From assembly GCF_013184525.1 (NCBI RefSeq), contig NZ_JAAOIZ010000005.1, forward strand, positions 434,001-498,000: a stretch of DNA of 64,000 bases, in the 5' to 3' direction. Shown in pieces: positions 1 to 64,000 of the stretch. The stretch is from Chryseobacterium sp. LAM-KRS1. Lineage in GTDB: Bacteria; Bacteroidota; Bacteroidia; Flavobacteriales; Weeksellaceae. Under the pieces are notes generated by a model. The model had not been told where the DNA came from. It was given only the letters and a program-made list of their open reading frames with translations, and made no database searches. How positions within the stretch are numbered: position 1 is the first letter of the stretch; each line of letters begins with the position of its first letter. The translations under genes and the position numbers were made by a program.

Positions 1-1218
1 ATATCAGAGTCACAAAACAAACAATTGAAACTTGCAGAACTGGCAAAAGAAGAAAGCGATATCAGTATTTTAGAAGCAAAAGATAAGCAATTACCAGAAT
101 TGTCTGTCGTTGGAGATTTTCGTCTTAACTCCAAGTTTCTTCTGTATGAAAATGGTCTGTTTTCGTCACCTCAAAGTGTTCCAATTAAGGGATATGGTTA
201 TGGATTGGGTTACAATCTGGACTTCAATCTCTACAGTGGAGGAAAAGACAAAAGAAACATTGAAATTAAAAAAGAAGAGAAAATACGTAAACAATATGAG
301 TTTGAATTACAGGAAGATAATGTAAAATATATGATCGCTGCATCCTATTACGATCTGTACAAATTCCAGGAATTTGAATCATTTATTTCCTCCGAAATTT
401 CCAGCGAAAAGAAGCAGTTATCCACCATCGAAAATCTTAACAGGAATGGTATTGTATTGAAGAGTGATGTCTTAAGAATCTCAGTCAAACTATCGCAATT
501 GCAACTCAGTGATTCGGATGTAAAAAAGAAAATTGATCTTACCAAGCAACGACTCAACATTCTGATGGGAAGAAGTAGTACTGAGCCACTGGCTATTTCT
601 TCTGAAGATATTCTGGAAAACAAAAATTTACAAGGATCTAATTATGAAGACTATCTTGCAGCTGCACTCGATAATTCACCTGATCTTAAGATTGTTAACA
701 CAAATCAGACATTAAGTGAGCTTAATATTAGGCAGGTAAAATCAAGCCTATTACCAAGGATTTCTTTATACTCCAGATACAACTATACGTATCCTCAAAT
801 TTCATTTTATCCATACTCCAATGATCTCTGGGGATTTGGTCAAATAGGTTTAAAGGTAACCTACTCTGTAGACAATCTTTATAAGAGTAAACACACTATT
901 GCTCATGCATATAACCTGAAAAAACAGGAGATTGAAAAGAGCCGGATAAAACAAGACGACCTATCGATTAAAGTAAGAGATGCTTTCCTTGAAAGAGAAC
1001 AGGCAAGAGAAAGTGTAGAGACAGCAGAACTTACCATCCGTCAAAGTACTGAAAGTGTGAGAGTAATCAGAAACAGCTACCTCAATCAGCAATCTCTTCT
1101 GACCGATCTTTTAGATGCTGAGAACATTCTGTTACAAGCTAAACTCAATCTTACATCTGCTGAAGCAAATTTAAGACTAAGCCATATAAAACTATTGATT
1201 ATCACAGGAACACTTTAA
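1..1218 (+). CDS. TolC-family outer membrane efflux protein (5' end missing)
   Basis: This is the outer-membrane channel of a tripartite drug exporter. The frame is open from base 1, so the start and signal peptide lie outside the window; a TTG at 25 is only an internal codon. The remaining ~405 residues show the long amphipathic helices and repeated halves of TolC proteins, with an Asn-Ser-Pro-Asp-Leu segment opening the second repeat and a C-terminal coiled-coil helix (QSLLTDLLDAENILLQAKLN). It is followed after 9 bp by the adaptor gene and then the MFS pump, so it is the first visible gene of an EmrAB-TolC-like operon. Family assignment is firm; the substrate is unknown. Confidence 0.9.
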   Translation: MSESQNKQLKLAELAKEESDISILEAKDKQLPELSVVGDFRLNSKFLLYENGLFSSPQSVPIKGYGYGLGYNLDFNLYSGGKDKRNIEIKKEEKIRKQYEFELQEDNVKYMIAASYYDLYKFQEFESFISSEISSEKKQLSTIENLNRNGIVLKSDVLRISVKLSQLQLSDSDVKKKIDLTKQRLNILMGRSSTEPLAISSEDILENKNLQGSNYEDYLAAALDNSPDLKIVNTNQTLSELNIRQVKSSLLPRISLYSRYNYTYPQISFYPYSNDLWGFGQIGLKVTYSVDNLYKSKHTIAHAYNLKKQEIEKSRIKQDDLSIKVRDAFLEREQARESVETAELTIRQSTESVRVIRNSYLNQQSLLTDLLDAENILLQAKLNLTSAEANLRLSHIKLLIITGTL

Positions 1219-1227
1219 AATAAAATT

Positions 1228-2274
1228 ATGAACAAGAATAAAACAGACCGTATTATAGTAGTAGCAACACAATGGTTAGGAATACTATTATTAATCGTAA
1301 TCATCACTTGGGCTGTACTTCATTTCTGGAAAGGATATTGGTATGAGCAGACCAATGATGCACAGATAGAAGCTTATCTATCACCTATAAATGCTAAAGT
1401 TGGGGGATATATCAGCAAAATTTATTATCAGGATAATCAGGAAGTCCATAAAGGAGATACTCTCGTACGTATTGAAAGGGATGAATATGATCTTAAAAAA
1501 GAAACAGCTTTAGCAGAATTAGCGACATCGGAGGCCAAACTCCCTATACTAAGCGCCAGTGAACAAACCCAGATCAAAAATATTGATGTCATAAAAGCCC
1601 ATATTTCAGGAATCAAAGCTAAACTGGATCAGCAGCAAAAGGAATACGATCGCTATAAAAACCTTCTGGCAGATGAATCGACTACTCAACAAAAATTTGA
1701 TAATGTACATACTTCCCTATTAACCAATCAATCGGATTACGAAGAAACGCTCGCATCTCTTCGGGTAGCAGAGTCAAAACTCAATGATATACAAGCACAA
1801 CGTTTCGCAATAAATGCTGAAATAAAAGTAAGACAGGCATCTATAGAAAGGCAGGATCTCGATATACGTTATACGGTAATCACGGCTCCATTTGATGGTA
1901 AAATAGGAAAAAAAAACATTCAGGAAGGACAACTGATTCAACCTGGGCAGACTCTGGCATTTCTTGTCAATAAATCGCAGGAGAAATGGGTGGTAGCCAA
2001 TTTCAAAGAAACACAGATCAAGACATTCAAAATAGGCCAAAAGGTCAATATAGAAGTGGATGCTTTTCCAGGAGAAACATTTTCAGGTGTCATAGAATCC
2101 TTATCTCCTACTACAGGTTCCCGCTATTCTCTTCTACCACCAGATAATGCTACAGGCAATTTTGTAAAAGTAATACAACGTATTCCTGTAAGAATCAAGC
2201 TTACAGAAACCAAGGAGAAACTGTCCGGGCTATCTGCAGGAATGAATGCTAATGTGTATATCAACAAAAATTAA
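1228..2274 (+). CDS. HlyD/EmrA-family membrane fusion protein
   Basis: This periplasmic adaptor links the inner-membrane pump to the TolC channel. One N-terminal membrane helix spans about residues 12-33. It is followed by the EmrA-type segment TNDAQIEAYLSPINAKVGGY, a lipoyl-like half (QEVHKGDTLVRI), a long coiled-coil hairpin at about residues 90-205, the returning half (TVITAPFDGKIG) and a beta-barrel region ending near residue 348. The length is typical for EmrA (348 aa). It lies 9 bp after the TolC gene and 5 bp before the MFS gene, so the three are almost certainly cotranscribed. The substrate cannot be read from the sequence. Confidence 0.92.
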   Translation: MNKNKTDRIIVVATQWLGILLLIVIITWAVLHFWKGYWYEQTNDAQIEAYLSPINAKVGGYISKIYYQDNQEVHKGDTLVRIERDEYDLKKETALAELATSEAKLPILSASEQTQIKNIDVIKAHISGIKAKLDQQQKEYDRYKNLLADESTTQQKFDNVHTSLLTNQSDYEETLASLRVAESKLNDIQAQRFAINAEIKVRQASIERQDLDIRYTVITAPFDGKIGKKNIQEGQLIQPGQTLAFLVNKSQEKWVVANFKETQIKTFKIGQKVNIEVDAFPGETFSGVIESLSPTTGSRYSLLPPDNATGNFVKVIQRIPVRIKLTETKEKLSGLSAGMNANVYINKN

Positions 2275-2279
2275 AGCTA

Positions 2280-3869
2280 ATGGAAGCCCACAATATGCCC
2301 ATATTTAAAAGTTGGATCCCTGAATGGCTGGCCAGAAGCATTATTTTTATCATATTAATGATCTCCTTATTCAGCTTTGCTCTGTACGGAAGGCCTATCA
2401 GTATGGCAGGATATTATGGAGTCCAGCCAACAGATGTTCAATATGCTATGGTACTTACCTATTCTTCTGCAGTCACTTTTTTAGCTTTAGATTTTCGTAT
2501 TACTAAATATTTTGCACCCAGGAAATATCTGATAATAGGATTAGCATTAAATTCGGTGAGTTCACTCATCTGTTTTTATTCTAAAAACTGGGGATTATTT
2601 CTGGTATGTGGAGTCGTTCAGGGAATTGCCTGTGCACTCATTTGCAGTATCATCCTCAATATGGTTTTTTCCCGTTTATCTTCCACGAGAGCAAGAGTTA
2701 TCGGTTACAGTATTTTCTATGCAGCCATACAGATCGCAGTTCCCGTATATGCTATTTATAGTAGTATTTTACTTGATGTCTTAGACTTTAACTGGCTGTT
2801 TTTCGGATTGATTTTAATGCTCATTACTCTGCTTTTTGTGATTTTAATAGGCATGAATTCAAAAGCCAGGTTTTCAAAAAAGATTCCTCTCTACAGAGTA
2901 GATTGGATCGGGTATCTCTACTATCTTACATTTTCCTCTGTTATCGGATACATTTTGATATATGGACAGCAGCTCAATTGGTTAGATAGTCCAGTTATTG
3001 TTCTGTTGGGCATGTTCTTTATCATCCTATTGTTTCTTTTTATAGTCCGGGAAAACAGGTTAAAACATCCATTGATTAATTTACAGATCTTTAAAGCCAA
3101 AAATTTTGTCATCGGTTTATTATTGCTTTTTGTTTTTTATATTTTTAAAGGAACAACCGGCCTTACCTATGGCTATATAGAAGTTGTCCTTGCCACTGAT
3201 CCGCTCCATATTATTCCTGTTTGGATAGCCGTTATCTTAGGTACAGCAATCAGCATGGCAATCACTGCTCGTTTTATCTTAATGGGGATTTCCTTGATAA
3301 GAATTATTATCACGGGATTTGTCATCATGGCCTGCTATTATTTCTACATGTTACAATTTGTATCTTCTACGGGCGAAACAAAAGACTTTATTCTTCCAAT
3401 GTTCATCTATGGAGTTTCTACAGGGGTCTTGTTTGTTCCTATTGTATCATTTATGGTTTCTTCAGCACCTCCAAAGGTTGCCTTCAATGCTGCTTTTCTT
3501 GGTATTTTTGCCAGATTCTTAGGATTTAGCAGCAGTATGGCTGTAAACAATTATACACAATTATATACCAGATCTGAAGCCAATGATAAGCTCAGAGAAT
3601 CATTGACAGAAACGAATCCCCAATTATCAATTACCCTGCAGAATATTCAACAAGCTTATTTGAATGCAGGCAACGATATGTATACTTCCAAAGGAGCCTC
3701 AAATGCTTACTTCAATTATTTTATAAAACAACAGATATTAATACGCTCAACAAAAGATTATTATGACATTATGCTGATCGGATTGCTTGTTGTAATTGTT
3801 ATTTTGATATGTTTACCTGGAATTCAAAATATTGTTCTCAGATTGCGAAAAGGAAATGTACCTTATTAA
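2280..3869 (+). CDS. MFS transporter, DHA2/EmrB-like
   Basis: This is a proton-driven inner-membrane drug exporter of 529 aa. Hydrophobic segments are consistent with the 14-helix DHA2 group, starting at about residue 15 (SIIFIILMISLFSFALYG) and ending near residue 515. A soluble loop before the last helix (about residues 425-490) is also usual for the group. The motif-A region after TM2 is weak (DFRITKYFAPRKYLI), as in many Bacteroidota members. The start is ATG at 2280; ATG at 2295 is an alternative. It is the last gene of the TolC-HlyD-MFS operon and is followed by a strong hairpin at 3912-3944. Confidence 0.9.
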   Translation: MEAHNMPIFKSWIPEWLARSIIFIILMISLFSFALYGRPISMAGYYGVQPTDVQYAMVLTYSSAVTFLALDFRITKYFAPRKYLIIGLALNSVSSLICFYSKNWGLFLVCGVVQGIACALICSIILNMVFSRLSSTRARVIGYSIFYAAIQIAVPVYAIYSSILLDVLDFNWLFFGLILMLITLLFVILIGMNSKARFSKKIPLYRVDWIGYLYYLTFSSVIGYILIYGQQLNWLDSPVIVLLGMFFIILLFLFIVRENRLKHPLINLQIFKAKNFVIGLLLLFVFYIFKGTTGLTYGYIEVVLATDPLHIIPVWIAVILGTAISMAITARFILMGISLIRIIITGFVIMACYYFYMLQFVSSTGETKDFILPMFIYGVSTGVLFVPIVSFMVSSAPPKVAFNAAFLGIFARFLGFSSSMAVNNYTQLYTRSEANDKLRESLTETNPQLSITLQNIQQAYLNAGNDMYTSKGASNAYFNYFIKQQILIRSTKDYYDIMLIGLLVVIVILICLPGIQNIVLRLRKGNVPY

Positions 3870-3911
3870 ACTGGTTCGTAAATTCCTTTTATTATGGACT
3901 ACATTAACGAA

Positions 3912-3944
3912 ATAAGAAGCAGAATTATATATTCTGCTTCTTAT
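3912..3944 (+). terminator. Hairpin terminator after the efflux operon
   Basis: A perfect 14-bp inverted repeat (ATAAGAAGCAGAAT, 5-nt loop) lies 43 bp after the MFS stop. A T-rich run broken by CC follows. It probably ends the efflux operon; the imperfect U-tract lowers certainty. Confidence 0.65.
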
Positions 3945-4016
3945 CCGTTTTTATCCTTTTATAAAATTCAAAATTATGACAAAGTCCTCACCTAGTTGTA
4001 GATAAGAAGGTTGTAA

Positions 4017-4520
4017 TTAAGCAATTCTTGTCAATTGATCTAGTTTTTTCAACAATGTCGGTATTCTGTACAATCCGTGCATTTTCTCTATTTTATTTTT
4101 TAAGAAATCTACATCTACTCCTTTCGAAGTAAGAAATAACGGTGTTTTACTTTCCCCCCTATAGATTGTTCTCCGCTGAGAGTCAGGAGCGGAGAATTCA
4201 TTTTTTGCAATTCCCACAACAGGATATTTTTCTTCTAATTTTTCATATAAATATCCTCCGAGTCCAATCTTACCTTCATTATTGAGAGTCACATAACCAT
4301 CTACTAACAGAATATCTCCATTTTTGAGATCAATCTTTGATAATAAACTTAGAATACATGGAAGTTCCCGTTTGTAAAAAGCTCCACTTTCGTAATCAGA
4401 AGTTATAGGAGTTTTTTCACTGTAAGCTGCTGTTTCCAGATCATCTGCCCAGTCTTTGAATGCCAGACAGACTGTGTAGGCGTAATTCTCATAATAGTAG
4501 GTATCAAAAGCGTAAATCAT
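4017..4520 (-). CDS. Endonuclease V-like protein, short form
   Basis: This resembles the deoxyinosine-specific repair nuclease EndoV (Nfi). Its 167 aa align by eye with the core of E. coli Nfi. The three metal-binding acids appear conserved: Asp6 (YAFDTYY), Glu52 (YKRELP) and Asp74 (LLVDGYV). The family's PVVGIAKNEF and TPLFLTSKG segments and a C-terminal YRIPTLLKKLDQLTR helix are also present. It lacks the ~30 N-terminal residues of the ~220-aa classical enzyme. A TTG at 4526 adds three residues, but ATG at 4520 is the better start. It follows the VOC gene by 6 bp and is the last gene of a GNAT-VOC-EndoV run. Inosine-specific activity is inferred. Confidence 0.8.
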   Translation of the reverse strand: MIYAFDTYYYENYAYTVCLAFKDWADDLETAAYSEKTPITSDYESGAFYKRELPCILSLLSKIDLKNGDILLVDGYVTLNNEGKIGLGGYLYEKLEEKYPVVGIAKNEFSAPDSQRRTIYRGESKTPLFLTSKGVDVDFLKNKIEKMHGLYRIPTLLKKLDQLTRIA

Positions 4521-4526
4521 ATTCAA

Positions 4527-4895
4527 TTAATGGTTGAAAAATTCTCCAAAATGCCATAAAATACCAGAAGGATCATGCACGAAACATTCTTTTCCCCAAT
4601 TCAGGGTTCTTACGGGCGTTAGTTTTATAGTATTATATTTCTCTGTCAAGTTCAAATCCAAAAGCTCCTGCCAATATTCATCCACATTTTCTACTTCAAC
4701 AAAGATCATGGTATTATCAATCCACTCTTTCACATATGCATCCTGAAGATAGAATGCAATATCTTGTTTTTTAAATAATGATAATTTTTCTTCTAAAACA
4801 ATTTCCTCAAATCCCAGATCCGTATAAAAAGATCTGCTTTCCATAAAGTTTTGAGCACCAATAAATGGTCGAATTGATTTCATTTTTTGTTTCAT
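4527..4895 (-). CDS. VOC (glyoxalase/bleomycin resistance) family protein
   Basis: This is a small 122-aa protein of the vicinal oxygen chelate superfamily, with paired beta-alpha-beta-beta-beta units. It begins with IRPFIGAQNFMESRSFYTDL and ends with FVHDPSGILWHFGEF, both typical of VOC folds. Members include metalloenzymes and antibiotic-binding proteins. The metal ligands are not complete enough to name an enzyme, and a binding or resistance function is only possible. Its ATG overlaps the GNAT stop (ATGA at 4892-4895), indicating translational coupling. Confidence 0.8.
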   Translation of the reverse strand: MKQKMKSIRPFIGAQNFMESRSFYTDLGFEEIVLEEKLSLFKKQDIAFYLQDAYVKEWIDNTMIFVEVENVDEYWQELLDLNLTEKYNTIKLTPVRTLNWGKECFVHDPSGILWHFGEFFNH

Positions 4896-5335
4896 GGCTT
4901 TATTTGTTTCCAGGTATTATAAGTCATTTCAAATTTAATTTCGTGCTTTCCACGAGTTCCTGTTTCATTCCAGCCTATCTTCCGGTAAAACTTTTCAGCT
5001 CTTGTATCAAAAGCTGTTCCCAGCCAAACACTTTTTTTAGTTTGCTGAAAATACCAATCCAGCATGATGTGGTGAAGCTTTTGCCCTATTCCAAGACCTT
5101 CAAAATTTGGGTGAACAAATAGTGCCCAAATGTTATTTTCTTTCAAATCAACAATTGAAAAACCGACAACCTGATCATTGATTTCACACACCCAATCTTT
5201 CCCTCTTTCAAATAAAAATTCTTTGCAATCTTTATCAGTAACAAGATCAGGATTTGACAATCTATTTTCTTTTACAGCATTTCTCACTATCTGTATCTGA
5301 AAAATATCTTCTGATTTCGCCTCTCGAATTATCAT
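4892..5335 (-). CDS. GNAT-family N-acetyltransferase
   Basis: This predicted acetyl-CoA-dependent N-acetyltransferase has 147 aa from ATG at 5335 (MIIREAKSEDI). An upstream TTG at 5350 would add five residues and is unlikely. The acetyl-CoA binding motif A is visible as LFVHPNFEGLGIGQKL, followed by the C-terminal AEKFYRKIGWNETG segment. It is the first gene of a three-gene run with the VOC and EndoV-like genes, sharing a 4-bp ATGA overlap with the next gene. The acceptor substrate is unknown. Confidence 0.85.
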   Translation of the reverse strand: MIIREAKSEDIFQIQIVRNAVKENRLSNPDLVTDKDCKEFLFERGKDWVCEINDQVVGFSIVDLKENNIWALFVHPNFEGLGIGQKLHHIMLDWYFQQTKKSVWLGTAFDTRAEKFYRKIGWNETGTRGKHEIKFEMTYNTWKQIKP

Positions 5336-5428
5336 CACGTAATACTTCAATAAAAATAAATAAACAACTATATAATAAATAATTACATAATTTATATAAA
5401 GTAATTGATTATAGTATTTTATTATCTA

Positions 5429-6481
5429 TTATTTTCTATCAACCGTAATTCTCTCCGGTCTATTGGCAATTTCCCACGCTGTTGTAAATACCAGCTGAGC
5501 TCTTTTTTGCAATAAACTGAAATCAATCTTTTCAACATCATCGGTTGGTTTATGATAGTCTTCATGGATTCCGTCAAAGAAAAAAGCGACAGGAATATTA
5601 TTCTTTGCAAAGTTATAGTGATCCGATCTGTAATACAATCTATCAGGATCATTAGGATCATCATATTTATAATTAAGTGCTAAATTATTGGTCTTTTTAT
5701 TGGCAGCTTCATTAATTACTTTCAGCTGTGAACTCAACATTTCCGAGCCTATTACATACACATAGTTTTTTCCTCTGTTTTCAGGATCATCCCTTCCGAT
5801 CATATCGATATTAAGATCTACTACCGTATTGGCTAATGGGAAGACCGGGTTGTCCGTATAATATTCTGATCCGAATAATCCATGCTCTTCTCCCGTTACA
5901 TGCAGGAATAAAATAGATCTTTTGGGTCCGTTACCGGCTTTCTTAGCACTTTGAAAAGCTTTGGCTATCTCCATCACAGCTACAGTTCCGCTTCCATCAT
6001 CATCAGCCCCATTGTATACGATCCCGTTCTTCGTACCTACATGATCATAATGCGCAGAAACCACAACTATTTCGTCAGGCTTCTCAGAACCTTCAATAAA
6101 TGCAAGGATATTCTCAGAATCAGGAAGATTTCTACCTCCTCTCTGTTGCATGAAAGATGCGGGTACTTTCTGATAATATGAACCTAAAGCTTTTGGATAA
6201 GAAATTCCGAGATCTTTGTAAAATTTAACCATATACTCTCCTGCTTTTTTCTGTCCCGGGCTTCCGGTATCTCTTCCCTCCATTTCATCGGAAGCAATCA
6301 CATATAAATTTTGCTTCAGGTCATCTAGCTTAATTTCTTTATATGCAGATTGAAAAGCTTTCTCAGACTTAGACATTGCCTTTGAAGCCGATTGCCCGTT
6401 TTGATTTTCCGATGTCACTTTAGCAGTTTCGCAAGCAGATAATATCGCGACAGCCAATAGTGGAATAAGTATTTTTCTCAT
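5429..6481 (-). CDS. M28-family metallopeptidase, lipoprotein
   Basis: This is a zinc aminopeptidase-type enzyme exported as a lipoprotein. The N-terminus carries a signal peptide with lipobox LSAC (Cys17). The M28 domain covers about residues 60-345 and shows the expected di-zinc ligands: His144 in SAHYDH, Asp160 in NGADDDGSG, Glu199 next to the catalytic Glu198 (TGEEHG), Asp226 (NIDMIGR) and His310 (EDYHKP). The 350-aa length is normal for flavobacterial M28 lipoproteins. It stands alone, about 93 bp from the GNAT gene. A promoter-like CAAAAATA lies directly before the ATG, so the transcript would have almost no leader. Likely role: periplasmic or surface peptide degradation. Confidence 0.92.
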   Translation of the reverse strand: MRKILIPLLAVAILSACETAKVTSENQNGQSASKAMSKSEKAFQSAYKEIKLDDLKQNLYVIASDEMEGRDTGSPGQKKAGEYMVKFYKDLGISYPKALGSYYQKVPASFMQQRGGRNLPDSENILAFIEGSEKPDEIVVVSAHYDHVGTKNGIVYNGADDDGSGTVAVMEIAKAFQSAKKAGNGPKRSILFLHVTGEEHGLFGSEYYTDNPVFPLANTVVDLNIDMIGRDDPENRGKNYVYVIGSEMLSSQLKVINEAANKKTNNLALNYKYDDPNDPDRLYYRSDHYNFAKNNIPVAFFFDGIHEDYHKPTDDVEKIDFSLLQKRAQLVFTTAWEIANRPERITVDRK

Positions 6482-6483
6482 TA

Positions 6484-6511
6484 CAAAAATAATTTTACTA
6501 AAAGTAACAAA
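6484..6511 (-). promoter_or_regulatory. Bacteroidota-type promoter of the M28 peptidase
   Basis: On the minus strand this reads TTTG (6511-6508), 16 bp, then TATTTTTG (6491-6484), matching TAnnTTTG. It ends only 2 bp before the ATG at 6481, so transcription would start at or very near the start codon. Confidence 0.55.
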
Positions 6512-6545
6512 ATTTATTTAATCTATAACCGATTCTAAATTTCCT

Positions 6546-6553
6546 TATATTTG
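6546..6553 (+). promoter_or_regulatory. -7 element of the aminotransferase gene
   Basis: TATATTTG matches the Bacteroidota -7 consensus and lies 17 bp before the GTG at 6571. No clear -33 box is seen. Its placement supports the GTG rather than the ATG at 6616 as the start. Confidence 0.5.
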
Positions 6554-6570
6554 ATATAAACACGCAAAAG

Positions 6571-7710
6571 GTGGAAAATATTTACGGATTTACACATTAT
6601 TCTTTTTTTACTAATATGTCTGAGCTGGCCGCAAAGCATAACAGTTATGATTTATCACTAGGGTTACCTGATTTTGATATTGATCACCGCCTCAAATATT
6701 ACCTTAAAGAATCAGTTGATCTGATTCACCATCAGTACGAACCGCTTGCGGGTAGCCCGTCGCTTATAGAATCCATCATCAGGTTTAATGAAAAACGTCA
6801 AAATCCGATCCATCTGAAAAAGGAAGAGATCACCATAGTCCCTTGTACAACCTTTGCCTTATATACGGCTTTAAAAAGCATTATAAATCCCGGAGACGAA
6901 GTGATTATTATCCAGCCATCCTATTACACTTATGCTCCTTCTATTGTTCTCAATGGTGGTGTTCCTGTATATTATGATCTTGGAAATGATTTTGATATAG
7001 ATTGGGATAAACTTCAATGCTGTTTATCGGAAAAGACCAAAGCGATCATTGTGAATTCTCCACAAAACCCCACCGGCAAAATATGGTCAGAACAGGATTG
7101 GAATCATCTTTATGATCTGATCAGGCATCAGGAAATCTATCTTATATCGGAAGAAATCTACGACACCTATTGCTATGATGAACAGGAACATTACAGTTCC
7201 TTTTTACATAAAGAGCTTAGAGAAAGGACGTTCTGCATTTTTTCCTTTGGTAAAATGTTCCACACAACAGGCTGGAAAGTAAGCTATTTGCTTACGTCCG
7301 AACCTCTATCCTCTCAATTCAGATGTCATCAACAGTATATTTCATATAGTGCCAACGGTCCTGCTCAATATGCTATTGCAAAATACCTTGAGGTTTTTGA
7401 TCCCCTGGAAAACAAACTCCTGATGCAAAAGAAGAGAGATCTGTTCAATGAATTAATTAAAAATACGCCTTTAGTTGTTGAACAGCGGTCAGAAGGAAGT
7501 GTCTTTCAATTGGTTAACTTTAGAAACGTTTCTAAAACCATGACAGATGTTGAATTTTCAAAGTGGCTGACCACTGAAAAACAGGTCGCATGCCTTCCTT
7601 TGTCAGCCTTTTATAATTCAAGGCAAAACTCTGACTATGTAAGATTTAGCTTTATTAAAAGCGATGATATGATCATCCGGGCGATGGAACATTTAAAAAA
7701 GAACCTGTAG
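6571..7710 (+). CDS. PLP-dependent aminotransferase, class I/II (methionine aminotransferase-like)
   Basis: This is a fold-type I pyridoxal-phosphate aminotransferase of 379 aa. It shows the N-terminal FTNMSELAAKHNSYDLSLG motif typical of the YbdL/kynurenine aminotransferase group. Further motifs are NSPQNPTG, the SEEIYDTY strand and the PLP lysine in SFGKMFHTTGWK (Lys228). The Arg that binds the substrate carboxylate is in YVRFSF near the C-terminus. The start is GTG at 6571, because residues upstream of the internal ATG (6616) belong to the conserved N-terminus. YbdL-like enzymes favour methionine and other hydrophobic amino acids; the exact substrate is inferred. It converges on the pyrophosphatase gene across a shared terminator. 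Confidence 0.88.
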   Translation: MENIYGFTHYSFFTNMSELAAKHNSYDLSLGLPDFDIDHRLKYYLKESVDLIHHQYEPLAGSPSLIESIIRFNEKRQNPIHLKKEEITIVPCTTFALYTALKSIINPGDEVIIIQPSYYTYAPSIVLNGGVPVYYDLGNDFDIDWDKLQCCLSEKTKAIIVNSPQNPTGKIWSEQDWNHLYDLIRHQEIYLISEEIYDTYCYDEQEHYSSFLHKELRERTFCIFSFGKMFHTTGWKVSYLLTSEPLSSQFRCHQQYISYSANGPAQYAIAKYLEVFDPLENKLLMQKKRDLFNELIKNTPLVVEQRSEGSVFQLVNFRNVSKTMTDVEFSKWLTTEKQVACLPLSAFYNSRQNSDYVRFSFIKSDDMIIRAMEHLKKNL

Positions 7711-7726
7711 TTAGATTGCTCCACAT

Positions 7727-7757
7727 AAAAAAGCACCGCAATTTGCGGTGCTTTTTT
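7727..7757. terminator. Bidirectional terminator between the aminotransferase and hppA
   Basis: The hairpin GCACCGCA / TGCGGTGC has a 3-nt loop. It is flanked by six A on the left and six T on the right, so it works for both converging genes. Confidence 0.92.
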
Positions 7758-7772
7758 AGATATTATTTCGAA

Positions 7773-10514
7773 TTATAAAGAAAGGACCCTTACGTCAATC
7801 CTTCTGTTCTTTGCTTTACATTCATCGGTATCATTTTCTTCGCAAACAGGGAATTGGGAACCATATCCCTCTGCTTCTACTCTATCTGACGGTATACCCA
7901 TTTCTAAAAGTTTCAGTTTAGCTGTTTGAGCCCTTAAGTTGGATAGTTTTTTATTACTGTCAGGATTTCCTGTATCATCTGTATAACCACCTAATTTTAT
8001 CCTAAGACCAGGAAAAGCATTCAACAGTTCCGCTAAATTAGCCAGCTGAGCATCAGAACCCGCCTTAAGATCACTGGAACCACTTTCAAAATAAAGATTT
8101 TCAATTGTGTACCAATGATTAGGATCCAGAACAGATTGATTTTTGTTTTTTATGCTGTTATACATTTCAAACAGACGGCTGTTTTCTCCAAGTGAAATGG
8201 TTTTTCCATTGTTCAGCTTGATTTCCTTGATATTTCCGGTTTCATATACAAAATCTCCGTTTTCATTCAAATGTCCTTTGATTTCGGCTGGAGTTACAGT
8301 AATTCCAGAAACTCCCGGATCCATATTTTCAACACCTGAATGTGCACCGGCTTTGCTCAATAAATTTTCAATTGTCGCTTTTCTTTCAGCTTCAATCTTA
8401 TCTTTATGTAAAGTGGCCAATGTAGGCGCAATCACCAAAGAAACAATAGACATTAATTTAATTAAAATATTCATCGATGGTCCGGAAGTATCTTTGAACG
8501 GATCCCCCACAGTATCACCGGTTACAGAAGCTTTATGAGGCTCTGAACCTTTATAATAAGTCTGACCGTTGATATCTACACCTTTTTCAAAAGATTTTTT
8601 GGCATTGTCCCAGGCACCTCCGGCATTATTCTGGAACATCCCCATCAGAACACCACATACCGTAGCTCCGGCTAAGAATCCACCCAATACTTCAGGACCA
8701 AAAATAAAACCTACTAATAAAGGAGATATAATCGCTATGGCTCCCGGAAGCATCATTTTTCTTATCGACGCATCCGTTGATATGGCAACACATTTTTCAT
8801 ATTCGGGTTCAGCAGTCCCTTCAAGAATTCCCGGGATCTCTCTAAACTGTCTCCTTACTTCTTCCACCATGGCCATTGCCGCCTGCCCCACCGCTGTGAT
8901 TGCCAGTGACGAGAAAATAAAAGGGATCATTCCCCCTACAAATAAACCGGCTAAAACATCAGCCCTGTATATATCGATTCCGTCAATTCCTGCAATTCCT
9001 ACGAATGCCGCAAATAAAGCCAGGGCTGTTAATGCTGCAGAAGCGATAGCAAATCCTTTTCCTGTAGCTGCGGTGGTATTTCCTACGGCATCAAGAATAT
9101 CTGTTTTCTCACGAACTTCTTTCGGGAGCTCGCTCATCTCAGCAATTCCTCCGGCATTATCAGCAATGGGTCCAAAGGCATCAATCGCTAACTGCATAGC
9201 TGTTGTCGCCATCATTCCGGCCGCTGCAATAGCCACCCCATAAAGACCGGCGCATAGATAAGATCCGTAAATACCTCCTGCCAAAACAATAATAGGAAGT
9301 AAAGTAGACTCCATTCCTACAGCAAGACCTCCGATAATATTCGTTGCGTGACCGGTCGAAGATTGTCTCACAATACTGGAAACCGGCCTTTTACCAATCG
9401 CTGTATAGAATTCAGTGATGATACTCATTAAAGTTCCTACCACCAATCCTACCATAATAGCCCCGAAAACACCCATTTTGGTAAATTCATGACCTCTTAA
9501 TACCATTGTTTCAGGTAAAATATAAGTAACCAGGAAATAAGAAGCTACCGCAGTAATTACGATACTTCCCCAGTTCCCCAGATTCAATGCATTCTGCACA
9601 CTGGAAGTTGAAGCTCCTTCATTGTCATTAATTCTGACAAATAAGGTCCCTATGATGGAAAAAATGATCCCGGTTCCTGCAATAAGCATCGGAAGCAGAA
9701 TGGGAGCAAATCCCCCAAAAGAATCCACCGAAATTGTTTCTCTTCCTAGTACCATTGTTGCCAGAACAGTGGCTACGTAAGAACCAAATAAATCGGCTCC
9801 CATTCCTGCCACATCCCCTACATTATCTCCCACATTATCTGCAATGGTAGCCGGATTCCGGGGATCATCCTCAGGAATTCCTGCCTCCACTTTCCCTACA
9901 AGATCCGCCCCTACGTCGGCCGCTTTAGTATAAATACCGCCGCCCACTCTTGCAAACAATGCGATAGACTCTGCACCTAAAGAAAATCCGGTAAGGATCT
10001 CAATCGTTTTTTCCATCTCATGAGAATCAACCGGAGCATCAGCAGCAAAGATCTGCTTAATGATCAGGAAAAGAGCTCCTAAGCCCAGGACGGCTAATCC
10101 TGCAACCCCCATTCCCATTACTGAACCTCCTGTAAATGAAACTTTTAAAGCTTTAGACAATGAAGTCTTCGCGGCTTCTGCAGTTCTCACATTGGCTTTG
10201 GTTGCTATTTTCATCCCAATAAAACCAGCAGAAGCAGAAAAAATAGCTCCTACCACAAAGGCAATCCCGATACTCCAGTGGGAATTAGAATTACTCATTC
10301 CCATTACGGCTAATAAGATCGCCACAACTACTACGAAATAAGTTAAAATCTTGTACTCGGCCTTTAGAAAAGCCATCGCACCGTCAGCGATATGCCCGCT
10401 GATAATTTTCATTTTTTCATTTCCGGCATTCTGTTTTTGCACCCAATTACTTTGTATAAAAGTGTATAGTAAAGCAATAACACCAAAAACCGGAATTAAA
10501 TAGAACAAATCCAT
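7773..10514 (-). CDS. hppA: Membrane-bound ion-pumping pyrophosphatase with C-terminal OmpA-like domain
   Basis: The enzyme hydrolyses PPi and pumps cations across the inner membrane. Residues 1 to ~710 form the multi-helix core with [40 protein letters not shown] and [21 protein letters not shown] at 478-487 has Ala482 and Gly485 where K+-independent enzymes carry Lys and Thr, so it should need K+. The gate glutamates of TM6 are replaced (Gly244, Ala248), while TM5 has an extra one, Glu182 (GAESIALF); this pattern is reported for Flavobacterium-type H+ pumps. Residues ~801-913 are an OmpA-type peptidoglycan-binding domain ([36 protein letters not shown]). The C-terminus of these pumps faces the periplasm, which fits. 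The usual length is ~700 aa, so the tail is an addition. It is a single-gene unit. Confidence 0.95.
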
Positions 10515-10646
10515 AGTTTATTATTTTTATATTAATAAATAGTAATTAGTTTTATAAATATAACAAAAATTCTTATGGTTTATTAAGACTAGGCCGATAA
10601 TATATTTATTCGTAAATTTAAGAACACCACAAAAACACGATATTGT

Positions 10647-12374
10647 ATGAAAGCATCAATTTATTTACTATTTTCAGTAATTCTTATTGTTATCAGCTGT
10701 GCAGGAAGACCTCAGAAAGAAAAAGCAGAAATTCTTTATTTTGGAGGAACAATTTTAACAATGGAAGATACACTTCCCCAGGCGGAGGCAATAGTTTTAA
10801 AAAATGGTAAAATACTTTTCGCCGGAACAAAGGCAGAAGCTGACCGTTACACAGATGAAAAAACGAAGATCATCAATCTTGAAGGGAAAGTTTTACTTCC
10901 CGGTTTTATTGATGTTCATAGCCATCTCACTTCAAGAGCGGGGATGCTGCAGGCAATCGATCTGTTTCCTGAACCTTATGGTACAGTTAATTCCATTAAA
11001 GACCTTCAGAATACCATCAGAAAATACCTTAAAGACCATGCTATTCCTGCTAATCAACCGGTCATAGGCAATGGGTATGATGATGCCATCATGACCGAAC
11101 ACCGACATCCGACCAGGGACGAACTGGATGCTATAAGCAAAACCAATCCTATTATTGTTATTCATACCTCAGGTCATGCAAGTGTAGCCAATACCGCCAT
11201 GCTAAAGCTTTTAGGGATATCAGATTCTTCAAAAGATCCGGAAGGAGGCCATTACGGGCGAAATAAAAAAACAGGAAAGCTTAATGGAAAATTAGAAGAA
11301 AATGCAAGCTTTTCAGCGCTTCTTTCCCTTACAGAAAAAATGAGTAAACAAACAGGAAATGCTCAGGAGCAGGCCATGCAAAATCTTAAGAAAGCTCAGG
11401 ATGAATGGCTCAGCTATGGCCAGACCACCATCTGTGACGGAAGGACAATGGGCGAAAGTGTGGCCCTTCTGGAAAAAGCGGCATCCGAACACGTTTTTAA
11501 AGCAGATGTTGTGTATTTTCCAGATTATGAGTATTTCAAAAAGGAGCTGAGTACCTTTAAGCCGAAATATATGAAATACAACAATCATTTAAAACTTGGC
11601 GGTTTTAAATTTTCAGATGACGGCTCGCCACAGGGAAAAACGGCCTGGCTTACCCAGCCTTATCTCGTTCCTCCCGAAGGCCAGTCAGCAGATTATAAAG
11701 GCTTTCCGATATTTTCTGACCAGGTCTTATACGAGGATCTGAAAACTTTATTTCAAAACAATATCACCGCACAGCTTCATGTAAATGGTGATGCTGCTAT
11801 TGATCAGGCCTTACGGGTGATCGGAAAACTGAAAGAGGAAAATATCTACAGGCCGGAACTTCGTGTCACCCTGATCCATGTTCAGAACAGCCGTCCGGAT
11901 CATATTCAGAAAATTAAAGATATAGGGCTTATTCCTTCTTATTTTTCTACTCATGTATATTTATGGGGAGACTGGCATTACTCAAGCGTTTTCGGGCCGG
12001 AAAGGGCATCATTCATCAGTCCCGCAAATTCAGCGTTAAAGGCAGAAATTATCTTCACCATGCATCACGATGCTCCCGTTACCCCACCTGATTTGATTAC
12101 AGCAATGTATTCTGCCGTGAACAGGAAAACCCATTCTGGGAGGATCCTGGGTCCCAATGAACGAATAACCCCTCTTCAGGCATTAAAAGCCATCACGATT
12201 AATGCAGCTTATCAGCTTCAGGAAGAAGAAAGGAAAGGCTCCATCAAAGCTGGAAAACTTGCTGATTTTGTCATATTAGATCAAAATCCATTAACCATTG
12301 ATCCTGAACAAATCCGGAATATTAAAGTATTGGAAACGATTAAAGAAGGAGTTTCTGTTTATCAAAGAAAATAG
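10647..12374 (+). CDS. Amidohydrolase-family lipoprotein (YtcJ-like)
   Basis: This is a metal-dependent hydrolase of the amidohydrolase superfamily, most similar in layout to YtcJ-type proteins. The signal peptide ends in a lipobox-like VISC (Cys18), so it should be a lipoprotein. The first metal motif is FIDVHSHL (His91, His93). Later metal and active-site segments are QLHVNGDAAID, TLIHVQNSRPDH and TMHHDAPVTPPD. The C-terminal beta domain ends with KLADFVILDQNPL. The 575-aa length is normal. The gene sits between two pyrophosphatase genes on the opposite strand, without an obvious functional tie. Substrate unknown. Confidence 0.88.
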   Translation: MKASIYLLFSVILIVISCAGRPQKEKAEILYFGGTILTMEDTLPQAEAIVLKNGKILFAGTKAEADRYTDEKTKIINLEGKVLLPGFIDVHSHLTSRAGMLQAIDLFPEPYGTVNSIKDLQNTIRKYLKDHAIPANQPVIGNGYDDAIMTEHRHPTRDELDAISKTNPIIVIHTSGHASVANTAMLKLLGISDSSKDPEGGHYGRNKKTGKLNGKLEENASFSALLSLTEKMSKQTGNAQEQAMQNLKKAQDEWLSYGQTTICDGRTMGESVALLEKAASEHVFKADVVYFPDYEYFKKELSTFKPKYMKYNNHLKLGGFKFSDDGSPQGKTAWLTQPYLVPPEGQSADYKGFPIFSDQVLYEDLKTLFQNNITAQLHVNGDAAIDQALRVIGKLKEENIYRPELRVTLIHVQNSRPDHIQKIKDIGLIPSYFSTHVYLWGDWHYSSVFGPERASFISPANSALKAEIIFTMHHDAPVTPPDLITAMYSAVNRKTHSGRILGPNERITPLQALKAITINAAYQLQEEERKGSIKAGKLADFVILDQNPLTIDPEQIRNIKVLETIKEGVSVYQRK

Positions 12375-12432
12375 GAAGTTCTTATAATATGATCAAGGGT
12401 TATACCCTCTTCATTTAATTAAAAATATAAAG

Positions 12433-12458
12433 AAGGCAGATGAAAATTCATCTGCCTT
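12433..12458. terminator. Bidirectional terminator between the amidohydrolase and ppa
   Basis: The inverted repeat AGGCAGATGA / TCATCTGCCT has a very short loop and A/T-rich flanks. It lies between two converging genes. Confidence 0.85.
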
Positions 12459-12490
12459 TATATATATTGTGTTCCGGAGGCTGTTTTATT

Positions 12491-13102
12491 TTAGCCACCG
12501 AATTTTTCTGCGTAGTCTTTTTGCGATGCTTTTATTACTTTTCTTGCATGCTCTACTCCGTAAACTTCCTGGATTCTACATTTTGCAGGCTCATCCGGTA
12601 AGTTTTTGTATGTTAAGAAGTAATGCATCAATCTTCTTACTTCAGCTTCCGGTAATTCAGCGATATCCCTGAAATGTCCGAAAGCATGATCACCTACCAT
12701 TACAGCAACAATTTTATCATCTGCCTCACCTCCATCAATCATTTTGAAACCACCGATTGGAATAGCTTCCATCAACATTCCTCCTGAGTGGATGTTGTGT
12801 GAACTTAATACACAAATATCCAATGGGTCATGATCTCCCATTGTTACATCATCAGCACCGCTTTCAACAGCAAGCTTCATAACTTCATTATGGCAATATG
12901 TTCTTGGCACAAAACCATACAAAGCAGGGATAATATTTGAAAATTTCTGAGGACGGTCTACTTTTAAATATCCAGTTTCCTTATCAACTTCATACTTAAT
13001 CGTATCTGAAGGAACAATCTCCACAAATACATTTACAACATTTGGCGCATCTTCTCCTGCAGAAATTCCATGCCACGGATGTGCTTTAAAATTTGGAATC
13101 AT
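12491..13102 (-). CDS. ppa: Soluble inorganic pyrophosphatase (family I)
   Basis: This cytoplasmic enzyme hydrolyses PPi to two phosphates, pulling biosynthetic reactions forward. The family I metal-binding acids are visible in MGDHDPLDICVLS and in MIDGGEADDKIVAV. The substrate loop is IPALYGFVPRTY and the C-terminal helix is LPEAEVRRLMHYFLTYK. The 203-aa length lies between the bacterial (~175) and larger forms, as in other Bacteroidota. It starts 22 bp after a small membrane protein gene (13125-13637) and is probably cotranscribed with it. The membrane pyrophosphatase gene is only 2 kb away. Confidence 0.93.
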   Translation of the reverse strand: MIPNFKAHPWHGISAGEDAPNVVNVFVEIVPSDTIKYEVDKETGYLKVDRPQKFSNIIPALYGFVPRTYCHNEVMKLAVESGADDVTMGDHDPLDICVLSSHNIHSGGMLMEAIPIGGFKMIDGGEADDKIVAVMVGDHAFGHFRDIAELPEAEVRRLMHYFLTYKNLPDEPAKCRIQEVYGVEHARKVIKASQKDYAEKFGG

Positions 13103-13124
13103 TATTTATATTTTAATTTTTTTG

Positions 13125-13637
13125 TTATGATAATATTAAAACTTCTCTTCTTAAATCTTCTATGGTAACAGCAATATAATCTTCAGCATTCATGTAATTC
13201 ATAATAAAAACCGTTTTAAATTCATTAAGATCGGCATTATTATTAAGACCTTCATACGTCTTATGAAGCAAATCTATAATTGCATTTTTACAATCGACAA
13301 CATTCTTCCATGAATTTTTCGTTAAATAAAGCTGCTGAGAAGAATTGTACTCGAACTCTTCATTGATCGTTTTTTCCGTAAGAAAAATAAATTCATGAAC
13401 TGCCAGATCCTTATCAAACCGTTGAACAATATTCGAAGGTTTGATCCTTTCCAGAAACAATGTCATCCTTTCATATGAATGGCTCTTGTTCTCAGAATTT
13501 GATTTCACGGACAGAAGCTTTATTTCCTGGTTTTTAAGGGTAATATAGGTATGTACAAATTGTCTTAGCAAAACCAGAAAAGGAATTGCAATAATTAGAG
13601 CAAAAGCATACGGCAGATATTCTGAAAAACTTGTCAT
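13125..13637 (-). CDS. Conserved membrane-anchored protein, function unknown
   Basis: I do not recognise a named family. The 170-aa protein has one N-terminal membrane helix at about residues 10-30 (YAFALIIAIPFLVLLRQFV). The remaining cytoplasmic domain is charged and helical, with a conserved-looking FLERIKPSNIVQRFD segment and an acidic, helical C-terminus. It precedes ppa by 22 bp in the same orientation and has its own promoter-like sequence, so the two probably form an operon. Link to phosphate or PPi metabolism is only suggested by position. Confidence 0.7.
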   Translation of the reverse strand: MTSFSEYLPYAFALIIAIPFLVLLRQFVHTYITLKNQEIKLLSVKSNSENKSHSYERMTLFLERIKPSNIVQRFDKDLAVHEFIFLTEKTINEEFEYNSSQQLYLTKNSWKNVVDCKNAIIDLLHKTYEGLNNNADLNEFKTVFIMNYMNAEDYIAVTIEDLRREVLILS

Positions 13638-13648
13638 AATTCGATGTG

Positions 13649-13682
13649 CAAAATTACTAATAATTTACTATTCACTATGCAA
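13649..13682 (-). promoter_or_regulatory. Promoter of the membrane protein-ppa operon
   Basis: On the minus strand this reads TTG (13682-13680), 23 bp, then TAATTTTG (13656-13649), matching TAnnTTTG. It ends 11 bp before the ATG at 13637. Confidence 0.6.
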
Positions 13683-13777
13683 GTTTAAAGCTTTTATTTT
13701 TCATTTTCCTCTCAAAAAAATAGTGAAATAAACATAAATACCATTAATTTGTACTGTCAACCATCTTATAATTTATA

Positions 13778-14569
13778 ATGTCTTTAAAAAACTACATTTC
13801 AAAGGTAATTTTCAATAAAAATATGAGCGGTACTCTGAAGACCTTTTTTACAATTATTGTGAATTCAAAAAGGTACAGTTCCAAATTCAGAAAGAACGAT
13901 CTCAATTTTAATAACAATGAGACCTTTGTATATAATTTTAAGAAGAATAAAAAAGAATTCAGCCTGTATTTGAGGACCTTTAAAGGTGATATTGATATTT
14001 TCTACGAAATATTCTGGAAAGAAACCTACACCGATCATCTTAAATTCTTAAACAAAAGCCCTGAGATTATAGTTGATCTCGGTGCTCACATCGGAATGAC
14101 CTCCATTTACCTGTCTCTGAAATATCCAAATGCTAAAATTTATGCAGTAGAAGCTTCCCGGGATAATTTTGAACTGCTAAAAGCCAATACGCAGTCATTT
14201 AAGAATATTATTTGTTTACATGCAGCAGTCCATTTTGAAGATGGTGCTTTACACTTTGGTGGAGATGAACTTTCTTACAATCAAAAAATATCTGAAACCG
14301 GTATTCTTACGGACGCTTTATCTATTGTAAGCATCTTGAAAAATAATGGTATCCAAAACATAGACCTTCTTAAAATCGATATTGAAGGAGCGGAAGCTGA
14401 ACTACTCAGCAAAAATAATTCATGGCTTCAAAATGTAGAGAATATAGTAATTGAAACTCACCCGCCTTATGATTCCATTGCGTTAAACAGAGATCTGAGT
14501 CCATATCAATTTACCATAAAAAGCCAGAGTAAAGATGTGTTTTTTGCATGCAAACCAGTCGGTTTATAA
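13778..14569 (+). CDS. FkbM-family methyltransferase
   Basis: This is an S-adenosylmethionine-dependent methyltransferase of the FkbM group, which methylates hydroxyls of polyketides, sugars or glycans. The SAM motif I is IIVDLGAHIGMTSIYLS (about residues 97-113), followed by KIYAVEASRDNFELLKAN. The late FkbM hallmark is LLKIDIEGAEAELL, with VENIVIETHPPYDS after it. The length is 263 aa; the first ~60 residues are basic and variable. It overlaps the convergent PhyH-like gene by 6 bp at the 3' end. The substrate is not evident; the neighbours suggest a cell-surface or small-molecule modification. Confidence 0.88.
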   Translation: MSLKNYISKVIFNKNMSGTLKTFFTIIVNSKRYSSKFRKNDLNFNNNETFVYNFKKNKKEFSLYLRTFKGDIDIFYEIFWKETYTDHLKFLNKSPEIIVDLGAHIGMTSIYLSLKYPNAKIYAVEASRDNFELLKANTQSFKNIICLHAAVHFEDGALHFGGDELSYNQKISETGILTDALSIVSILKNNGIQNIDLLKIDIEGAEAELLSKNNSWLQNVENIVIETHPPYDSIALNRDLSPYQFTIKSQSKDVFFACKPVGL

Positions 14570-15496
14570 TTCAAAAAGTGCGGGACGTTGGGTCACTTCA
14601 TGATAGCAAACACTGTTTTCATCAAAATAATGATAAACAAGACTTTTGCGGGTTCTGCTTTTATCCAGGTGTGGTTCCCCTCCATGGAGAATGTTCGCAT
14701 GCCATATTAAAAGATCTCCCTTTTTAGCTCGAAAAACCTCTTTCTTTAACCCCAACTCCTGAACTTTATTTTCTAAAAACTCTTCATAAGCCTTATAACT
14801 TTTTTTACCGATTTTAAAGACACTTCCTTCATTATCATAATCAGAATTCAGGAAATAAGGTAATTGATGGCTTCCCGGAATATAGTGCAATGCTCCGTTA
14901 TTTTCGTCTACATCTTCCAAAGCGATCCATACGCCCAATAATCCTCCCAGAGGATAGGTAGTCATGTGGATACTGTCCGAATGTGTTTTTTGCTGGCTCC
15001 CGTTAATAAAATTGATACTCTGGAAAAGTTTGGCCTGCCCGTCCAGTAACACTGATAGAAAATCGAGAAACTCCTTATCATTACCAATACTTCTGATAAT
15101 TTCCGAATGATGGATAGCAAACATCAGCTTACCGCCGTAACGGAATTTCAAAGTCCCGTCATTCATTAATTTTTCGATTTCAGCATTGATCTGGTCCACC
15201 GTTGAAGAATTAAGGTAATTTTTTAAGATCAGATATCCATTATCATTATACCTGGATGCACTTTCCTTATTTTCTTCCGATAGGCTTTTATAAAAATCCG
15301 TATTCATCATCTTTTCCTGATGCACTTCTCTTTTGCTTGCAGGAAGATGCGAAAAATCTTTACTTGAAATACTTGAAAAGTAGTTCTTTTTCACACCATA
15401 CTTTTTATAAAGCGGAATATTATGTTTTAATTTATTCTTATTGAAAAAATTATAAATAACGTAAGGTAATTTGTAATTTCGGATCTGCTTGAACAT
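14564..15496 (-). CDS. Phytanoyl-CoA dioxygenase (PhyH) family oxygenase
   Basis: This is a predicted non-haem Fe(II)/2-oxoglutarate oxygenase of 310 aa. The iron-binding triad can be read as His172-x-Asp174 (KTHSDSIHM) and His271 (ANILHGGEPH), with an arginine-rich 2-oxoglutarate site (DKSRTRKSLV) after it. The core also has GVWIALEDVDENNGALHYIP, characteristic of PhyH. The start is ATG at 15496; an upstream TTG at 15535 would add 13 unlikely residues. It is the last gene of a same-strand run from 18461 and converges on the FkbM gene. Family members hydroxylate lipids, amino acids or natural products; the substrate is unknown. Confidence 0.85.
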   Translation of the reverse strand: MFKQIRNYKLPYVIYNFFNKNKLKHNIPLYKKYGVKKNYFSSISSKDFSHLPASKREVHQEKMMNTDFYKSLSEENKESASRYNDNGYLILKNYLNSSTVDQINAEIEKLMNDGTLKFRYGGKLMFAIHHSEIIRSIGNDKEFLDFLSVLLDGQAKLFQSINFINGSQQKTHSDSIHMTTYPLGGLLGVWIALEDVDENNGALHYIPGSHQLPYFLNSDYDNEGSVFKIGKKSYKAYEEFLENKVQELGLKKEVFRAKKGDLLIWHANILHGGEPHLDKSRTRKSLVYHYFDENSVCYHEVTQRPALFEL

Positions 15497-15578
15497 CGCT
15501 AAATAGGTTGTTAAAATAACCTCATAAAGGTACAAATAATATTTAGAACGAATCTAAATGAGATACAGGTCTTGTCAT

Positions 15579-16499
15579 CTATTTTAATGTTGAGAATTTT
15601 CCTTTAATAATTAATCTCACTAAATTCTCAGCCAAAGATTTCACAGAACTCTGCAGAACCCCATAAGGTCTTAATTCCGGACGAAATCCTCTGAAAAACT
15701 CTTCAATATTAGGTAGCTCTCCTCCTTCAAAATCAAATATTTTACTTTCAATATGATTCCTGATTGCATGATCGATGAGAACGGATGCGCCAGAAATTTT
15801 TACATGTTCTTTATCGTTAAATGTTCCAAGTAAGGCAACAGTACCTAAATCTTCATAAAGCGCAATTATATTAATGATCTGATCTTTAAAATAAAAAGCT
15901 GAAAATTGAATTTTACCCAGCTTATAAAATACTTCAAAAATCCTTAAAAAGCCGTTAAGATCACCTTCTTTATCAAGTCCAAGCATATTGGCCGAAATAA
16001 AACTTCGGGCCTCTTCAAAGCTTACATTTTTAATCAGGGAATTCTCCATTACATTTTCGTCAAGCCTTAACTTCCTTTTCCTTTTAGGTGAATATTTGGC
16101 ATACACCCTTTCGTATGCATCAGGTAGAATAAGGAAATTTTTCCTCAATGGTATTGTAGATTGAAACTGATTACGATCATTGAACTGGTAAATTCTTATC
16201 AGATAGTTTTCCTGTAAAAATTCCAAAAACGCCTGGTTGATTGAAACATCATCTTTCTTTGAAAAAACGCCTAGCTGCTGACAAAGCATAGGATTGTGAA
16301 CGATTTTTATTCCGTATTTTTTTACGTACGGAACCGGCATTACTGCTTCATAATCATTATACACAAGCAATTCCCATTTATCCAGGGACGTGATATCTAA
16401 AAAAGTTTTAGAAGCTGAATATTTCCTTTGTTCAGAGCCTTCCAGGCATTGGGTATATTTTTTAAAATCAATTTCGGGGTATGGTACTCTCTTAATCAT
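15579..16499 (-). CDS. FemAB/BioF2-like acyl- or aminoacyltransferase (GNAT fold)
   Basis: This 306-aa protein looks like the FemAB/BioF2-type double-GNAT family. The second half shows YSPKRKRKLRLDEN and the diagnostic C-terminal segment IFDFEGGELPNIEEFFRGFR, matching the DFEGS..GI..F...F pattern of such transferases. They attach amino acids or acyl groups to cell-wall or lipid precursors; the acceptor here cannot be deduced. Its start overlaps the radC stop by 4 bp (16496-16499), so it is translationally coupled to radC. Confidence 0.7.
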   Translation of the reverse strand: MIKRVPYPEIDFKKYTQCLEGSEQRKYSASKTFLDITSLDKWELLVYNDYEAVMPVPYVKKYGIKIVHNPMLCQQLGVFSKKDDVSINQAFLEFLQENYLIRIYQFNDRNQFQSTIPLRKNFLILPDAYERVYAKYSPKRKRKLRLDENVMENSLIKNVSFEEARSFISANMLGLDKEGDLNGFLRIFEVFYKLGKIQFSAFYFKDQIINIIALYEDLGTVALLGTFNDKEHVKISGASVLIDHAIRNHIESKIFDFEGGELPNIEEFFRGFRPELRPYGVLQSSVKSLAENLVRLIIKGKFSTLK

Positions 16500-17173
16500 A
16501 ATAATCCTTCGTCTGAGAAACTAAAATATGCATTCTGGGTTATTATTAAATGATCCAAAAGCTGGATACTTAAAAACCTTCCCGCTTCCTTTATCTTTTG
16601 GGTTATGGTGAGATCTTCACGGCTGGGTTTTAAACTTCCGGAAGGATGATTATGTGCTATAATTACACCTGTAGAAAAATTATCCAGCGCTGTTTTGAAA
16701 AGAACACGTACATCAACGATAGATTGACTGATCCCCCCCTGTGTTAGCTGTGAAATCTGGGTAACTTTGTTACTTTGGTTAAGGAACAGTGCCCAGAATT
16801 CTTCAGTCCTTAAATCCGATAAATGATTTTTAAAAATGACATAAGCATCATTACTATTCGAAATAACCGGCTTGTCTGAGATTTCCTGCCGGGCACGTCT
16901 GCGTCCTATTTCAAGAGAGGTAGCAATTGAAAGTGCTTTTACTTCACCTATCCCTTTAAACTTCATAAGCTCTTTAACGGACAGCAAACTGAGTTCATTC
17001 CAGTTATTATTAACAGATGATAAAATCTTCCTGGCTAATTCCAGGGCAGATTCATCTTTATTTCCACTTCCCATTACAATGGCCAATAATTCAGAATCGG
17101 AAAGTGAATCCTTACCTTTTCGTAAAAATTTTTCCCGTGGCCTGTCATCCTCAGCAAGAAATTTAATGGACAT
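16496..17173 (-). CDS. radC: RadC-family JAB/MPN domain protein
   Basis: A 225-aa RadC homologue. A helix-hairpin-helix motif is seen at residues 71-80 (KFKGIGEVKA). The JAB1/MPN metal motif follows as HNHPSG (His174, His176) with Asp187 in KPSREDLTI, all expected metal ligands. RadC was named for DNA repair, but that role is disputed; a metalloisopeptidase- or nuclease-like activity is possible. It lies in a run with an L,D-transpeptidase upstream (37 bp) and a FemAB-like gene overlapping downstream. Confidence 0.93.
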   Translation of the reverse strand: MSIKFLAEDDRPREKFLRKGKDSLSDSELLAIVMGSGNKDESALELARKILSSVNNNWNELSLLSVKELMKFKGIGEVKALSIATSLEIGRRRARQEISDKPVISNSNDAYVIFKNHLSDLRTEEFWALFLNQSNKVTQISQLTQGGISQSIVDVRVLFKTALDNFSTGVIIAHNHPSGSLKPSREDLTITQKIKEAGRFLSIQLLDHLIITQNAYFSFSDEGLL

Positions 17174-17210
17174 AATTGAAGTTTAAATTAAAAGTACAAA
17201 GTACGAATTT

Positions 17211-17780
17211 TTAATAAAAAGCATACAATATTACCGGTAGTTTAGATGAATCAATAAAGCGGGCGGTTTGTTGAAAAGCACCAGACGATAACATCGGACA
17301 GCCAAGGCTCAGACAAGCAGGAGTTTGTGATTCTTTATCCGGTATGCATCCGTATGAATGAATAACAATAGCTCTGCCCATTGCATTATTATTGCTTGAA
17401 TCAAGACCGTTTAACCGGTAAGATTTCCCGAACTTCCCTATATAACTTTCTTTGATTTCAAATTTCCCCAAGGAAGACTGATAAGAGCCTTCAGTATTAC
17501 TAAAGCTAAGGACGTCCGTGTTTTTATTAACGGAACCACTTCCATGAGAAACAATAGCCTGCTGAAGTATTGTATTATTTTTCAGGTCGTAAACAAAATA
17601 ACGGTATTTACCGGAGTGGATTTTATAATTAATGAATATAGCGAGGTCTTGATTATAACTTTTCCCGGCTAAGAATCTTTTAATTTCGATGATCTTTGCT
17701 TCCGGCAAATTAGAGTTGATCTGTGATTTAAAGCCCACAAAAATAAATAATACCAGAAAAAAGAACATTCTTTTTTGCAT
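17211..17780 (-). CDS. Murein L,D-transpeptidase catalytic domain protein
   Basis: This exported protein of 189 aa has an N-terminal signal peptide (residues ~1-20, FFFLVLFIFVGF). It carries the active-site region of the YkuD_2-type family: AIVIHSYGCIP followed by LSLGCPMLSSGAF, where the Cys in SLGCP is the expected nucleophile and the upstream His its partner. Such enzymes cross-link or modify peptidoglycan. It follows the LolD-like gene by 12 bp, so an envelope-related operon is likely. Confidence 0.85.
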   Translation of the reverse strand: MQKRMFFFLVLFIFVGFKSQINSNLPEAKIIEIKRFLAGKSYNQDLAIFINYKIHSGKYRYFVYDLKNNTILQQAIVSHGSGSVNKNTDVLSFSNTEGSYQSSLGKFEIKESYIGKFGKSYRLNGLDSSNNNAMGRAIVIHSYGCIPDKESQTPACLSLGCPMLSSGAFQQTARFIDSSKLPVILYAFY

Positions 17781-17792
17781 GATTGAAGCAAA

Positions 17793-18461
17793 CTATTCTA
17801 TAATCATTCCATCTTTCATCACAAGCTTACGGTCTGTAATCTCCGCAAGATTAGGATTATGGGTTACAATAACAAAGGTCTGATTATATTTATCCCTAAG
17901 GTCAAAAAATAAACGATGCAGATCATCCGCATTTTTTGAATCAAGATTCCCCGTTGGTTCATCAGCAAAAATAGTTTTGGGAGAATTGATAAGTGCCCTT
18001 GCTACCGCTACCCTTTGTGCTTCTCCACCAGATAACTGGTTCGGCTTATGATGCAATCTCTGTTCAATTCTTAGATCTTCAAACAGTGCATAAGCTTTTT
18101 CCAGCGCTTCTTTTTCATTTGCTCCTGCAATTTTGGTAGGTAACAAAACATTTTCCAGTGCTGTGAATTCAGGAAGCAACTGATGGAACTGAAATACAAA
18201 ACCAATATTCTGGTTTCTGAATTTAGAAAGCTGCTTATCTGTCATATTGATAAATGACTCGCCAGCCAATGTAATTTCGGTGTCGTAAAGTTTTGAATTA
18301 GTAGGTGAATCCAATGTTCCCAAAATCTGTAATAGAGTAGATTTTCCGGCTCCGGACTCTCCCACAATAGAAATTACTTCCCCGGTTTTGATATGAATAT
18401 CAACCCCTTTTAACACTTCTAAATTTCCATAAGATTTATGGATATTTCTTGCTATAATCAT
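17793..18461 (-). CDS. ABC transporter ATP-binding protein, LolD-like
   Basis: This is the ATPase subunit of a LolCDE/MacB-type ABC transporter (222 aa). Walker A is GESGAGKS at residues 34-41. The signature is [15 protein letters not shown] and Walker B with its Glu is [13 protein letters not shown]. The switch His is in VIVTHNP. The LDSPT spacing and EPTGNLD are typical of LolD. The permease partners (LolC/E) are not next to it. It heads a same-strand run with the L,D-transpeptidase, RadC, FemAB-like and PhyH-like genes. Lipoprotein release is the family role; the specific job is inferred. Confidence 0.88.
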
Positions 18462-18465
18462 GTTT

Positions 18466-18473
18466 CAAAAATA
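18466..18473 (-). promoter_or_regulatory. -7 element of the lolD-like gene
   Basis: CAAAAATA on the plus strand reads TATTTTTG on the minus strand, matching TAnnTTTG. It lies 4 bp before the ATG at 18461, again with almost no leader. No clear -33 box. Confidence 0.4.
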
Positions 18474-18554
18474 GTGAATATAAATAAAATTCTAATGATC
18501 TTACATTAATTTTTTAATGATTGAAATTCTATTGAGTTACAAGATCTATAAACA

Positions 18555-18582
18555 AAAAACCTCTCGTAACGAGAGGTTTTTA
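18555..18582 (-). terminator. Terminator after the pdhA-pdhC operon
   Basis: The hairpin ACCTCTCG / CGAGAGGT has a 3-nt loop. On the minus strand it is followed by a run of T, 25 bp after the E2 stop. Confidence 0.88.
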
Positions 18583-18601
18583 TCTATATCATCCGGATTT
18601 G

Positions 18602-20218
18602 TTACAGTAACAAAGTCAAAGGACTTTCCAGATATGTTTTTAAAGTCTGTAAGAATTGAGCTCCTGTAGCACCATCTACTACTCTGTGGTCACATGCTAA
18701 AGATAGCTTCATAATGTTTCCAACTACAATTTCTCCGTTTTTAACAATTGGTTTTTCAATGATTGCTCCAACAGAAAGGATTGCAGAGTTCGGTTGGTTG
18801 ATGATACTTGTAAATGTTTCAATTCCGAACATTCCAAGGTTAGAGATAGAGAATGTAGAACCTTCCATTTCATTTGCTTTTAAGCCTTTAGATTTAGCTC
18901 TTGAAGCCATATCTTTCACAGCCGCAGAAATCTGATTATAGTTCATCTGGTCTGTATTCTTAAGAACAGGAACTACCAAGCCATCAGGAATCGCAACGGC
19001 TACTCCGATATTGATGTTTCCTCTGTGAATGATCTTATCACCTGCCCAGCTTGAATTTACCTGCGGATGTTTTCTTAACGCAACAGCTGTTGCTTTAATG
19101 ATCATATCATTGAAAGAGATCTTCGTGTCTGGTAAGGAATTGATTTCTTTTCTTGCCTCAATTGCTTTATCCATATTGATCTCTACCATCAGGTAATAGT
19201 GAGGTGCAGAGAACTTACTTTCTGCAAGACGTTTTGCAATTATGCTTCTTACCTGAGAATTTGGAGTTTCCGTATCTTCTCCCTGAACAAAATTTAAAGC
19301 AACCTGAGCTGCAGGACTTGCCGTCGGAGCAGATGCTGCGGGCTTAGCCTGAGAAGGCTGATAATTTTCTATATCTTTTTTTACAATTCTTCCGTTTTCT
19401 CCGGAACCTTGTACACCATGGATATCCACCCCTTTTTCCTGAGCAATTTTCTTAGCCAAAGGAGAAATAGCAATTCTATCCGTAGATGATGAACTCACCG
19501 CCTGAGCAGCTGGTTTATCTTCTGCCTTCACTTCGGATTTTTGTTCAGCTGGTTTTTCTGAAACAGTACCTGATGATTTTGCAGCACCTACTCCTGAAAC
19601 ATCTGTTCCCGCAGGTCCTATAATTGCCAATACCGAATCTACCGGAGCTGCTCCGTTTTCTTCGACACCTTGCTTTAATAATACCCCGTTGAATTCAGAT
19701 TCAAAATCCTGAACAGCCTTGTCAGTTTCGATCTCCGCAAGAAGATCTCCTTCTTTTACGGTATCTCCTACGTTTTTATGCCATTTCGCTACCTTCCCTT
19801 CTGTCATTGTATCAGAAAGTCTTGGCATTGTAATCACTTCCACTCCTGCAGGAACTTCAGAAGAAGCTTGTTCTACACTCGTTTCTTTATTTTCGGTTTT
19901 AACCTCTTCTTCGGATTTTTTCTCTTCAGATCCTCCCGCTGCCGGAGCGCTTCCGCCTTTTAGTGAGGATATATCTTCACCTTCATTACCAATGATTGCA
20001 AGAACAGAATCTACAGCTGCAGCACCGCCTTCTTCTACACCTACGTACAAAAGGGTTCCTTCTATCTCAGATTCGAAATCCTGAACAGCTTTATCTGTTT
20101 CAATTTCAGCTAAAATATCTCCTTCTTTTACTTTATCTCCAACTTTTTTATGCCATTTCGCCACTTTCCCCTCCGTCATTGTGTCGGAAAGACGAGGCAT
20201 TGTAATTACTTCTGCCAT
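18602..20218 (-). CDS. pdhC: Pyruvate dehydrogenase E2 (dihydrolipoamide acetyltransferase), two lipoyl domains
   Basis: The E2 core of pyruvate dehydrogenase transfers acetyl groups to CoA. Two lipoyl domains at about residues 1-76 and 127-201 are nearly identical, with lipoyl lysines Lys43 and Lys167 in ETDKAVQDFES. Ala/Pro/Glu/Lys-rich linkers separate them. A peripheral subunit-binding domain follows (RIAISPLAKKIAQEKGVDI, ~248-285). The catalytic domain covers ~315-538 with ISFNDMIIKA and the active-site DHRVVDGATGAQFL. The length (538 aa) fits a two-lipoyl E2. It follows E1alpha by 96 bp on the same strand; E1beta and E3 are not in the window. DHRVVDG does not separate this from a 2-oxoacid E2, but the E1alpha partner supports pyruvate. 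Confidence 0.93.
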   Translation of the reverse strand: MAEVITMPRLSDTMTEGKVAKWHKKVGDKVKEGDILAEIETDKAVQDFESEIEGTLLYVGVEEGGAAAVDSVLAIIGNEGEDISSLKGGSAPAAGGSEEKKSEEEVKTENKETSVEQASSEVPAGVEVITMPRLSDTMTEGKVAKWHKNVGDTVKEGDLLAEIETDKAVQDFESEFNGVLLKQGVEENGAAPVDSVLAIIGPAGTDVSGVGAAKSSGTVSEKPAEQKSEVKAEDKPAAQAVSSSSTDRIAISPLAKKIAQEKGVDIHGVQGSGENGRIVKKDIENYQPSQAKPAASAPTASPAAQVALNFVQGEDTETPNSQVRSIIAKRLAESKFSAPHYYLMVEINMDKAIEARKEINSLPDTKISFNDMIIKATAVALRKHPQVNSSWAGDKIIHRGNINIGVAVAIPDGLVVPVLKNTDQMNYNQISAAVKDMASRAKSKGLKANEMEGSTFSISNLGMFGIETFTSIINQPNSAILSVGAIIEKPIVKNGEIVVGNIMKLSLACDHRVVDGATGAQFLQTLKTYLESPLTLLL

Positions 20219-20314
20219 AATTTTTTAATATGATAATGAATTAATTTGATAATTTGATAATGAAAGGGATATGATAATAACTCCCGGTCATCATCATATG
20301 ATCTCCTATTATGT
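20219..20314. repeat. Short imperfect TTTGATAAT-type repeats in the pdhA-pdhC spacer
   Basis: The 96-bp spacer contains several copies of GATAAT, including a near-tandem AATTTGATAATTTGATAA. A short palindrome-like ATGATCTCC region adjoins it. No coding sense. It could be slippage-prone filler or a weak internal regulatory site. Confidence 0.4.
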
Positions 20315-21316
20315 TTAGTTTTCCAGTTTATCTACGAATGGGAAATCTTCCTGTGCATATACATACTCATAGATTTTTTCCGCGGTTGGATATGGGGAAT
20401 TTTCCATAAATTCCACACACTCGTCAACAAAATCTCTGGATTTATTTTCAATAGTTTCCAATTCTGCTTCTGTAGCCCAGTTATTCGCAAGGATTCTTTC
20501 TTTTACCAATTCGATTGGATCATCTTTTTTATGGATAGATACTTCTTCCTTGGATCTGTACGGCTCAGCATCCGACATCGAGTGACCTCTGTAACGGTAT
20601 GTCCTTGCTTCAATGAATGTAGGCCCATCACCTCTTCTTGCTCTTTCTATAGCTTCATAAGCTGCCTCAGCCACTTTTTCAGGATCCATTGCATCTACTG
20701 CAAGACAAGGCATTTCATATCCTAATCCTAATTTGTAGATATCTTCATGGTTGGCAGTTCTTTTTACAGAAGTTCCCATCGCATACTGGTTGTTCTCTAC
20801 CACAAATACTACCGGAAGCTTCCAGTTCATTGCCATGTTAAATGTCTCATGTAATGATCCCTGTCTTGCTGCTCCATCTCCAAAGAAACAGATATTTACA
20901 GCTTTTCTGTCAAAATACTTATCAGCGAAAGCAATACCAGCTCCCAAAGGAATTTGTCCTCCTACAATACCGTGACCTCCGTAAAAACGGTGCTCCTTAC
21001 TAAAAATATGCATAGATCCACCCATACCTCCGGATGTACCTGTAGCCTTTCCGCAAAGTTCTGCCATAATTCTTTTAGGGTCTACTCCCATTGCCATTGG
21101 ATGAATATGACATCTGTAAGCAGTAATCATACTATCTTTGGTTAAATCCATTGCATGGGTAAATCCGGCTGGAATAGCTTCCTGACCGTTATACAAATGT
21201 AAAAAACCTCTGATTTTTTGTTTTAGATAAAGAGAACGGCATTTGTCTTCAAACCTTCTCCACATTGTCATATCTTCATACCACTTAAGGTATACCTCTT
21301 TAGAAAATTCTTTCAT
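20315..21316 (-). CDS. pdhA: Pyruvate dehydrogenase E1 component, alpha subunit
   Basis: This is the thiamine-diphosphate-binding alpha chain of the E1 decarboxylase. The ThDP motif is FFGDGAARQGSLHETFN with the downstream VVFVVENNQYAMGTS. The phosphorylation-loop-like region is TYRYRGHSMSDAEPYRS, characteristic of E1alpha. The 333-aa length is normal. The adjacent E2 gene on the same strand points to pyruvate dehydrogenase. The beta chain must be encoded elsewhere, which is common in flavobacteria. Confidence 0.94.
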   Translation of the reverse strand: MKEFSKEVYLKWYEDMTMWRRFEDKCRSLYLKQKIRGFLHLYNGQEAIPAGFTHAMDLTKDSMITAYRCHIHPMAMGVDPKRIMAELCGKATGTSGGMGGSMHIFSKEHRFYGGHGIVGGQIPLGAGIAFADKYFDRKAVNICFFGDGAARQGSLHETFNMAMNWKLPVVFVVENNQYAMGTSVKRTANHEDIYKLGLGYEMPCLAVDAMDPEKVAEAAYEAIERARRGDGPTFIEARTYRYRGHSMSDAEPYRSKEEVSIHKKDDPIELVKERILANNWATEAELETIENKSRDFVDECVEFMENSPYPTAEKIYEYVYAQEDFPFVDKLEN

Positions 21317-21353
21317 GTGCTAGCTCTTGCTTATTTATTATGAAATAGTTGAG

Positions 21354-21361
21354 CAAAATTA
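21354..21361 (-). promoter_or_regulatory. -7 element of pdhA
   Basis: GCAAAATTA reads TAATTTTGC on the minus strand, a good TAnnTTTG match 37 bp before the pdhA ATG. No -33 box at normal spacing. It is divergent from the PAP2-gene promoter. Confidence 0.45.
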
Positions 21362-21395
21362 TAAAAAAAACTTTGTTTTTATTGTATACATACCA

Positions 21396-21425
21396 ATTGT
21401 TTTTTTACTTATAATGTTATATTTG
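21396..21425 (+). promoter_or_regulatory. Promoter of the PAP2-like gene
   Basis: ATTG (21396-21399), 18 bp, then TATATTTG (21418-21425). Both boxes fit the Bacteroidota consensus; the ATG follows 16 bp later. Confidence 0.65.
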
Positions 21426-21441
21426 AGTTTTTAATTTAAAC

Positions 21442-22044
21442 ATGGAAGAAAAACAAACATCCGCATTGCATAAAATCTCCAGAATTATCTCAGAATTTTT
21501 CAGTCCGCTGGTATCTTTATTTTTATTCTTTGTTTATAAAAGTGTTCGTGAATATTCCCTTAAAGACTCAGTTACTTACTTTCTTCCTATTTTACTTATC
21601 ATTATAATTCCTATTATTATCTGGCTGATCTGGAATGTAAAAACCGGAAGATATACCAATATGGATGTTTCAAACAGGCTTCAGAGGAAGACATTTTATA
21701 TTTTTGCTGCAATTGCTGTGATTGCCTATTTACTTTTTCACTATATCAAATATGGCTCACTGGATTTTCTAATGCTTTTTATCCTTATTCTCCTTTTTTC
21801 CTTACAGATAAGTAATTTTTTTATTAAAAGCTCTATGCATACGGCCTTCAATGTTTTTGTCGCCGGCTTATTTTATGCCATTAGTTGGAAAATGGGACTT
21901 TTATGGCTGGGAATAGCTGTTCTTGTGGGAATTACAAGAGTAATATTAAAGAGGCATACTATAAAAGAAGTATTTATGGGTGCAGCAATAGCATTTTTAA
22001 TTTCTTTTCTTTATCTTTATTGCAGTATACACTTTCAACATTAG
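21442..22044 (+). CDS. PAP2-superfamily-like membrane protein
   Basis: This 200-aa integral membrane protein has about six hydrophobic segments. Near the C-terminus are a conserved-looking SSMHTAFNVFVAG and then VGITRVILKRHTIKEVFMG. They resemble the PAP2 SGH and SR-x5-H-x3-D motifs, but Asp is replaced by Glu and SGH by SMH. It might be a membrane lipid or isoprenoid phosphatase, or an inactive relative. A BlaI-type regulator follows within 8 bp on the same strand and may be cotranscribed. Confidence 0.65.
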   Translation: MEEKQTSALHKISRIISEFFSPLVSLFLFFVYKSVREYSLKDSVTYFLPILLIIIIPIIIWLIWNVKTGRYTNMDVSNRLQRKTFYIFAAIAVIAYLLFHYIKYGSLDFLMLFILILLFSLQISNFFIKSSMHTAFNVFVAGLFYAISWKMGLLWLGIAVLVGITRVILKRHTIKEVFMGAAIAFLISFLYLYCSIHFQH

Positions 22045-22052
22045 AATATCTT

Positions 22053-22520
22053 ATGAAAATAAATCATCTTACAACTGCAGAAGAAAACTTAATGAAGCTA
22101 TTTTGGAAGCTCGATTCATTCTACCTGAAAGATGTTATGGAGCAGCATCCGGAACCAAAACCACACCAGAATACTGTATCCACTTACCTGAAGATCCTTG
22201 TTGAAAAGGGATATCTTTCTACACAGAAAGAAGGCAGGATTTTTAAATATTCAGTCACCATACCCTATGAACATTATAAAAAGTTTTTATTAAAAGAACT
22301 TTCGCATAACTTCTTTCATGATTCGGGAAAAGAGATCTTACAATTCCTATTGAATGAAAAATTAATATCACAGGATGATTTAAAAGAGTATTTCGATCTT
22401 AAAATTGAAATAAAACCGGTAAAAACCAAAATACCGAAGCTGGAGATTGCCAATGAGATCCTTAATCCCAAAAAGGATAAGAAAAACAGGGATAAAAAGA
22501 AAAAGAAGAAAAAAGATTAG
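22053..22520 (+). CDS. BlaI/MecI/CopY-family transcriptional regulator
   Basis: This 155-aa winged-helix repressor starts at ATG 22053; the open frame runs further upstream but overlaps the PAP2-like gene. The DNA-binding domain is LTTAEENLMKLFWKLDSFYLK to ILVEKGYLSTQKEGRIFKY (about residues 6-70). The dimer region shows LLKELSHNFFHDSGKEILQF. The last ~20 residues are almost all Lys and Asp. BlaI family members normally sit beside a BlaR1/M56 sensor protease; none is visible here, so its signal is unclear. It may regulate the preceding membrane gene or act elsewhere. Confidence 0.85.
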   Translation: MKINHLTTAEENLMKLFWKLDSFYLKDVMEQHPEPKPHQNTVSTYLKILVEKGYLSTQKEGRIFKYSVTIPYEHYKKFLLKELSHNFFHDSGKEILQFLLNEKLISQDDLKEYFDLKIEIKPVKTKIPKLEIANEILNPKKDKKNRDKKKKKKKD

Positions 22521-22619
22521 CCCCCGAAGAAGGCATATTTATAAATAAGTAAAACAGTATCGTATAAATTTATTTATATTGATTAATTAACAAGGAACAC
22601 GAAATAAAAAGACATAAAA

Positions 22620-22641
22620 AAAGCGGCTTAAAAGCCGCTTA
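22620..22641. terminator. Bidirectional terminator between the BlaI-type and RRM genes
   Basis: The hairpin AAGCGGCTT / AAGCCGCTT has a 2-nt loop. A-rich sequence on the left and T-rich sequence on the right let it serve both converging genes. Confidence 0.88.
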
Positions 22642-22647
22642 TATTTT

Positions 22648-23004
22648 TTACCAACGATTTCCGCCGCCGTTTCCACCACGGTTGTTACCACCGCCGTATC
22701 CACCGCCTCTGTTGTTTCCATAACCACCACTTCTGTTGTTATCGAAACTTCTTCTTGGCTTCTCCTCTCTTGGTTTAGCTTCTGAAACGTTAAGTGTTTT
22801 TCCGTTAAATTCTTTTGCGTTTAATGCTTCAATAGCTTGCTTTCCTTCTTCTTCTCCCATTTCTATGAAACCAAAACCTCTGGAACGTCCAGTTTCCTTG
22901 TCTGTAATGATTTTAGCAGAAGATACTTCTCCAAATTCTGCGAATAAATCTTGTAATTCGTACTCTTTAGTTGAGTAATTGATGTTTGAAACAAAAATGT
23001 TCAT
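22648..23004 (-). CDS. RRM-domain RNA-binding protein with Gly-rich tail
   Basis: This small RNA-binding protein (118 aa) has one RRM at residues 1-76. RNP2 is IFVSNI (3-8) and RNP1 is RGFGFIEM (42-49), both intact. The tail (from ~82) is rich in Gly, Asn and Arg in GGGYGGGNNRGG style, as in the cold-inducible RRM proteins of Bacteroidota and cyanobacteria. Likely role: single-stranded RNA binding or chaperoning. A 577-bp AT-rich stretch lies upstream, so long leader-based control is possible. Confidence 0.92.
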   Translation of the reverse strand: MNIFVSNINYSTKEYELQDLFAEFGEVSSAKIITDKETGRSRGFGFIEMGEEEGKQAIEALNAKEFNGKTLNVSEAKPREEKPRRSFDNNRSGGYGNNRGGGYGGGNNRGGNGGGNRW

Positions 23005-23581
23005 TGTTAAATAAAATTATAATAATTAATAAAAATTTGGTATATAAAAGAAAAGCAACATATATTAAATGAACAAATATTGATTCCAAATATAAACGTT
23101 CGCAAGATACAATTTAAAATTTCAAATCAAAGCGTTTTTACAAGTATTTTATCACCCATATTTGATCTATTTACAAAAATTATCGTAAAACAATATTTTA
23201 TATATGTATATCAATAATATTATAAGCAATATTTGGGAAAATTAAATATTTTTTAACACTAGATCTTATAGTAAAATGACACTTATATAGCAACAAATAC
23301 TATTAAATTGCTAAAATGCAAGCTAAAACCACATCTATTTAAGCTTATCATTGAATATTTTTTAATAAACACAACTACATATTTTTAAAACACTATATAT
23401 CAAATGATTAAATAAAACGGAAATAATAAAAAATGAAAAAAGATGATATGATAAGTTTGATATTGCTAAATGATGAAATTTTCTGATCGAGAAAATAAAT
23501 ATTTCTCTTTTGATAACTAAATCCTATTCGTTTGATTAAGCCAGTTTTTAGCGCTAAATTTGTGGGGCAAATTATTAAGGT
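23005..23581. other. Long AT-rich intergenic region (577 bp)
   Basis: No convincing protein-coding or tRNA gene is seen between the RRM gene and the thioesterase gene. It is over 75% A/T by eye. A possible minus-strand -7 box for the RRM gene is CAAATATA at 23087-23094 (TATATTTG), without a well-spaced -33 box. The right end holds the thioesterase promoter. The rest is unassigned and could include a structured leader or a small RNA. Confidence 0.6.
23531..23562 (+). promoter_or_regulatory. Promoter of the thioesterase-AraC genes
   Basis: TTTG (23531-23534), 20 bp, then TAAATTTG (23555-23562): both boxes match the consensus exactly. The ATG follows 19 bp later. Confidence 0.75.
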
Positions 23582-23977
23582 ATGAACTATCACACTAGAA
23601 AATGGGTAAAACCCGAAGATCTGAATCCTAATCATTCACTTTTTGGAGGCAGGTTATTACAATGGATCGATGAAGAAGCTGCTCTCTATGCTATCATTCA
23701 GTTAGAAAACACAAAAGTGGTTACGAAGTTCATTTCGGAAATCAACTTCGTTAGTTCTGCCAAACAGGGAGATATTGTTGAAATCGGGATTGAAGTAACA
23801 GCATTCGGTTCAAGTTCTATTACATTGCGATGCGAGGTACGAAATAAAATGACGCATCAAACTATTATCACGGTAGATAAAATTGTAATGGTCAATTTAG
23901 GTGAAGACGGAAATCCTCTTCCTCATGGCAAAACGCAGGTAGAATTCGTAAAGGACCGATTAAATAACCAGCTATGA
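23582..23977 (+). CDS. Acyl-CoA thioesterase, hotdog fold (YciA-like)
   Basis: This 131-aa single-hotdog thioesterase has the family segment NHSLFGGRLLQWIDEEAALYA, in which the catalytic Asp is in WIDE, followed by VVTKFISEINFVSSAKQGD. It probably hydrolyses acyl-CoA esters. It overlaps the following AraC-type gene (ATGA at 23974-23977), so they share an operon driven by the promoter at 23531. No role in metal handling is apparent. Confidence 0.88.
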   Translation: MNYHTRKWVKPEDLNPNHSLFGGRLLQWIDEEAALYAIIQLENTKVVTKFISEINFVSSAKQGDIVEIGIEVTAFGSSSITLRCEVRNKMTHQTIITVDKIVMVNLGEDGNPLPHGKTQVEFVKDRLNNQL

Positions 23978-24534
23978 AAATTTTCATCAAAAATATGGTT
24001 TGCGGCAGGTGCATTTCTGCCGTTTCTTCTATTTTTAATGATTTTGGGATCGGAATACAATCCATACAACTTGGGGAAGTGGAAACGGAATCAGATATTT
24101 CAGATCATGATATGCGTTCCATTGAAACAGAATTGGAAAAAACAGGTTTTGAAAGAATAAAGGATTCCTCCCATCAACTTGTTGAGAAAATCAAAAATCT
24201 CATTATTACCAAAATCAGCGAACTCGATATCGATGAAGACTTTTTATTATCAGAATTTCTGGCTTCAAAAATACATAAGGATTACAGTTCCCTTTCAAAA
24301 ACCTTTTCCCAAAATGAGAATATTACTTTGGAGCAGTTTTTTATCCTTCAAAAAATAGAGAAGGTAAAGGAGCTTCTTTTGTATAATGAATTTACGTTAA
24401 CGGAAATTGCAGGAAAGCTTGGTTATAAAAGTGTACAGCATTTATCCTCACAATTCAGAAACAGCACAGGATTCACCCCTACTGAGTTTAAAAAACTGAA
24501 AGTCCATAACAGAAAACCGCTTGACAGTTTTTGA
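23974..24534 (+). CDS. AraC-type regulator with N-terminal CxxC metal-binding-like domain
   Basis: This 186-aa protein seems to combine two parts. Residues 1-70 resemble a heavy-metal-associated domain: it starts with MKIFIKNMVCGRCISAV, with Cys10 and Cys13, and has a beta-alpha-beta pattern. Residues ~85-180 are an AraC helix-turn-helix pair (ASKIHKDYSSLSKTF, LTEIAGKLGYKSVQHLSSQF, TGFTPTEFKKL). It lacks the usual cupin sensor. Next downstream on the same strand, 292 bp away, is a copper ATPase gene, so it may sense copper and control that gene. It is translationally coupled to the thioesterase gene. Metal binding and target are inferred. Confidence 0.8.
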   Translation: MKIFIKNMVCGRCISAVSSIFNDFGIGIQSIQLGEVETESDISDHDMRSIETELEKTGFERIKDSSHQLVEKIKNLIITKISELDIDEDFLLSEFLASKIHKDYSSLSKTFSQNENITLEQFFILQKIEKVKELLLYNEFTLTEIAGKLGYKSVQHLSSQFRNSTGFTPTEFKKLKVHNRKPLDSF

Positions 24535-24826
24535 GTGAAGTACCAGAGCGTATGGGATTAGTGAGAGTCTACGTGTTTAAGGTTTTAAGCACATTACAGT
24601 TAAAGATTATAAAAATAGCTTTTAAGTAGATTAGTACTTCAGTACTACAAGATCATAAAATCCCAAATAACTCAATATTACTCCATTATTCAATACCCTA
24701 ATACCCTAACACCCTCCGACTCTCAAACATCCAAATACCCGATTTCCCAAATTCTATAACTATTATCCTTAAATTTATAACATACATTATTTTCCTTTAC
24801 GGAATTTTGTATTATAATTTAAGATC
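24535..24826. other. Intergenic region with CCCTAA-like microrepeats
   Basis: This 292-bp spacer lies before copA. It contains ATACCCTAATACCCTAACA-type short repeats (about 24693-24720) and a small palindrome AGTACT-TC-AGTACT near 24646. No ORF of note. The copA promoter is presumably within the last ~100 bp but is not clear. Confidence 0.55.
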
Positions 24827-27679
24827 ATGGAACAACAATATAAAATACTCGGAATGAGCTGTTCCGGTTGTCAGAAAAAAATCTCTGAAAAGCTAAATTC
24901 AATCGAGGGAATTACAGCAGATATCAGTCTGGAAAATAATCTTGCAACTATTATCTCAGATACTCCAATTAACCTTAATACGCTAAACAAGGCTTTAGCC
25001 GAGATTGGCCATTATCAGCTGGAGGATCAGACGCAGCCGGAAAAAGCTTTCATTAAACCTCAGGATCGTGTTTCTCCATCTTCAGTTTACTATTGTCCTA
25101 TGGAATGCGAGGGAGATAAAGTATACTTCAAACAGGGAGAACGATGCCCGGTTTGTCATATGTACCTTGTTCCTATTGAAGAAAAGCAAGCTAAGGACCC
25201 TAATTACAAACCGGCCTATTCTTCCAAACATTTGCCGGAAAACTTCAAAGACCATATTGGAAAATATTATTGTCCGATGTTTTGTGAAGGAGATAAAATA
25301 TATGATGAAAAAGGCGACTGTCCGGTTTGTCATATGCACCTGGAAGAAATTACACAAGAGCTTGTTAATAATTCATCATCAGAACATACCCATCAACATT
25401 CTCATTCACACACCCACCATCATCATGAAGCTCCTAAAGTTACGGATGATATGGCTGGAAGATACTATTGCCCGATGTATTGCGAAGGAGACAAAACTTA
25501 TGACAGCAATGTAGGGTGTCCTGTCTGTGGAATGGATCTTGTGAAATATCCTGAGAAAAAGACCGCAAAATATACCTGCCCTATGCATCCTGAAATTATA
25601 CGGGACGAGCCTGGAAGCTGTCCCATATGCGGAATGGATCTCATAAGAATGCCTGATACTGGAGGGGAAGAAGATGATGAAACCTATAATATATTAAAAA
25701 GGAAATTCATTATTTCATTGCTATTTACCGTTCCCGTATTTATTCTTTCTATGGGAGGTATGCTGATTAACTTCCCGTTCTCTCATCAGATTCAGGGCTT
25801 TATTGAGCTGGCTTTAACAATTCCTGTGCTTTTCTATTCTGGGTGGTTTTTAATGAAAAGAGGCTGGGTTTCATTTAAAACATGGAATCTGAACATGTTC
25901 AGTCTGATTGCCCTGGGAGTTTCTGCAGCATTTATTTTCAGTATTGTCTCTCTTCTTTTTCCGGATATCATCCCACATGAAATCCGCGGTCACAATCATG
26001 AGATCCCTCTTTATTTTGAGGCGGTCTGTGTTATTCTTACGCTGGTTATCCTGGGGCAACTCATGGAAGCCGCTGCTCATAAAAAAACTGGAAATGCGAT
26101 CAGGGAGCTGATGAATCTTTCACCGGATGAAGCCAACCTGATCGTAAATGGAGAAGAAAAAAGGGTTCTTCTTTCTCAAGTAAAGATCGGTGATTTTTTA
26201 AAGGTAAAGCCCGGAGAAAAGATACCGGTAGACGGAAAAATAACGGAAGGCAACTCTATTGTTGATGAAAGTATGATCACCGGAGAACCGATTCCTGTAG
26301 AAAAAAATATGGATGATAAGGTCTCATCAGGAACAATCAACGGGAATCAGGTTTTTATTATGAAAGCTGAAAAAGTTGGTGATGAAACCCTATTGTCCCA
26401 GATCATCAAAATGGTGAATGAAGCAAGTCGTAGTAAAGCACCTATTCAAAAATTAACCGATAAAGTTTCCAAAATCTTTGTACCGACGGTTATCCTTATT
26501 GCCGCTTTAACATTTGTCGGATGGCAATTCTTCGGGCCCGAAGGGAAAAGAAGTTTGTTTGCTTTCGTCAATGCTGTAGCTGTACTTATTGTAGCCTGTC
26601 CTTGTGCATTAGGTCTTGCTACTCCAATGTCTTTGATGGTTGGAATCGGAAAAGGGGCTAAAAACGGCATCCTGATTAAAAATGCCGAAGCTTTGGAACA
26701 AATGAACAAAGTAAATGTTCTTATTACGGACAAAACAGGAACTCTTACCGAAGGGAAACCATCTGTAGAACACATTGAAACAGTGGATAACGGAAATCAG
26801 GATCAGATTTTAAAATTAGCCTATTCATTGAATCAGAATTCAGAACACCCACTGTCTAACGCAGTCATTAAAAAAGCTAAGGATCAAAAAATCTCTTCCG
26901 CGAAGGTAGAAAAGTTTGAAAACATATCCGGAAAAGGGGTAAAAGGAATCATCGATGGAAAAACGGTGTATGTTGGAAACGAAAATCTCCTGACCTCTCA
27001 TCAGATTGCCATTCCTGATAGTTTAAAACAGAAGGCAATTGAAGTTCAGTCCAAAGCGCATACGATTTCATATATTGCCGAGGATCATAATGTTTTAGGG
27101 TTCATAAGTTTTAGGGATAAAATCAAAGAAAGTTCTAAAAAGGCCGTTGAGCTCTTAATGAAAGAAGGTCTGGATATCGTGATGATGACCGGCGATAATG
27201 AACATACAGCTAAAGCTGTAGCGGATGAGCTGGGTATCATACACTACAAAGCCAATTGTTTACCTGAAGATAAATTAAATGAAGTTAAAAAACTTCAGAA
27301 AGAAGGAAAAATTGTCGCAATGACAGGTGATGGAATCAACGACTCTCCTGCTTTGGCACAATCCGACATCGGAATTGCTATGGGAACAGGGACGGATGTC
27401 GCTATTGAGAGTGCAGAGATTACTTTATTAAAAGGAGATATCATAGGTGTAGCCAAAGCTAAGCTTCTGAGTGAAAAACTATTGAAGAATATTAAGGAAA
27501 ACCTCTTTTTTGCTTTTATCTATAATGTATTAGGAGTTCCTATTGCGGCAGGATTATTGTATCCTTTTTTTGGAGTTCTGTTATCTCCGATGATTGCAGC
27601 CGCAGCTATGAGTTTCAGCTCTTTATCGGTGATTCTTAATTCATTAAGATTAAACGCTGTCGATCTCGACATTAAATAA
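24827..27679 (+). CDS. copA: Copper-type P1B ATPase with HMA domain and four CPxC metal-binding modules
   Basis: This heavy-metal export ATPase has 950 aa; usual CopA is ~750-830. The N-terminal HMA domain has Cys12 and Cys15 (MSCSGC). Four short metal-binding modules follow at about 88-116, 147-174, 213-240 and 249-275, each with YxCPM... and CPVC/CPIC-x-M. A His-rich linker lies at 187-200. The membrane-catalytic core has the CPC site (Cys591, Cys593), phosphorylated Asp635 in DKTGTLTEG, the SEHPLSNA loop and [13 protein letters not shown] plus HMA points to Cu(I); the modules suggest high copper load or a chaperone-type input. An AraC/CxxC gene lies upstream. Cation choice is inferred from motifs. 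Confidence 0.95.
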
Positions 27680-27687
27680 TCAAATTT

Positions 27688-27725
27688 TCCTCCGGATTCC
27701 AGGTTTATAGATCAAATCCGGAGGA
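27688..27725 (+). terminator. Hairpin after copA with 11-bp perfect arms
   Basis: The arms TCCTCCGGATT and AATCCGGAGGA are separated by 16 nt. Only ACTTT follows, so the U-tract is poor. It may end copA, but the right arm GGAGGA is also the sole strong Shine-Dalgarno-like sequence near the DUF72 ATG at 27739. Confidence 0.55.
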
Positions 27726-27738
27726 ACTTTATAAAACC

Positions 27739-28467
27739 ATGAAAAAAGAAATGTATCATATCGGTTGCTCAGGATTCTATAATAACGATTGGAAAGGCTC
27801 TCTGTATCCACAAGATGCATCTGCTAAAAATTTCCTTACGCTCTATTCTCAAGAATTCAATGCTGTAGAAATTAATTCTACCTTTTATAGAAAACCGACT
27901 CTGAAAACTCTTGTAAAATGGTTTGATGAAACTCCTGAAGAATTCAGGTTTTTTATTAAAATCCCCAAAACAATTTCCCACGAAAAAAGAATGAAAGATT
28001 GTAAGGACGAGATCGAAATCTTTTGCCGTCACATCCATGAGGGATTAAAAAATAAACTATCCGGATTTTTATATCAGTTTCCGCCTTCTTTCAAAAATAC
28101 TCCCGAAAACCTTGATTTGGTACTAACACATCCAGACTTTGATTTTGTAAATGTAATGGAATTCAGACATATTTCATGGTGGACTGATGAAGTCTTAAAA
28201 GCTTTAAAGCAAAAAAACATTATTTTTTCTGGTGTCAGTTTTCCCGGAAATCTTCCGGAAGACTTAATGAGTAATCATCCTGAAATCATTTATTATAGAC
28301 TTCACGGAAAGCCTGTGCTCTACAAATCTGAGTACACTCACGAATTTCTCAATCATTTGACCGAAAAAATACAAAAATCACAAAAGAAAGCGTTTATATT
28401 TTTCAATAACACCTGGGGAACTGCCGCAATCAAAAATGGCCTGTATCTGGAAAAAATATTATCTTGA
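27739..28467 (+). CDS. DUF72 domain protein (YecE-like)
   Basis: This 242-aa protein belongs to the DUF72/YecE family, a TIM-barrel-like group of unknown reaction. It shows the hallmark GCSGFYNNDWKGSLYP start, EINSTFYRKPT, FFIKIPKTISHEKRM and the C-terminal FFNNTWGTAAIKN. It begins with ATG at 27739 (or MYHIG at 27751). It sits alone between copA and a deacetylase gene. Confidence 0.9.
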   Translation: MKKEMYHIGCSGFYNNDWKGSLYPQDASAKNFLTLYSQEFNAVEINSTFYRKPTLKTLVKWFDETPEEFRFFIKIPKTISHEKRMKDCKDEIEIFCRHIHEGLKNKLSGFLYQFPPSFKNTPENLDLVLTHPDFDFVNVMEFRHISWWTDEVLKALKQKNIIFSGVSFPGNLPEDLMSNHPEIIYYRLHGKPVLYKSEYTHEFLNHLTEKIQKSQKKAFIFFNNTWGTAAIKNGLYLEKILS

Positions 28468-28593
28468 AAACCCTTTACAATTAATAGATTAAAATATTAT
28501 TAAAACTTATTTTTTTATAAAAATTGGCATGTATATTGTTAACATCTATTTGTAAATTTTAACGATAATTAACATTTAATCTCCAATTTTTTT

Positions 28594-29460
28594 ATGAAAA
28601 ACCTTTTTGCGGAAAAGTCGCGAAACCTGACTTTTCTTGGGATGTTTGCATTGGTGAGTGCAACTTCAGTTTTATTCAACAGCTGTAATGAGAAAAAAGA
28701 CGCGAAAGATTCTGAAAAGATGATTTCCAAAGACCATCCCGTCGCAAAAATAGTCCCCGAATTGGAGGATGACGAAGCACCGACAGACAAAAGAGTTATT
28801 TATCTTACTTTTGATGATGGTCCTAATCGCGGGACCGAAAACCTTCTGAAAGTTTTACGCAAAAGAAATGTATGTGCTACTGCATTTATAGTGGGAAAAC
28901 ACTGCTATGACAGCAACAGACAAAAGAACGATATGGAACTGCTGAAAGCAGACCCATTAATTGAACTGGCCAATCACAGCTTTTCGCATGCCCACAACAA
29001 ATATTCCAGTTTTTATAAAAATCCGGAAGCAGTTGTCCATGATTTTGACAGGGCAAAGGACAGTCTTACACTGCACAATAAAATCGCCAGAACTCCGGGC
29101 AGAAATATCTGGAGGCTCAACAACATCAATGTTACGGATATTAAAAGTTCTTCGCTGGCAGCCGATCATTTAAAAAAGGCAGGATATAAAGTAATCGGCT
29201 GGGATCTGGAATGGAAGCCCACAAACAGAATGGTCCTTAAAGGAAGCCACGAAGCCATGTTGAAAAAAGTAGACAGTATCTTTTTTAATGACCTTGAAAA
29301 AACATCAAGACATTTGGTATTCCTTACCCATGATCAGTATCTTTCGGATACCGATTCAATTAATGAGCTCGACCTGTTTATTGAAAAACTACAGAAGACC
29401 AATCGCTTTGTATTCAGAAAGATTTCCGCTTATCCTAAAATCAATGAAGTTTTAAATTAA
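28594..29460 (+). CDS. NodB-family polysaccharide deacetylase, putative lipoprotein
   Basis: This predicted metal-dependent carbohydrate deacetylase has 288 aa. A signal sequence ends near Cys31 (LFNSC), a plausible though atypical lipobox. The NodB motifs are TFDDGPN (Asp74, Asp75), NHSFSHAH with the two metal His, and RTPGRN. The late motif is VIGWDLEW. It should act on peptidoglycan or an exopolysaccharide outside the cytoplasm. It is flanked by unrelated housekeeping genes. Confidence 0.88.
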   Translation: MKNLFAEKSRNLTFLGMFALVSATSVLFNSCNEKKDAKDSEKMISKDHPVAKIVPELEDDEAPTDKRVIYLTFDDGPNRGTENLLKVLRKRNVCATAFIVGKHCYDSNRQKNDMELLKADPLIELANHSFSHAHNKYSSFYKNPEAVVHDFDRAKDSLTLHNKIARTPGRNIWRLNNINVTDIKSSSLAADHLKKAGYKVIGWDLEWKPTNRMVLKGSHEAMLKKVDSIFFNDLEKTSRHLVFLTHDQYLSDTDSINELDLFIEKLQKTNRFVFRKISAYPKINEVLN

Positions 29461-29572
29461 AACATGAAACAAGGCTCATTCTGAAATTTCATGGCAAAAA
29501 AATAACTCAGACCTATTTAAAATTTTATAAAATCATTAGCTTTTTGCTATAAGAATTCAGAAATTTGCAATT

Positions 29573-30232
29573 ATGAATATTAAAGAAAATTACAACAATA
29601 TAAAGGGACAGCTTTCCGAAGGAGTTCAATTGGTAGCCGTTTCAAAAACCCATCCTGTTTCAGCTATTCAGGAGGTTTATGACCTGGGACAGAAAGTTTT
29701 CGGTGAAAATAAAGTCCAGGAGCTTATGGAGAAATATCCTCTGCTTCCGAAAGATATTCAATGGCACCTTATCGGGCATCTGCAAACGAATAAGGTAAAA
29801 TATATTGCTGAATTTATCGACACGGTCCAGAGTGTGGATTCTGAAAAAGTATTGCTGGAGATCAATAAAGAAGCAGGAAAACATAACCGAAAAATTAAGG
29901 TTCTTCTGCAGGTAAAAATCGCTGCTGAAGACAGTAAATTCGGTCTTGAAATATCAGAAGCCAGAGAGCTCTTCCAAAGATACATCAATGGTGAATTTGC
30001 TAATATTCACATTACCGGACTTATGGGGATGGCTACATTCACTGACGATCAGCAACAGGTAAAAAAGGAATTTTTAACCTTAAAAAAAGTTTTTGATGAA
30101 TTAAATCAATTAAAAAAACTGGATACCTTATCAATGGGAATGAGTGATGATTTCCCTATTGCCATTGAATGCGGGGCAAATTCCGTACGGGTTGGCTCTG
30201 CAATTTTCGGGCGAAGAGATTATTCTAAATAA
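29573..30232 (+). CDS. YggS-family PLP homeostasis protein
   Basis: This 219-aa protein of the YggS/PLPBP family binds pyridoxal phosphate and helps balance cellular B6 and amino-acid pools. The PLP lysine is Lys25 in VAVSKTHP. Other markers are VFGENKVQELMEKY, WHLIGHLQTNKVK, GLMGMATF, LSMGMSDDFPIAIECGANSVRVGSAIFGRR. A TTTGC element directly before the ATG resembles the local near-leaderless pattern. It is followed by the response regulator with its own promoter. Confidence 0.95.
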   Translation: MNIKENYNNIKGQLSEGVQLVAVSKTHPVSAIQEVYDLGQKVFGENKVQELMEKYPLLPKDIQWHLIGHLQTNKVKYIAEFIDTVQSVDSEKVLLEINKEAGKHNRKIKVLLQVKIAAEDSKFGLEISEARELFQRYINGEFANIHITGLMGMATFTDDQQQVKKEFLTLKKVFDELNQLKKLDTLSMGMSDDFPIAIECGANSVRVGSAIFGRRDYSK

Positions 30233-30248
30233 AGTATTTAGGTATAGT

Positions 30249-30283
30249 TTTTGCTAATAATTCAATCAAAAAATCTAAATTTG
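30249..30283 (+). promoter_or_regulatory. Promoter of the sigma54-type response regulator
   Basis: TTTTG (30249-30253), 22 bp, then TAAATTTG (30276-30283). It ends 5 bp before the ATG at 30289, so the transcript should be leaderless or nearly so. Confidence 0.7.
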
Positions 30284-30288
30284 CAACT

Positions 30289-31473
30289 ATGCAAAAAATC
30301 CTTATAGTAGAAGACGAAAAAGCAATCTCAGGAGTACTGCACAGTATTCTGTCTGATGAACTTACCAATTATGAATTTGTAGTAGCCGAAGATGGTTTAG
30401 AGGGTTACAAACACCTGGAAAAAGAAGATTTCGCATTAGTGATTTCCGATATAAAGATGCCAAAACTTTCAGGAACAGAGCTTTTGAAGCAGACTTTGGT
30501 GTTAAAACCCGAAACTACTTTTATTATGATCTCAGGGCATGCAGATATTGATTCTGCTGTTTCTTGCTTAAAGGATGGAGCATATGATTTCATTTCTAAG
30601 CCTATCGATATCAACAGACTGATAACCAGTGTTAAAAATGCCTTAGCGAAAGAAACCCTGAAAAAGGAAAATAAGACGCTACAGAGTGAAAATAAAACAC
30701 TTAAAAGAAAAGTCAACAAAAAATACCAAATGATCGGTGAATCTCCTGCATTACAGAAGATTCAGGATATGATCGAAAAAGTAGCTGTTTCTGATGCAAG
30801 AGTTCTTATTACCGGGCCTAACGGTGCAGGTAAAGAGCTGGTAGCGCATGCTATTCACAATCAAAGTGAACGGGCAAAGGGACCTATGATCGAAGTAAAC
30901 TGTGCGGCGATCCCATCAGAACTGATCGAATCCGAACTTTTCGGACACGTAAAGGGTTCTTTTACCGGAGCTATCAAAGATAAGCAGGGAAAATTCGAAC
31001 AGGCAACAGGAGGTACTATCTTCTTGGATGAAATCGGAGATATGAGCCTTATTGCACAGGCAAAGGTTTTAAGAGCACTTCAGGAAAGCAAAGTTTCTCC
31101 TGTAGGAAGCGACAAAGAAATAAAAGTTGATGTAAGGGTTCTTGCTGCCACGAATAAAAATATGCAGAAAGAAATTGAAGAGGGGAAATTCAGAGAAGAC
31201 CTTTACCACAGGTTATCTGTAATTGAAATCTATGTACCTCCGTTGGATGAAAGAAAAGAAGATATCAAATTATTGGTAGAACATTTCTCAGGAATGATTT
31301 CGGATGAACATGGTACAGCCGTGAAAAAATTTGATGATGAAGCGATTGAAGCGCTTAAAGCCCTTTCATGGACTGGAAATATCAGAGAATTAAGAAATGT
31401 TGTGGAAAGATTAATTATTCTAGGTGGAAGCACAGTTTCCAAGGAGGATGTTGCAAATTTTGTAAGAAAATAA
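30289..31473 (+). CDS. NtrC-like response regulator lacking the C-terminal DNA-binding domain
   Basis: This is a two-component receiver joined to a sigma54-activating AAA+ domain (394 aa). The receiver (1-120) has phospho-acceptor Asp54 in SDIKMPK. A Lys/Glu coiled-coil linker covers ~118-145. The AAA+ part has Walker A GPNGAGKE (176-183), a GSFTGA loop (223-228, normally GAFTGA) and Walker B IFLDEIGD (244-251), then the arginine-finger segment FREDLYHRL. It stops soon after NIRELRNVVERLIILGG. The Fis-type helix-turn-helix is missing, so it cannot bind enhancer DNA the usual way. No histidine kinase is next to it. A terminator follows directly. Confidence 0.9.
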   Translation: MQKILIVEDEKAISGVLHSILSDELTNYEFVVAEDGLEGYKHLEKEDFALVISDIKMPKLSGTELLKQTLVLKPETTFIMISGHADIDSAVSCLKDGAYDFISKPIDINRLITSVKNALAKETLKKENKTLQSENKTLKRKVNKKYQMIGESPALQKIQDMIEKVAVSDARVLITGPNGAGKELVAHAIHNQSERAKGPMIEVNCAAIPSELIESELFGHVKGSFTGAIKDKQGKFEQATGGTIFLDEIGDMSLIAQAKVLRALQESKVSPVGSDKEIKVDVRVLAATNKNMQKEIEEGKFREDLYHRLSVIEIYVPPLDERKEDIKLLVEHFSGMISDEHGTAVKKFDDEAIEALKALSWTGNIRELRNVVERLIILGGSTVSKEDVANFVRK

Positions 31474-31501
31474 TTTAATTATAAACTAAATAAATTATAA
31501 A

Positions 31502-31535
31502 AAATTTGCAGTAGTAACACTGCAAATTTTTTTTT
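31502..31535 (+). terminator. Terminator after the response regulator
   Basis: The stem AAATTTGCAGT / ACTGCAAATTT has a 6-nt loop and is followed by a run of nine or more T. It ends 10 bp before the MATE start. Confidence 0.92.
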
Positions 31536-31544
31536 GTTAAAACT

Positions 31545-32912
31545 ATGAGCTTTTTAAATAAAAACTATACCAAAGAATGCCTTACTTTGGCGCTACCCGT
31601 AATGCTAACGCAGGTAGGACAAGTATCTGTTAACTTATTCGACAATATTATTGTCGGAAAACTATTAGGCGCAGATGCTTTAGCTTCCGTTTCTCTAGGA
31701 AATGCCGTATTTTTCTCGACATTTGTACTGGCACTGGGATTCTCTTTTGCGATCCCTCCCCTTGTTTCGGAGGCACATTCAAGACACGACCATGAAAGAA
31801 TTAATTCCGTATTCAGCCATGGATTTGTGATCAATATGACTGTAGGAATTATTTTAATGGCAGTCCTGTTACTCGGATTACCTCTACTCTATCATTCGGG
31901 ACAGCCTGCGAAGATCGTTCCTGATACAGTTCATTTTTTGGGAATTATGGCGATCAGTATGATCCCTTTTATGGCGTTTCAGACCTTGAGAGAGGTTTCT
32001 GAAGGGCTATCCTACACGATTGGTGTGACCAAAGCAACCATTATTGCAAACGTTATTAATATTGTTTTAAATTACGTTTTTATCAAGGGGCTTTTCGGAT
32101 TACCTCCGATGGGAGTAAAAGGATCTGCTTTGGCCAGTTTGATCGCCCGGATTTTTATGGTGGTTTTTCTTTACTTCGTTTTGTTAAAAGAAGAAAGAAC
32201 AAGACGCTATATCAAAGATTTTTCATTAAAGATCCAGGTGTTCTCCAGAAGTATGTTCGATAAAATGGTAAAATTAGGACTACCAACAGCCTTGCAAATG
32301 TTCTTTGAGGTAACTGCCTTCGCGGGAGCCGCTTTCATCTGTGGGTTGATTTCAGCTCATGATATTGCCTCTCACCAGATTGCATTAAGCATGGCCTCGT
32401 TTACCTTTAATTTATGTGTCGGATTCAGTGTAGCCTCTACCGTAATGATTGGAAGGAAGATGGGTGAACAAAATTATGTTGAGCTGAGAAAAGTTGGGCT
32501 TAATAATTTAAAAATTGCCTTTATCTTTATGTGCATCTGTGGAATTGTATTTATTCTGGGCAGAAATATTCTCCCAACATTCTTCACGAAAAAAGAAGAA
32601 GTTGAAGTGATAACACTGGCATCAAAACTAATGATTATCGCAGCATTATTCCAGTTATCTGATGGAATTCAGGTTACAGCATTGGGGATGCTTAGAGGAA
32701 TACAGGATGTGAAGATCCCTTCTATTTACACTTTTATAGCATACTGGGTGATTACCGTTCCATTGGGCTACTTATTGTGTGTTACGCTAAATATGGGGGC
32801 ATTCGGAATGTGGATTGCTTTAGGATTGGGATTAACCATTTCTGCGATCTTCCTGGTCAAACGTTTTTTAAATATGTCTGCAAAGAAAATCAGGCAGAAT
32901 GCATCCATATAA
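31545..32912 (+). CDS. MATE-family efflux transporter
   Basis: This 455-aa multidrug and toxin extruder has 12 predicted membrane helices. It starts with ECLTLALPVMLTQVGQVSVNLFDNIIVGKLLG, whose conserved segments are typical of the NorM/MATE group. The second-half repeat shows KLGLPTALQMFFEVTAFAGAA. It exports cationic compounds, driven by Na+ or H+; the ion and substrates are not readable. A strong terminator separates it from the regulator gene upstream. Confidence 0.92.
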   Translation: MSFLNKNYTKECLTLALPVMLTQVGQVSVNLFDNIIVGKLLGADALASVSLGNAVFFSTFVLALGFSFAIPPLVSEAHSRHDHERINSVFSHGFVINMTVGIILMAVLLLGLPLLYHSGQPAKIVPDTVHFLGIMAISMIPFMAFQTLREVSEGLSYTIGVTKATIIANVINIVLNYVFIKGLFGLPPMGVKGSALASLIARIFMVVFLYFVLLKEERTRRYIKDFSLKIQVFSRSMFDKMVKLGLPTALQMFFEVTAFAGAAFICGLISAHDIASHQIALSMASFTFNLCVGFSVASTVMIGRKMGEQNYVELRKVGLNNLKIAFIFMCICGIVFILGRNILPTFFTKKEEVEVITLASKLMIIAALFQLSDGIQVTALGMLRGIQDVKIPSIYTFIAYWVITVPLGYLLCVTLNMGAFGMWIALGLGLTISAIFLVKRFLNMSAKKIRQNASI

Positions 32913-32941
32913 AAAAAGCGGTCTTGTAAGACCGCTTTTTT
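32912..32941. terminator. Bidirectional terminator between MATE and Crp-like genes
   Basis: The arms AAAAAGCGGTCTT and AAGACCGCTTTTT have a very short loop. It overlaps the ends of both converging genes. Confidence 0.9.
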
Positions 32942-33509
32942 AGTTATTATTCAGACTTTTCAACGCCCTGTTTAGGCTTCTTATGGTCACTCCTAAATAA
33001 GCAGCCATATCTTCTTTTGAAATTTCAATCTCCTGTTTGGATTGTAGCTTCAGAAGCTTTGCCAGATTATGTTCAGTGGTGTACAGCTGCTGGTAAGACG
33101 CCCTAGTCGATGTATTTACGATACGTTCGGCAAATACATCCAGCAAAAGGTTATTCAACGTAAGGTCATTTTTAATCACCGATCTCAAATAAGGGATGGA
33201 AATAGCGTATACAGAAACATTGGTCATAGCTTCGATGGAGCAAAGGCAATTAATATTTTTAATAAACTCTATTTCACCTATAATTTCACCTTTTCCCAGA
33301 AACTCCATAATATATTCCTTTTCATTTTCCTCTACAAAATAGCATTTTGTAATTCCTTCACGAATAAGCATTACTTTCGACGCCGCTTCGTTCTGGGTAA
33401 ATATTTTCTGCCCCTTTGAAAATGATTTTATAACAATATCTTCTTTACGCTCCTGATTTACGTATAGCTGCTCTAAATACTTTAAAAATGCTTCGTTCGT
33501 TCGTAACAT
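32940..33509 (-). CDS. Crp/Fnr-family transcriptional regulator
   Basis: This 189-aa one-component regulator starts at ATG 33509; the frame extends upstream to 33704 but reads across the divergent HAD gene. A cyclic-nucleotide-binding-like beta-roll covers about residues 20-120 (FLGKGEIIGEIEFI). The C-terminal HTH is ISKEDMAAYLGVTIRSLNRAL. No Fe-S or cAMP-specific signature is visible, so the ligand is unknown. It is divergent from the HAD gene, with only 77 bp between, so it may control it. Confidence 0.85.
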   Translation of the reverse strand: MLRTNEAFLKYLEQLYVNQERKEDIVIKSFSKGQKIFTQNEAASKVMLIREGITKCYFVEENEKEYIMEFLGKGEIIGEIEFIKNINCLCSIEAMTNVSVYAISIPYLRSVIKNDLTLNNLLLDVFAERIVNTSTRASYQQLYTTEHNLAKLLKLQSKQEIEISKEDMAAYLGVTIRSLNRALKSLNNN

Positions 33510-33586
33510 ATAGGGTCCGGGACAAATGTCCTTTTCTGATGTATTTTTTATTCTGATTTTTGCCTTCAGAAATGTACAAAAGTAAA

Positions 33587-34276
33587 ATGAAAAATCATAT
33601 AACAACAATAGCATTTGATGCAGACGATACGCTCTGGATAAACGAGCCGTATTTTCAGGAAACGGAAAAGGAATTTTGTGCTTTACTGGAAGACTACCTT
33701 CCACATCACTCCGTTTCTCAGGAATTATTTAAAACCGAAATGCAGAATCTTCACCTTTACGGTTATGGGGTCAAAGGTTTTATGCTCTCTATGGTGGAAA
33801 CCATCTGCAGAGTCTCAAGCGGAACAGCTTCACTCCAACTGGTCAATAAAGCAATTGAATTGGGGCATAATTTACTTCAGCAGCCTATAGAACTTCTTGA
33901 AGGTGTAACAGAGACTTTAGAACAACTAAAAGGAAAATACAGGTTGGTTATGGCTACAAAAGGAGACTTGCTTGATCAGGAACGTAAGCTTAAAAAATCC
34001 GGGCTCGAAAAATATTTTCATCACATAGAAATTATGAGTGATAAGAAAAATAGTGATTATCAAAAGCTATTGAAGCATCTGGATTGCAAACCTGAACATT
34101 TTCTTATGTTAGGAAATTCCATAAAATCAGATATTTTACCAGTCCTTGAGATGGGAGGCTATGCAGCTCATATCCCTTTCCATATCACCTGGGCTCACGA
34201 GCAACATGAACATCAGCTGAAACATGAAAGATTTGTTGAACTTGGTGATATCAGTGGGGTTTTGAAATATTTGTAA
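33587..34276 (+). CDS. HAD-family hydrolase
   Basis: This 229-aa haloacid dehalogenase-type phosphatase starts at ATG 33587 (earlier codons at 33560 and 33572 are unlikely). Motif I is TIAFDADDTLW with the nucleophile Asp. Motif II is VMATKGDLLDQERKL, motif III is a Lys in SDKKNSDY, and motif IV is MLGNSIKSDILP. Cap-domain helices lie at ~20-95. Substrate unknown. It is divergent from the Crp/Fnr gene. Confidence 0.88.
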   Translation: MKNHITTIAFDADDTLWINEPYFQETEKEFCALLEDYLPHHSVSQELFKTEMQNLHLYGYGVKGFMLSMVETICRVSSGTASLQLVNKAIELGHNLLQQPIELLEGVTETLEQLKGKYRLVMATKGDLLDQERKLKKSGLEKYFHHIEIMSDKKNSDYQKLLKHLDCKPEHFLMLGNSIKSDILPVLEMGGYAAHIPFHITWAHEQHEHQLKHERFVELGDISGVLKYL

Positions 34277-34323
34277 TGATCAATTGATTTTATGCTTCCT
34301 GAATAAGTGGACAACGAATATAA

Positions 34324-34860
34324 TTATATAATAATTCCCCCATATGCTAAATAGGTGAGTTTTGAACCTTTAATAAATTCTTCAAAGCTTGTCTTTTCAT
34401 CAGCATTCATATTTTGAAGTTCAAAATAGTATTCCGAAGGATTAGCTCTTCCTTGCAGCATATATTCAAATGAATTTTTATGCCCAACCCTATTTTTGGG
34501 AATTATCCAAAACTTAAATCTTTTTGTCTGCGGATTTGGATTCAACAATACAAGTTCATTATTACTAAATATTTGAACTGCATTCTCATTGTCTAATTCT
34601 AATGGACTAAATAATTTATGTCCAAAAATTAAGGTAATTCTATTTCCTAAATCTCCTGAAAAGCCATCATCTTTTATAACATCAATTATTATTCTATCCT
34701 TTTCAACCTTTACATCAGAGTTTAAATAATTTTGTTTTATGTATTCCTTTTCAAAATGCCTTTTTGCTGAAAAATATTTTCCAGTTTCAAGACTATCAGT
34801 TTGTGCAAAAATTTTTCCAATAAAAATGAATAAAAGTAATGCTAACAATATTTTTTTCAT
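34324..34860 (-). CDS. Secreted protein of unknown function
   Basis: This 178-aa protein has a signal peptide at about residues 1-19 (ILLALLLFIFIGKIFAQ). The rest reads as mixed alpha/beta with GFSGDLGNRITLIFGHKLF. I recognise no family. It stands alone between HAD and S9 genes, with its own short flanks. Confidence 0.6.
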   Translation of the reverse strand: MKKILLALLLFIFIGKIFAQTDSLETGKYFSAKRHFEKEYIKQNYLNSDVKVEKDRIIIDVIKDDGFSGDLGNRITLIFGHKLFSPLELDNENAVQIFSNNELVLLNPNPQTKRFKFWIIPKNRVGHKNSFEYMLQGRANPSEYYFELQNMNADEKTSFEEFIKGSKLTYLAYGGIII

Positions 34861-34914
34861 AAGTGCTACTTCTTACTTTTTAACTTAATATATAAATTTC
34901 AGCTAAAAATAACA

Positions 34915-34942
34915 AAAAACTCGTCCAAAGGGACGAGTTTTT
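34915..34942 (-). terminator. Terminator after the S9 peptidase gene
   Basis: The stem ACTCGTCC / GGACGAGT with an AAAG loop is followed on the minus strand by a T run. It lies just after the S9 stop. Confidence 0.85.
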
Positions 34943-34946
34943 CAAT

Positions 34947-37358
34947 TTATTTCTTGAGACATTTCTCCAGGAACTGATCTTGTTCCCATAGCAAATGAAG
35001 AATATTTTCTTTTGCGACATATCCGTGGGCTTCTTTAGGTAAAAGAACCATCTTTACGGGAGCACCCAGATTTTTCAGTGCCTGGAAATATCTTTCCGTC
35101 TGTAAAGTGAATGTTCCCGGATTATTATCCGCATCACCATGGATCAGCAATAATGGTGTTTTCATTTTATCAGCATTCATGAATGGTGACATTGTGTTAT
35201 AAATTTCAGGTACATCCCAGTAGTTTCTTTGCTCACTCTGGAAGCCAAACGGTGTTAATGTCCTGTTGTAAGCTCCGCTTCTGGCAATTCCACACGCAAA
35301 CAATTTAGAATGGGTTAAAAGGTTAGCGGTCATAAAAGCCCCGTAGGAATGTCCTCCTACGGCTACTTTTTTCTTATCGATATAGCCTAACTGATCTACT
35401 GCATTGATTGCTGCTTCTGCATTCGCTACCAATTGCGGAATAAAAGTATCATTAGGTTCTGTTTTTCCTTCCCCTATGATCGGGAATGCAGCATCGTCAA
35501 GAACAGCATATCCTTTTGTGGTCCAGTATACAAAAGAACCGTAATAAGGGAAGGTAAAGTCGTTAGGATTCTGAGTATTCTGCCCTGCCGTATTTTTATC
35601 TTTATATTCTGTAGGATAAGCCCAGATCAGCAAGGGAAGTTTTTCTTTTTTTGCTTTTCTGTCATAGTTTGCCGGAAGATAAAGAGTTCCCGTTAGCGTT
35701 ACACCATCATTTCTTTTGTAAGTAATCACTTCCTTATACACATCTTTGATGCTTTCGAAAGGATTGGCAAAAGTAGTTACGGCTTCTGCTTTATTAGATT
35801 TGATGTTTTTCCTGAAATAATTAGGATACTGGCTCGCAGACTGCTGGATGGTCAGTACTTCACCTTTTGCAGGATTAAGGATATCTATAATATCTTCCTT
35901 AGCATTTTTTAAGTTTGAAGTGTAAAGTCTTTTCTTTTTTAATGTTTTCACATCCATTTCATCGATAAAAGGATGCTGTCCGTCCTTTGTAAATCCTGCT
36001 CCGATGAGATAAGCTTTTCCCCCTTTCATATCAATTACAGTTCTTCCGAATTCATTTTTTGTGGTATTGAAATTTCCGGGATCGCTGTAAACATCCTGAT
36101 AGTTTCTGTCATCAATTACTTTTGACTCCCCATTGTTCAGGTCTACTAAAAATGACTTGGTATTTCTTGTATCATACCAATCTTCAGAAACGATAGCATA
36201 ATGATCATTGGTCCAGCTTGTTCCTTCATATCTCTGCTTCGTTTTAAAGAAAGATTTTGCCGCATTGTTAAACGGTGCTTCCCAGGTGAAGATTTCATCT
36301 CTGTATTCAGCAGTTCTAGCCTGATCACCTCCATCCAGCGCTTCTGCGTAAACAAGTGTTGCCGGGGCATCGCTTCTCCAGCCCATATCTCTTTTACCTG
36401 TTCTTACTGAGGCAAAACCTTTAGGCATAATCTCATTTAAAGGGACTTCATTTACGACTTTCACCATGCTTCCTTTAGCATCATATACAGTTGTAGTCAT
36501 GGGAAATCTGTTCAAAGGAACGATATACGAGAAAGGCTTTTTGATTGTGGTAACCATCAGGTAATTCCCATCCGGTGAAAAGCTCAGACCTGCATACATG
36601 TCCTGATCTTTCACTTTTTTTACGTTGCCGGAAAGATCTACGTTATAAATATCTGAAGCGGTAAGAATTTCAAAGTTTTTTTCATCCTGAGGATTTTTAA
36701 GAAGATCCTGATACGTTCTGTTTTGGGATACTTTTCCATCCGCAGTAGATACAATAGGTCCTGTTGGCAGATCCTTGCTTGAATCTATCAATGCAGGTCT
36801 GTTTTGCGGAAGCACTTTTATCAGTAAATTCTGAGAATCTTTATACCACGTATAAGGACTACCCAGGTTAGCGTTGAGATTATCATTGGTAACTTTCTTA
36901 GCCGTTGCCGTTTCAAGGTCCACGATCCAAAGCTCTACTCCTTTTGCTGTTGTATTGGTAAAGGCAAACTTTTTTTCATCGGGAGAAAAAGAAGTATTGG
37001 TTATTTTAGGATTGGAAGGCAATCCTTTTACCTGAACCTCACTTTTATCATTGATTTTTCTAACCTTAAGGTTATTGGAGTAAGTTGCTGAACTAGAAAT
37101 ATTCGTCACAGGATTGATTCTGAGACCACCTAATTTCATTTCCTGCTGACTAAGATCTTCTAGGGTTTTATAGGTAGGACGGTAAGTAAAAACTACCCAA
37201 TCCTTTTTACTGTTCATTAAAACACTTGGAGGTCTTTCGTAGTCTGCAAGTTTAAGAATTTCAGCAGACGGCTTTTGATAAGTAACATTTTCCTGCGCTT
37301 CATAAAAATTAAGGAACGCAAGAAGGCAAACGGTTAGTTTTATCTTCATTATATACAT
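34947..37358 (-). CDS. S9-family serine peptidase (prolyl oligopeptidase-type)
   Basis: This 803-aa exported peptidase has a signal peptide at about residues 4-22 (from MKIKLT). Residues ~60-530 form a beta-propeller-like region (repeats such as ISFSPDGNYLMV). The C-terminal alpha/beta hydrolase has the nucleophile in GGHSYGAFM (Ser671), the Asp in LLIHGDADNNP and the His in PKEAHGYVAKEN. Layout matches S9C-type flavobacterial periplasmic peptidases. The start may be ATG at 37358 or 37349. It is a single-gene unit. Confidence 0.93.
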   Translation of the reverse strand: MYIMKIKLTVCLLAFLNFYEAQENVTYQKPSAEILKLADYERPPSVLMNSKKDWVVFTYRPTYKTLEDLSQQEMKLGGLRINPVTNISSSATYSNNLKVRKINDKSEVQVKGLPSNPKITNTSFSPDEKKFAFTNTTAKGVELWIVDLETATAKKVTNDNLNANLGSPYTWYKDSQNLLIKVLPQNRPALIDSSKDLPTGPIVSTADGKVSQNRTYQDLLKNPQDEKNFEILTASDIYNVDLSGNVKKVKDQDMYAGLSFSPDGNYLMVTTIKKPFSYIVPLNRFPMTTTVYDAKGSMVKVVNEVPLNEIMPKGFASVRTGKRDMGWRSDAPATLVYAEALDGGDQARTAEYRDEIFTWEAPFNNAAKSFFKTKQRYEGTSWTNDHYAIVSEDWYDTRNTKSFLVDLNNGESKVIDDRNYQDVYSDPGNFNTTKNEFGRTVIDMKGGKAYLIGAGFTKDGQHPFIDEMDVKTLKKKRLYTSNLKNAKEDIIDILNPAKGEVLTIQQSASQYPNYFRKNIKSNKAEAVTTFANPFESIKDVYKEVITYKRNDGVTLTGTLYLPANYDRKAKKEKLPLLIWAYPTEYKDKNTAGQNTQNPNDFTFPYYGSFVYWTTKGYAVLDDAAFPIIGEGKTEPNDTFIPQLVANAEAAINAVDQLGYIDKKKVAVGGHSYGAFMTANLLTHSKLFACGIARSGAYNRTLTPFGFQSEQRNYWDVPEIYNTMSPFMNADKMKTPLLLIHGDADNNPGTFTLQTERYFQALKNLGAPVKMVLLPKEAHGYVAKENILHLLWEQDQFLEKCLKK

Positions 37359-37516
37359 TTTTTACGAATTTAGTAAATTTTGTTATTATAAAGGGTAAAC
37401 AACAATCATTTAGCCTGTCCTGCAACTTGTAAAATCCGATAATTACCTAATGATTTTTACAACATAATCGAGATTATAAGGTGAAGATACATCGTGAATT
37501 TTATCTTTTATAAAAC

Positions 37517-37546
37517 AAAAAGAGGGCATACAATTATGCCCTCTTT
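37517..37546 (-). terminator. Terminator after the DoxX gene
   Basis: The stem AGAGGGCATA / TATGCCCTCT has a 4-nt CAAT loop. On the minus strand a T-rich run follows. Confidence 0.85.
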
Positions 37547-37563
37547 ATTATATCGGTATGCAT

Positions 37564-37992
37564 CTACCAATCGGATGCCCTTTTTCGTTTTTCTATCATG
37601 TAATCCACCGAGATCTTTCCGGCTCCATAAGCGATTAAAAGAAGATAAACAGAGAGGTAAATAAAAGCCAGCTCTTTTTTCTCAAATGGATCGGATCCAT
37701 GAACTACAAATCCCGCAATAATCATTGTAAAGATAAGGAAACCCAGAGCTACTCTGGTAAATAATCCTAAAATAAGGAGTATTGAACATACAAACTCTGC
37801 TATAATGGTAAGAATTAAAGAGATCTGCGGACCAAGTCCTAAGAAATCATAAAAATCTATCTTGCCGCCTTCCAATAACATCTGGAGTTTGGGATATCCG
37901 TGTGAAAGCATGGCAAATCCAATAAAAACTCTCACAATTAACAGTATAATATCTCTAAATATGGGATTAGAATTTGAGTTACTATAATTCAT
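37564..37992 (-). CDS. DoxX-family membrane protein
   Basis: This 142-aa protein has four hydrophobic segments. Its N-terminal helix shows RVFIGFAMLSHGYPKL, a DoxX hallmark, followed by an acidic-aromatic loop (FYDFLGL) and FVCSILLILGLFTRVA. DoxX proteins are linked to quinone/redox functions in some bacteria, but the role here is not known. It is alone between S9 and era. Confidence 0.85.
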   Translation of the reverse strand: MNYSNSNSNPIFRDIILLIVRVFIGFAMLSHGYPKLQMLLEGGKIDFYDFLGLGPQISLILTIIAEFVCSILLILGLFTRVALGFLIFTMIIAGFVVHGSDPFEKKELAFIYLSVYLLLIAYGAGKISVDYMIEKRKRASDW

Positions 37993-38058
37993 GTATGAAA
38001 AATTTAGTTTAAAGATAGTAAAATCTTTCTATACAACGATGATTATTGATGTTTTAGT

Positions 38059-38934
38059 TTATCTGTACCCAAAATTCTTTAGATCCCTGTCGTTTTTTCT
38101 CCAGTCTTTTTTCACTTTTACGAACAGGTTCAGGTGAATTTTTTTATCGAAAAATTTCTCTAGATCCACTCTCGCTTCCGTACCCACTTTTTTTATTGCT
38201 TCCCCTTTATGTCCAATGATAATCCCTTTTTGGGTATCTCTTTCCACATAGATAATAGAGTCTATAAAAATGATTCCTTCCTTTTCTTTAAATTGTTCGG
38301 TAACCACTTCTACGGAATAAGGAATCTCCTTTTCATAATTCAAAAGGATTTTTTCACGGATTGCCTCATTAACAAAAAAACGTTCCGGCTTATCTGTATA
38401 CTGGTCCTTATCATAATAAGGCGGGTTTTCTGGAAGCATCGATTTTAGCTTTGGAAGGATAACGTCCGTGTTAAAGGCATTTAATGCAGAAATCGGCAAA
38501 ATTTCAGCCTTAGGAATCCTGTTATGCCATTCTTCTACCAGCTTTTCAAGACCTTCCTGGTTGGTCTGGTCTACCTTATTTAATAAAAGTAAAACCGGAA
38601 CCGGAATTTTATTCAGTTTTTCAATGAGAAATTCCGAAGGTTCCGCTTTATCTGTAACATCTACAATGAATAAAAATACATCGGCATCCTGTAAAGAGTC
38701 CTTTACAAAATCCATCATCTTCTCCTGCAGACCATATTTAGGATCCAACACCCCGGGAGTATCGGAAAATACGATCTGTAAATCCTCTTCATTATAAATT
38801 CCAAAAATACGGTGACGTGTTGTCTGTGCCTTCTGCGTTACAATCGCAAGCTTCTCTCCCATCAGCTGGTTAAGGAGCGTTGATTTTCCTGCATTAGGTT
38901 TTCCAACTATATTTACAAATCCTGATTTGTGCAT
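38059..38934 (-). CDS. era: GTPase Era
   Basis: This 291-aa GTPase is needed for 30S ribosome assembly. The G1 motif is GKPNAGKS, G3 is SDTPG, G4 is LLNKVDQ and G5 is ISALN. The C-terminal KH domain contains the GHKGEAIKKVG loop (IIIGHKGEAIKKVGTEAR), which binds the 16S rRNA 3' end. A -7 promoter element lies at 38955-38962. Universally conserved; assignment is secure. Confidence 0.97.
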   Translation of the reverse strand: MHKSGFVNIVGKPNAGKSTLLNQLMGEKLAIVTQKAQTTRHRIFGIYNEEDLQIVFSDTPGVLDPKYGLQEKMMDFVKDSLQDADVFLFIVDVTDKAEPSEFLIEKLNKIPVPVLLLLNKVDQTNQEGLEKLVEEWHNRIPKAEILPISALNAFNTDVILPKLKSMLPENPPYYDKDQYTDKPERFFVNEAIREKILLNYEKEIPYSVEVVTEQFKEKEGIIFIDSIIYVERDTQKGIIIGHKGEAIKKVGTEARVDLEKFFDKKIHLNLFVKVKKDWRKNDRDLKNFGYR

Positions 38935-38954
38935 AAAAATTATATTACGGACTG

Positions 38955-38962
38955 CAAAGTTA
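38955..38962 (-). promoter_or_regulatory. -7 element of era
   Basis: GCAAAGTTA reads TAACTTTGC on the minus strand, matching TAnnTTTG, 20 bp before the ATG. No -33 box at standard spacing. Confidence 0.45.
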
Positions 38963-39008
38963 GTAAAAGAAAACTGGTCTTTAGGATAAATTTTAAAGAT
39001 TTAAGTCT

Positions 39009-39905
39009 TTAATGCTGGTCCCTGAACTTTTGAAATTCTTCATATTCATACTCCGGACATGCCCCTTCTTTTGACGTAATGAATGCTCCTAATGCAACAG
39101 CTTCTTTCATAATGATTTCCGGAGCTTCCTGCTGTATTCTTTTGGATATAAATCCCGCCAGAAAAGAGTCTCCACTTCCTACGGTGTCTGCAATGGTGAT
39201 CGGAACAGCCGCGCAGGTATAGCTTTCTGTCCCTTTAAAATACCTGGCACCTTTGCTTCCTTTGGTAAGAACTATTTCCTTAATCTTAAAATGATCCTGA
39301 ATTAAAGCAGCACTCTGATCTTCATCAATATATTCTTCATTAAGAAAATCGATGATCTGTCTCATTTCTGCTTTGTTCATCTTTACAATATCAGCTTGAT
39401 GAAGTAAATCTTTAATGAGCTGTACCTCTATGAACGGAGGTCTGAAATTGACATCAAATATTTTAAGTTTTGCATGTTCCAAAAGCTTAAAAAGAGTTTC
39501 TCTTGTTTTTTTATTCCGTGCGGATAAACTTCCAAAAATAAATGCCTGGGCATGAGATACCAATTCAGTAAGCTCCGGAAGGTTTTCTATATAATCCCAG
39601 GCTACTTCATTAATAATTTCATAGCTGGCTTCATTATCCTCATCAATAGTAGCTACAACGGTACTCGTTGGTTTATCAGCATCGACCTGAATATAGTCCG
39701 TTGTCATTTCCCAGTTTTTGATCTGACTGACCAGCTGGTTACCAAGATCATCGTTCCCTATTCTGCTGAGTACCTTCGCATCAATTCCCGTTTTAGAAAC
39801 ATGATAAGCTACATTAAAAGGTGCTCCTCCAGCTCTGGATCCTTGTGGAAATATATCCCAAAGAACTTCTCCGAAACATACTACATACTGATTATTTTTT
39901 TTCAT
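39009..39905 (-). CDS. PfkB-family carbohydrate kinase, fructokinase-like
   Basis: This 298-aa sugar kinase of the ribokinase superfamily has the N-terminal substrate motif GGAPFNVAYHVSKTG and the C-terminal catalytic DTVGSGDSFLAGF, where Asp is the base. KGSKGARYF provides the ATP motif. Fructokinase is the best guess from GAPFNVA, but other ketoses remain possible. It sits 33 bp after a LacI-type gene on the same strand, with a palindromic TTAAACGTTTAA operator between them, so it is probably repressed by it. No transporter is visible here. Confidence 0.85.
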   Translation of the reverse strand: MKKNNQYVVCFGEVLWDIFPQGSRAGGAPFNVAYHVSKTGIDAKVLSRIGNDDLGNQLVSQIKNWEMTTDYIQVDADKPTSTVVATIDEDNEASYEIINEVAWDYIENLPELTELVSHAQAFIFGSLSARNKKTRETLFKLLEHAKLKIFDVNFRPPFIEVQLIKDLLHQADIVKMNKAEMRQIIDFLNEEYIDEDQSAALIQDHFKIKEIVLTKGSKGARYFKGTESYTCAAVPITIADTVGSGDSFLAGFISKRIQQEAPEIIMKEAVALGAFITSKEGACPEYEYEEFQKFRDQH

Positions 39906-39909
39906 TAGG

Positions 39910-39921
39910 TTAAACGTTTAA
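39910..39921. promoter_or_regulatory. LacI-type operator before the kinase gene
   Basis: TTAAACGTTTAA is a perfect 12-bp palindrome with the central CG of LacI-family operators. It lies 4 bp before the kinase ATG, between the LacI gene and the kinase. AGGTTAAA occurs twice here. Confidence 0.75.
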
Positions 39922-39938
39922 TATATAGGTTAAATTTT

Positions 39939-40940
39939 TTATTTGACTGATTTTTTTATAATTAATTCTGCTTCACAAACTATTGTTTCTCCCTTTTCAG
40001 AGAAATTTTTTGTTTGTTCATCGAGGAGTTTTACAGCTTGTCTGGCCATTTCTTCCAACGGCTGTCTTATATAGGTAATTTCTGTAGGAAATAAATTGTA
40101 GGCATCGGTTTCATCAAAAGCAATGACAGAAACATCTTCAGGAACCCTGATCTTATTTTTTACAAGATAATGCAATCCTGCATTTCCTATTTTATTGTTT
40201 AAAAAATATAATCCTGTTTTTCCTGCACCTATTTTAAGATGTTCATCTAATCCTGCATGAACTTTTGAGGTAACATTTCCCATTTCTACCAGCACTTTCT
40301 TTGATGCAATACCGTGTTCCTTGATTTTTCTCTCAAACCCTCGCTGTCTGTCAAGCAAATGCGGAAGATGGGTATTGTATCCCACATAGATCAATTCATC
40401 AAATTTATGCTCCATCAGATAGTTGAAAACCTGCCCGGAAATTTCAAAATTATTGAGCGTTACTGCAGGAAGCTCAACATTTTCGAGATAATAATCAATA
40501 GACACAATAGGATATTCGTCCTTTAGCAGCTTCTTAATGATATCATCAGAGCCTGCTACAGGACTTACAAGCATTCCGTCCACCTGTTGCTGAGAAAAAA
40601 GCTCCGTAAGCTTTTTAAACTTATCAGGGTTTTCATCAGAACTTCCGATAAGTATGGTATACCCCAGCTTCATGGCTTCATTTTCTATACAACGCGCAAT
40701 ATTGGAATAAAAATCATTTGAAATATCAGGAACAATGAGACCTATTAGCTTGCTTTTGCTCATTTTTAAGCTTCTGGCAATCTTATTGGGTGTATAATTT
40801 ATTTCTTCTGCAATATCCAGAATTTTATTCCTGGTTACTTCACTGATTCTGCTTCCCTCCTTTTTGTTGATCACATAAGAAACAGTTGCAACGGAAACTC
40901 CGGCAATTCTTGCAATGTCTTTAATGGAAGCTCTCTTCAT
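39939..40940 (-). CDS. LacI-family transcriptional repressor
   Basis: This 333-aa regulator starts with the LacI HTH: IKDIARIAGVSVATVSYVINK, then the hinge helix NKIARSLKMSKSKLIGLI. The effector domain resembles periplasmic sugar-binding proteins, with the GLIVPDISNDFY and DGMLVSPVAGS segments, and ends in FDETDAYNLFP. Genes under LacI-family control are usually nearby; the kinase downstream with its central-CG palindrome is the obvious target. A CAAAAATA at 40961-40968 may be its -7 box. Confidence 0.93.
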   Translation of the reverse strand: MKRASIKDIARIAGVSVATVSYVINKKEGSRISEVTRNKILDIAEEINYTPNKIARSLKMSKSKLIGLIVPDISNDFYSNIARCIENEAMKLGYTILIGSSDENPDKFKKLTELFSQQQVDGMLVSPVAGSDDIIKKLLKDEYPIVSIDYYLENVELPAVTLNNFEISGQVFNYLMEHKFDELIYVGYNTHLPHLLDRQRGFERKIKEHGIASKKVLVEMGNVTSKVHAGLDEHLKIGAGKTGLYFLNNKIGNAGLHYLVKNKIRVPEDVSVIAFDETDAYNLFPTEITYIRQPLEEMARQAVKLLDEQTKNFSEKGETIVCEAELIIKKSVK

Positions 40941-41247
40941 TTTGTTTATTTGGCGGCGTACAAAAATATTTTATATTTACTAAAAATGAAATAAAAACAG
41001 AATTTATTTTATATCAAATTACAGATGCTTATAATTTCTTGAAAAATCACAAATTCACCTTATATATAACTATAGATCAGAAATATACAACTCTTATTTT
41101 CATTATCTCTCAGCTGTTTAATCCTAATTGACCAGAATATTATTTTGCGATTTACTCATTTTAAAGATCGCAAATGTAAAAATTAACCATAACATCTTCA
41201 TTAAATCAGTAAAAACAAATAATTTTGACTGATTAGAATTTGCCTTC
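40941..41247. other. Divergent intergenic region between LacI and Crp-like genes (307 bp)
   Basis: It is very A/T-rich and contains no ORF of substance. It should hold the divergent promoters of lacI (CAAAAATA at 40961) and the Crp-like gene. An inverted repeat TTTGCGAT...ATCGCAAA lies at 41144-41174. No tRNA or repeat array seen. Confidence 0.6.
41144..41174. promoter_or_regulatory. Inverted repeat upstream of the Crp-like gene
   Basis: The 8-bp arms TTTGCGAT (41144-41151) and ATCGCAAA (41167-41174) are separated by 15 bp, about 75 bp before the ATG at 41248. It may be an operator, perhaps for autoregulation. Confidence 0.4.
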
Positions 41248-41811
41248 ATGACTATAGACGAAATCATCGATAATTTACTGATTCTTCCTGAATCTTCACG
41301 GGAAAAGCTTAAAGCTCATATTACTGAAGCAGCTTATCCTAAGGGATTTTGCCTCATGGAAGCAGACAAGATCATTCCTTATGTTTATTTTATTAAAAAG
41401 GGAATTGTTCGGGCCTATGCCTCCACCCAGGATAATGATATTACTTTCTGGTTTGGCAGTGAAGGAGAAACGATTGTCTCCATGAAAAGTTATGTAGAAG
41501 ATAAACCGGGTTATGAAAGTATCGAGCTGCTGGAAGAATGTGAGTTGTACCGGTTAGAAACAGAATATCTCCGAAAACTTTTCAATGAAGACATCTACAT
41601 TGCCAATTGGGGCCGTAAGTTTGCAGAAAGAGAGCTTGTAAAAACTGAAGAGTTGATTATATCCAGACAGTTCAAAACTTCTACCGAACGCTACAAAGAC
41701 CTGATGCGTGACAAACCCAATCTTTTGAGAAGGGTTCAGCTGGGACACATTGCTTCTTATCTTGGAATTACCCAGGTAAGTCTGAGCAGAATCCGGGCTG
41801 AAATCAAATAA
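41248..41811 (+). CDS. Crp/Fnr-family transcriptional regulator
   Basis: This 187-aa regulator has a cNMP-binding-like beta-roll (residues ~20-115) and a C-terminal HTH (LRRVQLGHIASYLGITQVSLSRIR). The core is typical of Bacteroidota Crp-like proteins (IPYVYFIKKGIVRAYASTQDND). The ligand is unknown. It is divergent from the LacI gene and has no immediate downstream gene in its orientation for 328 bp. Confidence 0.88.
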   Translation: MTIDEIIDNLLILPESSREKLKAHITEAAYPKGFCLMEADKIIPYVYFIKKGIVRAYASTQDNDITFWFGSEGETIVSMKSYVEDKPGYESIELLEECELYRLETEYLRKLFNEDIYIANWGRKFAERELVKTEELIISRQFKTSTERYKDLMRDKPNLLRRVQLGHIASYLGITQVSLSRIRAEIK

Positions 41812-42139
41812 TACATGATTCCATGGTTTATCATAAAATTAAGTTTTTTTACGCAATACTTTTATACTCAATAAAAAAATACAACCTGGAGCCATCAATG
41901 TTCAGACAGCCATATAATGTAAATAAACAACATTATGCAAGTCTTAATAAATTTATTTATACTTTACAGAAATCAGATATTTAAAATTCATAAAAATCAA
42001 ATTAAAACAATTAAAAAATAACAATACTACAATAAAACCAAAGTAAAAACAAACATCATTCAAAAATTCTAATATTATTCTAATTTTTTTGTTTCTCCAT
42101 TTTTCTGCTTTTTTCTAACTTTGCACAAAACACAAACAA
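41812..42139. other. AT-rich intergenic region (328 bp)
   Basis: No ORF or RNA gene is seen. A short hairpin ATAATGT / ACATTAT lies at 41914-41936 without a T-run. The right end carries the promoter of the following secreted protein gene. Confidence 0.6.
42088..42123 (+). promoter_or_regulatory. Promoter of the secreted-protein gene at 42140
   Basis: TTTG (42088-42091), 24 bp, then TAACTTTG (42116-42123). The spacing is one base longer than usual. The ATG follows 16 bp later. Confidence 0.6.
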
Positions 42140-42643
42140 ATGAAAAAAATCACAATCGCTTGTGCAACATTCCTATGTATGATGCTGCACGCTCAGGTTG
42201 CTATTGGAAAAAGCAGCATCACCAATCCCAGTACTCTTCTTGAATTTGGACTTGAACCTAAAGGTATTATCCTACCTTCCGTAGATGATGCGCCCGGTGC
42301 AACAGGAGGGACCTTTATTGTCAATATCAATGACAGAGCCGTACAATACCATGATGGCACAAACTGGATCAACCTAACCAATACAGGAGAATCTGTAGCC
42401 AATCCTTATGTAAATACACAAATTGCTGACAAAGCAACCGACCATGGGGTTATTATAGGTGACAATACCTCTTCCAAGCCAGGAGTATTGGTATTGGAAT
42501 CGACTACCAAAGCCATGATCTTACCAAAAGTCTCTAATCCGCAGAGTACGATTAAAAGTCCGGTAACCGGAACAATAGTATACGATACAAACAGTGATTC
42601 CTTAGCAGTTTGCGATGGGCAAAACTGGTTCTTCTGGCAGTAA
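42140..42643 (+). CDS. Secreted protein with two IVxDT-type modules
   Basis: This 167-aa protein has a signal peptide at residues 1-19 (MKKITIACATFLCMMLHAQ). It shows a duplicated ~45-residue unit: KGIILPSVDD...GTFIVNINDRAVQYHDGTNWINL and, near the end, KAMILPKVSNP...PVTGTIVYDTNSDSLAVCDGQNWFFW. The second copy resembles the C-terminal end of the next protein (42837-44783). Such modules occur in many flavobacterial secreted proteins of unknown role. No T9SS tail. The function is unknown. Confidence 0.7.
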   Translation: MKKITIACATFLCMMLHAQVAIGKSSITNPSTLLEFGLEPKGIILPSVDDAPGATGGTFIVNINDRAVQYHDGTNWINLTNTGESVANPYVNTQIADKATDHGVIIGDNTSSKPGVLVLESTTKAMILPKVSNPQSTIKSPVTGTIVYDTNSDSLAVCDGQNWFFWQ

Positions 42644-42836
42644 ACTTACTTCAAGACTAAACACTGACCTATTATTTATCCCTTATGATGACTCAAAAGG
42701 TCAGATAAATATGTGTGCCGTTTTGTAAGACGGTAAGCAGAGGTGGATAAATCTTATGATTTACAACTTTCTTATGGCCAAAACCGGGCACAGTTTCTAT
42801 TAATATATAATATAATAATATAAAAAACACAATTTT

Positions 42837-44783
42837 ATGATGAAAAAGTATATGTATTTCTGTCTGCTGGTTATATCCGGGATTTCCGGAAGCCTTCAGG
42901 CACAATGCGGAGGCGCCGGATGTAATGGAAACACTTACGTTAAAAGCAGTGATCCGAATACCATTGAATATGATAATCTGATTTCTACTTTTCACTCTTC
43001 TATGCTTAAAGAAGCCTCAGGAAGAGTATTAATATGGGGAGAATACGCTGCAGCAAATGGTACCGATAACGTCCTTTCACCAACTGAAATCAACAGTACT
43101 AATTACCCTAGACTTACCGGGACCATTCTTAGATATGCCGGAGGAAGTGCAGGTGGTGATGGTGCACAGTTTATCGTATTAACAACAGATGGTTTATTTA
43201 TATGGGGAAACTTGAATACTGTTGTTACCAATTCTATAACAAATCGTACTGCATTCCGGAAAGTAAGGATCCGCACTGCGGGCGAATCAGTTGCTAAGGA
43301 AGATGGCTTACCAGAAGGTGTAAGTCCAGGGGATGTTAAAATGATGTTTGGTACGCGTAGCACATTAGCTATTACTACATGTGATGGACAGGCATGGGTT
43401 TTATCCATGTTCGGCAATAAAAACGGGGACGGATCTGCACAATCTGCAGTTAATAACAGTCTTTGGCACAGAGTAAAAACAGGTAACGGAGCTAATGACT
43501 ATCTAACCGATGTTGTTGCTGTAAGAGGAACCAGAATGGGATTAATCGCTTTAACATCCACAGGTAAACTCTATACATGGGGATCCGGGACTTATTTAGG
43601 AGATAATTCTGGTGCAGCATCGAGGACGTATGCAACAGAAATGACTTTACCTTCCGACTGGCCCGCAGGAGCGAGGCCAAAGATGATTGGAATGACGACC
43701 AATAATAGTAGTACCCCTAACACTTATTATCTTCTTGCTTCAGATGGAACATTATATAGCCTGGGAAACAATCGTTATCGAGAGTTGGGAGATTTCACAG
43801 TGAACGACAGCAGATCATGGATCAGAGTAAAAAAGTCCCCTACTGAAAATATGACCGATATTGCATGGATCAGTCCTAGTGAGCACGATAGCTATTATTC
43901 AGCAATAAATGCCCTCACTACGGACGGAAAACTGTACAGCTGGGGAACTAATGACAGAGGTATGCTTGGAGGAGGAGGAGCTACATTTATCGATCCTACC
44001 TATATGCCTGGGCTGGATGCCAATGATGTTTTGATGGCCGTAGAAACAGGGGGGCATACCAGCATGGTTATTAAGCAGTGCAGCCAGAATTTCGGTTATG
44101 TAGGACATTCATCCAGTGGAAGTATGGGTAATGGTTCAGCCTTAGAGGCAAATGCATATAATTACACCTTCTTCACAGCAAGGGTAAACCTTTGTGGTGC
44201 CAATACACAGCCCAATGTCATCAGCAAAAAAACATGTCCCGGGGCTACTGTTAACCTTGCAGACCTGCATATTGGAAATATACCCGATGAATATGAACTG
44301 AAATGGTATACAACCTCTACAAAAGATGCTGGAACTGAAGTTACCAATCCGGCAGCAGTAGGACCAGGAACCTATTATGCTTTTTACATTACTACTAATC
44401 CCGAAAGTTGTGACTCACCGGCTTCAGATGCCGTGATCATTTCAGAATTCGGTTCAAGCGATCCTGAGTACAAGGATTGTTCCTGTAAAAGACCAATAGA
44501 AACAGGAACTCCTTTATTAAGTAAATTTGGAATTTCAACCAAAGAATCACATGCTGATAACTGGCCAACCCAGGTTCCTAATGGTTATATAGTGCTGGAT
44601 GCTTCTAAAAAAGGAATGGTAATTACTCACATGACCACCGCACAGATCAATGCATTAACACCCGTAACAGGAATGATCGTTTACGATACTGATGCAAAAT
44701 GTATCAAATTGTACAGAGGAGATAATCCCGCAATTGCACCTGACAGAAAAGGATGGGTATGTATCCAGCAGGGATGCAATTAA
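42837..44783 (+). CDS. Secreted RCC1-repeat protein with C-terminal PVTGxIVYDT module
   Basis: This 648-aa exported protein has a signal peptide ending near residue 22 (SGSLQAQ). Residues ~55-420 hold RCC1-like propeller blades with segments such as LTTDGLFIWGN, STGKLYTWGSG and TDGKLYSWGTNDRGMLGG. A middle Cys-containing region follows (~450-540). The last ~70 residues show NGYIVLDASKKGMVITHMT and PVTGMIVYDTDAKCIKLY, like the upstream protein. RCC1 blades act in protein binding; ligand unknown. A terminator follows. Confidence 0.8.
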   Translation: MMKKYMYFCLLVISGISGSLQAQCGGAGCNGNTYVKSSDPNTIEYDNLISTFHSSMLKEASGRVLIWGEYAAANGTDNVLSPTEINSTNYPRLTGTILRYAGGSAGGDGAQFIVLTTDGLFIWGNLNTVVTNSITNRTAFRKVRIRTAGESVAKEDGLPEGVSPGDVKMMFGTRSTLAITTCDGQAWVLSMFGNKNGDGSAQSAVNNSLWHRVKTGNGANDYLTDVVAVRGTRMGLIALTSTGKLYTWGSGTYLGDNSGAASRTYATEMTLPSDWPAGARPKMIGMTTNNSSTPNTYYLLASDGTLYSLGNNRYRELGDFTVNDSRSWIRVKKSPTENMTDIAWISPSEHDSYYSAINALTTDGKLYSWGTNDRGMLGGGGATFIDPTYMPGLDANDVLMAVETGGHTSMVIKQCSQNFGYVGHSSSGSMGNGSALEANAYNYTFFTARVNLCGANTQPNVISKKTCPGATVNLADLHIGNIPDEYELKWYTTSTKDAGTEVTNPAAVGPGTYYAFYITTNPESCDSPASDAVIISEFGSSDPEYKDCSCKRPIETGTPLLSKFGISTKESHADNWPTQVPNGYIVLDASKKGMVITHMTTAQINALTPVTGMIVYDTDAKCIKLYRGDNPAIAPDRKGWVCIQQGCN

Positions 44784-44822
44784 AAAAGCGTTCTCAATAA
44801 TAAATAGTGTTTTCATTTAGTG

Positions 44823-44853
44823 TTACCTGCCTTTCGGGGCAGGTATTTTTTTG
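44823..44853 (+). terminator. Terminator after the RCC1 gene
   Basis: The stem TACCTGCC / GGCAGGTA with a 6-nt loop is followed by seven T. Confidence 0.9.
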
Positions 44854-44939
44854 TAACCGTCGAAAATATCATTTTTTAACATTTGTAAAATTATTTTCCC
44901 CTTTAAATACGGAACTTTGCATCAGAAAAAAATAAAAAA

Positions 44940-45266
44940 ATGAACTGGATTATTTTAATTATTGCAGGGTTGTTTGAAGTAGCTTTTGCTTCCTGTCTTG
45001 GAAAGGCAAAAGAAACATCAGGATCAGAAATGTATTATTGGTTTGCCGGTTTTTTGGTTACCATGACCATTAGTATGCTTCTTTTAATCAAGGCAACGCA
45101 AACTTTACCTATCGGAACTGCATATGCTGTATGGACGGGGATTGGTGCAGTAGGCACTGCTTTAATGGGAATGCTCTTTTTTAAGGATCCGATAACGTTC
45201 TGGAGGATATTCTTCTTGTCAACGCTGATTGGTTCCATCATCGGATTGAAAGCAGCATCTCACTAA
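44940..45266 (+). CDS. SMR-family exporter, SugE/Gdx-like
   Basis: This four-helix small multidrug resistance protein has 108 aa. The conserved Glu13 (GLFEV) is the proton/substrate site. LPIGTAYAVWTGIGAVGTALMG matches the SugE/Gdx branch (guanidinium exporters) better than QacE. Substrate by subfamily inference only. Terminators bound it on both sides, so it is a single gene. Confidence 0.9.
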   Translation: MNWIILIIAGLFEVAFASCLGKAKETSGSEMYYWFAGFLVTMTISMLLLIKATQTLPIGTAYAVWTGIGAVGTALMGMLFFKDPITFWRIFFLSTLIGSIIGLKAASH

Positions 45267-45288
45267 TTAAAGCTGTATCTTTAACCAA

Positions 45289-45321
45289 TAAAAATGTCTA
45301 CATTATGGTGTAGACATTTTT
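45289..45321. terminator. Bidirectional terminator between SMR and methyltransferase genes
   Basis: The arms AAAATGTCTACA and TGTAGACATTTT have a 6-nt loop, with A and T flanks on either side. Confidence 0.9.
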
Positions 45322-45323
45322 AT

Positions 45324-46091
45324 TTATTTTTTGAAAACAACAGGTAAGATCTCATTATATCTTAATCCGTATTTTTTAATTTCTTCTTCGGTAAACTTTT
45401 GTGAATAGAAATTGATATCAACCTCAAATCCGGCCTTTTTCAACCTGTCAAAATAATCCATTCCATACCAACGTACATGATCATACTGCCCGAAATGTTT
45501 CTGCCGCTCTTTAGGATCCTTTATGGTAAAGTCCTCATAGGTTTTTTCCAGTGAATTCTTCATGGGTACCTGGAAAATACCCCATCCTCCAGGTCTCATT
45601 ACCCTGTATAATTCACTGATTGCTTTTGCATCATCTTCAATATGCTCTAATACATGGTTGCAAAAAACAATATCGAAGCTGTCATCAGCGAAAGGAAGGT
45701 TCAGGATATCTGCTTTCACATCTACAATAGGAGAATATAAATCAGCAGAAATATAATCCAGGTTACGCATCCTTTTGAACTTTCTCAAAAATTCCTGCTC
45801 AGGAGCGATGTGCAAAACTTTATAGTTCTTAATAAAAAAATCGGTTTCATTCTGAAGGTATAACCACATCTGACGATGTCTTTCCAGACTTAATGTTCCC
45901 GGAGATAAAGCATTTTCCCTTTGTTTTCCATAGCCATACGGAAGAAACTTACGGTATGATTTTCCATCAATAGGATCGAAAAATTCATCTCCCTTAAAAA
46001 ACTGGTAGATAAGCGGCCTTGCCCATATGCTCATCGTAATAAGCGCAGGACGCGGAATAGTATTCAGTAAAAGCTTGGTTACTTTTTTCAT
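45324..46091 (-). CDS. Class I SAM-dependent methyltransferase
   Basis: This 255-aa protein has an N-terminal hydrophobic/basic stretch and a C-terminal methyltransferase domain. The SAM-binding half is VLHIAPEQEFLRKFKRM (a degenerate motif I) followed by DILNLPFADDSFDIVFCNHVLEHIEDD and ELYRVMRPGGWGIFQVP. Substrate unknown. Its ATG overlaps the map stop by one base (TAATG at 46091), so it is coupled to map. Confidence 0.85.
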   Translation of the reverse strand: MKKVTKLLLNTIPRPALITMSIWARPLIYQFFKGDEFFDPIDGKSYRKFLPYGYGKQRENALSPGTLSLERHRQMWLYLQNETDFFIKNYKVLHIAPEQEFLRKFKRMRNLDYISADLYSPIVDVKADILNLPFADDSFDIVFCNHVLEHIEDDAKAISELYRVMRPGGWGIFQVPMKNSLEKTYEDFTIKDPKERQKHFGQYDHVRWYGMDYFDRLKKAGFEVDINFYSQKFTEEEIKKYGLRYNEILPVVFKK

Positions 46092-46900
46092 TAGAAATCC
46101 ATTTGAAAAGGCTTCTCCTCATCACTTTGAATACCTAATGCTTCATATACGTATTTGAAAGTAGATAGCAATACAGGTTTCCCGTTGATCACAGCCACAT
46201 CATGTTCAAAATGTGCTGATGGCTGATTGTCCAGGGTAGTTACCGTCCATCCGTCATTATGGAATTTTACTTTTTCAGTTCCCAGGTTAACCATAGGTTC
46301 AATAGCAATGGCAAGACCATCCTTGATCACTTTTCCACTTCCCTGTCTGCCGTAATTCGGAACCTGAGGATCTTCATGCATCTTTCTTCCTAATCCATGT
46401 CCTACAAGCTCTCTTACTACTCCATAGCCTTCTTTTTCACAATGAGCTTGAATTGCATGAGAAATATCTCCAATCCTTTTTCCACGGATGCATTGTTCAA
46501 TTCCTTTATAAAGGGATTCTTTGGTAACCTGTAACAGTTTCTTAACCTCAGGCTTCACTTCCCCTATCTCGAAGGTATATGCGTGATCTCCCACAAAGCC
46601 ATTTAAAACAGCCCCACAATCTACAGAAAGAACATCTCCTTCTTTAATAATGTCATTATTGGGAAAGCCATGAACCACCTGTTCATTCGGAGAAATGCAC
46701 AGCGAATTGGGGAATCCCCCATATCCTAAGAATGCCGGTTCTCCTCCATGATCTTTAATGAAATCATGGGCTAATTTATCTAAATACAAAGTCGTAATTC
46801 CCGGTTTGATTTCTTTCGCTAACATTCCTAATGTTTTGGAAACCAATTGAGCACTTTGTTTCATAAGACGAAGCTCGTCTATTGTTTTTAATTGAATCAT
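46091..46900 (-). CDS. map: Methionine aminopeptidase, type I
   Basis: This cytoplasmic enzyme removes the N-terminal Met from nascent proteins. At 269 aa it is the usual type I length. Metal-binding residues are in LSVDCGAVLNGFVGDHAYTF (two Asp), VRELVGHGLGRKMHEDP (His), and the C-terminal AIAIEPMVNLG (Glu) with the last Glu in HFEHDVAV. The substrate pocket region is EPAFLGYGGFPNSLCIS. It is translationally coupled to a methyltransferase gene. Highly conserved and reliable. Confidence 0.96.
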   Translation of the reverse strand: MIQLKTIDELRLMKQSAQLVSKTLGMLAKEIKPGITTLYLDKLAHDFIKDHGGEPAFLGYGGFPNSLCISPNEQVVHGFPNNDIIKEGDVLSVDCGAVLNGFVGDHAYTFEIGEVKPEVKKLLQVTKESLYKGIEQCIRGKRIGDISHAIQAHCEKEGYGVVRELVGHGLGRKMHEDPQVPNYGRQGSGKVIKDGLAIAIEPMVNLGTEKVKFHNDGWTVTTLDNQPSAHFEHDVAVINGKPVLLSTFKYVYEALGIQSDEEKPFQMDF

Positions 46901-47009
46901 TTTTATACGATGTTAGATAGTAGATTTTAGAAGTTAGATTAATGATTTAATCTTAATAAAAGACATGCAAAAATCTAATTTCTAATGTCTCCTTCTCATA
47001 TCTATTAAT

Positions 47010-47441
47010 TTACCAGAAAAGGCCTTTTTTCTTTTCTTTCTTAAGTTTGGAGTATGCTAAAACTTCTTTACCTTCCACACGGAATTCTATCCTTTCGTGG
47101 ATAATATTATAGATTTCTCCCCATCCCGGAAAACCACCTAAATTTCTGTCATCAATAAACCAGTCTGCATCTATTTTTCGAGATTGTGTTTCAGGGTCGA
47201 AAACTTCTCCTTCAAAACTACCGTTTACAGAATAAAATTCTATTCCGTTTTTCTTGCAGAATTCTACTGCCTCATCTAATGTTTTTCCGTGTCTGTATGT
47301 CCAAAGAATTAACCTGTAACCCTCGGATTGAAGTTTTCTTAAAGTTTCAAATGCAAAGATCTTCGCTTTTCCGATCCCCGGATAAGCATCGTCAACGATG
47401 GTTCCGTCGAAGTCTACAGCAATTTTTTTATTATTTAACAT
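47010..47441 (-). CDS. Small HAD-superfamily protein, BT0820-like
   Basis: This 143-aa protein starts at ATG 47441; a frame extends upstream to 47495 but overlaps the desaturase terminator. Motif I is IAVDFDGTIVDDAYP with nucleophile and acid Asp. Motif IV lies in WFIDDRNLGGFPGWGEIY. YRLILWTYRHGKTLDEA supplies motif II Thr. The family is small and lacks a cap, so it may act on phosphoproteins or large substrates; its reaction is unknown. Confidence 0.8.
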   Translation of the reverse strand: MLNNKKIAVDFDGTIVDDAYPGIGKAKIFAFETLRKLQSEGYRLILWTYRHGKTLDEAVEFCKKNGIEFYSVNGSFEGEVFDPETQSRKIDADWFIDDRNLGGFPGWGEIYNIIHERIEFRVEGKEVLAYSKLKKEKKKGLFW

Positions 47442-47461
47442 TTTCTGCGTTTTTAGCTGTG

Positions 47462-47490
47462 CAAAGATAAGAAATAAAAAGAGTGCCAAA
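47462..47490 (-). promoter_or_regulatory. Promoter of the BT0820-like gene inside a terminator
   Basis: On the minus strand this reads TTTG (47490-47487), 17 bp, then TATCTTTG (47469-47462). The -33 box lies in the stem of the desaturase terminator. It ends 20 bp before the ATG at 47441. Confidence 0.6.
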
Positions 47491-47506
47491 AACACTTGGC
47501 ACTCTT
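47474..47506 (-). terminator. Terminator after the desaturase gene
   Basis: The arms AAGAGTGCCAA and TTGGCACTCTT with a 6-nt loop are followed by a T run on the minus strand. It overlaps the next gene's promoter. Confidence 0.85.
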
Positions 47507-47532
47507 ACTTTTATTTTTTAAGTATTCCATAC

Positions 47533-48510
47533 CTAACTTTTCACCCAACTGAACTGGAATTGTAAGTCAGGAGTAGAAACTCTGTCTGTAATTTTCTGTA
47601 ATCTCGCCGGAAGCTTCATAAGGTATTCCTGTGCTTTTTCAGCCTTTTCAGTAAGACCTTTGATGTGTTCTATTTTCCACTCGTCAAGCAGATCTTTCAT
47701 GATATTGATATAATCCTGACCGGTATACACCATACATCTTTGTGCGGCATCTGAGAAATGTCCCCACAACTCACCTGCTTTCTGCCCTGATTGTCTCATT
47801 AAGTGAGCCGGCATAACAATTTTCTTACGCATCATATCTTCAAATGCCAGGATCATTTCTGACGGATCCAGCTCAAGGATCTTTGCAACGAAATGTTTAT
47901 ATGCTTTAGCGTGTCTTGCTTCGTCTGCTGCAATCACTCCACACATTTTTGCCAATTTTCCGTTTCCGGATTGTTTAGCTAAAGTTCCTACCCTTCTATG
48001 CGAAATATTAGTTGCTGTTTCCTGGAAGCTTGTATATACAAAGTTTCTGTAAGGATCCATACTTGTTCCAAGATCAAAACCGTCACTGATCAGGTACTGA
48101 GTCGTAATCTCTACTTCTCTCATGTTAACCCTGCCGCATAAATAAAGATATTTATTCAGCAAATCACCATGCCTGTTTTCTTCACCTGTCCATGATCTTA
48201 CCCAATTGGCCCAGCCTACTTTTTCTTCCTGATCAATACCTTCTACACCCATTAACCAAGATTCATAAGATGGTAAAGCTTCTTCTGTAATACAGTCACC
48301 GATAAGGGTTACAAAAAGGTCATAAGGCATTTCACGAGCGAAGGTCTGAATTTCTTCTAAATCATATTTGAAATTTTCACTTGACGGATCCGGAAGGTAA
48401 TCTGAGGGTTGCCATATTTTTTCAATTGGCGTCAAAAACTTTTCCAGAAAAGAACTTACTTCCTTTTCTAGAATACTCATCACTTCCTTCCTTACCAGCG
48501 TTTGATACAT
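47533..48510 (-). CDS. Acyl-ACP desaturase
   Basis: This soluble di-iron desaturase has 325 aa. It puts a double bond into acyl-ACP chains for membrane fluidity. Iron ligands are visible in WTGEENRHGDLL and IAADEARHAKAY, the two EENRHG/DEARH motifs of plant-type acyl-ACP desaturases. The N-terminal LEKFLTPIEKIWQPSDYLPD and the C-terminal TPDLQFQFSW match the family. The chain length and position preference are not readable. It forms a single unit with its own terminator. Confidence 0.93.
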   Translation of the reverse strand: MYQTLVRKEVMSILEKEVSSFLEKFLTPIEKIWQPSDYLPDPSSENFKYDLEEIQTFAREMPYDLFVTLIGDCITEEALPSYESWLMGVEGIDQEEKVGWANWVRSWTGEENRHGDLLNKYLYLCGRVNMREVEITTQYLISDGFDLGTSMDPYRNFVYTSFQETATNISHRRVGTLAKQSGNGKLAKMCGVIAADEARHAKAYKHFVAKILELDPSEMILAFEDMMRKKIVMPAHLMRQSGQKAGELWGHFSDAAQRCMVYTGQDYINIMKDLLDEWKIEHIKGLTEKAEKAQEYLMKLPARLQKITDRVSTPDLQFQFSWVKS

Positions 48511-48615
48511 TTCAGTTATTTAGATTTATTATAATTAATATACAAAGATAGGATTTATTTATTATTTAGAGCATAATAACGTATGTCTCTCATAATATGT
48601 ATGACATATATCATA

Positions 48616-48650
48616 AAAAATGCCATTATTAATGTAACGGCATTTTTTAT
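48616..48650 (-). terminator. Terminator after gpmI
   Basis: The imperfect hairpin AAATGCCATTA...TAACGGCATTT with T on the minus side lies 16 bp past the gpmI stop. Confidence 0.75.
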
Positions 48651-48665
48651 TTTTTATTGGTAATC

Positions 48666-50216
48666 TTAGTTTACTAAAACATCTCCTGTCATACTTTCCG
48701 GAATGTCTATTCCCATTATTTTTAAAATAGTCGGAGCTACATCGCCAAGTTTTCCGGATTTCCCCGGTTTTAAATTCCAGGTACGGTCCTTATCCATTAT
48801 AATAAGCGGTACCAGATTCGTGGAATGCTGTGTATTTGGTGTCCCATCAGGATTGATCATGACATCTGAGTTCCCGTGATCAGCAAGGATAAAGACGGCA
48901 TAACCATGTTCATAAGCCGTAGTAGCCACTTTCTCAATGCACTTATCTACCGTTTCGGCAGCTTTTACAGCAGCTTCAAATACTCCGGTATGTCCTACCA
49001 TATCCGTATTCGCAAAGTTGAGGCAAACAAAATCAGCAGTTTCATTTTCCAGTTCCGGAACAATAGCATTGGTAATATCATAAGCAGACATTTCAGGCTT
49101 AAGATCATAAGTAGGAACATCTTTAGGGCTTGGACAAAGCAATCTTTTTTCCCCTACAAATTCTTTCTCTCTACCACCGGAAAAGAAAAAGGTAACGTGA
49201 GGATATTTTTCTGTTTCTGCAATGCGGATCTGCGTTTTACCGTTTTTTTCGATGATTTCCCCCATCGTTTCCTGTAAAACTTCTTCATCAAAAACTACCT
49301 TTACATTATTAAAGGTCTTGTCATAGTTGGTAAGGGTAACATAATACAGATTCAGCTTACGCATAAAGAATTCCGGAAAATCTTTCTGAGACAGAACTTC
49401 TGTGATCTCTCTTCCCCGGTCGGTACGGAAGTTAAAGCAAATAACCACATCATTATCCACAATTTTAGCTACAGGAACCACATTACCTGTTTCCGTAGTA
49501 TTCATAAGGATAATCGGCTTTAAAAACTCATCGGTAACATTATTATCATATGACTGCTGGATTGCTGCCAATGCATCAGTTGTTTGAAGTCCTACTCCTT
49601 CTGTTAGCGCATCATAAGCTAATTTCACTCTTTCCCATCTCTTATCCCTGTCCATGGCGTAATATCTTCCGACAATAGTTGCCAGTTTCCCGGTCGTAGC
49701 AAGCATATGTTCATCAAGTTCTTTGATGAATCCCAATCCTGAATGCGGATCGCAGTCTCTACCGTCTGTAAAAGCGTGGACAAAAACATTTTCATTCAGT
49801 CCGAAATTTTTAGCCGCGGTTAAAAGACCTTTTAAGTGATTGATATGGGAATGTACTCCTCCATTGGAAACCAATCCGATAAAATGTACTTTTTTATTTT
49901 CCCTTTTAGCATATTCGAAAGCTTCCTGAATGACTTTTTCCTCCCCGAGGGTTCCATTTTCTACAGCCATATTCAGTTTTACAAGATTTTGGTAAACCAC
50001 TCTTCCTGCTCCAAGATTCATGTGTCCTACTTCTGAATTCCCCATCTGTCCTGCAGGAAGACCTACTGCAGTACCGCTCGCTTCAAGTGTGGTGTGTGGA
50101 AATTTATGAAAACAACTATCTATAAATGGTGTATTGGCTTTATCAAGTGCTGAAACTTCAGGATTTTTTCCCAGTCCCCATCCGTCAAGTATGGCCAGTA
50201 TTGCTTTTTTCGACAT
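48666..50216 (-). CDS. gpmI: 2,3-bisphosphoglycerate-independent phosphoglycerate mutase
   Basis: This glycolytic enzyme interconverts 3- and 2-phosphoglycerate using two Mn2+. The alkaline-phosphatase-like fold is seen from ILDGWGLGKNPE to the phosphoserine region GQMGNSEVGHMNLGAGR (Ser61). Later substrate and metal motifs are FTDGRDCDPHSG, CFNFRTDRGREITE and the C-terminal FANTDMVGHTG and ILADHGNSD. The 516-aa length is normal. Single gene. Confidence 0.97.
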   Translation of the reverse strand: MSKKAILAILDGWGLGKNPEVSALDKANTPFIDSCFHKFPHTTLEASGTAVGLPAGQMGNSEVGHMNLGAGRVVYQNLVKLNMAVENGTLGEEKVIQEAFEYAKRENKKVHFIGLVSNGGVHSHINHLKGLLTAAKNFGLNENVFVHAFTDGRDCDPHSGLGFIKELDEHMLATTGKLATIVGRYYAMDRDKRWERVKLAYDALTEGVGLQTTDALAAIQQSYDNNVTDEFLKPIILMNTTETGNVVPVAKIVDNDVVICFNFRTDRGREITEVLSQKDFPEFFMRKLNLYYVTLTNYDKTFNNVKVVFDEEVLQETMGEIIEKNGKTQIRIAETEKYPHVTFFFSGGREKEFVGEKRLLCPSPKDVPTYDLKPEMSAYDITNAIVPELENETADFVCLNFANTDMVGHTGVFEAAVKAAETVDKCIEKVATTAYEHGYAVFILADHGNSDVMINPDGTPNTQHSTNLVPLIIMDKDRTWNLKPGKSGKLGDVAPTILKIMGIDIPESMTGDVLVN

Positions 50217-50462
50217 TTTTTGTAACTTTTAATATACAAATTTACCTATTTTCCAATGAAACTGATCCTTTTAAAGACTTAAATTTTTATTAAAGCTTTT
50301 ATTTATTTCTCTTTAAACAATGGATTTTTTTTACAGTAACGGATTTTGCAATTCAATAAGATTCTCATTAATAATAATGGTGGCTGCTCAATCTCTATTC
50401 CTAGGAACAGCATCATATATGATATGAACTCTCACCAATTCAAATGTTCAAACGTTTACAGT

Positions 50463-51398
50463 TTACACTTTAAAAAAGTCTTCAAACTTTTTGTGGTCTT
50501 TCTTTGTGTATTCTTTGATGTATTGATCTAAAAAACCGCTTTCTTTCAAAAATAACAAGGGATCTTTGATATTCAATATATCATGGATTGCTTTATGCTT
50601 ATCTGTTTGTTTATTAAAATAGGCTTCTGAAATTTTATATCCCATCCAATATCCTAAATCATTAGGACGGTCATCTTTTTTACTGGTTTCATAAAGCCAG
50701 TCCGTAGCACTGTTTCCCTTTAATAAAGCGACAAACTCCTTTTTTAAAGGATCAGCATGTGCTTCACCATATTGAAATGCTTTTACATTAATATTTTCAC
50801 CAGATATCAATTCGCTGACAAAATCCGCTCCTCCCTCAAGCAAGGTATATTTTAGCAGCATGTCATTTCCCATAATATTTTGTTGAAAATGAATCAATTC
50901 ATGAGCAATAAGCCCCGTAACACCATCCAGATTTTTAAGCATTTCAGTGCCAATTATAATACCATCATTAGAAGTCGTTCCTCCGGAATTAAATCTTCCA
51001 TAGACAAAATATACGGGTGGAAATTTAGCTTCGGGATACCAATATTTTAACGCGCTGTAAATTGCCCTTGTCCTTTTTTCTTTTTGATTGATCCCATTCA
51101 GTACATTCCGGCTTTTTAAATAATCTTCCCTCTTCTTTTTTACTTTTGAATATAAAGAATCGGCATTGATGATCCTGAATTCCATAAAACCTTTTACTCC
51201 GGGAGATCCGTCTTTTACATAATCTGCAAAAGGATTTTTCTTTGATGTTTCTATCTGATCAAAAGCTTTCCAGAATTTATCGGTATCTCTTGTTTCAAAG
51301 ACAGCATCCAGAGGATTTGTGGAAAAATTTGTCTGAGCATTTACCCCTGCAAAAATTAAAGTGAATGCTATAAGAATGGTCCTTGTTTTTATTTTCAT
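50463..51398 (-). CDS. Exported zinc-protease-like protein with HExxH motif
   Basis: This 311-aa protein has a signal peptide at residues ~1-21 (ILIAFTLIFAGVNAQ). A gluzincin-type metal motif HELIHFQQ follows, with a later Glu in LLEGGADFVSELI that could be the third ligand. It resembles DUF2268-type predicted Zn proteases of Bacteroidota; this name is tentative. A surface or periplasmic peptidase role is likely, but no partner is adjacent. Confidence 0.75.
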   Translation of the reverse strand: MKIKTRTILIAFTLIFAGVNAQTNFSTNPLDAVFETRDTDKFWKAFDQIETSKKNPFADYVKDGSPGVKGFMEFRIINADSLYSKVKKKREDYLKSRNVLNGINQKEKRTRAIYSALKYWYPEAKFPPVYFVYGRFNSGGTTSNDGIIIGTEMLKNLDGVTGLIAHELIHFQQNIMGNDMLLKYTLLEGGADFVSELISGENINVKAFQYGEAHADPLKKEFVALLKGNSATDWLYETSKKDDRPNDLGYWMGYKISEAYFNKQTDKHKAIHDILNIKDPLLFLKESGFLDQYIKEYTKKDHKKFEDFFKV

Positions 51399-51581
51399 GA
51401 TCTCATTTTAGTTGAGTGTATTTTATGAATTCCAAAAATATAAAAATCGCCTTTGTATTTAATGTGGAATACAAAAGTTTTTTGCTTTAAATCAATAGGC
51501 ATTCACGGCATATACTATTGGAATGAATACTTTTTGCTTATGATTATGAAAAATCTGCGGCGAGGTATTAATTATTATTTT

Positions 51582-51589
51582 TAATTTTG
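51582..51589 (+). promoter_or_regulatory. -7 element of the YciH-like gene
   Basis: TAATTTTG matches TAnnTTTG and is followed by C. It ends 4 bp before the ATG at 51594. No -33 box. Confidence 0.4.
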
Positions 51590-51593
51590 CTTT

Positions 51594-51917
51594 ATGGATT
51601 TACGAGATCAACTAAAGAACCTTTTTCCTGACCATGAAGAGCAGGATTTTGAAATGCCTGAAGAAAAATTCAAGCAGAAAGAACCCCTGATATGCAAGTT
51701 TGAAAAAAAAGGAAGAAATGGAAAACCCGTTACAGTGATTGAAGGCTGGGAAGGAAGTGAAGAAGATTTGAAAAAAATCTCCAAAAAGATCAAAACCACT
51801 TTAGGGATCGGAGGATCGGAAAAAGATGGGATGATCATTATTCAGGGGGATAACCGAGATAAGATTATGGAGATTCTTAAAGATATGGGCTATAAAACGA
51901 AAAGGGTTGGCGGATAG
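51594..51917 (+). CDS. SUI1/eIF1-like translation factor (YciH)
   Basis: This 107-aa protein ends with a SUI1/eIF1 fold: RNGKPVTVIEGWEGSEEDLKK, TTLGIGGSEKDGMIIIQGDNRDKI and MGYKTKRVGG. Bacterial YciH proteins are thought to affect start-codon selection on the ribosome. The N-terminal ~25 residues are acidic and not conserved. The gene converges closely on the LRR gene, with 1 bp between their ends. Confidence 0.9.
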   Translation: MDLRDQLKNLFPDHEEQDFEMPEEKFKQKEPLICKFEKKGRNGKPVTVIEGWEGSEEDLKKISKKIKTTLGIGGSEKDGMIIIQGDNRDKIMEILKDMGYKTKRVGG

Positions 51918-51918
51918 C

Positions 51919-52818
51919 TTAGAAATAGATCTGAGTATCAGGTAGCAATTTCTTATATTTTTCAATGGTGGCCTTATCCATAGGATTCCCCGTTAATATC
52001 AATGTTTTAAGATTTTTAAGCTGAGAAATATCGTTCGGCAGGTCTTTTAGGTTATTGTTTGCAAAGTTCATACTTACCACATTTTTCAATCCTTTTATTT
52101 TTGCCGGAATTTCCTGAATATTATTCTGGCTCACGTTAAGGAACTCCAGATTCTTTGATTGAAAAAGGGATTCAGGTAGTTTGGAAATAGCATTTTGCTG
52201 TAATTCCAGATACTTCAGATTCTTGGGAAATTCAAGATTGCCAAGATCATTGATCTGGTTCGCTGCCAGATTCAGGTATTTTAAGTTTTTAATTTGATTC
52301 AGACGTTCGGAAATAAAGCTGATCTGATTATCCTGAAGATTAATTTCCTCCAATGCCGGAATTTCCGTTAAGGCTTCCGGGAAAACATTCAGATTATTAG
52401 CATCGAGATGAATTACCTTCAATTGCTGTAACCTTGCAATATTGGGATTAACAGTGGTCAGGTTGTTCAGATTCATTGAAAGGGTTTTCAGCTGGGTAAG
52501 CTCTCCAACTTCATCCGGAATAAACTTGATGCTGTTTTCATTGACATTCAATATCTCCAGATTCTTCAAAGCAAATAGTTCAGGATCCATCTTTTCCAGA
52601 TTATTTCCCATGATATTAAGAAAGAATAAGGAAGTAAATTTTCTTATATCAGAAGGAAGATTAAATAAACCTTTACCTCTGAAACTCATACTGTATACCG
52701 GCTTTTCACTTTTTAAAGCATCTTCGATAGTCGTATAGGTAGGATATTTTACCGGATCAATTTGTGCATAGCTGTAGTTCAGTGCGAACAGAATAATCAA
52801 TAAGGAAAGTTTTTTCAT
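51919..52818 (-). CDS. Secreted leucine-rich repeat protein
   Basis: This 299-aa exported protein has a signal peptide (residues 1-18, SLLIILFALNYSYAQ). From about residue 65 to the end there are about ten leucine-rich repeats of the form LKNLEILNVNENSIKFIPDEV, in the LxxLxxLxxNxL pattern. Such repeats bind proteins. No LPxTG or T9SS tail is visible. Ligand unknown. Confidence 0.88.
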   Translation of the reverse strand: MKKLSLLIILFALNYSYAQIDPVKYPTYTTIEDALKSEKPVYSMSFRGKGLFNLPSDIRKFTSLFFLNIMGNNLEKMDPELFALKNLEILNVNENSIKFIPDEVGELTQLKTLSMNLNNLTTVNPNIARLQQLKVIHLDANNLNVFPEALTEIPALEEINLQDNQISFISERLNQIKNLKYLNLAANQINDLGNLEFPKNLKYLELQQNAISKLPESLFQSKNLEFLNVSQNNIQEIPAKIKGLKNVVSMNFANNNLKDLPNDISQLKNLKTLILTGNPMDKATIEKYKKLLPDTQIYF

Positions 52819-52830
52819 AGATAGATAAAA

Positions 52831-52857
52831 GCTGCCGATAACAGAATTACCGGCAGC
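52831..52857 (-). terminator. Terminator after the PhoX-like gene
   Basis: The hairpin GCTGCCGGTAA / TTATCGGCAGC (one G.U pair) with a 5-nt loop is followed by TTTTAT on the minus strand. It lies 17 bp past the PhoX-like stop. Confidence 0.8.
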
Positions 52858-52874
52858 AACTGAATATTAATACA

Positions 52875-55022
52875 TTACTTCTTTATTACTTTTACTGTTT
52901 TCTGGAATCCTTCTGCCTCGATATTTACGATCAAAACACGGGAAGCTTCAAGCTGGGATGTAAAGTCTAAATCCAACGCAGTATGAGAGCCTGTAAATTT
53001 CTTTGTGAATACAATTTTACCATCCATGCTGTAGGCTGTTACAGAAATATCTTTCAAGCCTTTAGAAGAATTGATCTTCACAATTCCTGACGTCGGGTTT
53101 GGAGCTACACTAACTGTACTTTCGGTTTTAGCGTCAATTGTTCCCAAAGTACCGTTTTGTCCTAAATTATTTTTAAGAGCGACAACAATGGTGGCAGATT
53201 TTCCTCTGTAGTCAATTGTATTTCCAGTGGCATCCACATCTGTAGAGATTGTCGCATCCGGATGCTGAATCGAAAAGAATCCGAATTTATGATCTGGAGT
53301 AAAGGTAAGTCCTGTAGGCTCAGAACCTGCCGGCATAGAAGCAAAAAGTCTCACTTTAGGATTCGCCTGAGTGTGATCCGGAGCTACTACCCAAATATAA
53401 TTTTTCCCTCCATCCTGTAACACCCAAAGGTTTCCAAGTTCATCAAAAGTAAGATTGTCATTCCCATCTCCCCATGCTTCTGATTTGATCCCTTGTGCCG
53501 TATTGAAAGAATATACAGTAGAAAGCCCTCCGACAAACGTTTCTACTTGAGAAGCGGTAGTTCCGTTATCCTGTAAGCGATATACTTTATTTAAACCTTT
53601 TGCAGTAAAATAAATCTTCCCGTCCAATGGACTGATATCCACATCTTCTATTCCGTTGAATTTTGTACCTCCTAATGAAAAAGCCAGGTTATTTGTATTA
53701 TTCTGGTCTGCTTTTGTCTTATTAGGTACCTGGATCCATGTTGCTGTATTTACTACCGGATCTCCTGTACTGCTTAATCCCTGATCCAGTTTCAGTACAT
53801 AAAGATTACCTGATGAAAGGTTGTTGGGTGTATCCATTACATATTTATAAACCAGATGGGTTCCTCCATCCTCACCATAATAAGCAGTCGTTCCTGCATT
53901 ATTGATCACTACATTTTCGTGATTCATTATACCCATCTGCCATAATTTCCCTTTAGAACCGTCCGGATTCTGTGAAATTACCTGGGCCGTTGCAGGATCA
54001 ATTTCTACCAACCAACCATAATCTTTATATCCGTCAGCATTGGTATCACTTGAGGTTACAGATTCTTCAGCTGTAACCACAGTTCCCCAAGGAGTAATAC
54101 CTCCTGAACAGTTTCTGATCGTCTGTACAAGGCTTGGTGTAGAGAAATCCACAGCTCTGGATTTTGTCAGCTGCCAAAGCTTCGTTGAAGCATTATAATT
54201 GATTTCAGCCATCGTAACTCCACCTGGATTTGTTTCATGGTTTACTGAAAGATAACCATCGGTTGAGCTGGCGTTTTTAGCAACATAAGCGGTAAAATCA
54301 TTCTGTCCACCTACTAATCCACCTCCTTGTGTATAGGCATCTCCTTCTTTTAAAATAAGCTGATATTTATGCTCGGCAGGGATGATCAGTTTATTGGTTT
54401 GTGAAGTAGGAACAATAGAAGTGAAACAACTGATGTGAGCCGCATTACAACCAACAGGGTTCGTTGTTCCGCTTACCGTTTTTAAATAAGCATCAATTCT
54501 CAGGTCTGAGCTTTGCCCGCTTCTGTTGTGCAGTTCAATGGATATCCTGTTGTTTCCGTTAACAAATTTTGATTTTGGAATCGAGAAAACATTATACACA
54601 TTCTCTGCAGCACCGTCAATTGTGGTCACAGAAGGTGTATTAAAAGCGATAGTTCCTGTAGGCATATTGTCCCTTACTACTTCCTGTCCGTTAAGGTATA
54701 CAACAATACCGTCATCTCTCATCACTCCTAACTCCATGGTATCGGAAAGATCAGCAAGATTAACACTAAAATCTTTTGCAAAATAAGCTGCAGTAAGACC
54801 TGAATTAATAGTGGTAGTTACAGGATCGCCATATCCTAACGGACCGTTTCCTGTAGACCAGGAAGAAACATCAAAATTGGTATCTTTCCACTGGGTAACC
54901 TGCGCCTGGTTGTTGTCGATATACCTCCATGAGGCATTTTTATTGAAAACAAAGGTCTGTGCCTGAAGGGCAGAACCTGATACGAGTGCAAGAGCTGCAA
55001 CTGTTAGTAGTTTTTTCTTCAT
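52875..55022 (-). CDS. PhoX-like (DUF839) secreted protein with N-terminal beta-sandwich and T9SS tail
   Basis: This 715-aa protein has a signal peptide (residues 1-21). Residues ~22-190 look like a jelly-roll domain (VMRDDGIVVYLNGQEVVRDNMP, NNRISIELHNRSG). The PhoX/DUF839 core covers ~200-620: YLSVNHETNPGG, ITPWGTVVTAEE, NHENVVINNAGTTAYYGEDGG and FNGIEDVDISPLDGKIYFTAKG. The last ~75 residues are a T9SS type A sorting domain starting at VSVAPNPTSGIVKINSS. PhoX proteins are Ca/Fe-dependent phosphatases; catalysis here is not certain. Exported by T9SS and anchored or released. A palindrome lies at 55073-55086. Confidence 0.88.
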   Translation of the reverse strand: MKKKLLTVAALALVSGSALQAQTFVFNKNASWRYIDNNQAQVTQWKDTNFDVSSWSTGNGPLGYGDPVTTTINSGLTAAYFAKDFSVNLADLSDTMELGVMRDDGIVVYLNGQEVVRDNMPTGTIAFNTPSVTTIDGAAENVYNVFSIPKSKFVNGNNRISIELHNRSGQSSDLRIDAYLKTVSGTTNPVGCNAAHISCFTSIVPTSQTNKLIIPAEHKYQLILKEGDAYTQGGGLVGGQNDFTAYVAKNASSTDGYLSVNHETNPGGVTMAEINYNASTKLWQLTKSRAVDFSTPSLVQTIRNCSGGITPWGTVVTAEESVTSSDTNADGYKDYGWLVEIDPATAQVISQNPDGSKGKLWQMGIMNHENVVINNAGTTAYYGEDGGTHLVYKYVMDTPNNLSSGNLYVLKLDQGLSSTGDPVVNTATWIQVPNKTKADQNNTNNLAFSLGGTKFNGIEDVDISPLDGKIYFTAKGLNKVYRLQDNGTTASQVETFVGGLSTVYSFNTAQGIKSEAWGDGNDNLTFDELGNLWVLQDGGKNYIWVVAPDHTQANPKVRLFASMPAGSEPTGLTFTPDHKFGFFSIQHPDATISTDVDATGNTIDYRGKSATIVVALKNNLGQNGTLGTIDAKTESTVSVAPNPTSGIVKINSSKGLKDISVTAYSMDGKIVFTKKFTGSHTALDLDFTSQLEASRVLIVNIEAEGFQKTVKVIKK

Positions 55023-55072
55023 AATAATTTCGATTTATTAGATGTTGCAAAACTATTTTTTTATCACCAGCC

Positions 55073-55086
55073 CTCTATTAATAGAG
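55073..55086. promoter_or_regulatory. 14-bp palindrome upstream of the PhoX-like gene
   Basis: CTCTATTAATAGAG is a perfect palindrome about 51 bp before the ATG. It sits where the -33 box would be for a -7-like CAAAACTA (55048-55055). It may be an operator. Confidence 0.45.
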
Positions 55087-55251
55087 TTTTAAATAAAGCA
55101 TCAGCAATGTTACAAAATTAAAAACCCAATGTTAAGTGAATTAAGTTTGTGTTAAATATGATGCAGGATTTGAAATTCGTGGTTATGTAATAATCACGAT
55201 ATAAGTAGAAAATTGAGCGTAAAACGATTACTTTTTAAGTATAGCACGTTC

Positions 55252-55268
55252 ATTTCGAGTTTCGAAAT
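55252..55268. repeat. Short inverted repeat ATTTCGA-GTT-TCGAAAT
   Basis: A 7-bp inverted repeat with a 3-bp spacer lies about 55 bp past the end of the peroxidase gene. No T-rich tail follows, so its role is uncertain. Confidence 0.35.
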
Positions 55269-55320
55269 TCATTTATTAAATCAAATAAGCCTTAGCCCGC
55301 TCATTATAAACACTTCCCTG

Positions 55321-57144
55321 TTATCTTTTGCTTACATCCGTCAGAGCGTTTAGAAATGCAATGATCTGCTTCATTTCAGTTTCGGTAAGATTAAGTTTAT
55401 CCGCTGGTAAAGTCTGGTTATTTATTTTTAACCCCAGACCTTCGCCTCCTCCTTCATTATAAAAATCCAACACTTCTTCCAGAGTATTAAATGCTCCATT
55501 ATGAAAATAAGGCTTTGTAAGCGCAATATTTCTTACTGTCATGGTTTTAAAAGAATTTTCATAGATCCAGGAATTTTCTTTTTTCACCGGGCTTTTCACT
55601 CTTCCCAAATCAGAATCCAGTTCTAAAGGCAGTTTACTGATCGGAGCTTTTGTAACCCCTAACACTTCCGATTCATTCTCATTATAGAAGGGAGGAACCA
55701 GTCCTGAGAAATGAGGGGCAAAATGACAGGTTGCACAGTTGGCTTTTCCCATGAATAAATTGAATCCTTTTTTAGCATCATCTGAGATTTCTTTCTCATT
55801 TCTCATAAAGCGATCAAAATCACTTTCAAAAGAATAAAGGGAAGCTACATATGAACTCAATGCTTTGGAGAAATTTTCTTTACTGATCTTCCCATCTTTA
55901 AATGCTGTACGGAATGCTCTTTTATATTCCGGTTTTTCCTTTAATTTTTTAATAATACTTTCATAGCTCGTATTGAATTCCTGTTCATTGTAGATAACAT
56001 GCTCTGCCTGTTGCTCGATATAAAAAGCACGCATATCGTAAAAAAATCTTTTAGCAAATACTGCGTTGTATAAAGAAGGAGAATTCCGCAACACGGTTTT
56101 TCCTTCAACGTTACTTGGCGACTTTGCTTTAAGGTCTGTAAAAGCATTTTCCGGCAAATGGCATGTAGCGCAGCTCATTTTCCCATTTCCGCTTACACTT
56201 TGGTCATAGAATATTTCTTTGCCCAGTTTCTTAAGCTCTGGATTATCTTCAGATGCCTTTAAAAGGGTATAAAAATAGGGATCCAGAAAATCGCTGCTGA
56301 AAAAATTTTTGTTCTGAGCGTTCCATCCCGAAAACGCCTTGAGGTCATCTGTTCTTCCGTCCCAGTTTCCAAATTCTTCATAAAGAGGCTGGATGTATTT
56401 TTTATAAAATTCAATGCGGTCAAATGTTTCAAAATTTTTATTAACTGCAAGGTATCCGGTTGCATCAGAAAGAATGGTATTTGCTTTCTGAATATTATAA
56501 TTCGTAAAATAAGGATCATCATTAATGTATTTTTTTATTCCCAAAAGCGCATACGCTGCTTCTTCAGAAATATTTAAAGAACCGGGTGTATCAAAGCCTG
56601 TAACTCCCAAGCTATAAATCCTTATTAACTCAATACGGAGTGGTAATGTTTTATTGACACCTTTGCTCAATCCGTTTTTTACCGAGCTTAAATAAAAGTT
56701 AGAATAACTATTGTACAAAAAATCAATAATGGATTTTATTTTCTCTTTCTGTTCAGCTGCCTCTTCCGAGTAAATCAGTTCATCCAAAACCTGTAATCCT
56801 TCCGGGGGCAAAGTATAGGCTGACGTTCCTGCTGCCTCAATATGAAATAAAGGAGCAGCATTAAGATGGGTTTTTGTGAATTCAGGGTAATGATAGGCAA
56901 TATAGAATTCTATTTCCTTAAAAGAGTTTCGGGTAGTACTCACTGATTTCTGCAGATCTTCAAGAGATATTTTGTCATCCCCAAACAGGTAAACATCTCT
57001 TTTCAACTGTTCAAGCTTATTTTTAAAGTCAGTTAACCCGTTATTGATAAAAGTATTTTCATTTTTCGTCCCTTTATCTGTAGGATTAAATGACATGATT
57101 GCAAAACCGAAAGTTAAAATAATAAGCAGTAAAGAGTATTTCAT
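55321..57144 (-). CDS. Di-heme cytochrome c peroxidase with ~290-residue N-terminal extension
   Basis: This 607-aa protein starts at ATG 57144; ATG 57174 adds ten residues. A signal peptide covers ~1-18. Residues ~25-290 form a helical region I do not recognise. The C-terminal half is a MauG/CcpA-type peroxidase with two heme sites: CATCH at 325-329 (MSCATCHLPENAFTD) and CATCH at 470-474 (NCATCHFAPHFSG). SKENFSKALSSYVASLYSF matches the bridging region. It probably reduces H2O2 or oxidises substrates in the periplasm. Bacteroidota often have this longer form. Single gene. Confidence 0.9.
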   Translation of the reverse strand: MKYSLLLIILTFGFAIMSFNPTDKGTKNENTFINNGLTDFKNKLEQLKRDVYLFGDDKISLEDLQKSVSTTRNSFKEIEFYIAYHYPEFTKTHLNAAPLFHIEAAGTSAYTLPPEGLQVLDELIYSEEAAEQKEKIKSIIDFLYNSYSNFYLSSVKNGLSKGVNKTLPLRIELIRIYSLGVTGFDTPGSLNISEEAAYALLGIKKYINDDPYFTNYNIQKANTILSDATGYLAVNKNFETFDRIEFYKKYIQPLYEEFGNWDGRTDDLKAFSGWNAQNKNFFSSDFLDPYFYTLLKASEDNPELKKLGKEIFYDQSVSGNGKMSCATCHLPENAFTDLKAKSPSNVEGKTVLRNSPSLYNAVFAKRFFYDMRAFYIEQQAEHVIYNEQEFNTSYESIIKKLKEKPEYKRAFRTAFKDGKISKENFSKALSSYVASLYSFESDFDRFMRNEKEISDDAKKGFNLFMGKANCATCHFAPHFSGLVPPFYNENESEVLGVTKAPISKLPLELDSDLGRVKSPVKKENSWIYENSFKTMTVRNIALTKPYFHNGAFNTLEEVLDFYNEGGGEGLGLKINNQTLPADKLNLTETEMKQIIAFLNALTDVSKR

Positions 57145-57370
57145 GAAATTTTTAGCGGCAAATGTAATCATCATACATTATCTCAGTTTTAAATCTGGAT
57201 TAAATAATGTTTATATTTTAATTCATGAATTTTTATTAATTTTAAACCCCGAAACCAAATTCATTATACTGAAAAGCCGGATATACTGCCTGTTCTTTTT
57301 AAAATATGATGTGAGATTAATGGGATGAGGATTTTATATATTTACAACTAATCAAAAACGAAATATCATT

Positions 57371-57838
57371 ATGAAAACAAAATTACTACTGGCTTTTGTA
57401 GCAAGTCTTTTCTCATTTGGGATTTTTGCCCAGAAATTAGGTCAGGAAATGGCAGTATATGCAGAAAAAAAGGGTAATGATTATTACCTGATCCGTCTGG
57501 TACAGGATCAGGCCGTACCTAAAGTTTACGTTTACTCCAACGGCGAGACCAAACCTTATAAAACTTATACCGAATTAAAAGATGTTGTAATGGATTTTCC
57601 GGGAATGATGTCTTCGAATAATTCAACTAAAGAAGAGTTGGTTTCTGTTTTGAAAAAAGATAATCATTTTTATGAAATTACCTCCCAGAGAAAAGATCCT
57701 AAAAACTTTGAAAAAACAACAGTAACCGTTTACGAAGTTTTCAATGGCCAGAAAAGGATCGTAGAAGAGTACGGCTCTATTTATGAGCTTGTAAGTTCTC
57801 CTTATAAAGATGCCATTTTCATTGACATAAAAAAATAA
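57371..57838 (+). CDS. Secreted protein of unknown function
   Basis: This 155-aa exported protein has a signal peptide (residues 1-20, LLLAFVASLFSFGIFAQ). The mature part is lysine- and tyrosine-rich, of mixed alpha/beta pattern (YLIRLVQDQAVPKVYVYSNG). I recognise no family. It lies 7 bp before a nucleoside phosphorylase gene on the same strand and may be cotranscribed. Confidence 0.6.
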   Translation: MKTKLLLAFVASLFSFGIFAQKLGQEMAVYAEKKGNDYYLIRLVQDQAVPKVYVYSNGETKPYKTYTELKDVVMDFPGMMSSNNSTKEELVSVLKKDNHFYEITSQRKDPKNFEKTTVTVYEVFNGQKRIVEEYGSIYELVSSPYKDAIFIDIKK

Positions 57839-57845
57839 ACATAAT

Positions 57846-58700
57846 ATGCTAAATAAACTTGCAGCTTCCGAGCTGGTACTAAATGATGACGGAAGTGTTT
57901 ACCACTTAAACCTTTTACCTGAAGATATTGCGGATAAAATTATCCTGGTTGGTGATCCTGACAGGGTTCCGAAAGTATCTCAGTATTTTGATAAAGTAGA
58001 GATTAAAAAGAATAAACGGGAATTCTATACCCATACAGGAATTTTACGCGGTGAAAGAATTTCAGTAATGTCCACCGGAATCGGTACGGAGAATATCGAT
58101 ATTGTAATGAATGAGCTGGATGCCCTGGTTAATATCGACCTTAAAAATAAGGAAATTAAAACCGAACATAAGGCGCTTGAACTTTTCCGTATGGGAACAT
58201 GTGGTAGCGTGAATCCAGATGTACAGGTGGACAATATGCTGGTAACCCAAAATGTTGTAGGTTTGGATGGTCTTATGCACTTTTATAAGGATTACCATTT
58301 TGAAAATGATTTTTCAAAGAACTTTATCGAAAAGTTCCCTTATGAGAAAATTAAGCCAATGCTTTATTTTGCTGACTGGGCTGAAGATATTGCTGAATAC
58401 TACAAAGATGCCAGATATCATGGAAATACCGCCACATTCCCTGGATTCTATGCTCCACAGGGCAGACAACTTCGTCTGAAATCCCTGGATGATAAATTCC
58501 TGGAGACATTGAACGAACTTGGCATTACTAATTTCGAAATGGAAACTTCGGCAATTTATGCATTCTCAAAACTATTGGGACACAAAGCAATTACCGTAAA
58601 TAATGTAATTGCCAACAGAAGACGTGGAGAATTTTCCTCTGATCACCATGCATCGGAAAAGAACCTTATTGAATGGGTATTGGAGAGAATAATCAAATAA
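57846..58700 (+). CDS. Nucleoside phosphorylase (uridine phosphorylase-like)
   Basis: This 284-aa enzyme of the PNP/UDP family cleaves nucleosides with phosphate. Typical segments are DKIILVGDPDRVPKVSQYF (phosphate/GDP loop), VMSTGIGTENIDIVMNEL, RMGTCGSVNPDVQV and FEMETSAIYAFSKLLGH with the 2'-OH-binding Glu. Bacteroidota members of this group favour uridine, but the base preference is not certain. It follows the secreted-protein gene by 7 bp. A bidirectional terminator lies beyond. Confidence 0.9.
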   Translation: MLNKLAASELVLNDDGSVYHLNLLPEDIADKIILVGDPDRVPKVSQYFDKVEIKKNKREFYTHTGILRGERISVMSTGIGTENIDIVMNELDALVNIDLKNKEIKTEHKALELFRMGTCGSVNPDVQVDNMLVTQNVVGLDGLMHFYKDYHFENDFSKNFIEKFPYEKIKPMLYFADWAEDIAEYYKDARYHGNTATFPGFYAPQGRQLRLKSLDDKFLETLNELGITNFEMETSAIYAFSKLLGHKAITVNNVIANRRRGEFSSDHHASEKNLIEWVLERIIK

Positions 58701-58704
58701 TAAG

Positions 58705-58745
58705 AAAAAAACAAAAGGATTTCAAAATTGAAATCCTTTTGTTTT
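58705..58745. terminator. Bidirectional terminator between phosphorylase and the next gene
   Basis: The long arms ACAAAAGGATTTCAA and TTGAAATCCTTTTGT have a very short loop and A/T flanks. It serves both converging genes. Confidence 0.9.
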
Positions 58746-59586
58746 ATGGACAATTCTTTTCATATTCATTGATGATCTTCACAAACATTTTAATATCATA
58801 TTCGGATCTTTTTCGTGTAACATAATTGAATCTATCTTTTTTATCAAGACTTTTAGATTCATCAATCGCTTTTTGGTAATTGTCTTTAATGTCCTGCTTC
58901 ATTTTTTTCCTAAAATCCCTGTCCTGTAATTTTATATAAAGATTATCCAGATACTTTACAAATTCAGGGCAATCCCCACCGGCATATTTAAAAGCATTAA
59001 TTAATTTTTCATCGAGGCTTCCCAGGTTAAACAATGAAACTTCATCCACATCAACAGGCATTACGGCAAAATCTGATTTGTCATTTTTAATATACATAAT
59101 CGTGCCTGCGTACATGCATCCCATACCATTGCCACAAACTGTATATTCATACCCGTAAATATCTATTTTACCATCGTAAAGAATGGGAAGGATGGCTGTA
59201 TAATTTTTATCTTTCACATCATTATCCTTACTCACTTTTTTAATGCTCAGCTTTTCATAACCTATAACTTCATCATCATACTTATCTACTACCTTTATTT
59301 TTTGAATATCATGATACCCTATTTTCTTGATCTCCGACGCTTCAGAAGTTTTGTATTCAAATAATTGTTCATTCTCAAAAACAGATTTATTTTTACTTTG
59401 TGCTACAATCCCCATAAAGGATTCAGCTTTGGGGAAATAAATATCTCTTAACAAAATATTTTCGGTAGAACCATCAGTTTTAGTGATTTCAACCGGAATA
59501 AAAGGCCTCTTTTCAAGTGACTTCTTGGATTGCCCGAACATTAAATTTGCGCAGATCAGACCTGCCATAAGTAAAATTCTATTCAT
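58744..59586 (-). CDS. Secreted protein of unknown function
   Basis: This 280-aa protein has a signal peptide at residues ~1-18 (LLMAGLICANLMFG). The mature part holds ENILLRDIYFPKAESFMGIV and a Cys-containing YTVCGNGMGCMYAGTIMYI segment, and a Lys/Asp-rich C-terminus. I recognise no family. It stands alone, with tag upstream on the same strand 29 bp away. Confidence 0.6.
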   Translation of the reverse strand: MNRILLMAGLICANLMFGQSKKSLEKRPFIPVEITKTDGSTENILLRDIYFPKAESFMGIVAQSKNKSVFENEQLFEYKTSEASEIKKIGYHDIQKIKVVDKYDDEVIGYEKLSIKKVSKDNDVKDKNYTAILPILYDGKIDIYGYEYTVCGNGMGCMYAGTIMYIKNDKSDFAVMPVDVDEVSLFNLGSLDEKLINAFKYAGGDCPEFVKYLDNLYIKLQDRDFRKKMKQDIKDNYQKAIDESKSLDKKDRFNYVTRKRSEYDIKMFVKIINEYEKNCP

Positions 59587-59615
59587 CGTTTTTAGTTTTA
59601 TATAATTTTGTTGTA

Positions 59616-60179
59616 TCAGGATTGCAGCCTCAAAAAACAGTTCTCGATGTGATCATTTACCATACCGGTCGCCTGCATATGGCCATATACTACCGTTGAT
59701 CCCATAAATTTAAAACCTCTTTTCTTGAGGTCTTTGGATAAAATATCGGAAATTTCAGTAGTGGCTGGAATATCTTTCAAGCTTTTGGGCCTATTGTCAA
59801 TAGGTTCACCACCTACAAAACCCCAGATATATTTGGAAAAAGTTCCAAATTCTTTCCGGACTTCCATAAACTTCTGTGCATTGTTGACCGTTGCTAAAAT
59901 TTTCAGCCTGTTTCTTATAATGCCGGAATTCTGCATGAGCTCCTCAATTTTTTTATCCTCATATTTTGCAATCTTTTTATAGTCAAAGCCATCAAAAGCC
60001 TTCGTAAAATATTCTCTTTTGCTTAAAATGGTATACCAGCTTAATCCTGCCTGGAAACTTTCAAGGATCAGAAATTCAAAAATCTTTTGATCATCATAAA
60101 CAGGACTCCCCCATTCTTCATCATGATATTTCCTGTACAGATCATCTTTTTCACACCATCCACAACGTATTTTTTCCAT
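59616..60179 (-). CDS. tag: DNA-3-methyladenine glycosylase I
   Basis: This 187-aa base-excision repair enzyme removes 3-methyladenine. It starts with RCGWCEKDDLYRKYHDEEWG, where Cys6 and His19 are zinc ligands; the late HIENCF gives the other His and Cys. The central FEFLILESFQAGLSWYTIL and FKFMGSTVVYGHMQATGMVNDH match Tag closely. It overlaps no neighbour. Confidence 0.95.
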   Translation of the reverse strand: MEKIRCGWCEKDDLYRKYHDEEWGSPVYDDQKIFEFLILESFQAGLSWYTILSKREYFTKAFDGFDYKKIAKYEDKKIEELMQNSGIIRNRLKILATVNNAQKFMEVRKEFGTFSKYIWGFVGGEPIDNRPKSLKDIPATTEISDILSKDLKKRGFKFMGSTVVYGHMQATGMVNDHIENCFLRLQS

Positions 60180-60319
60180 ATCTCAAGATTGTATTTATCC
60201 CTTTAAAGATAAAACGGATTTAGAAAACTATAACAAAAGATTATGAAAATTTTAACAAGAGAGCCGGATTTTAGGAATGGTTATTGTTTTACTATAAACA
60301 ACACTAAATAATAAATGTT

Positions 60320-60619
60320 ATGAACAATTCGGATTACAACAAAGCAGAGGACGCGGTAAATAAAACAGAAAACTCTTTAAAAAATGCAGCGACCGATGCG
60401 AAATGGAAAATTAATGATTTAGCAGACAAAGCTAGGGATTATATCAATGAAAAAAGAAACAATGACGAAGAAGCTAGTCAGGAAGATTGGCTTGACAGGG
60501 TAAAAGCTAATATTTCTGACACTTGGGAAGACATCAAGGATAAGGCGGATGAAGCCTGGGAAAAAACCAAGGATGCGGCTGAAGATGTAAAAGCGGAATG
60601 GAATAAAAAAACCAATTAA
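60320..60619 (+). CDS. Small hydrophilic helical protein (YtxH/LEA-like)
   Basis: This 99-aa protein is almost all charged and Ala residues in heptad-like repeats (KAEDAVNKTENSLKN, DKADEAWEKTKDAAEDVKAEWNKK). It resembles YtxH-type and LEA-like stress proteins. No signal peptide or membrane segment. It is probably disordered or a coiled coil, perhaps induced by stress. A terminator follows. Confidence 0.7.
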   Translation: MNNSDYNKAEDAVNKTENSLKNAATDAKWKINDLADKARDYINEKRNNDEEASQEDWLDRVKANISDTWEDIKDKADEAWEKTKDAAEDVKAEWNKKTN

Positions 60620-60642
60620 AATTTCAGTCATATAAATATTTT

Positions 60643-60681
60643 CAAAAAAACGGAACCTTTTTATAAGGCTCCGTTTTTTTA
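60643..60681 (+). terminator. Terminator after the YtxH-like gene
   Basis: The stem ACGGAACCTT / AAGGCTCCGT (one mismatch) is flanked by A and T runs. It precedes the fabI promoter. Confidence 0.8.
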
Positions 60682-60706
60682 TTATGTTCTAAACACAAAT
60701 TATCGC

Positions 60707-60714
60707 TACATTTG
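60707..60714 (+). promoter_or_regulatory. -7 element of fabI
   Basis: TACATTTG matches TAnnTTTG and lies 25 bp before the fabI ATG. A clear -33 box is not seen. Confidence 0.5.
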
Positions 60715-60739
60715 TAATATTAATAAACATTAAAAAATT

Positions 60740-61552
60740 ATGTCATACGGTTTACTTAAAGGCAAAAAGGGAATTATTTTTGGGGCCCTTAATGAACAAT
60801 CGATCGCATGGAAAGTTGCTGAAAGATGCCATGAAGAAGGAGCTGAATTTATTTTATCTAATGCTCCTATTGCTTTGAGAATGGGAGAACTTAACGGTTT
60901 AGCTGAAAAAACAGGCTCAGAGGTTATCGGAGCAGATGCTACTTCTGTTGAAGATCTTGAAAAACTTTTTGATGCTGCGATCGCAAAATTCGGAAAAATA
61001 GATTTCATCCTTCACTCCATAGGAATGTCCGTAAATGTAAGAAAAGGAAAACATTATACAGAAATGAACTACGACTGGTTGGAAAAAGGATGGGATATCT
61101 CAGCTGTTTCTTTCCATAAAGTAATGCGTGTGGCATGGGAAAAAGACTGTATGAATGAATGGGGAAGCATCCTGGCCCTTACTTATATTGCTGCTCAGAG
61201 AACATTCCCTGATTATAATGATATGTCTGATAACAAAGCTTATCTTGAAAGTATCGCGAGAACATTCGGAAACTATTGGGGGGAAAGAAAAGTTCGTGTA
61301 AATACGGTTTCCCAGTCTCCTACTCCTACCACTGCCGGAAGCGGAGTAAAAGGTTTCGGAGGTTTCCTTGGATATGCAGAAGACATGTCTCCACTTGGAA
61401 ACGCTACAGCACTTGAATGTGCAGATTATTGTGTTACACTTTTCTCTGATCTTACCAAAAAAGTAACAATGCAGAATCTTTTCCATGACGGTGGTTTCAG
61501 TAGTTCGGGTGTTACTCAGAAAGTAATTAGTAAGTATGACGTTGAGAAATAA
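60740..61552 (+). CDS. fabI: Enoyl-ACP reductase FabI
   Basis: This 270-aa NADH-type short-chain reductase performs the last reduction in fatty acid elongation. Nucleotide binding is KGIIFGALNEQSIAWKVAERCHEEGAE. The active site is YNDMSDNKAYLES with the Tyr-x6-Lys pair, followed by RVNTVSQSPTPTTAGSGVKGF, as in FabI. The catalytic part shows EWGSILALTYIAAQRTFPDY. Single gene with its own terminator. Confidence 0.95.
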   Translation: MSYGLLKGKKGIIFGALNEQSIAWKVAERCHEEGAEFILSNAPIALRMGELNGLAEKTGSEVIGADATSVEDLEKLFDAAIAKFGKIDFILHSIGMSVNVRKGKHYTEMNYDWLEKGWDISAVSFHKVMRVAWEKDCMNEWGSILALTYIAAQRTFPDYNDMSDNKAYLESIARTFGNYWGERKVRVNTVSQSPTPTTAGSGVKGFGGFLGYAEDMSPLGNATALECADYCVTLFSDLTKKVTMQNLFHDGGFSSSGVTQKVISKYDVEK

Positions 61553-61572
61553 TCAACATCCTTAATAAAAAT

Positions 61573-61607
61573 TAAACAGGCTGCCTTTTCAAGACAGCCT
61601 GTTTTTT
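61573..61607 (+). terminator. Terminator after fabI
   Basis: The stem AAACAGGCTG / CAGCCTGTTT with a short loop and T6 follows fabI. Confidence 0.9.
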
Positions 61608-61741
61608 ATTTGCTAGCTTACTATTAATATAGCTTTATCTAAATCGGCTTATTTTACAAAAAATGACACATAGAACGTTTTGATTATATGTTAAACATAA
61701 TATATTTAATTCGTATTTTTTCTCTTATAATTGAATTAATT

Positions 61742-61749
61742 TAACTTTG
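61742..61749 (+). promoter_or_regulatory. -7 element of the secreted-protein gene at 61767
   Basis: TAACTTTG followed by C fits TAnnTTTG, 17 bp before the ATG. A poly-T tract at about 61715-61720 occupies the -33 position. Confidence 0.5.
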
Positions 61750-61766
61750 CCAAAAAGCAACAAATT

Positions 61767-62501
61767 ATGAAGAAGTTAAAAGTACTTATTTTTATAAGCA
61801 TTATGCCATTGGCGTACTCGCAAACTGGACAGGTAGGAATTAATACAACAGCACCAACTGCTACTCTTGATGTGAATGGAAACACAAGAATCAGAAAAGT
61901 AGACAGTATTGCATCCGCTCCGAAATATATCTTAACATCAGATGATAATGGGATTGTTCAAAAAGTGAATGTTGAGAAATTATCGGACAGCAATCCTGAA
62001 GTGATCAGAAGAAAAATCTATGCGGTACTTTCCAAAAACTCATCACAGTTTCTGACTACAAAAGGGACTGACTATAACTTAACATATGATGGTGTGGTAA
62101 GCGGTATTAATACAGATCACCTGTCCTTTAATAGCCAAAAAGACAGAATCAATTTACCCCCCAATAAAACATTTAAAATAACCGGATACATTGGAATTAA
62201 AGGAAGTACCACTGGTAATAGCAATACCACTCCCGGTTATATCACATCTCTGTTTTCAGCCGGTGGTGACGCTGAAGCAATCGTAACAACCCAGGGATAT
62301 ACGGAATCGTCTACAGAAACCTTTGATGATGGGGGTGTTACTCCTCCTATTATCATCGTAACAACAGGTTCCGCTGGCAACGCGTATGTTGAACTCAAGG
62401 TACGTTATGGAGGAAGTAATGCCGGAAACTCAGGATATTATGTTTCAGGAGCATCTACAAGAACATCTGTAGGAACCTATGTTTTACTGGAGGAATTATA
62501 A
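61767..62501 (+). CDS. Secreted protein with VGINTTAP motif
   Basis: This 244-aa protein has a signal peptide at residues 1-19 (LKVLIFISIMPLAYSQ). After it comes TGQVGINTTAPTATLDVNG, a repeat motif typical of many Bacteroidota surface proteins. The remainder is Thr/Ser/Gly-rich beta structure (NTTPGYITSLFSAGGD, VELKVRYGGSNAG). No T9SS tail. Role unknown; probably a surface or fibre component. Confidence 0.75.
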   Translation: MKKLKVLIFISIMPLAYSQTGQVGINTTAPTATLDVNGNTRIRKVDSIASAPKYILTSDDNGIVQKVNVEKLSDSNPEVIRRKIYAVLSKNSSQFLTTKGTDYNLTYDGVVSGINTDHLSFNSQKDRINLPPNKTFKITGYIGIKGSTTGNSNTTPGYITSLFSAGGDAEAIVTTQGYTESSTETFDDGGVTPPIIIVTTGSAGNAYVELKVRYGGSNAGNSGYYVSGASTRTSVGTYVLLEEL

Positions 62502-62529
62502 ATATTATTTTTATTTTTTAATAAAAAAC

Positions 62530-62562
62530 AAGGTAGGCTGTCTAAAAAAGACAGCCTACTTA
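62530..62562. terminator. Bidirectional terminator between secreted-protein and GH30 genes
   Basis: The arms GTAGGCTGTCT and AGACAGCCTAC with a short loop lie between the two converging genes. Confidence 0.9.
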
Positions 62563-62589
62563 AATAAAAAAATATTAATATGAAGTGTA

Positions 62590-64000
62590 TTATAGAATTA
62601 CTGTTTGTATGGAATGCGCCGGCGCAGGAAGTTTGGCAGCCATTCCTTCGATCCAGAGGCTCGCATTGATATCACTATCTGTATTATTCATAATAACGGT
62701 AACCAACTGGCCGTTCTCATTCATGAATGAGGTAGAAATCAACCCTGATGTATTGGTAGAGCTTCCAATTCTTTGCGCATTGGGTTTAATATACTTTGAA
62801 ACATGCCCTACATAATAATATTCGTAGGTATAATGTACTTCTCCTGACTGGGTATCTGCAATAATCGGAGCAAAACATAAATTTCCTACATGATTCGGAC
62901 CTCCTGTTTCGTCAAGCAAAACATTCCAGTCCGTCCATAATGAAGTACCTCTGTTAAAGTCATTGATCATATTTTTTCCGTACAATTCACCAAGACTTAC
63001 ATCATTGATCCTTGACATATTGAAAACTTCCTTACATCCTTCTGTAAAAGCCAGGAACTTATCCGGAAATGCCCTGTGTGTTTCCCCAACATTATCAAAC
63101 AACTGGGTCTTATTGTGCCAGGTCTCATACCAATGATATGCAATTCCTGAAGCATATTTTGAAGTCTCAGGATCACTTAAAGTTGTTGTGGCTCTTTGAA
63201 AGATCAGATCTCTGTTATGATCCCAGATCATTACTTTTTTATCTTTAAATCCGTTTTTCCATAGAGTGGGTCCCAGGTTATTCTTCAGGAAAGCGGCCTC
63301 TTCTTCAGCAGTGTACAAACAAGATTCCCAGGTTTGCTTAGCCATGGCTTCATTTTGTACAGTTAATCCCCAGATTTTGATTCCTCTTTTTTCATATTCC
63401 CTGATGAACTTTATATAATAATCCGCCCAGGTCTGATAATACTGGTTCTCAAGCCGGCCTCCATTCAGCATATTTTTATTCGATTTCATCCATGCCGGTG
63501 GGCTCCATGGTGAAAAATACAATTTGAACTGATTCCCTATCGCCTTTTGAGCTTCCTGGATCATCGGTATTTTATATTTTTCATCATGAGCAACGGAGAA
63601 TGATTTTAATGAGGTATCATTATCTTCTACATACGTGTACGAATCACTTGAAAAATCACATGAATTCATATTGGTACGCACTACAGTATAGCCTAATCCA
63701 TTCTTACCATAATAGGCTTCTATGATTTCTTTCTGCTTATCCTTCGGGAGTTTATAAAACGTCTCTGCAGCTGCATCTGTTATTGCACCTCCGATTCCGA
63801 TCAGTTTCTGATATTTAAAATCCGGGTCTACAAAAACACAGGCTTCATTTTCTTTAGGCTGATCAAATTTTGCAAACTGCACCATTCCCTTATCTACCAT
63901 CTTTTCGTCAGTTTTGGAATTCGTCAGTATAACCCTGGCCGATTTTCCGGCATTCTTCTTCCAGTAATTCTGTGCATTGACATGACTGGCTATCCCTGCA
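62590..64000 (-). CDS. Glycoside hydrolase family 30 protein (5' end missing)
   Basis: This GH30-type glucosylceramidase-like enzyme runs off the right edge; the frame is open to base 64000, so the signal and start are outside. The ATG at 63900 is internal. The (beta/alpha)8 part shows IGIGGAITDAAAETFYKLP and the acid/base Glu in WGLTVQNEAMA; the nucleophile Glu is in FLAFTEGCKEV. The C-terminal part is a beta domain ending in PAPAHSIQTVIL. Family members cleave glucosides, including sphingolipid glucosides; the substrate is not known here. Confidence 0.92.
   Translation of the reverse strand, partial: AGIASHVNAQNYWKKNAGKSARVILTNSKTDEKMVDKGMVQFAKFDQPKENEACVFVDPDFKYQKLIGIGGAITDAAAETFYKLPKDKQKEIIEAYYGKNGLGYTVVRTNMNSCDFSSDSYTYVEDNDTSLKSFSVAHDEKYKIPMIQEAQKAIGNQFKLYFSPWSPPAWMKSNKNMLNGGRLENQYYQTWADYYIKFIREYEKRGIKIWGLTVQNEAMAKQTWESCLYTAEEEAAFLKNNLGPTLWKNGFKDKKVMIWDHNRDLIFQRATTTLSDPETSKYASGIAYHWYETWHNKTQLFDNVGETHRAFPDKFLAFTEGCKEVFNMSRINDVSLGELYGKNMINDFNRGTSLWTDWNVLLDETGGPNHVGNLCFAPIIADTQSGEVHYTYEYYYVGHVSKYIKPNAQRIGSSTNTSGLISTSFMNENGQLVTVIMNNTDSDINASLWIEGMAAKLPAPAHSIQTVIL

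Follow-up and report, generated by a model that had tools for sequence, protein, structure and literature searches.

Transcription factors of the AraC/XylS family usually activate their targets, and AraC itself, at araI1-I2, occupies a direct-repeat operator of 21-bp period that lies over the upstream promoter element; HMA domains bearing a CxxC motif can, for their part, bind several soft metals. As for copper sensing in the Bacteroidota, a survey of marine bacteria that applied models of CueR, CopY and CsoR at E 1e-30 reports only two-component and ECF copper systems for its few Bacteroidota (PMC10141476), a copper study of Bizionia argentinensis describes no MerR or CopY protein that carries a copper site, turning instead to ArsR candidates (PMC11213822), and CusR figures in a report on Chryseobacterium oranimense (PMC10710014). 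A literature search conducted largely outside subscription journals recognised no HMA-AraC copper regulator. Such a protein is encoded in the window (the whole 64,000-nucleotide stretch of Chryseobacterium sp. LAM-KRS1 DNA analysed here; Table 1), with copA downstream, 292 bp from its stop codon to the copA start. We consider it highly probable that this regulator senses cytosolic Cu(I) as a one-component system and activates copA through a 21-bp-period repeat; predicted fold, metal motif, neighbourhood and conserved operator all fit, and support, direct copper sensing in control of the pump gene.

Table 1. Features of the regulator-copA region; positions are those of the window.
Feature	Position	Strand	Basis
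4HBT (hotdog) thioesterase gene, conserved neighbour	23582..23977	+	Stop overlaps regulator start (ATGA)
HMA-like/AraC regulator, 186 aa	23974..24534	+	ORF; HTH_18/HTH_AraC; AlphaFold2 model; family alignments
N-terminal HMA-like (ferredoxin-like) domain, residues 2-62	23977..24159	+	Model; structural matches; hhalign to HMA
CxxC codons, Cys10-Gly-Arg-Cys13, predicted Cu(I) site	24001..24012	+	Part of MVCGRC, residues 8-13
AraC-type double HTH DNA-binding domain, residues 65-175	24166..24498	+	Pfam; model; Z 15.1 to MarA 1bl0
Predicted operator, direct repeat of 11-bp half-sites (24751-24761, 24772-24782), 21-bp period	24751..24782	+	Sequence conservation
-7 promoter element gaattttg (compare TAnnTTTG)	24802..24809	+	TTTG 23 bp after operator
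CopA-like P1B-1 Cu(I) ATPase, 950 aa	24827..27679	+	ORF; Pfam; NCBIfam; signature motifs

The original prediction had read the regulator as an N-terminal CxxC HMA-like domain joined to an AraC HTH, and both halves are borne out, the first by MVCGRC and the second by Pfam matches to HTH_18 over residues 96-174 (E 1.1e-13; 51.7 bits against a cut-off of 33.6) and to HTH_AraC in the C-terminal half (E 2.1e-10; 40.9 bits against 26.6), which with the structural similarity to MarA place the protein in the AraC/XylS family by its C-terminal double HTH. Its NCBIfam matches are to AraC-type regulators and to CopZ. For residues 2-62, AlphaFold2 confidently gives a beta-alpha-beta-beta-alpha-beta order (E2-6 H11-23 E28-32 E35-38 H44-56 E60-62; mean pLDDT 90), and the ferredoxin-like fold anticipated within residues 1-70 is thus present in the model. 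Among the top Foldseek chains, GolB, Atx1, CopZ and HAH1 match it at Z 7.5-8.0, but unrelated chains, an ACT domain among them, do so equally well (Z 8.0-8.3, a range that the tool calls common), so that the fold alone is not taken as proof of HMA kinship. Since a Pfam search of the domain returned no HMA match (PF00403) at E<=1, and hence none reaching the gathering score, we call it HMA-like and not a Pfam HMA member; by its sequence, it is diverged beyond the reach of that model. Single-sequence matches are weak (CopZ, E 0.066; ATOX1, E about 0.1), and a profile-profile comparison by hhalign with the HMA domains of neighbouring proteins gives a probability of 94.5 (E 7.8e-8), which masking of residues 8-13 lowers to 27.9 (E 6e-4): the CxxC region supplies much of the match. 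A predicted ferredoxin-like fold, that profile match and an MxCxxC motif on the first loop occur together, and Cys10 and Cys13 would be expected to bind a soft metal such as Cu(I). Residues K6, N7, M8, V9, C10, R12 and C13 are identical in 77/77 aligned CxxC members, of which 76 were collected with two peptide patterns, IKNMVC among them, so that R12 and C13 are the conserved residues least biased by the choice of members.

Relatives of the regulator are common in Bacteroidota, and it is a member of a family found across much of the phylum, not a local oddity; a scan of viral contigs found none. Among the matches listed, 38 were full-length family places, of which 32 were taken and the six weakest (E 5e-27 to 1.7e-25) left out; the best 80 of 545 confirmed loci, which may include paralogues, were kept, and the alignment (A3) omits four of these (L047, L049, L051 and L080) that resemble retained rows. 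Three pairs of loci are duplicates (L038/L053, L043/L055 and L079/L080), the divergent CxxC member L027 was excluded from the neighbour counts, and genes in the fetched loci are our own ORF picks, because of which some starts lie too far upstream. A search for two-part relatives and their neighbours, as originally proposed, thus finds them widespread and in copper-related company: an efflux-labelled gene lies within four genes upstream or five downstream in 83 of 97 CxxC loci (80 of 94 after dropping three duplicates; 14 of the 97 have none). P-type ATPases in the next four genes number 61, of which 58 carry all three Cu(I) P1B-1 signature motifs (56/59 with duplicates removed), two have CPH and one is cut off. 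The CopA of the window has CPC in TM6, N-x6-YN-x4-P in TM7 and P-x6-M-x2-SS-x5-N in TM8, which we take, from the P1B literature, to be the Cu(I) signatures; its single HMA domain (residues 6-61), already noted in the original prediction, is confirmed by Pfam, and four HMBD repeats stand beside it. Some family members adjoin ArsP-HMA permeases or HMA-MauE proteins, and such neighbours, the CPH of 2/61 pumps and the several soft metals open to CxxC HMA domains would suit a regulator that senses another signal, be it Hg, Zn or another soft metal, or oxidation of the CxxC thiols, with only a secondary link to copper; against an MxCxxC like that of Cu(I) chaperones and nearby pumps that nearly all bear the three Cu(I) motifs, we judge this very unlikely.

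Between the regulator and copA lies a direct repeat that was absent from the original prediction. Of the orthologous Chryseobacterium loci that have a pump, 26/26 show it ahead of the pump gene (24 distinct; L057, with no pump nearby, is left out), whereas within 200 bp of the regulator stop 20/27 scored, as some gaps are longer and the former count is anchored on the pump. Its pattern has no other exact match in the window's genome, and exactly one site occurs in 58 of 60 Chryseobacterium-group genomes, against 0/60 for a reversed-pattern control. A de novo search of 67 other Bacteroidota loci, confined to intergenic regions and constrained to repeats, found 21 bp to be the best spacing (LL 165; eleven other spacings, LL <=119; four shuffled sets, LL 28-40); an unconstrained motif search converged on HMA coding sequence downstream and was discarded. 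Among 69 non-orthologous loci, two of them (L015 and L122) from the Chryseobacterium group, sites above threshold were found in 38 downstream regions compared with three upstream and two coding controls, counts to be read with a matrix trained on the loci that it scored and a leave-one-out that began from a matrix exposed to all. The other 31 downstream regions lack such a site, including 7/39 with an efflux-labelled next gene, and sites also pass in 3/13 paralogue loci and so are not exclusive to CxxC members.

The putative operator stands at a fixed distance from a recognisable promoter element. The Bacteroidota -7 consensus is given as TAnnTTTG in PMC7366714, and TTTG follows at +23 in 26/26 orthologous Chryseobacterium sites (24 distinct) and at +23/24 in 32/38 non-orthologous ones, over a background of 0.8% per position. 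The proximal half of the repeat lies over the -33 region, the position to be expected of an AraC-type activator, and TTG at -33 spacing was found in 0/32 promoters (chance about 15% each); this is weak evidence for activation, since in Flavobacterium johnsoniae no motif was identifiable at -33 (PMC7366714). The predicted site thus has the form, as sequence, of a direct repeat near a promoter, as in AraC/XylS systems. A repeat overlapping the core promoter is also suited to repression, the mode of CsoR and CopY, and the same sensor and operator could serve a Cu(I)-released repressor whose apo-protein blocks RNA polymerase at -33; we think this unlikely, as the repeat-to--7 distance held at 23-24 bp across families, the missing TTG and the usual habit of the AraC family all favour activation. 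From that spacing in particular we infer transcriptional activation by the regulator. A different doubt concerns the N-domain, which might be structural or serve dimerisation, its CxxC a relic: paralogues retain the domain without the first Cys, and four of eight SxxC paralogues, including one whose site scores under the threshold, have the repeat and TTTG at +23. Yet Cys13 and R12 never vary among CxxC members, and loss of the first Cys coincides with a lack of efflux-labelled neighbours (0/13 loci), which makes a relic extremely unlikely.

Models of CsoR, CueR and CopY find nothing above cut-off in the window's genome. The genome has no CsoR match (PF02583), nor has the regulator, and CsoR matches occur in 3/50 genomes of the class; the best CueR score (TIGR02044) is 28.3 bits against a cut-off of 147.4, at another locus, and the regulator has neither a MerR-type HTH nor a score above that cut-off; the regulator has no CopY match (TIGR02698), and the genome's three all fall below the cut-off. 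In sequence, then, it is unlike CueR, CopY and CsoR, as had been suggested. One candidate for the sensor, a BlaI/MecI/CopY-family protein (22053-22520) encoded 2.3 kb upstream of copA, was rejected as it has no cysteine. Main control of copA by this protein, to which the CopY model gives E 3.4e-13, or by a two-component system of CusRS type would accord with the two-component and ECF systems credited to Bacteroidota and with CusR in C. oranimense (PMC10141476, PMC10710014), but the cysteine-free BlaI-like protein scores 50 bits against the CopY cut-off of 122, and across families it is the HMA-like/AraC gene that the conserved site ahead of the pump accompanies; as judged from one-component families, this too is most improbable. 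The description of regulator and pump as self-contained stands only in part: they adjoin, but the regulator start overlaps the thioesterase stop and copA is apparently served by a promoter of its own. Among 25 distinct orthologous Chryseobacterium loci, 24 have the thioesterase gene immediately upstream of the regulator, with which it is probably just co-transcribed.

Under direct sensing by the regulator, excess Cu(I), possibly also Ag(I) or Au(I), would be captured by Cys10 and Cys13 and would change the N-domain or its dimerisation; two AraC-type HTH domains would then bind head to tail on the repeat, and since the proximal half-site takes the place of a -33 element, the bound protein would recruit sigma-ABfr RNA polymerase to the -7 element, turning on copA, whose pump would remove the copper. 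Of these steps, the binding of copper, dimerisation, attachment to the repeat and activation rather than repression are all inferred. The regulator is a candidate for the cytosolic copper sensor of many Bacteroidota, though the exact codon pattern is absent from 172/296 Bacteroidota genomes and it therefore cannot be the sole one of the phylum. We lean towards a broader reading, in which cytosolic Cu(I) is sensed, across much of the phylum, mainly by a separate, undescribed copper-sensor family with a metallochaperone-like domain on an AraC activator, its own 21-bp-period operator and a fixed promoter geometry, SxxC/NxxC paralogues being the same switch re-tuned to other inputs. A conserved sensor-operator-pump unit offers a specific, readily testable answer on internal copper sensing in Bacteroidota, would show that an AraC regulator can have a metallochaperone-like domain as its effector domain, and could become a copper biosensor part for these bacteria.

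Compared with described systems, the regulator shares with AraC/XylS activators (AraC, MarA, Rns, GadX) the double HTH and, with AraC at araI1-I2, the 21-bp-period direct repeat overlapping the upstream promoter element, but has an HMA-like N-domain, about 64 residues long, where those proteins usually carry their effector domain, and its predicted site lies by a Bacteroidota -7 promoter. With HMA chaperones and CopA N-domains (CopZ, Atx1, ATOX1, GolB) it shares MxCxxC and, as predicted, their fold, whereas its domain is fused to a DNA-binding domain and too diverged for the Pfam HMA model. CsoR and CopY resemble it in that its gene adjoins a Cu(I) ATPase and in the control of efflux, yet they are repressors of unrelated families and it is a proposed activator. 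Its likeness to CueR, of the MerR family, lies in the proposed role, that of a one-component Cu(I)-dependent copA activator, as CueR is portrayed in PMC10141476; the two differ in DNA-binding family and in predicted metal site and operator, which is a direct repeat over -33 here and a long spacer between -35 and -10 in CueR.

The regulator, whose nearest named relatives belong to Chryseobacterium, is encoded immediately upstream of the pump gene copA in a genome of 4.6 Mb (G000, the window lying on its contig C5). HTH_18 matches its residues 96-174 above the Pfam cut-off, as HTH_AraC likewise does, and the pump combines an HMA domain and four HMBD repeats (Pfam) with CPC, DKTGT and both transmembrane signatures of Cu(I)-type P1B-1 ATPases, signatures which we take, from the P1B literature, to mark that class. 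At E ≤ 0.001, Pfam HMA has only three matches in this genome, all in large open frames (794-953 aa) and none a stand-alone CopZ-sized protein. In one relative (L037), the pump is divided between two open reading frames.

Features of the copA region and paralogous loci lacking the first cysteine
Feature	Position	Strand	Remark
BlaI/MecI/CopY-family repressor gene	22053-22520		
4HBT thioesterase gene	23582-23977		stop overlapped by regulator ATG
Regulator ORF	23974-24534	+	186 aa; from sequence
Predicted operator ATTCTATAACT-N10-AATTTATAACA	24751-24782		two half-sites, 21-bp period
P-type ATPase (pump) ORF	24827-27679	+	950 aa; from sequence
Pump N-terminus	25088-25645		His-rich linker, four HMBD repeats
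Paralogue loci	L019-L026, L028-L032		in this genome L025 (G000:C2) and L030 (G000:C6)

Pfam HMA does not match the N-terminus of the regulator at E ≤ 1, and CopZ (E 0.066) and ATOX1 (E about 0.1) match it only weakly. The original prediction had staked its reading on a ferredoxin-like fold here, and the AlphaFold2 model (77-sequence alignment; mean pLDDT 90, pTM 0.77) does predict that order, beta-alpha-beta-beta-alpha-beta, for residues 2-62, with the AraC helices starting at 65. By VIA-align, the modelled helix-turn-helix superposes on MarA over 115 residues at Z 15.1 and rmsd 2.2; the N-domain superposes on GolB over 60 residues at Z 8.0 and rmsd 2.2, and also on Atx1 (Z 7.8), CopZ (Z 7.5) and HAH1 (Z 7.5). 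Because unrelated chains, an ACT domain among them, reach Z 8.0-8.3, the fold alone is not specific. Compared with HMA domains of neighbouring proteins, the N-domain profile gives an hhalign probability of 94.5 (E 7.8e-8) with CxxC in register, which drops to 27.9 when residues 8-13 are masked. K6, N7, M8, V9, C10, R12 and C13 are identical in all 77 aligned members, a figure to be read knowing that IKNMVC was one of the two patterns by which they were fetched. Sequence and model bear out the initial description of an AraC-type regulator with a CxxC-bearing HMA-like N-domain, adjoining a CopA-type ATPase.

Genes were labelled as efflux genes when a seeded sequence search assigned them to P1B ATPases, RND, membrane fusion protein, OEP, HMBD, ArsP-HMA or HMA-MauE. 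Such a gene lies at most four genes upstream or five downstream in 83 of 97 loci whose family member has both cysteines (80/94 without duplicates), and in 64 of the 97 (61/94) it directly follows the regulator; outside the orthologous Chryseobacterium group the counts are 56/69 and 39/69, respectively. Among 61 P-type ATPases up to four genes downstream of these members, 58 carry all Cu(I) signatures, two have CPH and one is cut off. In the 25 distinct Chryseobacterium orthologous loci, the thioesterase-regulator-pump order recurs, with the thioesterase directly upstream in 24 and the pump within four genes in 24. At L017, a Piwi-domain protein frame (L017:5564-7624) slightly overlaps the start of the regulator frame, which HMA-MauE and RND genes follow.

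The predicted operator lies in the 292-bp gap between regulator and copA. A site exceeds the 99% null in 26/26 orthologous Chryseobacterium loci with a pump (24 distinct), barely so at L056. Exactly one match (at most two mismatches) occurs in 58 of 60 Chryseobacterium-group genomes scanned, and a control pattern matches in none of the 60. Adjacency was checked in 11 fetched relatives: in the ten with a match, it directly follows the regulator and precedes the pump, while G001, the eleventh, carries a diverged version at that position. Within the window's genome the copA site is the sole exact match; three mismatches admit four further sites, and one for the control.

With the Chryseobacterium orthologues excluded, a repeat-constrained motif search (69 loci) returned the half-site ATttTatAAat. 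Over 67 of these loci, a spacing of 21 bp fitted best, its log-likelihood of 165 exceeding the values for eleven alternatives (119 or less) and for four shuffled sets (28-40). Sites above the 99% null fall in 38/69 downstream regions, a somewhat optimistic count because leave-one-out began from a matrix exposed to all loci, versus 3/69 upstream and 2/69 coding controls. Where the next gene is efflux-labelled, 32 of 39 loci have a site, as against 6 of the 30 others, and in four of those six the second gene is a pump.

Thirteen paralogues, forming one side of a single branch of the family tree (support 98/93), have the first cysteine replaced and the second kept (IKYMVSLRC, VKFDFNALC and similar); none has an efflux-labelled gene nearby (0/13) or next (0/13). 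Operator-like sites nevertheless pass the 99% null downstream of 3/13, which suggests that the family's DNA-binding mode predates, or stands apart from, its metal site. Four of eight SxxC loci (L020, L023, L025, L026) have a downstream repeat of 21-bp period followed by TTTG at +23, that of L020 scoring below threshold; the next gene at L025 is weakly CsbD-like, below cut-off. After the NxxC types (L028-L032) comes a conserved gene for a protein of roughly 148 aa; the two genes overlap in L029-L032, and in L029 the second gives a response-regulator match below threshold.

TTTG, not used in building the motif and with a background of 0.8% per position, starts 23 or 24 bp past the second half-site at 32/38 non-orthologous sites and at exactly 23 bp at 26/26 orthologous ones (24 distinct). 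AraC-class activators bind next to RNA polymerase, and the geometry of repeat and putative -7 element here resembles theirs; mainly on this likeness, we prefer activation to repression. The TTTG agrees with the Bacteroidota -7 consensus TAnnTTTG (PMC7366714), and, were it the -7 element, the second half-site would span the -33 region. That 0/32 promoters have TTG at the expected -33 spacing (chance about 15% each) is a weaker argument, because the same study notes that a -33 motif was not identified in F. johnsoniae (PMC7366714).

At least 545 related loci, paralogues included unseparated, were confirmed in GTDB genomes; among the best 80, three are titled Ignavibacteriae/Ignavibacteria, one Rhodohalobacter (Balneolota) and the rest Bacteroidota. 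Of 296 genomes from the phylum, 124 contain the exact KNMVCxRC codon pattern (pattern matches, not vetted individually), with no reversed-pattern control among the matches listed, and 172 lack it, including, among rows listed, the heavily sampled family f24. In plasmid records there are 30 matches with less than 60% identity, half of them (15) from Hymenobacter; the 15 rows listed are annotated as AraC family (nine), helix-turn-helix (three), response regulator (one) or carry no annotation (two).

CsoR finds no match in the window's genome (3/50 genomes of the class have one), and CueR and CopY find none above cut-off; the BlaI/MecI/CopY-family repressor, whose gene lies some 1.5 kb before that of the regulator, is cysteine-free with a Lys-rich tail. 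In published accounts, as far as their available portions go, the few Bacteroidota of a marine-bacteria survey have copper systems of the two-component and ECF types only (PMC10141476), ArsR proteins are taken as candidates in Bizionia (PMC11213822), and CusR and a cop operon, this regulator being unnamed, are given for Chryseobacterium oranimense (PMC10710014). The HMA-like/AraC family accordingly fits a real gap. For the regulator, binding to copper and to DNA, the choice of metal and whether it activates or represses are all inferred; we consider it likely that the family comprises copper sensor-activators with their own predicted operator. The original reading, a copper control unit unlike CueR, CopY and CsoR, stands along with the observation behind it, now extended to a family and a predicted operator: probably an AraC-family, one-component metalloregulator whose sensor domain is metallochaperone-like.
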